From assembly GCA_013373375.1 (NCBI GenBank), contig JABXHY010000053.1, positions 1 to 35,313 of the forward strand: 35,313 nucleotides of DNA, given 5' to 3'. The notes below the pieces were generated by a model. The model did no database searches. It saw nothing but the letters and a program-made list of their open reading frames with translations, and was not told where the DNA came from. Shown in pieces: positions 1-35,313 of this stretch; within the stretch, counting starts at the first letter, position 1; the number at the start of each line of letters is the position of its first letter. Origin of the DNA: Gammaproteobacteria bacterium (GTDB lineage Bacteria; Pseudomonadota; Gammaproteobacteria; Enterobacterales; Kangiellaceae). A program made the translations under genes and the position numbers.

Positions 1-5
1 CTGAG

Positions 6-45
6 GAAGATTGTGGCTTGAGAAAAATAGACAACCACAATCTTC
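6..45. repeat. Host stem-loop downstream of native ycgN end
   Basis: A perfect 11-bp inverted repeat, GAAGATTGTGG (6-16) and CCACAATCTTC (35-45), separated by 18 bases. It lies 12 bases beyond the displaced stop codon of the host ycgN fragment, on the host side of attL. It is therefore probably the original transcript-end hairpin of that gene. There is no clear T tract on either strand, so it may protect or punctuate RNA rather than act as a standard intrinsic terminator. Confidence 0.6.
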
Positions 46-57
46 GATAACAAACAA

Positions 58-90
58 TTAAGCACGTGTCGGATGGTTTAGGATGTGATC
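58..90 (-). pseudogene. ycgN: Displaced native 3' end of host ycgN-like gene
   Basis: Read on the minus strand from 90, the codons give DHILNHPTRA followed by TAA. This matches the end of the ycgN-like gene at the other end of the window ([10 protein letters not shown]) in 9 of 10 residues, although most codons differ at the nucleotide level. Just upstream (93-91) is a stop codon in phage DNA, so this is a cut-off remnant and not a gene. It is the host 3' end displaced by phage integration. Host DNA lies to the left of about position 83. Confidence 0.85.
83..90. other. attL core
   Basis: ATGTGATC here is identical to 35167-35174. It is the exact limit of similarity between the displaced ycgN end on the left and the intact hybrid gene on the right: upstream of it (91 onward) the coding match stops. 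Core-to-core distance is 35,084 bp, a normal P2-like genome size. The true strand-exchange site could include a base or two beyond this 8-mer. Confidence 0.8.
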
Positions 91-152
91 TTATTATCCC
101 AAAACATAACAATGATTTAAAATCAATTACTTAACTTTAAATAAATACGTAT

Positions 153-171
153 ATGGCGATGAGGTGGCGAC
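153..171 (+). other. Integrase arm-type repeats, left attP arm
   Basis: ATGGCGATGAGGTGGCGAC carries two TGGCGA units spaced 11 bp apart. It aligns in 15 of 19 positions with 35044-35062 on the other attP arm. Tyrosine integrases of P2 type bind repeated arm sites flanking the core, and these lie about 65-80 bp from the attL core. The A+T-rich stretch 91-152 between core and repeats holds no gene and is the probable site of DNA-bending proteins. Function is inferred from position and repetition only. Confidence 0.6.
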
Positions 172-173
172 AG

Positions 174-419
174 TTATTTTTTCCTTAGTGGGTTTGGTGA
201 CTGTCTAGGTATATGCTTTTCAAGTACAAACTTCTCTCCTTTGTACTCAATAAACGGATGTGGAAACGCTAAGAAAACTTCATGACCGCAATTGCTGCAG
301 TTGTGTCGCCATTGGTTGCAACTTGGTGTCGCTGAACGCGCTACCCGGTAAACTCCTTGGTTGCATTTTTCACACTGAAATTCGACTAGTTTCGCTGGGA
401 TATCTTTGTGTTGGCGCAT
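174..419 (-). CDS. Small zinc-ribbon protein next to attL
   Basis: An 81-aa protein I cannot assign to a named family. It has two CxxC pairs, CEKC (about residues 16-19) and CSNC (about 41-44), the pattern of a single four-cysteine zinc ribbon, then a basic C-terminus (RQSPNPLRKK). It starts 6 bases after the stop of the 82-aa gene, so the two are probably co-transcribed and translationally linked. It is the last gene before the attP arm, where P2 itself carries ogr, another zinc-binding protein. The sequence does not look like Ogr, and a separate Ogr gene exists at 21426. A nucleic-acid-binding or protein-binding role is inference. Confidence 0.6.
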   Translation of the reverse strand: MRQHKDIPAKLVEFQCEKCNQGVYRVARSATPSCNQWRHNCSNCGHEVFLAFPHPFIEYKGEKFVLEKHIPRQSPNPLRKK

Positions 420-425
420 GGTAAA

Positions 426-674
426 TTAACGTATAGCCAACTTCTGTAAAGCCATGACAAGAGCATTAAAATTTGGTTTATACACTCTTTTTAATTCAAC
501 ACCCAGCTTGTATAAGCGATAACCCATCATCTTTTCGTCTTTTTTCCAATTCTGATGCATCACCACTTGACTAATTACCTCTTCCCTGCAAGTGCAATCG
601 GCCACTCTTTTGCTTAATTGATACCGATCTTTAATCACTGGATTGTTCATTGTTTTAGCTCTTTTTACTGGCAT
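426..674 (-). CDS. Hypothetical protein, first of the attL-proximal pair
   Basis: An 82-aa basic protein with no family I recognise. It contains CTC and otherwise mixed polar residues; no membrane segment is visible. An alternative start is Met9 (position 650), where AAAGAG sits upstream at suitable spacing; the longer start has weaker ribosome-binding sequence. It lies downstream of the repeat-rich gap 675-1189, which includes an inverted repeat (703-720) and a 21-bp-spaced direct repeat (784-814) that could regulate it. Together with the zinc-ribbon gene it forms a small unit separated from the late operon by a terminator, so it may be an independently expressed accessory gene. Confidence 0.55.
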   Translation of the reverse strand: MPVKRAKTMNNPVIKDRYQLSKRVADCTCREEVISQVVMHQNWKKDEKMMGYRLYKLGVELKRVYKPNFNALVMALQKLAIR

Positions 675-1190
675 TAAATGTATCTTGCTCTTGTTATTTC
701 ACTTTTTCAATTTTGAAAAAACGTTTTTATGACGAATGCGGCTCTTAACCCTTGTCCCACAAGGCTTGCACACACGCCCACCTGATCATTAAATTTATCA
801 TCCAGATCATTAAAACTGTGACCGAATCTATACCAACCCTTATTTATCAACAGCTTACACAAAGCCAAGCACCCTTACAGATCATCTAAGCGCGATCTTT
901 TTTCAATTTTGATCAATTGATGAAATTCAATTAACAGCGTTTTAAGCGGCTTTTGGCGTATCCACACGATTGCCAGCCCCTTTGTTATATAAGACTTGAG
1001 CGTTGATTAGGCGTAGCGTATGCGCTGATGAAAATGCGCATCTCCAAAAGTGCGAAAAAAGTGGTGAAAAAACCTCGCAGGCGGGTGTAGAGGAGCGCGG
1101 ATTAGGTGGGTGAAAGGCTCGATTAGGTGAGTATGACACGCTGTGCGCCACATGAGAGACGTGTCCACTGATTAGGTGTTATGTTCGGGC
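675..1190. other. Repeat-rich non-coding gap between late operon and attL genes
   Basis: About 515 bases without a convincing gene. Contents: a perfect inverted repeat TTTTTCAA-TT-TTGAAAAA (703-720); a second copy of TTTTTCAATTTTGA at 899-912; a direct 10-mer GATCATTAAA at 784-793 and 805-814, exactly 21 bp apart; and GATTAGGTG at 1100-1108, 1121-1129 and 1170-1178, with a variant GATTAGGCG at 1005-1013. A 69-codon minus-strand frame at 942-1151 overlaps the last repeats and looks spurious. The region probably holds the promoter and operators of the two genes to its left. Confidence 0.5.
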
Positions 1191-1219
1191 AAAAAGAAAC
1201 GCAGCGGTTAGGCTGCGTT
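1191..1219 (-). terminator. Intrinsic terminator of the late tail operon
   Basis: On the minus strand AACGCAGC (1219-1212) and GCTGCGTT (1205-1198) form a perfect 8-bp stem with a 6-base loop, followed by TCTTTTT. This lies 27 bases after the last late gene and is the expected end of the long structural transcript. Confidence 0.85.
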
Positions 1220-1245
1220 GGTGATGGGGATTATATGGTAATGAT

Positions 1246-1443
1246 TTATAGAATAGGCCACTGTCCGGCAGAGCTGCCGCTTGTTACATTCGCTTTAGCA
1301 TCTCTGTTAATTACAGTTTTCATCGCAGCGGCAATGGCTTCCATAAATGCATCGTTCATTTGATGATCGCCTTTAGTCACAAAGCCTCTTGCCTCAAGTT
1401 CTTTGATTAACTCTGTTTTGGTTGCTTCTACTGTAACTGCCAT
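1246..1443 (-). CDS. Small protein ending the late operon
   Basis: A 65-aa protein of unknown function. The N-terminus (TKTELIKELEARGFVTKGD) looks like a helical segment. Its ATG overlaps the stop of the baseplate hub/spike gene by one base (TAATG), showing translational coupling. It is followed directly by the operon terminator. Its position next to the spike gene suggests a minor baseplate or tail-end component, but no motif supports a specific role. Confidence 0.65.
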   Translation of the reverse strand: MAVTVEATKTELIKELEARGFVTKGDHQMNDAFMEAIAAAMKTVINRDAKANVTSGSSAGQWPIL

Positions 1444-3038
1444 TATTTGCCTGCCTTAACGGTCGTTGATAAATCTGAATGCGGTTTCCCAGTGAATTGG
1501 CAGATACAATCGCCCTGCACTACACCTTTGCCGCCATTCATCGTGATGAGATCAGCGGTGAAGCGCATGTTCTTAGCACTGGCTTCCCAATCTTTCTCGA
1601 TGGTTTCTAGGCGATTGCCCATTACTTTGAGTTTGTCGTCCTGAGCAATGACGATATTGCGCAGCTTACCGATCACTTCGACCAGTTCTCCAGCCGTTGC
1701 GATGTGCGTATTACCTAGACTGCCGATTTCTACGTTATCGCCGGCAACCAGCTCGATTGCGCCTAGTGCTTCGATGAGCTTTTTGCCTACGATGAACTCT
1801 TTGCTGTGCTGCTCGATGTTCAGCTCATGCGAACCGTAGTCACCTTGATAATGCGTTGCTTTGTCTTGCTTTCGGTATGCCTGTTGCTTTTGCTGTTGGT
1901 CGGTCTGTTCCGTGGTATTGCCTGCCGCATCTATTCGCTTGCTAACTTCTTCACGCTGCTGTTGCAGTTGTTCACCTGGTGCGACGGTTGGTAGCGCAAA
2001 TTCACGACCGTAGATAGCTCGGATGATTGGCAAGTCATTGCGGCCATAAGCAAAGGCGATTTCAACAATGGTCCCTTCTAGCGGATAACCAAAGTTACCT
2101 GCTTCATGGCCAGACATGGTAATTGGCAGCGGAATCGACTTGTACAACGGTACACTGGTGTCTGCCTGCATGTTTTCGTTGAGTAGTTGCACGTCTACTG
2201 CATATCGAGGTCTGAACGGATCAGCAATATCGCCGGATGTAGTTTCATCTCTTACGGCTTTGATTTGTCCAAAGCGCGGAAGATGATGCCCGGCAGCCAG
2301 CTCGGGGAAGTCTTTCAGCACTTCCTTTTTCTTCTGGGTTGGTTCTGCTTTGCCGTCTTCCCAGTGAATGGTCATTTCATCGCCCACTAGGTCTATGCGA
2401 TTCACACGTTTGCCATTGACGATAGCTGCAGGTCTTAACACAGGAATCGGCGCAATAGTGATGCTGTTTGATGCCTGCTTAGTCGGTAAGTCTAGTGGTA
2501 AGCTGACTTGCTTTCCGTGGTAAAAACTGTGCTCAAATGCACCAATGTAGATGGTTTGGTCTGTTTTTTGGTACCAAATGAAGTCTGGAATGTTGAAAGC
2601 TTTACCAATCGCTTGTAGACACTGGTAACCCGTTCCTTGGCTGGTAAAGTTCGGGATTGGTTTGTCGGTATAGTCTGCGTTTTCTGGTAGGTCGAACTCA
2701 AGACCTATTCTCTGGCTAAGGCTATCTAGTACCTGGCGCATGGTGGCGTGTTCAATCGCTACAGGCCAAGGCTTGTTTAGAATACAACTGTGCTCTTTGA
2801 CGAGTACTTTGTGGCTACCATTTACACTTGGGTAGACTTTCTCAACCGTCCCTTCAAACCACAGCTTTGTTTGTTGCTTGAATCCAATATCCAGCTGCAC
2901 TGAATCAAAGCGGTTTGGTGCAGATTCATGCTGATAGGTAAAAATCGCGCTGCTGCCAATCGAGTGATACAAGCTGACTTTGTTCTCAGACAATGCGACT
3001 TCTTGCCCTGCGACGAATAGGCGTTTATCTAACTTCAT
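1443..3038 (-). CDS. Baseplate hub-spike protein (gpD/gpV-like fusion)
   Basis: A 531-aa protein. The N-terminal half (about 1-260) resembles the late-control D/VgrG-type hub that links tail tube and baseplate. The middle (about 265-350, including PLYKSIPLPITMSGHEAG and IVEIAFAYGRNDLPIIRAIYG) has the pattern of the OB-fold of gpV/gp5-type spikes. A Gln-rich stretch follows (about 357-390), then a repetitive segment that could form the beta-helix needle. The last 30 residues (GDCICQFTGKPHSDLSTTVKAGK) contain Cys and His residues suggestive of a metal-stabilised or PAAR-like tip. P2 splits these roles between D and V; no separate V is seen here. It overlaps the preceding gene by four bases. Hub/spike role is well supported by context; exact domain limits are inference. 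Confidence 0.75.
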   Translation of the reverse strand: MKLDKRLFVAGQEVALSENKVSLYHSIGSSAIFTYQHESAPNRFDSVQLDIGFKQQTKLWFEGTVEKVYPSVNGSHKVLVKEHSCILNKPWPVAIEHATMRQVLDSLSQRIGLEFDLPENADYTDKPIPNFTSQGTGYQCLQAIGKAFNIPDFIWYQKTDQTIYIGAFEHSFYHGKQVSLPLDLPTKQASNSITIAPIPVLRPAAIVNGKRVNRIDLVGDEMTIHWEDGKAEPTQKKKEVLKDFPELAAGHHLPRFGQIKAVRDETTSGDIADPFRPRYAVDVQLLNENMQADTSVPLYKSIPLPITMSGHEAGNFGYPLEGTIVEIAFAYGRNDLPIIRAIYGREFALPTVAPGEQLQQQREEVSKRIDAAGNTTEQTDQQQKQQAYRKQDKATHYQGDYGSHELNIEQHSKEFIVGKKLIEALGAIELVAGDNVEIGSLGNTHIATAGELVEVIGKLRNIVIAQDDKLKVMGNRLETIEKDWEASAKNMRFTADLITMNGGKGVVQGDCICQFTGKPHSDLSTTVKAGK

Positions 3039-3508
3039 TTCAATGCCTCTTCTGCATCCATTAGCGCTTGTTGATGTTGTGTATTTTGGTTTTGCTGTGG
3101 TTTATTCTGCTCTCGGTCGCGCTTTTCGATTTGCTCTGATACCGAGTTATGCTCTCGCATCGAAAAGCTGATTTCCCACGCCATGAGTGTTGAATGCTCT
3201 TGCGAAGATAGTTTGCCAAAGAACTTGGCCTGACGAACACGGAACAATCTCGCCGCACGGTTACCCACCCGAAAGACTTTGCGATCACCGTTCTCATCCT
3301 TTTGCGAAAAGATGTCATAGAGCTCAGTCAACAACAGTTCATTTTTAAATGGAATGGTCCCAGATACCGATATCACTACGCCTTTGTCACCTTGCTCTGA
3401 TGAATGGGTAGAGGAAGACTGGCCGCTCATGTCTTTATCTTTGTACTGCTTCGAGCAACTGACTTTTAGATTATCGATTGGAAGCAGTTTTCCATCCAAA
3501 CTAAACAT
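3035..3508 (-). CDS. Putative baseplate protein
   Basis: A 157-aa protein beginning MFSLDGKLLPIDNLKVSCSK. The first 120 residues look like a mixed beta domain (VVISVSGTIPFKNELLLTELYDIFS), followed by a charged, Gln- and Asn-rich C-terminal tail that is probably disordered or coiled. It overlaps the genes on both sides (8 and 4 bases). Lying between a 295-aa structural gene and the hub-spike gene, it is probably an adaptor of the baseplate hub. I do not recognise a named family with certainty. Confidence 0.65.
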   Translation of the reverse strand: MFSLDGKLLPIDNLKVSCSKQYKDKDMSGQSSSTHSSEQGDKGVVISVSGTIPFKNELLLTELYDIFSQKDENGDRKVFRVGNRAARLFRVRQAKFFGKLSSQEHSTLMAWEISFSMREHNSVSEQIEKRDREQNKPQQNQNTQHQQALMDAEEALK

Positions 3509-4388
3509 TCAATAACTCCTCAAAGAAAGTAAGCGGTTTGTTGCTAAGCAACAGGCTCATAATGGTGTGTTGATGAGTGTTAGGCATAACGGTGTTTTGC
3601 AGTTGGCTTGCGATACTGTCAGTTGAACCAGAAAGCTTTATTGCCCACACGCTGCCCTGTAGGTTTTTAAGTGCGTTGAGCTGCGCCTTAATCTCACCCA
3701 TTTTGTTGCTGCGCTTTGACGCCAGCGAACGCAACTTACCGATCACGTTAGTCGCGTCACTGGCGAGTGATTCCAACGTGGCAATTTCTGCAGCTTGTAG
3801 GTGTTCGTAGTCATAAAGCGGTGCGGCATTCACTGTCGCTTTGGGTTTAAAGCGCGGCTGAACAATTGGGGCAGGAACGTGCAGTTTGTTTTGATCGTTA
3901 GACACTAGCGCGTTGGCTTGTCGGCTCGCTTGCATCCAATCCGGTAAACTGAATACTTGTGTGACCGTTGCCAGCTCATTAGCAAAACTGTTTTTGTTTT
4001 GAGCGCTAAGCATGACAACAACACAATGCAATGTGCCTTTTGGCCTATGGTGGTCAATTTGGTCACGCAGCTTTGTGACCAAGACAGTTCGCGCCTGTTC
4101 AGGTGATAGGTAATGCCCAGATTCTAGCTTTTGCCCTACTTCAAACTGATAAGGCGTTGCTGATATGACGGTACCTTGTGAAACCAGTGATTCGAGATCA
4201 CCACGCAGTCCAAGTAACGCACCTGCCTCATTACTTAAAGAGTGACGCTCAAAACTGGCGTCACTTTCTAATCCTGATAGCCGGCTAACTGCCTCATTCA
4301 TTGTGGTGCCGATTTGGTCGGTGACTGATTCGGCACTGGTTTGAATGAATTGGGCGGAGTTAGGCCAAGACACCAACGACTTTGACAT
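3501..4388 (-). CDS. Conserved-looking tail/baseplate protein of unknown role
   Basis: A 295-aa protein without recognised domains. It has long amphipathic helical segments (for example about 205-245, ATLESLASDATNVIGKLRSL), no cysteine clusters and no membrane segments. The segment around 120-135 (RPKGTLHCVVVMLSAQNKN) looks like a core beta strand. It follows the fibre-assembly-like gene by three bases and overlaps the next gene by eight. Its place among fibre and hub genes suggests a structural or assembly role in the tail tip or baseplate. Confidence 0.65.
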   Translation of the reverse strand: MSKSLVSWPNSAQFIQTSAESVTDQIGTTMNEAVSRLSGLESDASFERHSLSNEAGALLGLRGDLESLVSQGTVISATPYQFEVGQKLESGHYLSPEQARTVLVTKLRDQIDHHRPKGTLHCVVVMLSAQNKNSFANELATVTQVFSLPDWMQASRQANALVSNDQNKLHVPAPIVQPRFKPKATVNAAPLYDYEHLQAAEIATLESLASDATNVIGKLRSLASKRSNKMGEIKAQLNALKNLQGSVWAIKLSGSTDSIASQLQNTVMPNTHQHTIMSLLLSNKPLTFFEELLNV

Positions 4389-4391
4389 ACG

Positions 4392-4952
4392 TTATGCCTC
4401 TGGCGGCAGTGGCCAAGGGTTATCTTCACGGATTTTTATATACGCGGCGTCTGCTTGCGCTTCGTAATCCAACGCTTTGGCTTCGTTGCCTTCCGTTCTG
4501 CGAATCATCTCGGCTTCACTGTTTAAGCGATCAACGATTTGAGAATACAAACTTCCTCGGATACTGTTTACCTGTTGATAGTCGTACTCGTACTTAGCTT
4601 GTAAGTCCGTTACCCAATCGTCTAACTGGCTGTCCCAGTTATCAAACTGTGTTGCTGGTTTTTCTAATGTGTAGTCATCTGTGACTAATGTTTTATCGTC
4701 GAACTGTTTAGGCTCTTTGGTTTCTTTGTGGTAGGCGGTGACTTGCTCAAAACGTGTTTTTATCTGCCATGTACAACCGTTTTTGTCCGGCCATTGATTT
4801 ACATTACCGTTTTCATCCAGCATGGCGAAATATTCGTTTTTAGCTAACTCGACACTTGGTAGTTTTTGAGATGTCGTAAAACCAATGACATGTTCTAGAT
4901 TTTTAGATGCGATGTATTCGCCCGAAACATTGCTAAAGTAGTGTCTAAGCAT
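4392..4952 (-). CDS. Tail fibre assembly-like protein
   Basis: A 186-aa protein whose gene overlaps the end of the fibre gene by eight bases, the usual place for a fibre chaperone (gpG in P2). The N-terminal 100 residues contain short aromatic-rich strands (DENGNVNQWPDKNGCTWQIK). The C-terminal half is helical and acidic and ends in PWPLPPEA. Fibre-assembly chaperones vary greatly in sequence, so the call rests mostly on position and general composition. It could instead be a fibre-attached tip protein. Confidence 0.6.
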   Translation of the reverse strand: MLRHYFSNVSGEYIASKNLEHVIGFTTSQKLPSVELAKNEYFAMLDENGNVNQWPDKNGCTWQIKTRFEQVTAYHKETKEPKQFDDKTLVTDDYTLEKPATQFDNWDSQLDDWVTDLQAKYEYDYQQVNSIRGSLYSQIVDRLNSEAEMIRRTEGNEAKALDYEAQADAAYIKIREDNPWPLPPEA

Positions 4953-6438
4953 AACTGAATACTCCTTTCGGGATTACGCGGTAGTGGTCTAGGAAGAGGC
5001 CCATTGAGTCTGTGTAGGTGTCCGTTCTGGCTACTAGAGATGCATCAAAAGATACCCCCCTTGCAATGGAGAATGATGCACTATTGAGTATGTCTATAGA
5101 AGTACCTGTTTTATATGGTTCTGATTCGGTTGACCCTGAATCAGATTGGAATACACCTGAAAAAGAATCATCAGGAACAGATGAAGATACTTGAACAACA
5201 TCACCATTACCTGCACCATTAATAGAACCAGTAATGTTCTGAATATGGTCTTCTTTCGTCGAACCAGACGCACCATAGCCACCTGCGACTTTGATGTTCA
5301 TCATCAGTGCCCAGTCATCAGTGGTGAATGTGGTTTCACCGTCACCCGTTCCCCAGTGACCTGCATAGGCGCGCGGGTTTGCATCAATGGTTGCCTGGTC
5401 TGTGAAGAATGCAGATGCGCTGACGATTTCAAATACGGTTGGGTAATCTACGCGTAGCAGTTCCACTCGCCCAGCAGGTAGCCAAATGTTTGGATCTGGG
5501 TCTGGACCTACCGCTGACATTGGCATGCCTTTAAATAGCATGTGTTTGAGCCATTCTGAGCGAGATAAATATTGTGGGTGGGGGTCGTTAGCGGCTTCAT
5601 GCTCACCCAAACCACCTTTAACCCGCCAATCATCCACGCTGCCATCCGCATTAATACCTGCCAGTTTTGCGACATAGTGCTGATCACCATTGCCATCGAC
5701 ATAATCAGTTAATTCAGTTTGTGAAGCGGTGATAGTGACGATGTTTTCCCAGACAGACAGCGCGGTACCTTGTCGAACAACATCAACATACAAACCGTTT
5801 GGTTTAGTGGTTATGGTTTGCAGCACATCACCAGTTAACACACCACGTAAGCCACCGACATACACAATACCCGGCGTGACTTGGTATTTGTTTGGATCAG
5901 CTTGTTGGGTAACGTCGAACCCTTCAACAAATGCTGTGTGGCCGTAGTTATCTAGGCAGGCTAAACGGTGGTCTTCTTCCATCCCGATTAGACGCGCTTG
6001 ATAGTCGATTTGCCAAGTTGCGGCGTCAACGGTAATACCTGCGATTTCTGCGGCTCCCGCGTAGGCTTGCACTAGCGATTTGGTGCTCGCCATACCGTTT
6101 TCTTTGGTTTCTTCGGCTTTGTGCACCACCATGCCGCAAGAGCTAGGCACGTTCTTATCGCGCAGATAAATTGCGTTAAAGGTGAACTCTGCAACGGTAC
6201 CGGGAATCACAACTGAATACGCCAATGCGTTGTCGCCCAACTTACCCACTTGGTCAATGTCTTGTTGGTGAACCCAAAGCGATACATCAGGCAAGCCGTC
6301 ACTACGATCAATAGGCTGACTTGCATCTAGTCCCGGTATGTAGGCAAAAATCATTTCGTTCATGTCTGGCGCATCACCAAGACTGATCTGATTTTGTAGA
6401 TAGCGCTCAAATTCGAGCGGGATTGCCGTCTGGCTCAT
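4945..6438 (-). CDS. H: Tail fibre protein (gpH-like)
   Basis: A 497-aa receptor-binding fibre. The N-terminal 150 residues resemble the baseplate-attachment part of P2-type fibre proteins (for example NAIYLRDKNVPSSCGMVVHK). A collar-like segment follows around 285-300 (EHEAANDPHPQYLSRSEWLKHM); the DPHPQYL string is typical of phage tail-collar fibres. The C-terminal 200 residues are Ser/Thr/Gly-rich and probably bind the host receptor. It is shorter than P2 H (about 670 aa). It is followed by an overlapping assembly-protein gene. Confidence 0.85.
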   Translation of the reverse strand: MSQTAIPLEFERYLQNQISLGDAPDMNEMIFAYIPGLDASQPIDRSDGLPDVSLWVHQQDIDQVGKLGDNALAYSVVIPGTVAEFTFNAIYLRDKNVPSSCGMVVHKAEETKENGMASTKSLVQAYAGAAEIAGITVDAATWQIDYQARLIGMEEDHRLACLDNYGHTAFVEGFDVTQQADPNKYQVTPGIVYVGGLRGVLTGDVLQTITTKPNGLYVDVVRQGTALSVWENIVTITASQTELTDYVDGNGDQHYVAKLAGINADGSVDDWRVKGGLGEHEAANDPHPQYLSRSEWLKHMLFKGMPMSAVGPDPDPNIWLPAGRVELLRVDYPTVFEIVSASAFFTDQATIDANPRAYAGHWGTGDGETTFTTDDWALMMNIKVAGGYGASGSTKEDHIQNITGSINGAGNGDVVQVSSSVPDDSFSGVFQSDSGSTESEPYKTGTSIDILNSASFSIARGVSFDASLVARTDTYTDSMGLFLDHYRVIPKGVFSYA

Positions 6439-6464
6439 TGGGTTTCTCCCCCTAGTTTCAACCT

Positions 6465-7097
6465 CTACAGGCTGGCAATAAATACTTGTTGTTGATGTTC
6501 AAGCTGTTGAGGCTTCACTTTGATTTCTACCTCTTGCTTAGACTCAGCCATGAACAAACTAAAACTGTGTGCGAATGTTCCACTGCCCATGATTACGGTG
6601 GTTTGGAACGTCACTTGAAAACGGTACCGTCGGCATGTTCTGCCATACTGTTCGATCAGCGTTTGCACCAATCTACTGTTCTGAGAAATGTCACCATCGG
6701 TGAGTTCTATCGTGCATACATCCCACTGGTCAGCGTTTTCCCTTTCTTTAAAGGCGACAATACCAATGCCTAAGCGCTCGAAAATCCGTTTAAAGCCCAC
6801 TACGCTTCCCGCGTCTTCCGCGTTGATTCGAGCGTATTTAACCCGCTTGCGGTATAGGCTTAATGGCTCACCTTCAAAACGTGTGATGTCTCTGTCCCAC
6901 GCCATCAAGTCGAGTAAGGTTTCGCTACAGGTGAGCGCGTCCAATTGTTTTAGCGGAAACGTCATCCAGCCGTAGACACGTTTCCAAAAAGCTTTCACGC
7001 CTTGGGTGAGGAAGTACGGTTCTTTCTTTTCATCTGGGATGGTTTCACCGTCTTGCCACCAAGGCAGCACGATTTTGACTAACTCTGGTAGGTTCAT
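6465..7097 (-). CDS. I: Tail protein I (baseplate wedge)
   Basis: A 210-aa protein with the typical P2 gpI layout: it lies between J and the fibre gene and begins MNLPELVKIVLPWW. A central segment (LTCSETLLDLMAWDRDITRFEGEPLSLYRKRVKYA) matches the gpI pattern in which the fibre-bearing wedge contacts J. It overlaps J by four bases (ATGA). gpI is a baseplate component needed for attachment of tail fibres. Confidence 0.85.
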   Translation of the reverse strand: MNLPELVKIVLPWWQDGETIPDEKKEPYFLTQGVKAFWKRVYGWMTFPLKQLDALTCSETLLDLMAWDRDITRFEGEPLSLYRKRVKYARINAEDAGSVVGFKRIFERLGIGIVAFKERENADQWDVCTIELTDGDISQNSRLVQTLIEQYGRTCRRYRFQVTFQTTVIMGSGTFAHSFSLFMAESKQEVEIKVKPQQLEHQQQVFIASL

Positions 7098-8296
7098 GCG
7101 ATCACCTCGTTAATCGTCAGGCTTTGTAAACGTGGCTGTTCTAGTTCTGCTATGATGTCTTCTTGTACTTGGCCGTCTACGGTAAAACGAACAGACTCGA
7201 CTGTGCTCATGTCTACATGGATTTCACTGCCGAGTTTCGATAGAGAGAAGCGGCTTTGCGGTTTCGCTCGGGTGATTTCTTGGTGCGCGTTCGATTCTCT
7301 GAATGCTGCACGAATCCGGTTCTCCACTTCCTGTTTTTCGCTGCTTTTGGTTGCTTCGCTCAGATTGGTTTTGAATACAACCTCAGCCAGCATAATGACG
7401 TTTTTGTCTGGTATCGCTTGGCAGGTAAGCACGTCACCGTGGCCGTGGTACCCATCATCCATAATGTGGCTATTGAGTTGGTCCAAGATGGTTTGCGGGG
7501 TTTGCCCGACTTCCATCAAAATGTAGGCCGTCGCGGTGCCTGGAGTAATATCGCCGGTGTTTTGAAAGAATACGTTGTCACTGCGAATCCCTGCCACACT
7601 GGTAATGATTGAGCGATAAACATCATCAATGTGCCATTCGCCAGAACTGGTAAAGGCATTTTGCAGGCGCAACGCCAGCTCGTCGTCGGCCTCAATATCT
7701 GCGCCAAGGATGGTGATGTAGTCTGGCAAGTTCTCGGCTGAGACAATGCCGCTGATTTCTTCTGGTATCACACTGTAGTAACCGGCAGATAAATTGAACG
7801 CTTGCCCTTCTGTTTCGGCTTCACATAAGACTTGTCCAGTTGTCTGACCTGATGCAATCACGGTTTCTTGCGATACAAATAGGCGGTAAACCACACCGTC
7901 GATGGGAGCGCTTTGAATGATTGAACCGGCAGCAATGGTGGTTTCATCTTGTGCGTTGGCTTTGCTTAGCGTGATGTAGCCTTGCATTTTTACCGCTGGC
8001 TTTGGATCTACTCCTAGTTCCCACGCTTTAAGGTCTAACGCCCAACGTGCTGCTGTGGCTACGAACATATTCGGCATAACATGCTTGGCAACAAGCGTTG
8101 TGATCAGCCAATAAACTGGTGACACGACCGCGGCTTTTACCCAGCGCCAGAACGGGCTCATTTCAGAGTCATTTGAAATCTTACTGCCAGCCGCTTTTAC
8201 GTCTTGCTCGATCTGTTCGGTGATGGCCTGCTCAGTGGTTGGGATGCCTTCTTGTTCAAGAACATCCACAAAGTCTACGTTTGGGCGCTGGCTCAT
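7094..8296 (-). CDS. J: Baseplate assembly protein J
   Basis: A 400-aa baseplate wedge protein of the gpJ/gp47 family. The central block (KAWELGVDPKPAVKMQGYITLSK, then AAGSIIQS and VYRLFVSQETVIASG) is the recurring beta-rich core of baseplate J proteins. The later segment AFTSSGEWHIDDVYRSIITSVAGIRSDNVF is also characteristic. It overlaps W-like and I by four bases on either side, the conserved W-J-I order. Confidence 0.9.
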   Translation of the reverse strand: MSQRPNVDFVDVLEQEGIPTTEQAITEQIEQDVKAAGSKISNDSEMSPFWRWVKAAVVSPVYWLITTLVAKHVMPNMFVATAARWALDLKAWELGVDPKPAVKMQGYITLSKANAQDETTIAAGSIIQSAPIDGVVYRLFVSQETVIASGQTTGQVLCEAETEGQAFNLSAGYYSVIPEEISGIVSAENLPDYITILGADIEADDELALRLQNAFTSSGEWHIDDVYRSIITSVAGIRSDNVFFQNTGDITPGTATAYILMEVGQTPQTILDQLNSHIMDDGYHGHGDVLTCQAIPDKNVIMLAEVVFKTNLSEATKSSEKQEVENRIRAAFRESNAHQEITRAKPQSRFSLSKLGSEIHVDMSTVESVRFTVDGQVQEDIIAELEQPRLQSLTINEVIA

Positions 8297-8631
8297 GGTG
8301 TTACCTCTGCTTCGATGTTCTGTGAAAATTCATAGGCTTTTGCGGTTAAGTGGATAGTTCCGCTGGTTGATTCTGTTGCGTAAGCGCTACCGGGGATCAC
8401 TCGGTAGTCTTGCTCTGCGCATTGTTCGATTTGTACTAACACGTCAGCTCGCAGGGTTGGGTTGCGTTCAGCAACGAGCTTTCGCGCCAAGCCAGATTCC
8501 ATAATGCGGTGTTTTACATCTTGGGCGATGCTGTAAAGGTCAAATGCTTGGTCTGGTTGTTGACCTGCGTCCATGTTCCAACCGCCTTCAATAACTTTAA
8601 TGTCGACGTGTTTTTTAGAGTCGTTAGCCAT
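8293..8631 (-). CDS. W-like baseplate wedge protein (DUF2590-type)
   Basis: A 112-aa protein directly upstream of J, the position of W (gp25-like) in P2. Its sequence (GGWNMDAGQQPDQAFDLYSIAQDVKHRIMESGLARKL) fits the DUF2590-type proteins seen in Vibrio and HP1-like phages better than P2 gpW itself. It overlaps the tape measure gene by eight bases. A wedge role is inferred from conserved gene order. Confidence 0.7.
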   Translation of the reverse strand: MANDSKKHVDIKVIEGGWNMDAGQQPDQAFDLYSIAQDVKHRIMESGLARKLVAERNPTLRADVLVQIEQCAEQDYRVIPGSAYATESTSGTIHLTAKAYEFSQNIEAEVTP

Positions 8632-10405
8632 TACTTAACGCCTCCCACTCTTCCATTTGTTCAGGCGTGAATCCGCCCTCAGCCGTGATATATACCTCAC
8701 CAATATGAGTTTGATTACCTGCCGAACGTGACGAGGCTGGCGCGGTGAAGTTCTGGACCATTTGCGGCGGCAGTTGTGCGGTAGTTTGAACAGTGCTTGA
8801 TGCCGAGAAATCTTCCATTGTTGGAATGGGTTTGCGCTCTGCTTTTTCGGCTACGGTTGCGGCTTCTAACTCTGGGCTACCCGAGCTGCTTAGGTCGATG
8901 TCAATGCCCGGTATCATATTGAGTTTGTCGATCACCCAATCAATAGTGTCTGACAGGAACTTAAATACGGCAGTGTCACCAAAAGAGGCTTTTAGGTCAT
9001 CCCACCAATAAATCATTGCGCCCACGGCAGCAACGAGAGCAACAATACCCGCAACCACCCATGTCATAGGGTTTGCCCACAAAGCCGCGTTGAACAACCA
9101 AGTGGAAGCAGTCATGGCTAAGGTGCTAATGCGAAGTAATTTGAGCACACCATTAAGTGTTCCCATCGTCACCGCCCAGCCACCACTCATCATCTGACCA
9201 ATACCCATCGCAAGAGATAAACCAGCAACCACACCACCAAGCGATAATCCCGCGATCGCGGCATAACCGAGTAATTCAGTTAACCATGGGAATTCGTCTG
9301 TCCAACCAGTTAGCCAAACGAGACCATCGGCCAGTGAACCGACAACGGCGTTAATGGAAGGAAGAATGGCACCAAAGACGGCTGCACGAACGGCAAACCA
9401 TGAGGATTCTAGCCGCTCCCATTGGTCTGTCATTTTTGAGGCCATTTCTTCGGCTTTTGACATACCTTGGACGTTGCCAAGTGTCTCGATACTCGATGCA
9501 AGTCCGTCAGTATCAGCCATCAGTAATTTGATCATGCTGACGGCTTCTTCTGAACCAAATGCTTTCTTCAAGTCAGCAGCTTCGGCTACGCTTAACGTGT
9601 CACCGTACTGTCCTTTCAACTTATCGAGAATGTCCAACATAGGCAGCATTTGCCCTTGGCTATCAGTAAACGATAAATTGAGTTTGTCTTGAGCTTTGGC
9701 AACCCCAGCTAAGAATGCTTTGTATTTGGTACCTGCTTCACTACCACTCATTGTGGCTTGCAATGTACCCAAGATCGCCATTTGTTCAGACATCGCAATG
9801 CCTGCTGACGTCGCGTTCGCGCCCACACTGGTAAATGCAGAACTCATTTCTGCACCAGTGGTTTTGAACATTTGTACCGCGCTAGCCGTTTGTCCTGCGA
9901 CTAGCTCAACCCATGCCCCTTTGCCCATTTCCGTGGCTTGGTTTTTAAAGATGCCATACATGGTACCCATGTAGTTGGTAATGGTTGATGTATCGGCTTT
10001 TGTCGCGGCGGCTAATACGCCGGAGGCTTTGGTAAACTGAGAAAGTTCATTGCCATCCAATCCCGCAATAGCAGATTGAATATCATAGGAAGCAGCCACA
10101 AAATCGGTGGCTGACTTACCATATTCAGCAGAGAACTCCAGCGCGGTGACTTGAAGCTGTTTAAGGGCGTCACCAGTTACACCAAGCGATGCTACTTCAC
10201 CTAGCTTTCTATCCATTTCAATGGCTGGCATTAATGCGTTTTGCACGGCAAAGCCTGCCGCCACGATACCTGCAGTACCTGTCGCGACATTCTGTAAACC
10301 TTGCTTACCAAGCTCTGATGCTTGGGTCATCTCTTTGGTGATGCCCTGCAGTGGCTTGGTTACCTGATCAATCAGGCTCATTTGCATTAGTAGCTTTTCA
10401 TTCAT
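8624..10405 (-). CDS. T: Tail tape measure protein
   Basis: A 593-aa protein of the TP901/gpT type that sets tail length and occupies the tube before DNA release. The N-terminal 320 residues are helical and Ala/Thr-rich (VASLGVTGDALKQLQVTALEFSAEYGKSATDFV is a recognised tape-measure pattern). Two hydrophobic stretches follow, about 375-405 and 440-465 (WVVAGIVALVAAVGAMIYWW), which may contact the host membrane. It starts 14 bases after the end of the frameshifted chaperone, the universal order chaperone then tape measure. Confidence 0.9.
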   Translation of the reverse strand: MNEKLLMQMSLIDQVTKPLQGITKEMTQASELGKQGLQNVATGTAGIVAAGFAVQNALMPAIEMDRKLGEVASLGVTGDALKQLQVTALEFSAEYGKSATDFVAASYDIQSAIAGLDGNELSQFTKASGVLAAATKADTSTITNYMGTMYGIFKNQATEMGKGAWVELVAGQTASAVQMFKTTGAEMSSAFTSVGANATSAGIAMSEQMAILGTLQATMSGSEAGTKYKAFLAGVAKAQDKLNLSFTDSQGQMLPMLDILDKLKGQYGDTLSVAEAADLKKAFGSEEAVSMIKLLMADTDGLASSIETLGNVQGMSKAEEMASKMTDQWERLESSWFAVRAAVFGAILPSINAVVGSLADGLVWLTGWTDEFPWLTELLGYAAIAGLSLGGVVAGLSLAMGIGQMMSGGWAVTMGTLNGVLKLLRISTLAMTASTWLFNAALWANPMTWVVAGIVALVAAVGAMIYWWDDLKASFGDTAVFKFLSDTIDWVIDKLNMIPGIDIDLSSSGSPELEAATVAEKAERKPIPTMEDFSASSTVQTTAQLPPQMVQNFTAPASSRSAGNQTHIGEVYITAEGGFTPEQMEEWEALSNG

Positions 10406-10419
10406 TGAATGGTGGCTCG

Positions 10420-10889
10420 CTATTTTTTATTGAAGAGATTCGCGATGGCGGTTTGTACTGCGGCTTCCATACGGTTTCTCTCTCGTTTTTCTAGCCACAT
10501 GGCTCTGGCTAGGTTTTGTTCGTCGTCTCCCTCATTTGGGAGATAGTATCTGCGCAGGGTGAGCGCTTGCTCGATGCTGTTTTGCTCAATGCGCTCAACC
10601 CGCTGGTTTAGTTTTTTAGGGTGATTTTGATGTCGCCTTTAGCTGCTTCACTTACTTTTTGATAGAGCTCCATCACTAAGTGCGGAACAGTATCTAAGTA
10701 ACCCTTTAGCTCGTCTTTCTGTTTGCTGTCGACACTTCGAGTAAGGTACTTATACGCAGGGACAACTTTGTCATCTGGCATCACTTCGTTGGAATAGTTG
10801 TTCGCGTCCGTTACGCTTGGAGTGAACGTGAAATCTGTAGTGTGAATAGTTACTACTACTGGCTTAGCGGTAAAAGCAGGGTTACTCAT
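10420..10889 (-). CDS. Tail assembly chaperone, -1 frameshift extended form (156 aa)
   Basis: The first 93 codons are those of the short chaperone. A -1 shift at A AAA AAC (10617-10611) bypasses the TAA stop and continues in the overlapping frame for 63 more codons with no stop (starting LNQRVERIEQNSIEQ), ending at TAG 10422-10420. The added domain is helical and strongly charged. This fills an otherwise empty 200-base gap and ends 14 bases before the tape measure start. P2 E/E+E' and lambda G/GT use the same arrangement, where the long form binds tape measure and the short form binds tube protein. The slip itself is inferred. Confidence 0.85.
10608..10889 (-). CDS. Tail assembly chaperone, short form
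   Basis: A 93-aa protein (MSNPAFTAKPVVVTIHTTDF...) of the small tail-assembly chaperone type found between tube and tape measure genes. It is the non-frameshifted product, terminating at TAA right after the slippery heptamer. The N-terminal half is beta-rich, and the C-terminal half helical (TVPHLVMELYQKVSEAAKGD). Its start overlaps the end of the spanin lipoprotein gene by eight bases. Confidence 0.8.
   Translation of the reverse strand: MSNPAFTAKPVVVTIHTTDFTFTPSVTDANNYSNEVMPDDKVVPAYKYLTRSVDSKQKDELKGYLDTVPHLVMELYQKVSEAAKGDIKITLKN
10611..10617 (-). promoter_or_regulatory. Programmed -1 ribosomal frameshift slippery site
   Basis: Read on the minus strand, the codons CTA AAA AAC TAA contain A AAA AAC in the canonical X XXY YYZ phase, immediately before the zero-frame stop. 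Both tRNAs can re-pair one base back (AAA AAA), and the -1 frame downstream is open for 63 codons. AAAAAAC is among the established bacterial slippery heptamers. I did not fold the downstream RNA for a stimulatory structure. Confidence 0.85.
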
Positions 10890-11199
10890 GGTTTTGTCCT
10901 TTGGTTGTCGTTGGCTGCAAAGCTTCTTGCTCGGCTCGCCAGTTTAAGTAATCTTGTGTTTGTCCAGCGCATTGGCTGACGGCTTGTTTCAGCCTTGGAA
11001 TATCTTTTGTGACCACTTCTGGCCACGTACCGATCACATCAGGTTTTTCGCAAGGCACGACCAAACCTGCTGGCGGTAACTTCACAATGATGCGTGTTTC
11101 AACACTGTCAGTAGGGTTCGCGCAAGCGCTCAGTAACAACGGCAGGGATATCGCACTCAACATTTGCCATTTGTTGTTCCAGTTGGTCGATTTGTTCAT
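10882..11199 (-). CDS. Outer-membrane spanin lipoprotein (Rz1/LysC-like)
   Basis: A 105-aa lipoprotein with signal segment MLSAISLPLLLSAC, a clear lipobox LLSAC (Cys about residue 26). The mature part is short, with two further Cys residues. Its gene begins inside the inner-membrane spanin gene in another frame, the hallmark of Rz/Rz1 pairs. The two proteins bridge the periplasm and fuse inner and outer membranes in the last step of lysis. Confidence 0.85.
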   Translation of the reverse strand: MNKSTNWNNKWQMLSAISLPLLLSACANPTDSVETRIIVKLPPAGLVVPCEKPDVIGTWPEVVTKDIPRLKQAVSQCAGQTQDYLNWRAEQEALQPTTTKGQNHE

Positions 11200-11449
11200 T
11201 GAGCTGCCTTTTGTCTTGCTGGTTTTTCTGCGCCCTACTCACCAATAAGCGGTTTAGATACTGCTGGTCATGCTTCAGAGTTTCAATGGTCGCTTGGCTG
11301 GTTTGGTTGGCTTGTTTTGCGGCATCTAGCCTTGCTCTTAGCGCGGCCTGCTCTGCTTTACTTGCTTTTAACATCAACCACATTGAAGCCATTGCGATCA
11401 CCACTGCTGCGGCTAAAAGCCATTTAATCCAACGTGATGCAGCGACCAT
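11108..11449 (-). CDS. Inner-membrane spanin (Rz/LysB-like)
   Basis: A 113-aa protein with an N-terminal membrane anchor (WLLAAAVVIAMASMWLML, about residues 10-27). A long charged coiled coil follows (about 28-95, KAEQAALRARLDAAKQ...). It starts after AGAGGG seven bases upstream and overlaps the endolysin gene end by 26 bases. Its 3' third overlaps the spanin lipoprotein gene. Topology and overlap together identify it as the i-spanin partner. Confidence 0.85.
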   Translation of the reverse strand: MVAASRWIKWLLAAAVVIAMASMWLMLKASKAEQAALRARLDAAKQANQTSQATIETLKHDQQYLNRLLVSRAQKNQQDKRQLNEQIDQLEQQMANVECDIPAVVTERLREPY

Positions 11450-12008
11450 ATTCGAGCCCTCTGCGAGTGACCAATCCTGTTAGCTTCTTGCCACCGCCAT
11501 ACACCCATCGTTTAAGCTCTTCACAGGCGCGTGCGTATTCCCCTTGTCCAATCAATCGGTAAATCTGGGTGGACGAGCCATTGGCATTGTTTTTAAATCT
11601 GGTGCATCCAACATTGAAAGCAAACGAAGTAAATGCGTCGAACTGTCCTTGCGTCATGGCTTTGCCCGATTGAGCTTCTGCTTTAGTGACACACCGTTCT
11701 GAGTCTTGAATATTCCTCACCCAGTCTTTAGCAATCGTTTCTAACGAAACCGCTTTGTCAGGCACACCATGAGTATTTCCAATCCCGTTTGTGATGAGTC
11801 CGGCTGGGCATTGATACGGAGTACGTCGACACCCTTCAGCATTACCAATGATTTCTAACGCGAGTGGGCTGACTCGAAGATCACCTACGGCTTGCTGTTC
11901 AATCACTACCGCGCCGACAGGCTCTGCAATATTTGAAACAGTGACACCGCCTGTCACTAAGCCGATGACGGCCGTGACTGAGCAAATAATTTTTTTAGTC
12001 AGCTTCAT
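11424..12008 (-). CDS. Endolysin, GH24 lysozyme with N-terminal signal-anchor
   Basis: A 194-aa muramidase. Residues 5-25 (KKIICSVTAVIGLVTGGVTVSN) form a weakly hydrophobic, Gly/Val/Thr-rich segment typical of a SAR signal-anchor, which lets the enzyme reach the periplasm through Sec. The catalytic motif is E-GCRRTPYQ-C-PAGLI-T, i.e. Glu, eight residues, Cys, five residues, Thr. Cys replaces the Asp of T4-type lysozymes, a variant known in SAR endolysins. It overlaps the holin by 14 bases. Several Cys residues (CRR, YQC, ERC, VGC) could support disulphide-controlled activation; that is inference. Confidence 0.9.
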   Translation of the reverse strand: MKLTKKIICSVTAVIGLVTGGVTVSNIAEPVGAVVIEQQAVGDLRVSPLALEIIGNAEGCRRTPYQCPAGLITNGIGNTHGVPDKAVSLETIAKDWVRNIQDSERCVTKAEAQSGKAMTQGQFDAFTSFAFNVGCTRFKNNANGSSTQIYRLIGQGEYARACEELKRWVYGGGKKLTGLVTRRGLEYGRCITLD

Positions 12009-12207
12009 TTATCGTGACTCCCTTTTCTGCGGCAATACGTTGAATGGCAAGTTTGTGCCAAAAGTTAAGCCCTAATGCGATCACACCAATCAGCAACGAT
12101 AAGGTGAAATACCACTGTTCATAAGTCAGCTTGCTAAGCCCCATACCGAACGCGGACATAAGATAGGCAATCCAACTCGTAAACCTGTCGAACCAGTCTT
12201 TGATCAT
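11995..12207 (-). CDS. Holin (HP1-type small holin)
   Basis: A 70-aa inner-membrane protein with two hydrophobic segments, WIAYLMSAFGMGL and WYFTLSLLIGVIALGLNFW, and a charged C-terminus. This fits a class II or HP1-type holin that triggers lysis. I chose ATG 12207 over the in-frame upstream ATG 12237. GAGGG precedes it by five bases, and it overlaps the stop of the zinc-finger gene as ATGA, whereas the upstream start lies deep within that gene. The endolysin follows with a 14-base overlap. Confidence 0.75.
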   Translation of the reverse strand: MIKDWFDRFTSWIAYLMSAFGMGLSKLTYEQWYFTLSLLIGVIALGLNFWHKLAIQRIAAEKGVTINEAD

Positions 12208-12422
12208 AATTGCCCTCTGTCCGCTAACTGCTGGCAATCAATACAGAGTTGGCAGCCTTTGCTTGCTTCTCTTCGCGCTTCTGGGATTTGCTCGCCACAC
12301 TCTTTGCAATCCAACGCGCTTTCTTTTTCGGCATTCTGGCTAGCCCGTAACAGGTGGTTAGCCAGAGCCATTTCGGTGAATTGGGTTTCTGTTCCATTTG
12401 CATGGTCGATCAAGTCCGTCAT
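12204..12422 (-). CDS. TraR/DksA-type C4 zinc finger protein
   Basis: A 72-aa protein with CKECGEQIP...CQLCIDCQ, the C4 zinc finger of small TraR/DksA-like phage proteins. It lacks the long coiled coil of DksA, so it is the short phage form. TraR binds the RNA polymerase secondary channel and mimics DksA with ppGpp; whether this version does is unknown. Such genes are common near the lysis cassette in P2-like phages of Vibrio and Haemophilus type. Confidence 0.85.
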   Translation of the reverse strand: MTDLIDHANGTETQFTEMALANHLLRASQNAEKESALDCKECGEQIPEARREASKGCQLCIDCQQLADRGQL

Positions 12423-12431
12423 TTATCGTTC

Positions 12432-12887
12432 CTATTGACTAAGGATGTGGCGCGTATCTTCTTTGCTTAAGTACGGCACACCATCAATTTTGATAAACAA
12501 CGGGCTAGTTACTCGGCCTTTCAACTTGCGCTTGGATAAGTCAGTGCTTGATGGGTCAATGTTTAGAATGTCTTCAACCGTCCACTTAACTCCGAAGAAC
12601 TCAACCTTTTGTTCTTCATCGCCAGTGTTGGCGTAACACATAAGGTCATCGAGTGGCAGATCACGGTAACTTCCGGCCGCTTTCGCCGCCGCGTGTACTA
12701 CTTTGAAGTACTTAGCGCTTAGCTCTACTTCGATTTCACAACTCACTTGCCCTGCGGTGTGACCGTCAGGAATACCGCCACTAAAGGCTGTTTCTGAACC
12801 GTCTTCAATGCTGGCGCTAAGGCTTTCAACATGAACAAATTCACCAAGTAAGTTGGTATCAAAATTACGACTTGAAATGCGGCTCAT
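12432..12887 (-). CDS. Tail tube protein (DUF2597-type)
   Basis: A 151-aa protein following the sheath gene, with one-base overlap (TAATG). The sequence MSRISSRNFDTNLLGEFVHVESLSASIEDGSETAFSGGIPDGHTAG fits the DUF2597 tail tube family of HP1-like phages. It is the FII equivalent of P2 and would polymerise into the inner tail tube around the tape measure. Confidence 0.8.
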   Translation of the reverse strand: MSRISSRNFDTNLLGEFVHVESLSASIEDGSETAFSGGIPDGHTAGQVSCEIEVELSAKYFKVVHAAAKAAGSYRDLPLDDLMCYANTGDEEQKVEFFGVKWTVEDILNIDPSSTDLSKRKLKGRVTSPLFIKIDGVPYLSKEDTRHILSQ

Positions 12888-14002
12888 TAGGCTAACTCCC
12901 CTTTCTTAACGCTTATGTAGACTTTGATTTTTACTGGGCAATCGTATGGCTGGACTTGCATGTAAATTTCAACTTCTTCATTGGTCACCCATTTGATGGA
13001 GATGTCTTCATCTTCTGGCGGAAGGATTTCACCTGGGTTGCCCGTTCTCGCCATACGTCTTAAGTCTTGGGTGAAGTAGACTTTTGCGGCTTCAATTGAG
13101 GCAGGTGTTGAATTGAATTTACGATCACCGATTCGGGCAATGGCGCGAATACGTACAAAGCGAGCCGCTTTCATCGCAACACGGATATGGCGAATGTCTT
13201 GATAGTCGCCACCTGGTACATCGAGGGTGTTACCTGTTGTCCAGTGCTGCCCCGGATAATCGGGATAGTTCATAGGTACCGACAAACGGCCAGCTTCTAA
13301 CGCTTTAAGGTGCGCGAGCTGTAGGCTGTCGCCGTTCTTATCAGTCATAAAGTCTGTTTTACCCAATACTGAGCCTGTCATGACTCGTGCAGGTGAATCG
13401 GCAATCGAGACTTCACCATTGGCTAAACGCCCCGCGTATTTACCTTGGGTGTCTAAGTCTTCGTGAACGGTTGGTACCACTGTCACGTATTCGCTGGCGA
13501 CTTCGGTCACAATCGCAATGCTTGCTGCAATGTATTGCTCCCAAGTTTGCCCTGCTGTTGGGTCGTCGTTGATTTCTGGCAATCGGCAGATCACGAAGAC
13601 TTCACGGCCAAGTGTGGCTTTAAGCTCAGTTCGTAGCGCAACCGCACTTTCAATGAGCGTTTTATCGGTCGCAGGGATGTGCAGAACAATGCCTTCAAAA
13701 CTGGCGACTTCATTGGCTTTCTTCACGGCATCTTGCCAGTTGTCACCTTCGTCTAAGATGAGTACGCCTGCCGTCCAATCTTGTTTTGCGTTTAACTGCG
13801 CGGCTTTGATGTTAGCTAGGTAGTCTGGGTTTGCGTCTTTTAGCTGTTCGTCCAGATTGTCACTGGTTGAATCCACCATGTACAAAGCGCGTTCTTCGCC
13901 TGTTACTGTGCCGTACCCAACATATAGGAAGTGGTTGTCTACAGTGGCGATAGGCCCTTGCATTAGGTTTTGGATGATGATGGTAACGGTTGGCCATGCC
14001 AT
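12887..14002 (-). CDS. Contractile tail sheath protein (DUF2586-type)
   Basis: A 371-aa protein in the sheath position, upstream of the tube. Residues such as DWTAGVLILDEGDNWQDAVKKANE and the C-terminal DLRRMARTGNPGEILPPEDEDISIKWVTNEEVEIYMQVQPYDCPVKIKVYI match the DUF2586 sheath family typical of HP1/K139-like myophages rather than P2 FI. It shows that the virion has a contractile tail. Confidence 0.85.
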   Translation of the reverse strand: MAWPTVTIIIQNLMQGPIATVDNHFLYVGYGTVTGEERALYMVDSTSDNLDEQLKDANPDYLANIKAAQLNAKQDWTAGVLILDEGDNWQDAVKKANEVASFEGIVLHIPATDKTLIESAVALRTELKATLGREVFVICRLPEINDDPTAGQTWEQYIAASIAIVTEVASEYVTVVPTVHEDLDTQGKYAGRLANGEVSIADSPARVMTGSVLGKTDFMTDKNGDSLQLAHLKALEAGRLSVPMNYPDYPGQHWTTGNTLDVPGGDYQDIRHIRVAMKAARFVRIRAIARIGDRKFNSTPASIEAAKVYFTQDLRRMARTGNPGEILPPEDEDISIKWVTNEEVEIYMQVQPYDCPVKIKVYISVKKGELA

Positions 14003-14004
14003 AG

Positions 14005-14664
14005 TTACTTACTCCTGTTGCGTTTGAGTTCTCGCTTAATCATCATTGCCATGCGTTTTGGGCTAATGCCGATCAGCTGTCGTTCTGGTCTTCCTACTTT
14101 CCAATCTCTCGCTGGGGTTTTGTTTTCCAGCTCCTGAATGGTTTTTGCCGCTTCCCCAAGTGTCATGTTTTCTCTTATCCACTTGAGGGTTGGTTTCTTG
14201 CCGCGTTTCTGCCTGCCTTGAGGCTGTAATCGAAAACCAAGGCCACGCAGGGTTTTGGCTTGTTCGCGGGTTGCGTTGTCGTCTTTGCTTGGCTCTTTGT
14301 CTCGCTTTGCCTGACGCTTTCGCTTAGCTAATCCGCTTTCTTCTGCAATCCCATGATGGTGTTGATAAGCCACTTTGCCTCGGGCAGTCGGCCAGCCAAC
14401 GAACAAGTCACGATTGCTGTTTCGCTGGAAGTGCTTCACTTTGCGAGTGAAACCCATCAGCATTTTTTTCCTGCCTGACTTGCGCCCTTTCCACTTGGTG
14501 CCGTCAGGGTTGGTTTGGGTTCTTATGTTCTTTTTGGTTAGCTTGACGATTTGGGCGCCCAGCTTTTTAAGCAATCTGGCGCGGGTTTTCTTATCAAGCA
14601 TGAGCACTTCAATTTGCTCTTTGGCTCTTAGAAAGCTGCGCTCGTCGGCCTTAACTTGGAGCAT
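14005..14664 (-). CDS. S: Phage virion morphogenesis protein S (tail completion)
   Basis: A 219-aa basic protein of the gpS family, with the segment KLGAQIVKLTKKNIRTQTNPDGTKWKGRK that recurs in phage virion morphogenesis proteins. It completes the head-proximal tail end. A Lys/Arg-rich insert (about 105-160, KRKRQAKRDKEPSKDD) makes it longer than P2 S (about 150 aa). It overlaps R by 14 bases and ends two bases before the sheath ATG. Confidence 0.85.
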   Translation of the reverse strand: MLQVKADERSFLRAKEQIEVLMLDKKTRARLLKKLGAQIVKLTKKNIRTQTNPDGTKWKGRKSGRKKMLMGFTRKVKHFQRNSNRDLFVGWPTARGKVAYQHHHGIAEESGLAKRKRQAKRDKEPSKDDNATREQAKTLRGLGFRLQPQGRQKRGKKPTLKWIRENMTLGEAAKTIQELENKTPARDWKVGRPERQLIGISPKRMAMMIKRELKRNRSK

Positions 14665-15157
14665 TGCCGATCACCACGTCTTTTAGCTTGGTTGCTGTCC
14701 AAATGTCGTATTCTTCAATTCGGTATTGCTTGCCACTCCAGTAGATAGGGCCGTTTGGGTCTTCAATGACTTTGACTGGCTCTTCAAACATCACCTCTAT
14801 GATGATTTCTGCGCTGTTGTCGTCTTCGAGTACCACTTCAATTTCTGGATCGCGCAGCTCACTAAGCTGTTGCTCTCGGTCTTCATCGTTATCCATCAAC
14901 CAGCCACCAACATTGGCGAACAGTACGGCTGGGCTTTGTTCTTTGTATGGGAAGCGGTCAAAGTAGAACTCCGCTTTGTAACGCTGGATCATTAATTGGA
15001 AACTGCCGTTGCCCATAAACTTGGGAGACAAAACAAGCTCTATCTCGCCCATTTCAGCGCTCATGCGTTTGGCGACCTTGTCCCCGACTCGCTCCTCGAT
15101 AAAGGCTTTCAGGTCACGCAGTTTGTAACCGGCTTGATACTGTGGCTGTTCGCTCAT
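14651..15157 (-). CDS. R: Tail completion protein R
   Basis: A 168-aa protein fitting the gpR family (YKLRDLKAFIEERV near the start, RYKAEFYFDRFPY and ALFANVGGWLMDND in the middle). It works with S to finish the tail for joining to the head. The L-R-S order is as in P2 except that the P2 X-Y-lysis genes between L and R are absent here; the lysis genes lie downstream of the tube instead. Confidence 0.85.
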   Translation of the reverse strand: MSEQPQYQAGYKLRDLKAFIEERVGDKVAKRMSAEMGEIELVLSPKFMGNGSFQLMIQRYKAEFYFDRFPYKEQSPAVLFANVGGWLMDNDEDREQQLSELRDPEIEVVLEDDNSAEIIIEVMFEEPVKVIEDPNGPIYWSGKQYRIEEYDIWTATKLKDVVIGNAPS

Positions 15158-15158
15158 A

Positions 15159-15620
15159 TCAAATTAACCCCACGGTGGCGCGTGTTTTTCCGTTCATCGC
15201 TCGTATTACTCGAGCACATTCAGCCAGCAGCTCGTTTTTGATTTCGAGGCTACGTTCAGCAAGGTGATCACCTTCTTTCTTTTGGTGCACGGTGCTGAAA
15301 TCTGGCAGCAAGTCGGCTTTTGCTCTGGCGAACACGGCGGCTTCATACTGGATAACAACGTTGTTTTTACCGTTTACAACCGGAAAGGCTTTGATGTCTG
15401 CCGCTTTGACAATGCCTTGTGCCTGGTACTTTTCTTTCAGGCTAACTAGATCTAGGTTGCAAGCCGATATTGCGTTAGCAAGCGCAAAGGCGATTCGCTC
15501 GGCATCTTGAGCAGGAGGAGTGCCGCGACGGCGTTCGAAATCTCCTGCATTGATGTCTGGCCAGAAACCATCATTGGTAATGGTGGTGTCTTGGTAGCCG
15601 TTGCTTCCGCCTGTGAACAT
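15159..15620 (-). CDS. L: Head completion protein L
   Basis: A 153-aa protein of the gpL head-completion family. Recognisable features are the early NDGFWPDINAGDFERRRGTP and the later ERSLEIKNELLAECARVIRAMNGKTRATVGLI. It closes the filled capsid before tail joining. AAGGA lies about 8 bases before the ATG. A 109-base gap separates it from M and contains small hairpins (GGTAAT...ATTACTACC; CCTCG-GCTGG-CGAGG) but no T tract. Confidence 0.85.
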   Translation of the reverse strand: MFTGGSNGYQDTTITNDGFWPDINAGDFERRRGTPPAQDAERIAFALANAISACNLDLVSLKEKYQAQGIVKAADIKAFPVVNGKNNVVIQYEAAVFARAKADLLPDFSTVHQKKEGDHLAERSLEIKNELLAECARVIRAMNGKTRATVGLI

Positions 15621-15729
15621 TGCTAATTCCTTAAATAGGTGCGCCTCTAGCCACTGGGTCGACGGTTTGGTAATGAACCACGCGGGTTATTACTACCTCG
15701 CCAGCCGAGGCGCGGCGGCGTAGGAGCCT

Positions 15730-16464
15730 TTAAAGGTTTTTACCTTCTTGAAGCGCATTGATGCGTGATTGCACTTCTTTAATCTTGGTGGTGACGCCTA
15801 CTTTGTTGTGCTTTTCGTGTGCCTTTTCCATAAATGCCAGCGACTGCTCGAGTGTTTCCACACTACCGACATCGCTTGGTTTCACCTGGCCTTTTGGATT
15901 GGTTAGCAGCGCGTAACCTGCGAACTTGAGCCACTTAGCATGAAGCTTTTCGTTGATTGCCCATTCGTTCTCAATCTTCTCCAAGACTTGATTAAAGTAA
16001 GGCTGAATGCTGTTGCCTGTTGGGAATGTCTTTTCGGACCATTCCAGTACAAAATCGGCACACACTTCTGGCCATTGGCGCTTGAAGTTTTCTGGCGTTG
16101 GTAAGCCTTTTTCGATGGCTTTGATACACCAGTCGATCGCGGTGTCGAGTTCTTCTGCATCAAATAGCCAAACAATCAGATCACTGAAGATTGGGTTTTG
16201 GTAGGCTTCACCTGCTTCTAGGTATGCCTCTACCGATGGCTTCCATTTCGGGATCAGGACGGTCTTTTTATGTTCAACGCGTTGAACTATTTGGGTGAAC
16301 TCTTTAAGCGCGAGTTTGTCTTGCTCAAATTCAACCAGTTTTAGGTGCAAGCTGTCTTCTGATGCCGCGAGCACTTGGCTCGCAGCGTCAGTGGCAACCG
16401 TAGAACTGTTTCGTTTGACGCGGAGTAGGATTGCGTCACGCTGTTTCTTTAGTGGGCTTGCCAT
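15730..16464 (-). CDS. M: Terminase small/endonuclease subunit M
   Basis: A 244-aa protein of the gpM family (small terminase of P2-like cos phages), beginning MASPLKKQRDAILLRVKRNSS. The internal FSDLIVWLFDAEELDTAIDWCIKAIEKGLPTPENFKR is a strong family pattern. With P it cuts concatemers at cos and packages DNA through the portal. It lies between capsid N and L as in P2. Confidence 0.9.
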   Translation of the reverse strand: MASPLKKQRDAILLRVKRNSSTVATDAASQVLAASEDSLHLKLVEFEQDKLALKEFTQIVQRVEHKKTVLIPKWKPSVEAYLEAGEAYQNPIFSDLIVWLFDAEELDTAIDWCIKAIEKGLPTPENFKRQWPEVCADFVLEWSEKTFPTGNSIQPYFNQVLEKIENEWAINEKLHAKWLKFAGYALLTNPKGQVKPSDVGSVETLEQSLAFMEKAHEKHNKVGVTTKIKEVQSRINALQEGKNL

Positions 16465-16474
16465 GGATTAGTCC

Positions 16475-17488
16475 TTAAGGTGCTGGATTAGGGTCTACAA
16501 CATCGACCTGTTCAATCGCGGCGAATTTCTCAAAGCGACCCACACCGTAGCCTTCCATACGTAGGTAAGACGTTTCAAAACGCTTGCGGTCTTCTTCGTT
16601 GCGCGATTTACGCCACTGAGTACCTTTCTGCGTTAACACTTGAAGGTTCTTCAACGTGGTAATCCACATTGCTTTAGGCGGGAAGAATGGCGGCGTGTAC
16701 ACTTTGCGCCCATTGATGGTTTTCGCCAGGCTTTGCGCGGCTTTGTGTTCGGTTGGTTTATCGGCCGATTCAAGCAAGCGGTGTTGCTCTGCTGCGACAA
16801 GGTCGCGGCCAACTAAGATCACTAACTCATCATCACCTTGGAACACTTCATGAATGGTGGTGTTCTCTAGGTCATTCGCTAACGAATCAAGGTTCTTGTA
16901 TGAACCAGCAGTTTGACCTGTTGGGTCTAGCGTAGCTGAGGCCAATACTTGTGCTGGTGCTTTTTCTTTCACAATCGCTAGCCAGCCCTTGTTCACGTCT
17001 TGACCTAGCGGATAAGTCACTGGGTCTGTGTCACCCGCTGCAATGTGAGTACCGTGGAAACCGACACGCAATATGTCTAAACCGAAGTTACGCGTGATAG
17101 CGTTGTTCATCAGTTTCATCCACTCCCCCTTGCTACCCGAGTTAGCCCATTGGGTCATAGTTTCCCAGTTAATGTATGCACCAGAGTCCGTTTCAACTAG
17201 ATCGTAAGTGTGACCACCTTGACCAAGTTCGGCATAGAACCTGGCACCTGTTTTACGACCAGTAACTAAGCCACTATCACCAACATCCACCACTTGGCCT
17301 TTAACATCGTCAACAGGCATAATTGAGATCATGCTATTGAACGCTACTGAGTGCATGATTGCCTGACGCAGTTTGGTTTCCATTGGCGGGGTAATGTTGA
17401 ACTGCTTGGAGACGTCAGCGACTTCATTCGCTTTTGCTAGTTCTTGGCAGTAGGTTTCAAGGTTCTTCGTTGCGATAGCATTGAGCAT
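16475..17488 (-). CDS. N: Major capsid protein N
   Basis: A 337-aa P2 gpN-type HK97-fold capsid protein. The start (YCQELAKANEVADVSKQFNITPPMETKLRQAI) and QWANSGSKGEWMKLMNNAITRNFGLDILRVGFHGT are characteristic. P2 N is 357 aa and is cleaved near its N-terminus by the O protease. The gene starts one base after the O stop codon. Confidence 0.92.
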   Translation of the reverse strand: MLNAIATKNLETYCQELAKANEVADVSKQFNITPPMETKLRQAIMHSVAFNSMISIMPVDDVKGQVVDVGDSGLVTGRKTGARFYAELGQGGHTYDLVETDSGAYINWETMTQWANSGSKGEWMKLMNNAITRNFGLDILRVGFHGTHIAAGDTDPVTYPLGQDVNKGWLAIVKEKAPAQVLASATLDPTGQTAGSYKNLDSLANDLENTTIHEVFQGDDELVILVGRDLVAAEQHRLLESADKPTEHKAAQSLAKTINGRKVYTPPFFPPKAMWITTLKNLQVLTQKGTQWRKSRNEEDRKRFETSYLRMEGYGVGRFEKFAAIEQVDVVDPNPAP

Positions 17489-18382
17489 TTACACGATCTC
17501 CAATGTTTCACCTTGACCAGATGGATCTGGGCGTTGTTCTGGGGTTTCTTCTGAAAGCTCGTTGAACTTTTTATCTAGCTCATCTTGCTTGGTGATGATG
17601 CCGTCCAGCTTTTCGTTAAGCTGAGAGAACTGCTCAGGGCTAATACCTTTTTCAGGTTTTTCTGGCTCTGGCGAGGCTTCTGGCGTCTGTTCTGGGTTTA
17701 GCTGCTTACTAAACTCATTTTGCTGCTTTTCAAGATCAGCTTGTTTGGTTTCAATACCTTCAAGCTTTTCCATCATTTGGTTGAACTGTTTTTCGTTCAT
17801 TGGTTCGTCATCCTCGTTCTGGGAATCATTAGGCGTTTCTGGCACTTCATCGCCAGAAGAGAAGAAGGTGCTACACATCGCGAAGAATTTTTCGCTACGT
17901 GAAAAACAACTAGATAAATCCAGCTCTTCTAGGTGGTTCGCTTCTAGTTCTGTGTAGTCACCACCTGCAATACGTGAGAAACGTAGGCGAGTTGTACCTG
18001 ATGATGCTGGGGAGTCAGTCACAGCTAGGCCCAACAGGTAACAACGGCCTTTTTCTCTGTAGTCAGGTTCAGGTTCTATTGAACTAAACAGCTTTTGCCC
18101 GTCTTGGTTAGCTTCTAACAAGTATCGGTTTGGGGTTATTTTGGCGAATAATCGAAGCTGGTCTTTGAACATACCTTTCTTCAACTCTTCTACTTCACCC
18201 CAGTTTTTCCCTTCAAACACAGCCCATGAACTGCGGAAATGTTCAGGCCAAATTAGTGCTTTAAATTCCTCTGGGTCATACAGCTCAGCCATGTCATTGA
18301 TCCAGCTTTCGCTAATGACGCGACCATCAGAAACCGTGGTTCCTTGTGTAGCGATAATTATCCAGTCACTAGTTTTTGGCAT
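17489..18382 (-). CDS. O: Capsid scaffolding protein with protease domain (O)
   Basis: A 297-aa gpO-like protein. The N-terminal 165 residues match the P2 O protease domain (GRVISESWINDMAELYDPEEFKALIWPEHFRSSWA; LAVTDSPASSGTTRLRFSR). The C-terminal scaffold part contains two similar coiled segments, QFNQMMEKLEGIETKQADLE (about 197-216) and QFSQLNEKLDGIITKQDELD (about 251-270), joined by a Pro/Glu linker. This looks like an internal duplication. O scaffolds capsid assembly and cleaves itself and N. It is the first gene of the minus-strand late operon. Confidence 0.88.
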   Translation of the reverse strand: MPKTSDWIIIATQGTTVSDGRVISESWINDMAELYDPEEFKALIWPEHFRSSWAVFEGKNWGEVEELKKGMFKDQLRLFAKITPNRYLLEANQDGQKLFSSIEPEPDYREKGRCYLLGLAVTDSPASSGTTRLRFSRIAGGDYTELEANHLEELDLSSCFSRSEKFFAMCSTFFSSGDEVPETPNDSQNEDDEPMNEKQFNQMMEKLEGIETKQADLEKQQNEFSKQLNPEQTPEASPEPEKPEKGISPEQFSQLNEKLDGIITKQDELDKKFNELSEETPEQRPDPSGQGETLEIV

Positions 18383-18552
18383 GTTCGATACCTGTTATTG
18401 CAAGTCATTTCGTTCGATTTAAGGCAAACATACGCTTTTAAATTTGGGGTTTCATTGGGTTTGGTTCGGAGCAATTCGGATATGGCGAAAAACGGAATTT
18501 AGCCGAATTTTGCTAGGCGAATTCGTGTGTTATCGGGGCGTATCATGCGCTT
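18383..18552. promoter_or_regulatory. Divergent late promoter region between O and P
   Basis: This 170-base gap separates the minus-strand O operon from the plus-strand P-Q operon, as in P2, where both are late promoters activated by Ogr. It carries repeated half-sites: TAGCCGAATT (18500-18509) and TAGGCGAATT (18514-18523), 14 bp apart, plus GGAGCAATTCGGA and ACGGAATTT just before. These are candidate activator sites, but they do not match the P2 Ogr dyad that I know, so assignment is tentative. Confidence 0.5.
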
Positions 18553-20325
18553 ATGGCTTATTCAAAACAGATAAAGGAAGACGCGAAGCAGCTTTATATT
18601 CGCGGTGTTCCTCCGAAGCAGATTGCAGAGAATCTTTCTCTGAATAGTGATCGCATTGTTTATACCTGGGCGGAGAAATTCGGCTGGGCGTTGTTGCTTG
18701 ATGAGTTGTCTGTTGAACAGATGGTTAACCGTCGTTTGGCGGTGTTGATTGATTTACCAGAAAAGTCCGATCAGCAGCTCAAAGAAATGGACAAGCTGAT
18801 TGAGCATCACGTTAAGCTACTTAAAGCGAATGAGGATGCTAAAGCAAAACTAGAGCGAGCTGCACAAGGTGACATTGAACCGGCACAACGCAGTAATGGC
18901 GGCGGCAATAAAGGGAACAAACGCAAACGTAAGGTTAAGAATGATGTTAGCGAATTAACTGAAGATAGCTTTGCGGAGTGGAACAACTCTCTTTATGCGT
19001 TCCAAAAGGTGATGCGAGAAAACCTTCACCGTCGTATTCGAAACATTCTTAAATCCCGTCAGATTGGTGCGACTTATTACTTCTCTGGTGAGGCACTAGA
19101 AAACGCCATCCTCACAGGTGACGATCAGCTTTTCCTTTCTGCATCTCGTGCGCAGGCTGAGGTTTTCCGCACTTACATCATTCGTATTGCGAAAGAGTTC
19201 TTAGACATCGAGTTAACAGGCAACCCGATTGTTCTATCGAATGGCGCGACTCTTCGTTTCCTTTCTACCAATGGAAAAACTGCGCAGTCCTACTCTGGTC
19301 ACCTTTACACGGATGAGTACTTTTGGATTGGCAAGTTCGCTGAAGTTAAGAAAGTTTCATCGGCTATTGCGACCCATAAGAAGTGGCGCAGAACGTACTT
19401 TTCTACTCCATCGAGCAAAACCCACCCGGCTTACCCGTTTTGGACGGGTGATGAATGGCGCCAAGGCAAAGAGACCCGCAAGAACGTACCGTTTCCATCG
19501 TTTGATGATTACCGTAATGGTGGTTCACTGTGTCCTGATAAACAGTGGCGTTACGTCATCACGATGGAAGATGCGGTTCGCCAAGGCTTCGACTTGGTGG
19601 ACATTGACGAACTACGCGACGAATACAGCGACAACGAGTTTAAGAACTTGTTTATGTGTATTTTCGTGGATGGTGCGGCGTCTATCTTCGAGTTTAACAA
19701 GGTTATGCGTTGCATGGTGGATACCAAGCAGTGGCAAGACTTTGACCCGAAAGCGAAGCGACCTTTTGGTGCACGTGAGGTATGGCTAGGCTATGACCCA
19801 TCCCGCACACGAGACAATGCCTGTTTAGTTGTAGTGGCTCCGCCAGCTCTGCTTGGTGAAAAATTCAGAGTGTTAGAGAAGCACTACTGGAAAGGGCTTA
19901 ACTTCCAATACCAAGCGAAACAGATTGGTGAGGTGTTCAAGCGCTACAACGTGACTTATCTCGGCATCGATGTGACTGGGATTGGTGCAGGCGTTTATGA
20001 CCTACTCAGCAAGCAGCACCCACGCGAAGCGGTTGCCATCCATTATTCGAACGACAACAAGAACCGCCTTGTGATGAAGATGATTGATGTGATTGACGAT
20101 AACCGTTTGCAGTTCGATGAAGACCATAAAGATGTCGCTATGGCATTTATGGCGATAAAACGGGTTGCCACGAATTCAGGCAATAACATGACTTTTAAAG
20201 CAGACCGAAGTGAGTTGGTCGGCCACGCGGATGCATTTTGGGCGCTGTCTCATGCGTTGATAAATGAACCGCTTGATCACTCTACCCCTACCAAATCTAA
20301 ATACGTGATGGCGAATGCAGCATGA
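18553..20325 (+). CDS. P: Terminase large (ATPase) subunit P
   Basis: A 590-aa gpP-type terminase. It starts with a helix-turn-helix-like segment (about 5-40, [21 protein letters not shown]) that may recognise cos. The ATPase region has a Walker-A-like [11 protein letters not shown] (about 167-177) and a Walker-B-like LYTDEYFW (about 251-258). The nuclease-type domain shows WLGYDPS (about 411-417) and GIDVTGIG (about 471-478) with metal-binding Asp. A Lys/Arg/Gly-rich linker lies at about 112-130. Its stop overlaps the portal ATG (ATGA). Confidence 0.92.
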
Positions 20326-21353
20326 CAGACCAACTAACGACACAACAAACTGAATCGAATAATGACGAGAGAGGCATCTCGTGCTTTTCATTTGATAACG
20401 CTCAGCCGATTGATTCCAGCTCTTGGATGACCAATTACTGCGAGCTGTTCTATAACGATATGGACGACTATTGGGAAACACCTGTTTCGTTAAAAGGGCT
20501 GGCTGATATTGCGAATGCCAATGGTCACCACGGCTCGTTGTTAAAGGCACGTTCTAACTATGTGAGTGGTCGATTTATTCAAGGCGGTGGTATGACGCCC
20601 GATGAGCTGAACAGAGCATCTTGGGATTGGTTTGGGTTTGGTCACTTTGGTTTACTTAAGCTGCGTAATTCTTTCAAGCAAGTGGTTGGTTTAGCTCCAT
20701 TGCCCATGATGCACATGCGCAAGCGTAAGAACGGCGACTTTGTGCAGTTGCTTCGCGACGACAAGAAAAAAGTGTTTAAAGCTAAAGATGTGATTTTTGC
20801 TGCTCAGTATGACCCGCAACAACAGATTTATGGCATCCCCGATTATTTGGGAAGTTTACAGAGCGCGTTATTGAATAAGGACGCCACGATGTTTCGCCGC
20901 GCTTATTACAAGAACGGCGCACATATGGGTTACATCTTTTATACCAGTGACCCTAACCTGAGTGACGAAGACGATCAGCGTTTGCAAGAAGCGCTTCAAG
21001 GTGCGAAAGGACCAGGCAACTTCCGCTCGATGTACATCAATATTCCCAATGGTAAAGAGAAAGGTGTTCAGATCATTCCGGTTGGGGATATTGCCACTAA
21101 GGACGATTTTGAGCGCGTGAAGAACATTTCAACGCAAGATATTTTTGCAGGTCACCGTTTCCCTGCAGGTATGGGTGGCATGATGCCGCAGATTGGCGCA
21201 AACATGCCCGACCCTATAAAGGTTAGCCAAGTATATGATAAGTATGAGGTGATTCCGGTGTGCAAGGTGTTTATGCGTGCGGTGAACAATGACCCAGAGA
21301 TACCAAAGCGTTTGCACTTGCAGTTTGACTTGGATGTTGGCTTAGGAGACTAG
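20322..21353 (+). CDS. Q: Portal protein Q
   Basis: A 343-aa gpQ-type portal. [38 protein letters not shown] and the later [41 protein letters not shown] are typical of P2-like portals. The protein forms the dodecameric vertex for DNA entry and tail attachment. It is translationally coupled to P by a four-base overlap. Length is that of P2 Q (344 aa). Confidence 0.93.
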
Positions 21354-21369
21354 TTGTAAAACTGTACAA
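21354..21369. promoter_or_regulatory. Dyad element upstream of ogr
   Basis: TTGTA (21354-21358) and TACAA (21365-21369) form an inverted repeat directly after the Q stop codon and about 55 bases before the ogr ATG. It may be an activator site or a weak transcript-end hairpin. Nothing in sequence decides between these. Confidence 0.3.
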
Positions 21370-21425
21370 AAACACAGCTTATTGGCGTATTATTACTAAG
21401 TCAGTCAATTTGCTAGGTTTTTGTT

Positions 21426-21677
21426 ATGAAGGTGATTTGCCCCGAGTGCGGTTCAAAAAGTCGTATCCAGAAATCAAATAGAATGAGTACCAAATACGCC
21501 GATTTGTATTGCTCATGCAGTGACCCAGAGTGTGGGCATACTTTCGTGATGAACTTGTCTTATAGCCACACTCTCAGCCCCAGTGCTAAAACCACCTCGC
21601 AGTTAGCTTTTAATATGGTTAAAGCTTTAGCACCAGAACAAAGAGCAGAGCTACAACAACAGCTTTCAATGTTGTAG
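21426..21677 (+). CDS. ogr: Ogr/Delta-type zinc-finger late activator
   Basis: An 83-aa protein with the Ogr/Delta layout. CPECGSKSR at the start, then CSCSDPECGHTFV, give the four Cys ligands of the single zinc finger (CxxC...CxxxxC). The family pattern NLSYSHTLSPSAK follows. Ogr proteins bind about 55 bp upstream of late promoters and contact the RNA polymerase alpha subunit. In P2 ogr lies beside attP; here it is downstream of portal Q on the same strand, perhaps as part of the P-Q transcript. It ends three bases from a convergent gene with no clear terminator between them. Confidence 0.92.
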   Translation: MKVICPECGSKSRIQKSNRMSTKYADLYCSCSDPECGHTFVMNLSYSHTLSPSAKTTSQLAFNMVKALAPEQRAELQQQLSML

Positions 21678-21680
21678 AAC

Positions 21681-21932
21681 CTATAACTTGAAACAGGGTG
21701 AATCCGCTTCTGAAGCCATCTCGATAATACTCAAGATGGCTTTTTGCTTTTCTGCATCCAAATTGCCTTTCATGTCTGCCATGATCAGGCCCGTAATGTA
21801 AACGCCTGCGTGTCGCATTAGTTTGGTTGCCTCGCTACACGCGACACCATCAATCACAATTTGCAACGCCGCAAGTGAGACATCTTCCTTTTCGTAAACC
21901 TGATCGGTTGGTACTTCTTTTAAACCAGACAT
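21681..21932 (-). CDS. LexA-controlled 83-aa protein, candidate SOS antirepressor
   Basis: An 83-aa acidic, mostly helical protein of no family I recognise. It has an excellent ribosome-binding site (AGGAGG five bases before ATG). A perfect-looking LexA box starts 21 bases upstream, so expression should follow DNA damage. In coliphage 186, a P2 relative, the LexA-controlled gene tum lies in the corresponding region near the portal-side genome end and encodes an antirepressor that inactivates CI. I infer the same job here from position and regulation only. I see no sequence similarity to Tum, and another SOS-induced role is possible. Confidence 0.7.
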   Translation of the reverse strand: MSGLKEVPTDQVYEKEDVSLAALQIVIDGVACSEATKLMRHAGVYITGLIMADMKGNLDAEKQKAILSIIEMASEADSPCFKL

Positions 21933-21953
21933 TTAGCCTCCTAACTGACGATT

Positions 21954-21973
21954 TACTGTATATTAATACAGTA
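21954..21973 (-). promoter_or_regulatory. LexA (SOS) box
   Basis: TACTGTATATTAATACAGTA is a 20-bp palindrome with CTGT-N8-ACAG and an A+T-only centre. It matches the gammaproteobacterial LexA consensus (TACTGTATATATATACAGTA) at 18 of 20 positions. On the minus strand it overlaps a plausible promoter (TTGTTA, 17 bases, TAATAT), so bound LexA would block the 83-aa gene. Confidence 0.9.
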
Positions 21974-22054
21974 GTTTTAGTCTAACAAATTTTATGGGGA
22001 GTTTTGTGCCCTATGCTGATTTTCCTGTCAGCGTTTGGACCGGCGACTTCATGC

Positions 22055-22225
22055 CTAACTAGTCACGTGATTGGCTCTGAGTTCATACATATATATTGCA
22101 TCCCTCATTATTCCCATATGTTGGTAAATGGCTATTCGCTCCTCATCAGTCTTAGCTTCACTTATCAAATAGCTTTCGAAGACTTGCACTAATATGTATG
22201 TAGAAACGTTCTGGTAGGTCACCAT
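22055..22225 (-). CDS. Small 56-aa protein of the control region
   Basis: An unbroken 57-codon frame starting MVTYQNVSTYILVQVFESYL and ending YELRANHVTS. AAGGAG lies five bases before the ATG, a near-ideal ribosome-binding site in an otherwise non-coding A+T-rich region. The product is acidic and helical, without motifs. It reads toward the LexA-controlled gene and could be a second member of the same control locus. No family recognised. Confidence 0.6.
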   Translation of the reverse strand: MVTYQNVSTYILVQVFESYLISEAKTDEERIAIYQHMGIMRDAIYMYELRANHVTS

Positions 22226-22739
22226 AAATTCTCCTTACTCTCGAGATGACTGTCTTTGAGCGAACATCTTAAATTTCTCTTGAGAAGCAAACTATCTACG
22301 CCGCTAAAAAATGTTACTGACAATAACATCAATTAAAATCGGTTGCTTCTAAGCCAAACTATCACTGCTTTTGTATTTCCAAAGTCGCCCGTAACGACTA
22401 GGTTAAACCGTGATTAGAAGGCACTAACTTACCAGCATTATTTTTGTCTCTTCGTTTTGAGCGGCAATTTGTGCATAAACAAAACATCACTACCAAGGGC
22501 AGTGCTCAAGACGCAATTGTGCTTAGTAAAAATCGAGATGAGGGAATTTTGGAAAGGAGGGTGTATTTATAGTTGCGGTTTGATGGTTGGGTGTCAATGA
22601 CCTTATAAGGCGAGCTATGTGTGTATATCGCCCATTCCGAGGGATATACACACGCACACTTTTTTGGCCCCATATAAATCAATGAGTTACGCAGTCAACT
22701 TTGTTCTGCTTTTGAGGGATAGATCACCCAACACTCCCA
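22226..22739. other. Non-coding control region, possible cos location
   Basis: About 510 bases with no supported gene. At its right end GTGTGTATATC (22619-22629) and GATATACACAC (22643-22653) form a perfect 11-bp hairpin with a 13-base loop, followed shortly by six T on the plus strand. Flanking it are inverted arms: TTTGATGG-TTGGGTG (22579-22593) against CACCCAA...CCATCAAA (22725-22743). In P2-like phages cos lies between the Q end and the replication genes, which corresponds to the 21354-24598 interval; this structured stretch is the best candidate, but I cannot recognise the cut site. Confidence 0.4.
22619..22653. repeat. Perfect 11-bp hairpin in the control region
   Basis: GTGTGTATATC and GATATACACAC around the loop GCCCATTCCGAGG. 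On the plus strand it is followed after six bases by TTTTTT, so it could act as a terminator for plus transcripts. The G+C-rich loop in an A+T stem is also reminiscent of a protein-recognised DNA element such as cos or an origin. Confidence 0.5.
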
Positions 22740-23387
22740 TCAAAAGTAAACGGCTTTCGCATTGCACAACGCGCAATACTTGATAACCATTACCCAAAGC
22801 TCTTCGATATCTGAAGACTCAAAGTAACCGGCATCCCCTAACCTTTGTCCTACATGTATAAGATTGCCTAGCTCGTCTTTAAAACGAAAACAAGCACAGT
22901 AGCGATTGGCTATAGGTTCGATATCAAATGCAATGTATCTAATGTGGTTATTGAAGAAGTTGAAGCTTGAGAGGTCCCATTCCGTGCGAAATGATGTAGG
23001 CCAATTGGGTTGCTGTTTGATGATGGGTCTAGGTTGGATTGGTAAGGAGGCTTGGGTTTCTTTATCGAGTATATCGAGCACCCACTTTCTGAACTGTTTG
23101 GCTATCGAGGTTCTAGCGAACATAGCGATAAGGTGAGCGCCACGAAGGGAGAAAAATCTAGTCGACTTGCTGCGAAGACTGTTGTTGATACCATTCACCG
23201 TCAAATTGACGGTCATTGTCATTCCATTAGTGAACTCGTCTTTATTTCGGTTAAATATCTTCCGAACTGCCGTTCGTGGATCTGTATAGCCTAGTGCCGT
23301 ACCAATTTGGTACGCATCCAAATAAATCTGATTGTTGCGTTCAACTACATCGAAATTCGTATTTTGAAAAGTAAGTGCTGAAGTCAT
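22740..23387 (-). CDS. BRO-N domain regulator / antirepressor-like protein
   Basis: A 215-aa protein. Residues about 5-115 match the BRO-N/P22-Ant type domain (FDVVERNNQIYLDAYQIGTALGYTDPRTAVRKIFNRNKDEF, then RFFSLRGAHLIAMFARTSIAKQFRKWVLDIL). This DNA-binding domain is found in phage antirepressors and regulators. The C-terminal 100 residues are unassigned (SFNFFNNHIRYIAFDIEPIANRYCACFRFKDELGN). GGAGG lies five bases before the ATG. GTACCAA motifs occur inside its 5' end as a perfect palindrome and upstream, suggesting autoregulation. Confidence 0.85.
   Translation of the reverse strand: MTSALTFQNTNFDVVERNNQIYLDAYQIGTALGYTDPRTAVRKIFNRNKDEFTNGMTMTVNLTVNGINNSLRSKSTRFFSLRGAHLIAMFARTSIAKQFRKWVLDILDKETQASLPIQPRPIIKQQPNWPTSFRTEWDLSSFNFFNNHIRYIAFDIEPIANRYCACFRFKDELGNLIHVGQRLGDAGYFESSDIEELWVMVIKYCALCNAKAVYF
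23299..23313. promoter_or_regulatory. GTACCAA palindrome within the BRO-N gene start
   Basis: GTACCAA-T-TTGGTAC is a perfect 15-bp palindrome about 75 bases into the BRO-N coding region. The same half-site recurs upstream at 23431-23438 (GTACCAAT), 23462-23469 inverted (GTTGGTAC) and 23638-23645 (GTACCAAT). Four copies in about 350 bp suggest an operator set, most simply for the BRO-N protein itself. Confidence 0.5.
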
Positions 23388-23462
23388 GGTGACCTCCGTG
23401 AGAATTATTTTGCTAAATCACCACTCAAAGGTACCAATCAATGGGTGGTGAACTGAACAAGG

Positions 23463-23684
23463 TTGGTACTACCGCTCTCACGAAACGGCCAGCCGAAGCT
23501 GCCCTGCCCAGCCCACCATAATGCAGATAGTACAGTCCGATATATTGGACTTACTATGTTTAGATGTGCCGAAGCCATACACATAAAAAAACCAGCAAAA
23601 AGCTGGTATATGTGCAGCGTGAGAGTTCAAAAACGGGGTACCAATCCCGGCACTGGATTTTGCCAGTGCACGTATAATCTATAA
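23463..23684 (+). CDS. Possible small Ash-like phage protein
   Basis: A 73-codon frame with a TTG start (or 42 codons from the ATG in the GLTMFRC segment). The C-terminal part KKPAKSWYMCSVRVQKRGTNPGTGFCQ reminds me of a short motif shared by small phage proteins of the Ash type, found near regulators in P2/P4-like elements. No good ribosome-binding site is visible. A candidate small RNA is predicted on the opposite strand over its 3' half, so the similarity could reflect a conserved RNA and not a protein. The resemblance is from memory. Confidence 0.3.
   Translation: MVLPLSRNGQPKLPCPAHHNADSTVRYIGLTMFRCAEAIHIKKPAKSWYMCSVRVQKRGTNPGTGFCQCTYNL
23585..23606 (-). terminator. Intrinsic terminator upstream of BRO-N gene
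   Basis: Minus strand: CCAGC (23606-23602), five-T loop, GCTGG (23596-23592), then seven T. It would end the candidate small RNA, and also any transcript reading out of the early operon past gene A. Confidence 0.75.
23585..23671 (-). ncRNA. Candidate small RNA (about 87 nt) or attenuated leader
   Basis: On the minus strand a promoter TTGACG (23705-23700), 16-base spacer, TATAGA (23683-23678) would start RNA near 23671. The RNA would form a 7-bp hairpin GCACTGG-CAAAAT-CCAGTGC (23669-23650), a small CGGG...CCCG hairpin around GTACCAAT, and end in CCAGC-TTTTT-GCTGG followed by seven T (23606-23585), a textbook intrinsic terminator. It lies about 200 bases upstream of the BRO-N gene on the same strand, so it may also be an attenuated leader of that gene. 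No known RNA family recognised. Confidence 0.5.
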
Positions 23685-23759
23685 TAGAATGAGGGAAAGC
23701 GTCAATGGTGATATGTGCGGGTATATACGGATATTTGTGGACATATGAGACATATGAGA

Positions 23760-23805
23760 TTGACGAGACGGTCAGAATGATCGAGAATTGTTCTAAATTA
23801 GAACA
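23760..23805 (+). promoter_or_regulatory. Promoter and palindromic operator of the 54-aa/165-aa operon
   Basis: TTGACG (23760-23765), a 17-base spacer and GAGAAT (23783-23788) form a plausible sigma-70 promoter. Directly after it lies TGTTCTA-AAT-TAGAACA (23789-23805), a perfect 7-bp inverted repeat that would overlap the transcription start, the classic place for a repressor. Just upstream is a tandem GACATATGA duplication (23740-23757). Confidence 0.55.
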
Positions 23806-23861
23806 CTAAATTACTATTAATTTCCCTTTAGGCAATCCCGCCGCTACTTTGGAGATATCAC

Positions 23862-24026
23862 ATGAGCACTGCTGCAAAAGCGAATGCAGCGATGATGAGT
23901 GGCAAAAAGCTATCATCTTACGATTTACCTAAAGACGTAAAACGTAAAATTGCTGCACGTCGCTACTCCCAACAAGAAATTAATGAGCGTTTCAAAGCCT
24001 ACCGAGCATCAAAGGTGGCTTGTTAA
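23862..24026 (+). CDS. Small basic 54-aa protein
   Basis: A 54-aa protein, MSTAAKANAAMMSGKKLSSY then DLPKDVKRKIAARRYSQQEINERFKAYRASKVAC. The second half is strongly basic and helical, consistent with nucleic-acid binding. GGAG stands seven bases before the ATG. It ends three bases before the next ATG, so the two genes form a tight unit under the palindromic promoter. It could be the autorepressor that binds that palindrome, or the smaller partner of a two-gene module; both are inference. Confidence 0.65.
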   Translation: MSTAAKANAAMMSGKKLSSYDLPKDVKRKIAARRYSQQEINERFKAYRASKVAC

Positions 24027-24029
24027 CTG

Positions 24030-24527
24030 ATGTGGAAACATAATACATTTGGCGACATCATTGAAGAAGAGGGTGATTTCGTAGGCTATGTGGCCTACGC
24101 CCTCTACAAAGAACAAAAAGTCAAATGGATTCACGCTTACAAAGATAAGACAGGCGAATTTCCCACTCCTACTCAAATCGAAATCTATTTCAACACCTTC
24201 CATTCATCACAAGATTGCATCGACAAGTTCCGAGATGATGCAGAGCGAATGCTAAACGAGTACATTGATTTCTCGTTTTCAGAAGAACTACAAGCATACC
24301 AAGAAGCCGTTAAAGATGAAGCGATCGTACAAGCCGTTCATAAGCCGTTTTGGACGGGTGTAAAAGAAAATGTAGTTGCAGGTATTGTAGCATCTGTAAT
24401 TACAGGAATAATTTCTATAGGACTATGGCTACACTCCGAAATGAAATCCGCTGAACGTAGAGCAGACTTGATTGACCGCTTTCCTGTTGCTGAAGAGTTT
24501 AAACAACTATTAAAAGACACTGAGTAG
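24030..24527 (+). CDS. Single-pass membrane protein, partner of the 54-aa gene
   Basis: A 165-aa protein: a soluble N-terminal domain (about 1-115; MWKHNTFGDIIEEEGDFVGYVAYALYKEQKVKWIHAY), one membrane helix near residues 119-138 (VVAGIVASVITGIISIGLWL), and a short charged C-terminal tail. I do not recognise a characterised family. It stands on the strand opposite to the flanking BRO-N and A genes, so it is an independently controlled insert. Together with the basic 54-aa protein it could be a lysogen-expressed cargo pair. Confidence 0.7.
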   Translation: MWKHNTFGDIIEEEGDFVGYVAYALYKEQKVKWIHAYKDKTGEFPTPTQIEIYFNTFHSSQDCIDKFRDDAERMLNEYIDFSFSEELQAYQEAVKDEAIVQAVHKPFWTGVKENVVAGIVASVITGIISIGLWLHSEMKSAERRADLIDRFPVAEEFKQLLKDTE

Positions 24528-24598
24528 TTCGCTATACAAGTAACTAATTGGAATTCATTTTAATTTTACTAATTTAACCCCATCTTAAATTTGCAAAT

Positions 24599-27385
24599 TC
24601 ACACCAACGGCCAGTCGTCATGGTCTAGTTCGTCCATGTACTTAGCCCACGGTTTGTTTTGTCTTTCGGTTGTGCCAAACAGCGCCAAATCTGGCTGCTG
24701 GTATTCAAATTCGTTGTCGTCGTAGTCCGTATCGAACATGTTGATATCACTCGGGCTACGTGGTTTCGTCTCTGTTTGCTGGTTTTGGTCAGGTTCGATG
24801 AGCCAGCTCGTGTCTACTTCAGGCTTGTTTTGGTAAATAAGGTGATCAGGTTGTCGCTCTGTGGCTGCTAACCTGAGTTTTACGCTTTTCTCTTTGCTGA
24901 GTTTTATCCAGTGACCTTTGAATAAGTCGCTTCTGAAGCCATCAGATAGCCCGTATTCGTCTATTAACCTGGCTATTTCATGTTCCAACATTGGACTGAG
25001 TGTCCGACCTGTAGCTTCGCCACTTTGGGGCTGCGTACAGTTATTGACAGAACTCCGAGAGGCAGCGGAGCTGCCAATGGCGGTCGCTTCGCTCCCTTGG
25101 GTGCTCGCGTCCGGCTTGGTCACTTCCACAAATGACACCGTGCGCTTTTTGAATTTCCAAGTGGATGGATTGTTGCTTGGTTTCTCAAACTCGTATTCCA
25201 CTTGCTTTTTGACTTCTGGCTTTGCCTTGGTGGTAATGGTGAAGTTCTTCAGGCGCGTTTTGATTTGCACACCGGATGCATCAAACCCTTTCAACTTACT
25301 CACCACATCACCGTGCGGAGAGGCGAACTCTAACTTTTCATACACATTGGTGATCAGCAGGTCTTTGCGTTTAACGAACGGACCACCTTGCCCCATGATG
25401 TAACCGTGCCAGTTGCCTGTATCGGCGGCTTTCATTACTTCGATGGCGGTGCTGTTTTCGTTTTCCATGCTTGGCTGGTAGATCTCACCCAGCAGGTTAA
25501 ACAGGTATTTGCTGTCAAACTTCTTACTTGCTTTGATTAGTTCCGCTGGAATTGGTGGACCAACGAGCTTTCTGCCTGCTTTGACTTCCAGCTCTTCGTA
25601 AATGTTGTAAAGCTGCTGGTAAGTAAGCTGGGTTAGATAATCCATAAAGCTGGCTTTATCGTTATTGGCGAATCGGCGCAGCTCTCGGTAAGTAGTGACA
25701 GGTGCACCACCAAAGAATTGGAACTGGCGAATGTTCCAGCGGCTTTTCCATGCGCTGACGTTCTTCGCCATGTCTTTCACTGACTTGCCTGTTTCGTCGG
25801 AAACAAGATCATCCATCGCGTAACCGTCGATGTTTTTCGAGATGTATTTTGCGATGTAGCCTGTTGCTGTGCCTTTCTCTGGGTCTATGTAGCCAAAATC
25901 ACAACGAGGTTTGTAGTTGAGCGGCCCTTGAATCGCTTTCTTCTTCTCGGCGCGTTTCGGGTTGCGATCAAAGCTTGGGCTGAGTTCTTCGCGGTCTTCC
26001 TGCGTCGCGTATGAGATGAAAATGTCACGCACTTGCGCCACATCTTCTGGTTTAACCCAAATGAGTAAGTGCCAGTGCGGTGTACCATCGTGATGCGGCT
26101 CAGCCACACGAACGCCAAACCAACGCAACCCTTCATTACTCAGTTTGGTTCGCATTAAACCCCAAACATTATTGAGGTATTGCTGTGCATCGCGTGGGCT
26201 GGCTCCGTTCCAGTGGTCAATAAAGCCACCTTTCTTATAGGTGTTGTGGTACTTAGATGGAGTGGTCAACGTTAAGAACAGACCTTGCAGCCCCAGCTCG
26301 TTACCAATGTCTTCACAGCCACGGCAGCGCACCATCAATTCATGTCTACGAATCGCAGGATTGGCTTGGCTTTTGATCACCATGTCTGCAAGCGCGAACT
26401 CTTCTTCTGTGTCTTCATCACGCAGCAACATGTTTTGGATAGCGTCCCAGTTACGTTTTTGCTGGGCTTTGTGCTCGCGAATGCAATCCCAAGATGCATA
26501 AGGCGAGGCACTGTTCGAGACTTGCCCCATGGCAATGGCTAGGTGTTCACGCATGATTTTGCGAGTTCTGACTAAGCGACCAAACCACCAGTTATCATCT
26601 TCTAGTCGCAATAGGTCTTGCGCTGCAGATAGGCCGCTTTGCTTGACGTATTTTCTAGGTGGTTTTATGCCAAAGGTTTGGCTGACAAAACGCGCGGCCA
26701 CTTCGTAAGTCATGACCATACATGCATCAATGTCTGGTTCTGATTCTGGTTGATGCACTTCGCGAATTTTGGCGGCACTTGTCGCGATGTAAGACTTGAG
26801 GATTTTAGCGAGCTGGTACGACATTTCTTTCAGCTCGTCGCGCTCTAATTCTGCCAACAAACGAGATTTAACTGGCTTGCGGTTTTTCTCGGCTTGGTCA
26901 AAGTCAAATGTGAGCTGTTTGCGTGGGTAGTCTTCTGGGTTGCCAGACTCTGTAAAGAACACGGGATGAAAGGCATCTTCTTCACCTTCTCCGAATTCTT
27001 TAGACAGTAGAGCAACCTTTTGTGTGGTAGGCAGAGACTTGTATTGTGCCAGTACCTTTTTAGCGCGGTCGGCGGCAGGTGCAACCTTAGTTCGTAGAAA
27101 AGAGTTAGCCTCTGTTCGACCTTCTTTTTCCAATACAGTGGTGTAACGCTTTACGAAATACCGTGTTAGATAGTCCGGTAAATCTTTGATTCGGTCTTTT
27201 ACCCATGCGAAGTCTTGCGCACTGGCTTCAAACAGCCTGCGTTCAAGTACGCTTAGGTCTTCTGGCTCTATATCAACACGCGGACGATACGCAGGTTGAA
27301 TACAAGCGTCCCTCTCATCAATAGCGATAAGAGGGGCTTGCCATGGGCGCTTAAGTGGTTTTACTGGTTGATAGTAGGTTTGCAT
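24599..27385 (-). CDS. A: Replication initiation endonuclease A (HUH, gpA family)
   Basis: A 928-aa gpA-type rolling-circle initiator that nicks the origin and stays covalently attached to the 5' end. The HUH metal site is PHWHLLIW (His437/His439). The catalytic tyrosines lie in TGYIAKYISK (Tyr510 and Tyr514), matching the paired Tyr of P2 A. It is longer than P2 A (761 aa), with an extended, partly disordered C-terminus (about 730-928). The P2 origin lies inside gene A, so the origin is probably within this gene; I did not locate the nick site. Its ATG overlaps the previous stop (TGATG). Confidence 0.93.
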   Translation of the reverse strand: MQTYYQPVKPLKRPWQAPLIAIDERDACIQPAYRPRVDIEPEDLSVLERRLFEASAQDFAWVKDRIKDLPDYLTRYFVKRYTTVLEKEGRTEANSFLRTKVAPAADRAKKVLAQYKSLPTTQKVALLSKEFGEGEEDAFHPVFFTESGNPEDYPRKQLTFDFDQAEKNRKPVKSRLLAELERDELKEMSYQLAKILKSYIATSAAKIREVHQPESEPDIDACMVMTYEVAARFVSQTFGIKPPRKYVKQSGLSAAQDLLRLEDDNWWFGRLVRTRKIMREHLAIAMGQVSNSASPYASWDCIREHKAQQKRNWDAIQNMLLRDEDTEEEFALADMVIKSQANPAIRRHELMVRCRGCEDIGNELGLQGLFLTLTTPSKYHNTYKKGGFIDHWNGASPRDAQQYLNNVWGLMRTKLSNEGLRWFGVRVAEPHHDGTPHWHLLIWVKPEDVAQVRDIFISYATQEDREELSPSFDRNPKRAEKKKAIQGPLNYKPRCDFGYIDPEKGTATGYIAKYISKNIDGYAMDDLVSDETGKSVKDMAKNVSAWKSRWNIRQFQFFGGAPVTTYRELRRFANNDKASFMDYLTQLTYQQLYNIYEELEVKAGRKLVGPPIPAELIKASKKFDSKYLFNLLGEIYQPSMENENSTAIEVMKAADTGNWHGYIMGQGGPFVKRKDLLITNVYEKLEFASPHGDVVSKLKGFDASGVQIKTRLKNFTITTKAKPEVKKQVEYEFEKPSNNPSTWKFKKRTVSFVEVTKPDASTQGSEATAIGSSAASRSSVNNCTQPQSGEATGRTLSPMLEHEIARLIDEYGLSDGFRSDLFKGHWIKLSKEKSVKLRLAATERQPDHLIYQNKPEVDTSWLIEPDQNQQTETKPRSPSDINMFDTDYDDNEFEYQQPDLALFGTTERQNKPWAKYMDELDHDDWPLV

Positions 27386-27963
27386 CAGAATGGCACATCA
27401 TCACTATAAATTTGCTTTCGCGCTTTGTGAATTTCCAAGCGCATTTTCAAGTCAAGACAGCTACGTCCTATCAAGTGCCCTTGCCATAACCATTCTGATT
27501 CTTGACTCGTTGGCGCAACGTAAATGAAGTACCAATCCAACGCTTTATTTACTTTTTCAGAGTTGTTGCTCACAGCAACTTGCCACTGCATCGTGGTTAA
27601 AAATAATCGCTCAGCAAAATTTACAGGTGCGCTAGACTCAAACTTTATCAAGTTGTTTATGTACTTACTGGATACGTGCGGATTCATCATGCGCTCTAAG
27701 CGATAGCGCAGTTTGAACAGCTCTTTTGGTGGGTAGCAATCCACTCGTTCAAACAATTCGATTCGTTCTACGGTGTACTTTTTGCCTTTCTCATCCAACT
27801 TCTTTAGTACCGGATTAAGATCGCAGCTTTCATTAAAGCTTTTAGCACCAGCCAGACACCAAGCCGTTTGAACTTGTCCTTTTTTGCCGAATCTGGAGAA
27901 GTAGCGACCGTTAAGCATGATCACTTTGGTTTGTTTTACTGGGTTGTTTACGATTGTGCTCAT
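27385..27963 (-). CDS. Hypothetical early protein upstream of A
   Basis: A 192-aa soluble protein with alternating charged and aromatic residues (ERVDCYPPKELFKLRYRLERMMNPHVSSKYINNL; ALDWYFIYVAPTSQESEWLW). No domain recognised. It overlaps A by one base and the preceding gene by four, so it is tightly co-expressed with replication initiation. A role as a replication accessory factor is inference from the operon. Confidence 0.7.
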   Translation of the reverse strand: MSTIVNNPVKQTKVIMLNGRYFSRFGKKGQVQTAWCLAGAKSFNESCDLNPVLKKLDEKGKKYTVERIELFERVDCYPPKELFKLRYRLERMMNPHVSSKYINNLIKFESSAPVNFAERLFLTTMQWQVAVSNNSEKVNKALDWYFIYVAPTSQESEWLWQGHLIGRSCLDLKMRLEIHKARKQIYSDDVPF

Positions 27964-28196
27964 ACTTCATCCAACTCTTGCGTGGTGACCAACATGAAAC
28001 CGCCTTTCCCACGACCTTTGCTGATGATTCCCTTGTCTACTGGGTGCATCACGGAGCAATCTAGATCGCGGCAAGCTTGGTTCATGGCATCTAACATCGA
28101 ATCGAAATCACCCACTAAAACGTTGGCGACTTCCTGAGTGTCTTGATGGCGAACAATGCCGCCATCAGGACAAAGGGCTACGGCTGCGTATTGCAT
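27960..28196 (-). CDS. Hypothetical small early protein
   Basis: A 78-aa protein (MQYAAVALCPDGGIVRHQDT...). It has a Gly/Lys-rich turn near residues 57-67 (GIISKGRGKGGFM) that could bind nucleic acid or phosphate, and an acidic C-terminus. It starts seven bases after the 121-aa gene and overlaps the next by four bases (ATGA). Function unknown. Confidence 0.65.
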   Translation of the reverse strand: MQYAAVALCPDGGIVRHQDTQEVANVLVGDFDSMLDAMNQACRDLDCSVMHPVDKGIISKGRGKGGFMLVTTQELDEV

Positions 28197-28203
28197 AAGT
28201 GCT

Positions 28204-28569
28204 CTACTCCTTAACTAAAACAATGCCATCAGGTGTTTCTATGGCTCCGGTGATAACCGTTCCGTCCTCGGTTCTTACCAAACCAAGTTCTTCTGCTTCC
28301 TGAATAGCGACTCGTACTTTTTCAACCAACGAAGTGGCTGGTAGTGTTTTCGCTGCTTTTAAAGCGGTGTTGTACTGGTCTGCATTAACCCAGACGATCA
28401 GAGCTGTTTTCTTGTTGTCCGCTAGGTCTGTAGCGCCTAGCCCATCGGTTTTGAACTTGATAGTGGTTAGCCCTTTGCTGTACTGAGCTGAATCCATACA
28501 TTGATGAAGCGCTTGAACAGTAACGTTCTCGTCACCGATTTGATTGATTAGTTCGCTAAGTGAAGCCAT
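28204..28569 (-). CDS. Hypothetical 121-aa early protein
   Basis: An acidic protein (MASLSELINQIGDENVTVQALHQ...). The first 70 residues look like a small alpha/beta domain (GLTTIKFKTDG, KKTALIVWVN). A second short domain ends in beta strands (ETPDGIVLVKE). Proteins of this type recur in early regions of P2-like phages of Vibrio, but no function is known to me. Its ATG overlaps the preceding TGA by one base. Confidence 0.7.
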   Translation of the reverse strand: MASLSELINQIGDENVTVQALHQCMDSAQYSKGLTTIKFKTDGLGATDLADNKKTALIVWVNADQYNTALKAAKTLPATSLVEKVRVAIQEAEELGLVRTEDGTVITGAIETPDGIVLVKE

Positions 28570-28694
28570 TACTCAAAATCTCCGTCTAAACACATTTCAC
28601 ATACTTCCTGCCCTTGCTTGTTCTTGCGCATAAACAAACGGTCTAGTTGCAAGTGACACTGGCGGCAGATGAATTCCAATCGTTGAATTGACAT
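28569..28694 (-). CDS. Small C4 zinc-finger protein (41 aa)
   Basis: MSIQRLEFICRQCHLQLDRL then FMRKNKQGQEVCEMCLDGDFE: two CxxC pairs (CRQC, CEMC) form a single zinc ribbon. I chose ATG 28694 because GGAGGAG precedes it by seven bases and it starts one base after the upstream stop (TGATATG). A longer frame from 28823 would lie almost wholly inside the previous gene. Possible nucleic-acid-binding early protein. Confidence 0.75.
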   Translation of the reverse strand: MSIQRLEFICRQCHLQLDRLFMRKNKQGQEVCEMCLDGDFE

Positions 28695-28695
28695 A

Positions 28696-29100
28696 TCAAA
28701 TCTCCTCCAACTTTGGCGGACAGCCGTGAATAGGCGCGCACTCTTGCCACCACGTTTGCATGGTGCTTTTTTGGCTTGTGCTTTTGACGCAGGCAGAAAC
28801 AAAGAACAATGCTCGGATTGCACCTATAGCCTGATGGTGTGTGGCAGCGTCTGTGGATTGGTTAAACACGACTACCCAGTAAACCCACCACGCAGTGATG
28901 AAGTCTTCTAGGCATAAACCTTGTTCAGTACCGTTGATGTTCACCAGCATGGCGCGAGTAGAATCGAGCTCTAACATGTCACCTTGGCTTGATTCGATTT
29001 TGTGGAACACGCGAACAAACTGTTCGATTTTGCGTGTAGTGAAACCTTCACCACGTAGGCCGTGCTCAAGGTCTTGTTTGAAGATGGTTAGGATGCTCAT
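28696..29100 (-). CDS. Hypothetical 134-aa early protein
   Basis: The first 60 residues look like a small helical domain (MSILTIFKQDLEHGLRGEGFTTRKIEQFVRVF). A hydrophobic stretch rich in Trp, Val and Phe follows (about 65-82, DFITAWWVYWVVVFN) and then IRALFFVSACV, perhaps a membrane-associated helix or a buried core. It overlaps the 201-aa gene by four bases. Function unknown. Confidence 0.65.
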   Translation of the reverse strand: MSILTIFKQDLEHGLRGEGFTTRKIEQFVRVFHKIESSQGDMLELDSTRAMLVNINGTEQGLCLEDFITAWWVYWVVVFNQSTDAATHHQAIGAIRALFFVSACVKSTSQKSTMQTWWQECAPIHGCPPKLEEI

Positions 29101-29702
29101 GCGTCCACCTCTGCTTTTGCTTTTGCTTTTGCTTTTGCTTCGGCTTCTTCACGGGCTTCAATGATTAGCTCGGTGAGTTGGGTTTCGATTGAAAGGAGTT
29201 TTTCGAGTGTATCTTCACCATCCAACCACACATTTTCGTTTATCAAACTAATGTGTGGATGCCCCTCTTGGTAACACGTATCAGTGGCGTTAGCGTGCAC
29301 ATTGAATTTGTCTACATGCCCAGAGAAACTAGTAAAGACATGAATCACATCCGTATTTGCCATTGCCAGTACATTGATAGCGTGGATGATATCGAATACA
29401 TCTCTGCTTTTTAGAGCACCAGCAATGTCGTTGTTCATACCAACTAACTGTTCTGGTGAGCTGTCATTTTCGACAAACCCGATAACAGTGCCGTTTGCTA
29501 GCACAATGTTGTCAGAGATTTGCTTTGGCAGTAGCTTGCATAAAGCAAAACTAATGCGTCGCTGATTCAACAGCATTTCATCATGCATGTTTCTAGTGGC
29601 GGCTATCTGCTCTTTGGTTTCTTCGTTCAGTTGCTTTGCAATGGCGTTTGCTTCACGCGCCATTTTTAGCGCTTCTTGCGCTGTAAGGTTTGGATCACTC
29701 AT
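29097..29702 (-). CDS. Hypothetical 201-aa early protein with Lys-Ala repeat tail
   Basis: The N-terminal 60 residues form a predicted coiled coil (QEALKMAREANAIAKQLNEETKEQIAATRN). The middle is alpha/beta. The C-terminal tail EEAEAKAKAKAKAEVDA is encoded by four GCTTTT hexamers (plus strand), whose copy number could change without shifting the frame. AGGAG lies eight bases before the ATG. It is the first gene after the internal terminator of the early operon. Function unknown. Confidence 0.7.
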   Translation of the reverse strand: MSDPNLTAQEALKMAREANAIAKQLNEETKEQIAATRNMHDEMLLNQRRISFALCKLLPKQISDNIVLANGTVIGFVENDSSPEQLVGMNNDIAGALKSRDVFDIIHAINVLAMANTDVIHVFTSFSGHVDKFNVHANATDTCYQEGHPHISLINENVWLDGEDTLEKLLSIETQLTELIIEAREEAEAKAKAKAKAEVDA

Positions 29703-29726
29703 CTTCTATGCTCCTACGCTAAGACG

Positions 29727-29750
29727 AAAAAAAGCCCCCTTGGCGAGGGC
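29727..29750 (-). terminator. Intrinsic terminator inside the early operon
   Basis: Minus strand: GCCCTC (29750-29745), loop GCCAA, GGGGGC (29739-29734, one G-T pair), then seven T (29733-29727). It lies between the 94-aa gene and the 201-aa gene of the early operon. This implies attenuation, antitermination or a second promoter for the replication genes downstream. Confidence 0.8.
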
Positions 29751-29770
29751 AAACGTTGGCTAGGTTTGGC

Positions 29771-30055
29771 TTAAGACCAGCGCTCAGTGATGCGTTGCGC
29801 TGTTCTATCGATTCGGTCTATCTCTTTAATTAGGCGTGTGCGTTCTAGTGCGGACGTGTCTTCGTGATTGGCTTTAGTTGCCAGCTCGGTGCGCTGTTGG
29901 CGCAGTGGTTTAAGCTGCTTTTCGCGCAGGTCTGCACGTACTTTTTGTAGGCAAGCCAGCCCTTTTGCTTTTTGAGCAGCGTTAAGGCTGTGGTATGGCA
30001 TATCAGGACAAGGTTGGTGACATGCGGTTTCAAATGAATCAAGGACAACTGACAT
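29771..30055 (-). CDS. Hypothetical 94-aa early protein
   Basis: MSVVLDSFETACHQPCPDMP opens a protein with two N-terminal Cys, followed by a long, highly charged helical region (LREKQLKPLRQQRTELATKA; LERTRLIKEIDRIDRTAQRI) suited to a coiled coil. I chose ATG 30055 because AGGAG lies nine bases upstream and it follows the CII-like gene by 11 bases. A longer frame from 30250 overlaps that gene. Function unknown. Confidence 0.65.
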   Translation of the reverse strand: MSVVLDSFETACHQPCPDMPYHSLNAAQKAKGLACLQKVRADLREKQLKPLRQQRTELATKANHEDTSALERTRLIKEIDRIDRTAQRITERWS

Positions 30056-30066
30056 GATGTTTGCTC

Positions 30067-30609
30067 CTATGCTAAGCCGGGGATTGGCGCACCGTTGACC
30101 AAAAACTCTGTGCCCATTTGTACCAATGGCTGCAGGCCTGTAGTGCGTTCTTCTAGGTCGTTGATTAACAAAACGAGGTTGCCTAATGCGGCTTGCGCAA
30201 CGGCAAGTGTTTTGCGTTTGGTGGATCGCGGTAAACGCTCTGCGGTGCATATTGCGTGTGCATTGCTAGAAAGCTCACCAGAATCTGCCGAGAGTTGTAG
30301 AACCCTCTCAAGGTAGGTTTTGCGCTCCTCTTCCGAGCGAGGTACGGGAATAGTCACCACGCCATCTTCTGAAAAAAGCGTGTTTGGGATGGTGTAATCG
30401 CCAGACGCATAACAAAGCATTGCCATGACCGGCACAGTTAGATGACGCGGCTGCGACGGGTTAAGCATGTTTCGCAATACTTGCCCGTCCATGCCGATGG
30501 TTCTCGCAATCTTCTCAACATCGTGATTGACGACGAAATCACAACAAACAGCGTCGAAAGCTCGTTGTTTGCGTTCACCTAATTCATACATAGCGACGTT
30601 TGCACTCAT
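30067..30609 (-). CDS. CII-like regulatory protein
   Basis: A 180-aa protein of the phage regulatory CII type seen in 186- and P2-like phages. An N-terminal helix-turn-helix-like region (about 12-60; AFDAVCCDFVVNHDVEKIARTIGMDGQVLRNMLNPSQPRHLTV) contains the LNP..PR.LT pattern typical of the family. The C-terminal part (about 120-160) is helical. In 186, CII activates early lysogenic transcription of the repressor. It is the second annotated large gene of the early operon. Confidence 0.8.
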   Translation of the reverse strand: MSANVAMYELGERKQRAFDAVCCDFVVNHDVEKIARTIGMDGQVLRNMLNPSQPRHLTVPVMAMLCYASGDYTIPNTLFSEDGVVTIPVPRSEEERKTYLERVLQLSADSGELSSNAHAICTAERLPRSTKRKTLAVAQAALGNLVLLINDLEERTTGLQPLVQMGTEFLVNGAPIPGLA

Positions 30610-30620
30610 AAGTCACACTC

Positions 30621-30716
30621 TTAAAGAAATGGAGGTACGAGAATGACTGCCCAAGCAAAGATATGTAGCCAAAGTGGGCAGTGGTTTTTTGTCGGGATTA
30701 AGGAGGAAAAACGCAT
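30621..30716 (-). CDS. Possible 31-aa membrane microprotein
   Basis: A 32-codon frame, MRFSSLIPTKNHCPLWLHIF then AWAVILVPPFL, starting two bases after the Cox-like stop codon with AGGTG about eight bases upstream. The C-terminal 17 residues form a hydrophobic segment. The same DNA contains an 8-bp inverted repeat (ACTGCCCA 30646-30653, TGGGCAGT 30675-30682), so the apparent frame could be incidental to an RNA structure. Confidence 0.4.
   Translation of the reverse strand: MRFSSLIPTKNHCPLWLHIFAWAVILVPPFL
30646..30690 (+). terminator. Inverted repeat with T tract between Cox-like and CII-like genes
   Basis: ACTGCCCA (30646-30653) and TGGGCAGT (30675-30682), loop of 21 bases, followed on the plus strand by GGTTTTTT. 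It has the form of a weak plus-strand intrinsic terminator, though no plus-strand gene lies upstream. It could stop antisense transcription or structure the early minus-strand transcript. Confidence 0.35.
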
Positions 30717-30718
30717 GA

Positions 30719-30928
30719 TTAAAGCACCTGTTCAGCTAACACAGCGTTCTTGGCAAACAACGCCACCAAGTTGATTCTTACTGCACTGTTTGGGCTTTCT
30801 TTTGGGAGAATGGGGTAGTGTCCCTCGGCGATTTGCTTCTCGATGTATGAGATCGACTCCCCAGTTCTTTCAGAAAATATCCTTTTTGAACAATGAGGTG
30901 CCCAAGGAGCTACTTGAATGGTTGCCAT
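30719..30928 (-). CDS. cox: Cox/Apl-like early regulator and excisionase candidate
   Basis: A 69-aa protein at the cox position: first gene of the early operon, divergent from CI. The segment FSERTGESISYIEKQIAEGHYPILPKESPNSAVRINLVALFAKN has the winged-helix excisionase layout seen in Cox/Apl and AlpA-like proteins. In P2, Cox represses the lysogenic promoter and assists excision, so one small protein commits the phage to lysis. The call rests on position, size and this pattern. Confidence 0.75.
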   Translation of the reverse strand: MATIQVAPWAPHCSKRIFSERTGESISYIEKQIAEGHYPILPKESPNSAVRINLVALFAKNAVLAEQVL

Positions 30929-31067
30929 AATGGTATCCTTGATTAGTTTGCGTCTATGTATGGGTATACGGGCGCTTTATGTTGAACACACAAGGATATT
31001 AGATCGCATTTGAGTTCAAATCAAACTTAAATGAACGCAAATAGAACTTATATGTGATCGATATCAA
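30929..31067. promoter_or_regulatory. Lysis-lysogeny switch region
   Basis: This gap holds the face-off of the Cox-like early operon and CI. An early minus-strand promoter is plausible: TTGATT (31024-31019), 17-base spacer, TAATAT (31001-30996). Overlapping it is TTTGA-GT-TCAAA (31009-31020), a dyad. AACTTAAATG (31024-31033) and AACTTATATG (31045-31054) repeat at exactly 21 bp, i.e. two helical turns. These are the likely CI and Cox sites. A CI promoter is less clear. Confidence 0.65.
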
Positions 31068-31742
31068 ATGAGTAAGGTCTATATGGACGCAAGAAAACCT
31101 ATTCTTCCATACGAGTATTTGAAGGGTAATGAGTTCGTTGAAAAGCTAAAGGACACTCTAAACTGCAGATCTCACCAAGAATTAGCTGAATTACTTCACA
31201 TTCCGAAGTCTACTTTCTCTACTTGGAGTAAACATGACCGGACTTCACATGAGCTCATAATTCGACTTCATTTAGCCTTGGGCATTCCGGTTCAGGAACT
31301 TGCTTTGAAGCATGATGAACTCAAACAGCCAACAGAAGAGACAAATGAACCACGAGCTCTCTACAGCCTGAATACACTTCAGCAGCCTCCATTGACACAG
31401 CAAAGCAGCACAGTTGTTATCCGTAGTTTTTGCCTATCAAACGGCAGACTACTCGATACTGGCGAAATACCGTATGCAGCGCGCATTTTTAATAGCTGGA
31501 ATTTGAATAACAAAGACTCTGTTGAGATTGAAACGAACGAGAATCGCTACATCGTTGACAAAACGCATAACGACGCAGTTAGCGGAAACTATCTCATCGA
31601 GATAAACGGACGAATGTCGATCAACTACATTCAGCGGTTACCAAACAAACTAGCGGTTGTTTTTGGTGACAACACGGTTGAAGTAGCAGAAGAAGATATT
31701 AAAGTACTTGGCCGGGTGGCGGTAACATTAGGGAAATGCTGA
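31068..31742 (+). CDS. cI: CI-type repressor
   Basis: A 224-aa lysogeny repressor. The N-terminal helix-turn-helix lies at about 25-75 (LKDTLNCRSHQELAELLHIPKSTFSTWSKHDRTSHELIIRL). The C-terminal domain (about 115-222) resembles the 186/K139 CI oligomerisation domain. The usual S24 SMxP serine motif is absent at the expected place (KTHNDAVSGNYLI), so RecA-stimulated self-cleavage is unlikely. An alternative start, Met6 at 31083, has AAGG five bases upstream; the listed start has no clear ribosome-binding site. It is followed by a TGATG-coupled small gene. Confidence 0.88.
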   Translation: MSKVYMDARKPILPYEYLKGNEFVEKLKDTLNCRSHQELAELLHIPKSTFSTWSKHDRTSHELIIRLHLALGIPVQELALKHDELKQPTEETNEPRALYSLNTLQQPPLTQQSSTVVIRSFCLSNGRLLDTGEIPYAARIFNSWNLNNKDSVEIETNENRYIVDKTHNDAVSGNYLIEINGRMSINYIQRLPNKLAVVFGDNTVEVAEEDIKVLGRVAVTLGKC

Positions 31743-31918
31743 TGTTAGATCAACTTGCAGAAATTTCAGGCTTAAAAGAAAAGCTCGGCAAACATCTTGA
31801 AGACCCAGTGAACTGGGTAGAATTTATAAAAGCCAATAACCTAAATAAAGAACAACAACGGTTTTGGCGAGATCACTTCAACTTACCTCATAGCTTTGAT
31901 GGTGAGTTGGAAGCGTAA
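31742..31918 (+). CDS. 58-aa protein coupled to CI
   Basis: MLDQLAEISGLKEKLGKHLE begins a small protein rich in Trp, Phe and charged residues (WVEFIKANNLNKEQQRFWRDHFNL). I chose ATG 31742, which overlaps the CI stop (TGATG) and has AGGG eight bases upstream; the ATG two codons earlier has too little space. Being coupled to CI it should be made in lysogens. No family recognised. It could be an immunity-related cofactor or the first gene of the cargo that follows. Confidence 0.65.
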   Translation: MLDQLAEISGLKEKLGKHLEDPVNWVEFIKANNLNKEQQRFWRDHFNLPHSFDGELEA

Positions 31919-31934
31919 AAATAAAATATATATT
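31907..31934 (+). promoter_or_regulatory. Possible promoter of the ATPase/STAS/membrane module
   Basis: TTGGAA (31907-31912), 16-base spacer, TATATT (31929-31934). RNA would start near 31941, only about 11 bases before the ATG at 31952, giving a very short leader, in keeping with the absence of a ribosome-binding site. It overlaps the end of the 58-aa gene. This could make the module independent of the CI transcript. Confidence 0.4.
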
Positions 31935-31951
31935 GGTTGGCTATTAGAAAA

Positions 31952-33124
31952 ATGAAAAAGAAACTACAGCAGTCGGACAGAGAATTCTCTCATTCTAGAC
32001 GCTATCTTTCGTCATTAAACAAAGGCACAAAAAGCAAGCACGTTTTCAAAGGTAGCGGAAGTACCATAATAGAGCAAATGTCGTTGAATACACTATTTGG
32101 TAAGCCTATTTTAGGCGTACCGACGATAATGAATTTTGTCGCGACAAAGCTAGATGACGTTTCAGCAAAGTTTTTGGCAGATCTTGATACCGTACTTTCC
32201 AACTATAGACACATTTACTTATCTTTTGCGAAAACGAAAGACGTCAAACTTCCTATGCTTCTTACTATTTACGCAGTCCAAGAGAAGTACAATGCAAAGA
32301 TATCGATCATCTGGTCAAAGGAGTCTGGGTGGGTTAACCGATTGCTATCAGAGTCCGGTAGGTTTTCTTCTGCAATGTACAGAGACGAGTGCCTATTTAA
32401 TTCAGAGGTGCCATACATACCTGTTATAAGTGGCAGTAATCAAGAGTTTTTAGATTTGTCTGATCACCTCGTCGATGCGATTAACGATAAGTATTATGGT
32501 GGGTGCATGCCTGATAATATTGAATCTCGTATATCGCAAGCAATTATCGAGACGCTGGAAAATGTTGGTCGTCATGCCTACCCACACGATCCCGATGAAA
32601 TGAATAAAAAATGGTGGTTAATCTGTTCTGTATCTCAACCAAGGCAAAAAGACGAAAGGTTAATGTACCTAGCAATATATGATTCAGGTCGTGGTATCCC
32701 CCTATCCTTTGAAGATAGCAAAGTATTTCAGCACCGTGTTAGGCAGCATTACCCCAATGAGTACAATCAGTTGATACATGGTACAGAAAAGGATGGGTCT
32801 AAATCTGGGCGAATTAGACAATTTGTCAGAACGATGAATGCCATGATTTCACCACTAAGAGAGTCTATCGGTGATTCAGGCTTGATTTATGCGTCAATGA
32901 TGCATGATATGACAAGACTAGACGACCCAAACCATGGCCAAGGCAGTGTATCTATCAAAGATGTGGTTACTGATGACAAGGACAGTAACTTAATAATTAT
33001 TAGCAATAAAGGCTGCTACCAATATAATAAGGGTAGCGAAGAAGAACACATAATGTTCGAATTACAAAATGAATTACCAGGTACGCTTTTACAATGGAGT
33101 ATTAAATTAGATGAGCTCTGTTAG
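31952..33124 (+). CDS. GHKL-type ATPase (HATPase fold), first gene of cargo module
   Basis: A 390-aa protein. The C-terminal half has Bergerat-fold motifs: an N-box IIETLENVGRHAYP (about 199-212; Glu and Asn as metal/ATP ligands) and a G1 box DSGRGIP (about 244-250). GQGSVSIKDVV further on may belong to the ATP lid or last strands. No histidine-kinase dimerisation helix or sensor is visible. The N-terminal 170 residues are unassigned (KPILGVPTIMNFVATKLDDV; RHIYLSFAKTKDVKLPMLLT). I prefer ATG 31952 to TTG 31937. It overlaps the STAS-like gene by 14 bases. This pairing recalls anti-sigma/anti-anti-sigma partner switches. Confidence 0.8.
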   Translation: MKKKLQQSDREFSHSRRYLSSLNKGTKSKHVFKGSGSTIIEQMSLNTLFGKPILGVPTIMNFVATKLDDVSAKFLADLDTVLSNYRHIYLSFAKTKDVKLPMLLTIYAVQEKYNAKISIIWSKESGWVNRLLSESGRFSSAMYRDECLFNSEVPYIPVISGSNQEFLDLSDHLVDAINDKYYGGCMPDNIESRISQAIIETLENVGRHAYPHDPDEMNKKWWLICSVSQPRQKDERLMYLAIYDSGRGIPLSFEDSKVFQHRVRQHYPNEYNQLIHGTEKDGSKSGRIRQFVRTMNAMISPLRESIGDSGLIYASMMHDMTRLDDPNHGQGSVSIKDVVTDDKDSNLIIISNKGCYQYNKGSEEEHIMFELQNELPGTLLQWSIKLDELC

Positions 33125-33464
33125 AACCATAATGGTTACCAAAGAATTTCATGCGAGACCAAAAGGTCGCTACAAAACGGACGCACCAGGTTGCGAATTT
33201 ACAGCAGGCGAAGTTTTTCGAGAAAACGTTTTAGCAAAGGCATTAAAAGAGAATGACAAAGTCATTGTCGACCTCACTGGTTACAATCGATATGGAAGGT
33301 CTTTTTTAGACGAAGCGTTTGGTGGGCTAATCTCTCGTGATAATTTCACAAAAGATGAATTGGATCAGAAGTTAGAAATTAAGCATGACACTGTAGAAAA
33401 CTTTGTTACAACGGCTTACGAACGAATCCAAGCGGCAGAAAACAAGAGACTAGCAAATGGCTAA
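33111..33464 (+). CDS. STAS-like DUF4325 protein
   Basis: A 117-aa protein. The segment VIVDLTGYNRYGRSFLDEAFGGLI (about 51-74) is the signature of the STAS-like DUF4325 family, often encoded next to, or fused with, HATPase domains. In classical partner switching, the ATPase phosphorylates or binds a STAS protein at a Ser/Thr; here Ser64 in GRSFLDEAF or Thr56 is a possible site. GGAG lies 11 bases upstream of the ATG. It overlaps both neighbours, so the three proteins are made together. Confidence 0.8.
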   Translation: MSSVRTIMVTKEFHARPKGRYKTDAPGCEFTAGEVFRENVLAKALKENDKVIVDLTGYNRYGRSFLDEAFGGLISRDNFTKDELDQKLEIKHDTVENFVTTAYERIQAAENKRLANG

Positions 33465-33984
33465 GGGCTTTGTTTTTGAGTGGGTTTTTATCAGTTGGAT
33501 GCTCAGTTTGTTCATCCATCACCACAACATTAAACGAGCATCAATCTCCTCTTTAAAAGATGACCTAATTGAACTACTAACTAAGGTCACTGAGTTTAAG
33601 TGGCTAGAAAGTTCTGACGTACCTCTCTATCAAGAAGAGAGGTACAACACCAAGGTTTCGCGTGTATCTTGGAAACTAAAGCAGTTAAACAAACTTGCTT
33701 CTACTACTCTGGTTTCGGAAGAAAAACTAAATCCCTTATATAACTTTGATTTCGAAACTTTTACCAATCCAACTACGAGTGAACAAGATAAAGAAGCTCT
33801 AAAATATTCTCTTCAAGAATGTTGCGATGACATAATTGATACAGTTGAAAAAAACCATTTCAACAAAATCATGTCCTCAAAACTCTACATTTTTTGGTCT
33901 GCTCGGCACTCAGTTTTTGGCATTCTATCCGGACTTGGCATCGTATATTTGTTTCTGCAAATCATGAGATTACTCTTTTCCTAG
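33457..33984 (+). CDS. Two-helix membrane protein, third gene of cargo module
   Basis: A 175-aa protein with an N-terminal hydrophobic segment (about 4-20, GFVFEWVFISWMLSLFI) and a C-terminal one (about 151-172, VFGILSGLGIVYLFLQIMRLLF). These enclose a charged 125-residue domain (VTEFKWLESSDVPLYQEERY; DKEALKYSLQECCDDIIDTVEKNHF). With both ends in the membrane, the middle is either cytoplasmic or periplasmic. Coupled by eight-base overlap to the STAS-like gene, it is a candidate membrane effector or sensor of the module. No family recognised. Confidence 0.7.
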   Translation: MAKGFVFEWVFISWMLSLFIHHHNIKRASISSLKDDLIELLTKVTEFKWLESSDVPLYQEERYNTKVSRVSWKLKQLNKLASTTLVSEEKLNPLYNFDFETFTNPTTSEQDKEALKYSLQECCDDIIDTVEKNHFNKIMSSKLYIFWSARHSVFGILSGLGIVYLFLQIMRLLFS

Positions 33985-33997
33985 GGTCAGTATTACA

Positions 33998-35017
33998 GTG
34001 TCTATACGTAACCTAAAAGACGGAAGCAAAAAGCCGTGGATAGTTGAGTGCTACCCAAACGGACGTGCAGGAAAGCGCGTCCGTAAACGTTTTGCGACTA
34101 AAGGCGAGGCGGTATCTTACGAACGGTACCTTCTCAAAGAAATCGACGATAAACCGTGGTTAGGTGAAAAAACCGAAAGCCGTAGTTTGTTAGATATGAT
34201 TGACCTTTGGCAAGAACGACACGGCCAGTCTTTAGTTCACAGTAAATACACTTACAACAAACTAAAGGTTATCGCTTTGGCAATGGGCGACCCGCTCTAT
34301 ACCAAAGTGACCCCTTCGATGTTCACGGATTTTCGCAGCCGACGTTTAGCAGGTGAAGTCGCAGATTTGCGTGGTAAGAAAGTGGCGGTGTCTTTTCGGA
34401 CCTGCAATAACGAACAAGATTTGCTGAACTCAGTGATTGTAGAGTTGATAAAAATGGGTGAATGGAAGTGTGCAAACCCGTTGACCTCGGTTCGTCAATT
34501 TCGCCTGCATGAACCGGAAATGGAGTTTTTGACAGTCGATGAGATGCGATTGCTGATTAGTGAGGCAGAAAAACACACTCACCCAGATTTACACAAAGTG
34601 ATTAAGCTATGTTTGGCAACTGGCGGACGATTCAGAGAAACGAACAATCTCACTGGTGCCCAGTTGACTAAGTACATGGTGACGTTCACGCAAACCAAGG
34701 GCAAAAAGAATCGATCGGTAAAGATAACGCCTGAACTTTATGACCTTATTTACAAGGAAGGTTCGCAGCGTCTTTTCAGTATCGGGTATTCGACGGTTTA
34801 TCGCTTCATCGTTAGAAACGTCCCCCGCCTAAATCAGCAAGCAGCTCATGTTCTTCGTCATACGTTCGCAAGCTATTACATGATGAACGGTGGCAACATC
34901 ATCGCCCTTCAACGCATTCTTGGTCACTCTGATATCAAACAGACAATGCGTTACGCCCACTTAGCACCCGATCACCTAGAAGATGTAGTCACAAAAAATC
35001 CGCTTACGATGCTGTAG
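33998..35017 (+). CDS. int: P2-type tyrosine integrase
   Basis: A 339-aa site-specific recombinase with GTG start. The N-terminal arm-binding region (about 1-60) and core-binding domain (about 60-165) precede the catalytic domain. Visible active-site residues are Arg211 (GGRFRE), Lys235 (TKGKK), His284 and Arg287 (HVLRHTF), His310 (LGHSD) and Tyr319 (TMRYAH). It stands beside attR, reading toward the core about 150 bases away, as in P2. It inserts the phage into the 3' end of the ycgN-like gene and, with the Cox-like protein, should excise it. Confidence 0.95.
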   Translation: MSIRNLKDGSKKPWIVECYPNGRAGKRVRKRFATKGEAVSYERYLLKEIDDKPWLGEKTESRSLLDMIDLWQERHGQSLVHSKYTYNKLKVIALAMGDPLYTKVTPSMFTDFRSRRLAGEVADLRGKKVAVSFRTCNNEQDLLNSVIVELIKMGEWKCANPLTSVRQFRLHEPEMEFLTVDEMRLLISEAEKHTHPDLHKVIKLCLATGGRFRETNNLTGAQLTKYMVTFTQTKGKKNRSVKITPELYDLIYKEGSQRLFSIGYSTVYRFIVRNVPRLNQQAAHVLRHTFASYYMMNGGNIIALQRILGHSDIKQTMRYAHLAPDHLEDVVTKNPLTML

Positions 35018-35019
35018 CC

Positions 35020-35065
35020 GTCGCCATTATTTGCCGCCAAAAAATGGCGACAATGTGGCGGCAAA
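35020..35065 (+). repeat. Interlocking inverted repeats and arm-type integrase sites
   Basis: GTCGCCATT (35020-35028) pairs with AATGGCGAC (35043-35051), and TTTGCCGCCA (35030-35039) with TGGCGGCAAA (35056-35065). The two perfect hairpins overlap, so only one can form at a time. The unit ATGGCGAC-AAT-GTGGCGGC matches the left-arm repeat at 153-171. The region can serve both as integrase arm sites and as a weak int terminator (the second stem is followed by TTTTA). Confidence 0.65.
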
Positions 35066-35068
35066 TTT

Positions 35069-35093
35069 TACGGACATGTACGGATATACATGT
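35069..35093 (+). repeat. Phased direct repeats on the right attP arm
   Basis: TACGGACATG (35069-35078) and TACGGATATA (35079-35088) repeat with a period of exactly 10 bp, and ACATGT occurs at 35074-35079 and 35088-35093. Helically phased repeats between the integrase arm sites and the core are a plausible Cox-like binding array. Function is inferred from location. Confidence 0.4.
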
Positions 35094-35141
35094 GTATTTA
35101 CGAGGTAGGGAGTTTTACACCCTTGAAAACCCTTGTGTTAA

Positions 35142-35313
35142 CTAGGCTCTACTTGGGTGATTTAAAATGTGATCCTCCCAATCCACCACGTCGATTTCAT
35201 ATACCACTTTATTGCGGACACTTTCCCCCGCGGCGTGCATCGCTGATTTTGAGCCCGTAATCAGCGGGTGCCATTCTGGTAACGGCTCACCTTCCGCCAA
35301 TAAGCGGTACGCA
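35142..35313 (-). CDS. ycgN: Host UPF0260/YcgN-like protein, C-terminal part with phage-supplied 3' end
   Basis: The window edge cuts the gene. The visible 56 residues, [20 protein letters not shown] then [20 protein letters not shown] then [16 protein letters not shown], match the end of E. coli YcgN (DWQDHILNKP...), a UPF0260 protein of unknown function. From about 35166 leftward the codons are phage DNA that restores the reading frame and nearly the same residues as the displaced host end at 58-90. The gene is thus intact in the lysogen but has lost its own downstream hairpin. Confidence 0.9.
35167..35174. other. attR core
   Basis: ATGTGATC, identical to 83-90. On the minus strand it encodes DH and part of I of the ycgN-like C-terminus. 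To the right the sequence is host ycgN; to the left is the phage-carried replacement end and the right attP arm. Confidence 0.8.

What the first reader, a model, noticed from the sequence alone, without database searches (positions are those of the whole stretch)
31952..33984. Three-gene GHKL ATPase / STAS-like / membrane protein module between CI and integrase: candidate new defence or signalling system
The three genes overlap by 14 and 8 bases, so they act together. Domain motifs support an HATPase (N-box and DSGRGIP) and a DUF4325 STAS-like partner, an arrangement like anti-sigma partner switching, but the third protein has two membrane segments, not a sigma factor. Its place between repressor and integrase is where P2-like phages carry lysogen-expressed genes, and the DNA looks more A+T-rich than the structural genes. 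One hypothesis is that the ATPase senses infection, releases the STAS protein and so opens or activates the membrane protein, causing abortive infection.
Basis: partly seen in the sequence, partly recalled or inferred. Interest (0 to 1): 0.8.

Follow-up and report, generated by a model that had tools for sequence, protein, structure and literature searches.

The report
Phage kinase, STAS and membrane-protein module
A virus living inside a bacterium carries three linked genes (a kinase-like protein, its likely target and a small membrane protein) that recur together in phages and bacteria and look like an infection-triggered switch on a membrane toxin, a relative of a defence system described in 2026.

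Summary

Closest known is VapKSC (EMBO J, June 2026): kinase, STAS antitoxin, PIN toxin, protective against a phage. Here the kinase is homologous to VapK (E 6.3e-11) and DUF4325 covers VapS, but the effector is a membrane protein, the ssDNA-clamp aromatic is missing, and the acceptor serine looks shifted by one. In sister phages the same slot holds PD-T4-4 or a SIR2 protein.

Best reading: a VapKSC-like switch on a membrane effector, probably anti-phage. Kinase action, trigger and phenotype are untested.

The parts
31952..33124 (+). Gene 1: N-terminal alpha/beta region homologous to the STAS region of VapK, plus SpoIIAB-type GHKL domain (predicted kinase, 390 aa)
32549..32563 (+). N box, Glu200 to Asn204
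   Evidence: E200 and N204 each in 70 of 71 distinct kinases
32612..32617 (+). Trp221-Trp222, a hallmark of this branch (Ile-Phe in both VapK sequences compared)
   Evidence: each in 70 of 71 kinases
32681..32701 (+). G1 box DSGRGIP, residues 244-250
   Evidence: D244 70, G246 71, G248 67 of 71
32936..32944 (+). G2 box Gly329-x-Gly331
   Evidence: 70 and 71 of 71
33111..33464 (+). Gene 2: DUF4325 STAS-like protein (117 aa), predicted substrate and inhibitor
   Evidence: PF14213 4.3e-16; AlphaFold2 pLDDT 95.7
33297..33302 (+). Arg63-Ser64 at the start of helix 63-75; Ser64 is the candidate phospho-acceptor
   Evidence: Ser64 70 of 70, position 63 Ser 52 / Arg 18 of 70, window included (a search pattern favoured this motif); in 10 chromosomal loci found with a profile or Pfam model Ser64 10 of 10, position 63 Ser 9, Ala 1; helix start
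33457..33984 (+). Gene 3: membrane protein (175 aa), predicted effector: hydrophobic stretch near residues 2-20, middle part predicted cytosolic, second stretch near 150-172
   Evidence: no Pfam, PHROG or PADLOC family
31068..31742 (+). CI repressor, upstream border of the cargo slot
   Evidence: Pfam PF07022, PF16452
31736..31918 (+). 60-aa ORF overlapping the end of CI; no family; not shown to belong to the module
33998..35017 (+). Tyrosine integrase, downstream border of the cargo slot
   Evidence: Pfam PF00589, PF24624; 78.6-82.1% identical to the seven nearest Vibrio phage records

Best explanation
A kinase-controlled toxin-antitoxin-like module carried by a prophage beside its lysogenic genes. 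At rest the STAS-like protein (gene 2) binds and restrains the membrane protein (gene 3). On infection or damage the GHKL protein (gene 1) is activated, phosphorylates gene 2 at the start of its second main helix (Ser64), gene 2 lets go, and the freed membrane protein disturbs the inner membrane, stopping growth before the incoming phage matures. Shown here: the three parts, their conservation as a unit, homology of gene 1 to VapK, a shared Pfam family of gene 2 and VapS, the kinase-type GHKL fold, and a cargo slot that holds defence genes in sister phages. Inferred: kinase activity, the phosphosite, that gene 3 is the effector and acts on the membrane, the trigger, expression in the lysogen, and the anti-phage outcome.
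Confidence: 0.62

Rival explanations
1. The signal flows the other way: the membrane protein is the sensor or anchor, the STAS-like protein relays, and the kinase-like protein acts on some other partner, as in stressosome-type signalling.
For: Gene 3 varies most of the three (median pairwise identity 0.15 against 0.41 for gene 2 and 0.24 for gene 1), as a sensor could; it shows no known toxin domain in the window protein.
Against: No sigma factor, cyclase or similar output gene follows it in the three annotated regions read; in the homologous operon the third gene is the toxin (PMC13373217).
Confidence: 0.18
2. It controls the prophage itself or host transcription: a classical anti-sigma partner switch or a regulator of induction, not defence.
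For: The GHKL domain is of the anti-sigma kind; CapK/CapS, which the paper relates to VapK/VapS, regulates transcription (PMC13373217); the genes sit beside CI and integrase.
Against: Gene 2 is a single domain of 117 aa without a wHTH; the module is also on two plasmids; five close sister phages have unrelated genes in the slot.
Confidence: 0.1
3. Gene 3 is a superinfection-exclusion protein that blocks phage DNA entry at the membrane, and genes 1-2 only tune it; no cell death.
For: Small lysogen-expressed membrane proteins can do this (recalled); the same slot holds an acyltransferase plus lipase in phage ZF14_PE001, which could alter the surface.
Against: A kinase-like gene is kept with it in 78 of 80 viral loci, more than a constitutive blocker needs.
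Confidence: 0.1

Closest known systems
VapKSC (Chambers et al., EMBO J 2026, PMC13373217; abstract, passages and sections 7 and 11-14 read; no figures or supplements)
   Same: Three-gene operon in the same order: STAS-GHKL kinase, small STAS protein (PF14213 in locus L120), effector; homologous kinase (E 6.3e-11).
   Different: Effector is a membrane protein, not a PIN nuclease; ssDNA-clamp aromatic absent in the window and in most relatives, with a Trp-Trp pair elsewhere; acceptor serine shifted by one in the alignment.
CapK + CapS (same paper)
   Same: GHKL kinase with STAS domain followed by a STAS substrate, tied to immune operons.
   Different: CapS has a wHTH that binds DNA and CapK an N-terminal HTH; gene 2 has no wHTH, and Pfam shows no HTH in gene 1.
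SpoIIAB/SpoIIAA and RsbW/RsbV partner switches
   Different: No sigma factor found; third partner is a membrane protein; gene 1 has an extra N-terminal domain.
PD-T4-4 as cargo of the CI-int slot
   Same: Same genomic slot in a sister phage.
   Different: Unrelated proteins (AAA ATPase plus partner).

Membership tests
VapKSC | Kinase with STAS plus GHKL domains, first in the operon | tested here: met
   hhalign prob 97.1, E 6.3e-11 over residues 87-389 against the VapK of locus L120; the fold of the N-terminal domain was not searched on its own
VapKSC | Small STAS-domain protein second in the operon | tested here: met
   PF14213 4.3e-16 for gene 2 and 3.4e-13 for the VapS of L120; direct hhalign weak, prob 30.8
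VapKSC | VapC-like PIN nuclease third in the operon | tested here: not met
   No Pfam match for gene 3 up to E 1; hydrophobic segments instead
VapKSC | Aromatic ssDNA-stacking residue in the kinase STAS domain (VapK F54 / CapK W68) | tested here: not met
   The column of the VapK Trp is Asp97 in the window; K 27, S 11, R 8 of 71, aromatic in 4 by the printed rows. That this Trp equals F54/W68 is my inference from two VapK sequences
VapKSC | Conserved Ser/Thr phospho-acceptor (VapS S48) | tested here: inconclusive
   Aligned position is Arg63 in the window, Ser in 52 of 70; Ser64 next to it is invariant
VapKSC | Protection against phage; effector toxic and neutralised by the STAS protein | not testable with these tools
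   needs bench work
CapK + CapS | wHTH after the STAS domain of the substrate | tested here: not met
   117-aa protein, model ends in helix 96-116; only DUF4325 in Pfam
CapK + CapS | Followed by a known immune operon | tested here: not met
   Gene 3, then the integrase; no PADLOC match for gene 3. The paper itself has this in 348 of 443 cases, so it is a frequent rather than a strict feature
Anti-sigma partner switch (SpoIIAB/SpoIIAA) | SpoIIAB-type GHKL kinase fold with N and G boxes | tested here: met
Anti-sigma partner switch (SpoIIAB/SpoIIAA) | STAS fold of the partner | tested here: inconclusive
   Pfam calls it STAS-like; VIA-align gives RsbS 4.9 and TM1442 4.7 among unrelated rows up to 5.7
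Anti-sigma partner switch (SpoIIAB/SpoIIAA) | A sigma factor as third partner | tested here: not met
   Gene 3 has no sigma domain in Pfam up to E 1 and has hydrophobic segments

The most novel reading that the evidence does not exclude
A large, so far unnamed branch of kinase-STAS immunity in which the switch gates a membrane effector and the trigger is not the ssDNA clamp of VapK/CapK but something read by a nearly invariant Trp-Trp pair (or by the membrane protein itself), spread largely as temperate-phage cargo, often in the repressor-integrase slot, and used by prophages against rival phages.
Probability: 0.35. Interest if true: 0.85.

Novelty: new variant of a known kind. Interest (0 to 1): 0.72.

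Why it matters
If right, serine-kinase/STAS switching is an effector-swappable control layer of bacterial immunity, with nuclease (VapC) and membrane outputs on the same chassis. It would give a function to stand-alone DUF4325 proteins, to PHROG 3364 (unknown function) and to membrane proteins that the libraries tried here do not name, and would take partner switching outside transcription. The Trp-Trp pair and the shifted serine are concrete mutational tests of the trigger and the chemistry.

Tried and rejected
Direct tblastn of genes 1 and 3 against 50,697 phage records found nothing; gene 1 against 72,556 plasmids found 2; a viral relative's kinase found only Marinobacter phage AS1. A viral relative (L063) had no megablast match in E. 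coli complete genomes. VapS fragment: one DUF4325-annotated match on a Leptotrichia plasmid, none in viral contigs, 3 of 369 genomes. NCBIfam gave only matches below cut-off for genes 2 and 3 and none for gene 1. phmmer of one relative's gene 2 against the PDB gave chance-level rows.

Chance neighbourhood of three genes: rejected by co-inheritance. VapKSC proper: rejected for lack of a PIN gene. CapKS: rejected for lack of a wHTH. Defence-island test: 111 neighbour proteins from 10 chromosomal loci matched 71 PADLOC models at 1e-10 against 27 for 103 proteins from 10 arbitrary stretches (7 of the 10 genomes shared). Many models hit one protein and generic ATPases and helicases count, so I call it inconclusive; 184 neighbours in 16 loci were eligible and 111 were scanned. 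The near list holds strong single matches (retron I-B ATPase-Toprim and RT, PD-T4-4_A, type III methyltransferase) that I did not trace to a locus, except an RT (UG29 model 1.1e-45) in L149 and PDC-M30A in L156 (10 proteins checked). The control list also holds strong ones (PDC-S01, SspH, mad8). Of the 30 loci held from the DUF4325 search I read 13: fused regulators, lone genes, one vapKSC and two triads (L110, L126). In the profile search 14 of 398 genomes matched; of 8 strong loci other than the window's, 7 have a hydrophobic third gene and L137 does not; of six weak loci (E 7e-5 to 7e-4) five were read on the matching strand and showed no triad (L142-L146), L147 was not. Gene 2 fold search: inconclusive; no VapS or CapS row appeared, which is no evidence of absence.

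Full report
What is there. The window is one whole contig of 35,313 bases in a 4.5 Mb genome of 96 contigs, a P2-like prophage (gpA, terminase, integrase, CI, Cox and CII families). Between CI and the integrase lie three genes on the + strand with overlaps of 14 and 8 bases, in DNA of GC 0.375-0.41 against mostly 0.45-0.50 in the structural genes.

Gene 3. No family in Pfam, PHROGs or PADLOC. Of 72 distinct relatives, window included, 52 carry an N-terminal hydrophobic segment against 80 of 523 control ORFs of similar length from the same contigs (p 1e-22); 20 of 72 have a C-terminal segment and 13 none at the cut-off used. 82 of 83 are linked by pairwise homology, and the C-side of the first segment is more positive in 44 of 52, so the middle part should face the cytoplasm.

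It is a unit. A DUF4325 scan of viral contigs gave 155 relatives, of which 80 were kept. 78 of 80 have an upstream ORF of at least 200 aa ending within 200 bp or overlapping (70 with a strict D-x-G-x-G motif); L074 and L076 do not. All 80 have a downstream ORF of at least 60 aa within 200 bp. Some of the 80 are near-identical; with the window and two plasmid loci 71, 70 and 72 sequences are distinct. Distance matrices agree over 68 loci (r 0.81, 0.86, 0.75; 0 of 2000 permutations each). The triad also sits on a conjugative and a mobilizable Vibrio plasmid, in Marinobacter phage AS1, on chromosomes, and apparently in Francisella phage KIRK between CI and integrase (PMC7924643, one table passage). 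In the window's own family it is in 1 of 40 genomes, its own; a profile of gene 2 matches 14 of 398 genomes of the phylum, 9 strongly, own included.

What it works like. The profile of gene 2 pointed weakly (E 0.17) to PDB 9z7o, Escherichia VapS, which led to PMC13373217. There VapKSC is a CapK-like STAS-GHKL kinase, a STAS antitoxin and a PIN toxin. Phosphorylation at VapS S48 is proposed to free VapC; the S48E mimic loses rescue and, in a pulldown done once, binding; the operon gives about 2-log protection against phage Bas42 (sections 7 and 11-14 read; figures and supplements not seen). The kinase profile of the present family aligns to the L120 VapK over both domains at prob 97.1, E 6.3e-11. 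So gene 1 is homologous to VapK, gene 2 shares a Pfam family with VapS (direct comparison weak), and the effector class differs.

Where it differs. First, the third gene is a membrane protein. Second, both VapKs have Trp in the STAS domain where, I infer, CapK W68 and VapK F54 stack on ssDNA; the present family has mostly Lys, Ser or Arg there (window Asp97), aromatic in 4 of 71 by the printed rows (Tyr in L023, L024, L093; Phe in L002). It has Trp221 and Trp222 in 70 of 71, where the VapKs have Ile-Phe. Those residues lie 17-18 after Asn204; the paper places ssDNA-contacting lysines 19 and 21 after CapK N218, which I take as the same Asn. A rebuilt nucleic-acid site is possible but untested. 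Third, VapS S48 aligns with residue 63, which is Arg in the window and 17 relatives and Ser in 52 of 70; Ser64 is invariant (70 of 70; the scan pattern favoured the motif, but 10 of 10 chromosomal loci found otherwise agree). Ser64 is the best candidate acceptor, but the shift weakens the case for phosphorylation in the window's own clade.

Defence or not. For: the slot. In the nearest phages by integrase (78.6-82.1% identity; 6 of the 7 such records read; two I take as one phage, so 5 distinct) the CI-int interval holds a SIR2 protein plus PH domain, PD-T4-4 A+B (PADLOC 6.4e-185 and 6.5e-18), an acyltransferase plus GDSL lipase, a PH-domain protein, or DUF6414 with two small genes; no triad is among them, and PADLOC matches in 2 of 5. 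In four other loci the triad has a DUF4041/T5orf172 gene just upstream (L004, L005, L006, L008), and in L005 a NOV_C/DUF3427 gene just downstream. Against or open: no PADLOC match, and the chromosomal neighbourhood test is inconclusive.

In print. Searches of the held open-licence library brought up no paper that describes a kinase-STAS-membrane module. Two papers that use the family's name (PMC5982333, PMC9341999) were seen only in listings. The EMBO J paper has no occurrence of 'transmembrane' or 'DUF4325' in its main text. Subscription papers and preprints are not held, so this is no proof of absence.

Verdict. A real three-gene unit found in many phages and several bacteria; a new variant of the kinase-STAS-effector kind founded by VapKSC; likely an effector switch with anti-phage use; mechanism inferred, not shown.

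Noticed in passing
   Followed up: partly
L174 2074-4361, L175 2470-4501, L176 2676-4485, L177 3993-4484, L178 2954-4487: The CI-integrase slot of Vibrio P2-like phages looks like a cargo hot spot: SIR2 plus PH, PD-T4-4, acyltransferase plus lipase, PH, DUF6414.
   Followed up: partly
window 21400-24600: Second A+T-rich stretch (GC about 0.41-0.43) between portal and gpA with a Bro-N protein (22740-23387, -) and a 165-aa protein that by eye has one membrane segment (24030-24527, +); possibly a second cargo site.
   Followed up: no
L005 4290-5963, L004 4624-5967, L006 4288-5874, L008 6399-7982: DUF4041-T5orf172 gene directly upstream of the triad in Vibrio-type prophages, absent in the window, where a 60-aa ORF follows CI.
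   Followed up: partly
L099 685-1701, L118 670-1710: DUF4325 also occurs fused behind HTH and HATPase-like parts; in the fused forms read the serine position is Ala (GQAFADE), so they probably do not use that phosphosite.
   Followed up: no
L142, L124: Kinase plus DUF4325 pairs without an evident membrane third gene; possible further effector classes or regulators.
   Followed up: no
L007 6001-8051: A triad relative (kinase 57-58% identical) inside what looks by eye like a Mu-like phage, not a P2-like one, so the module may move between phage types.
   Followed up: no
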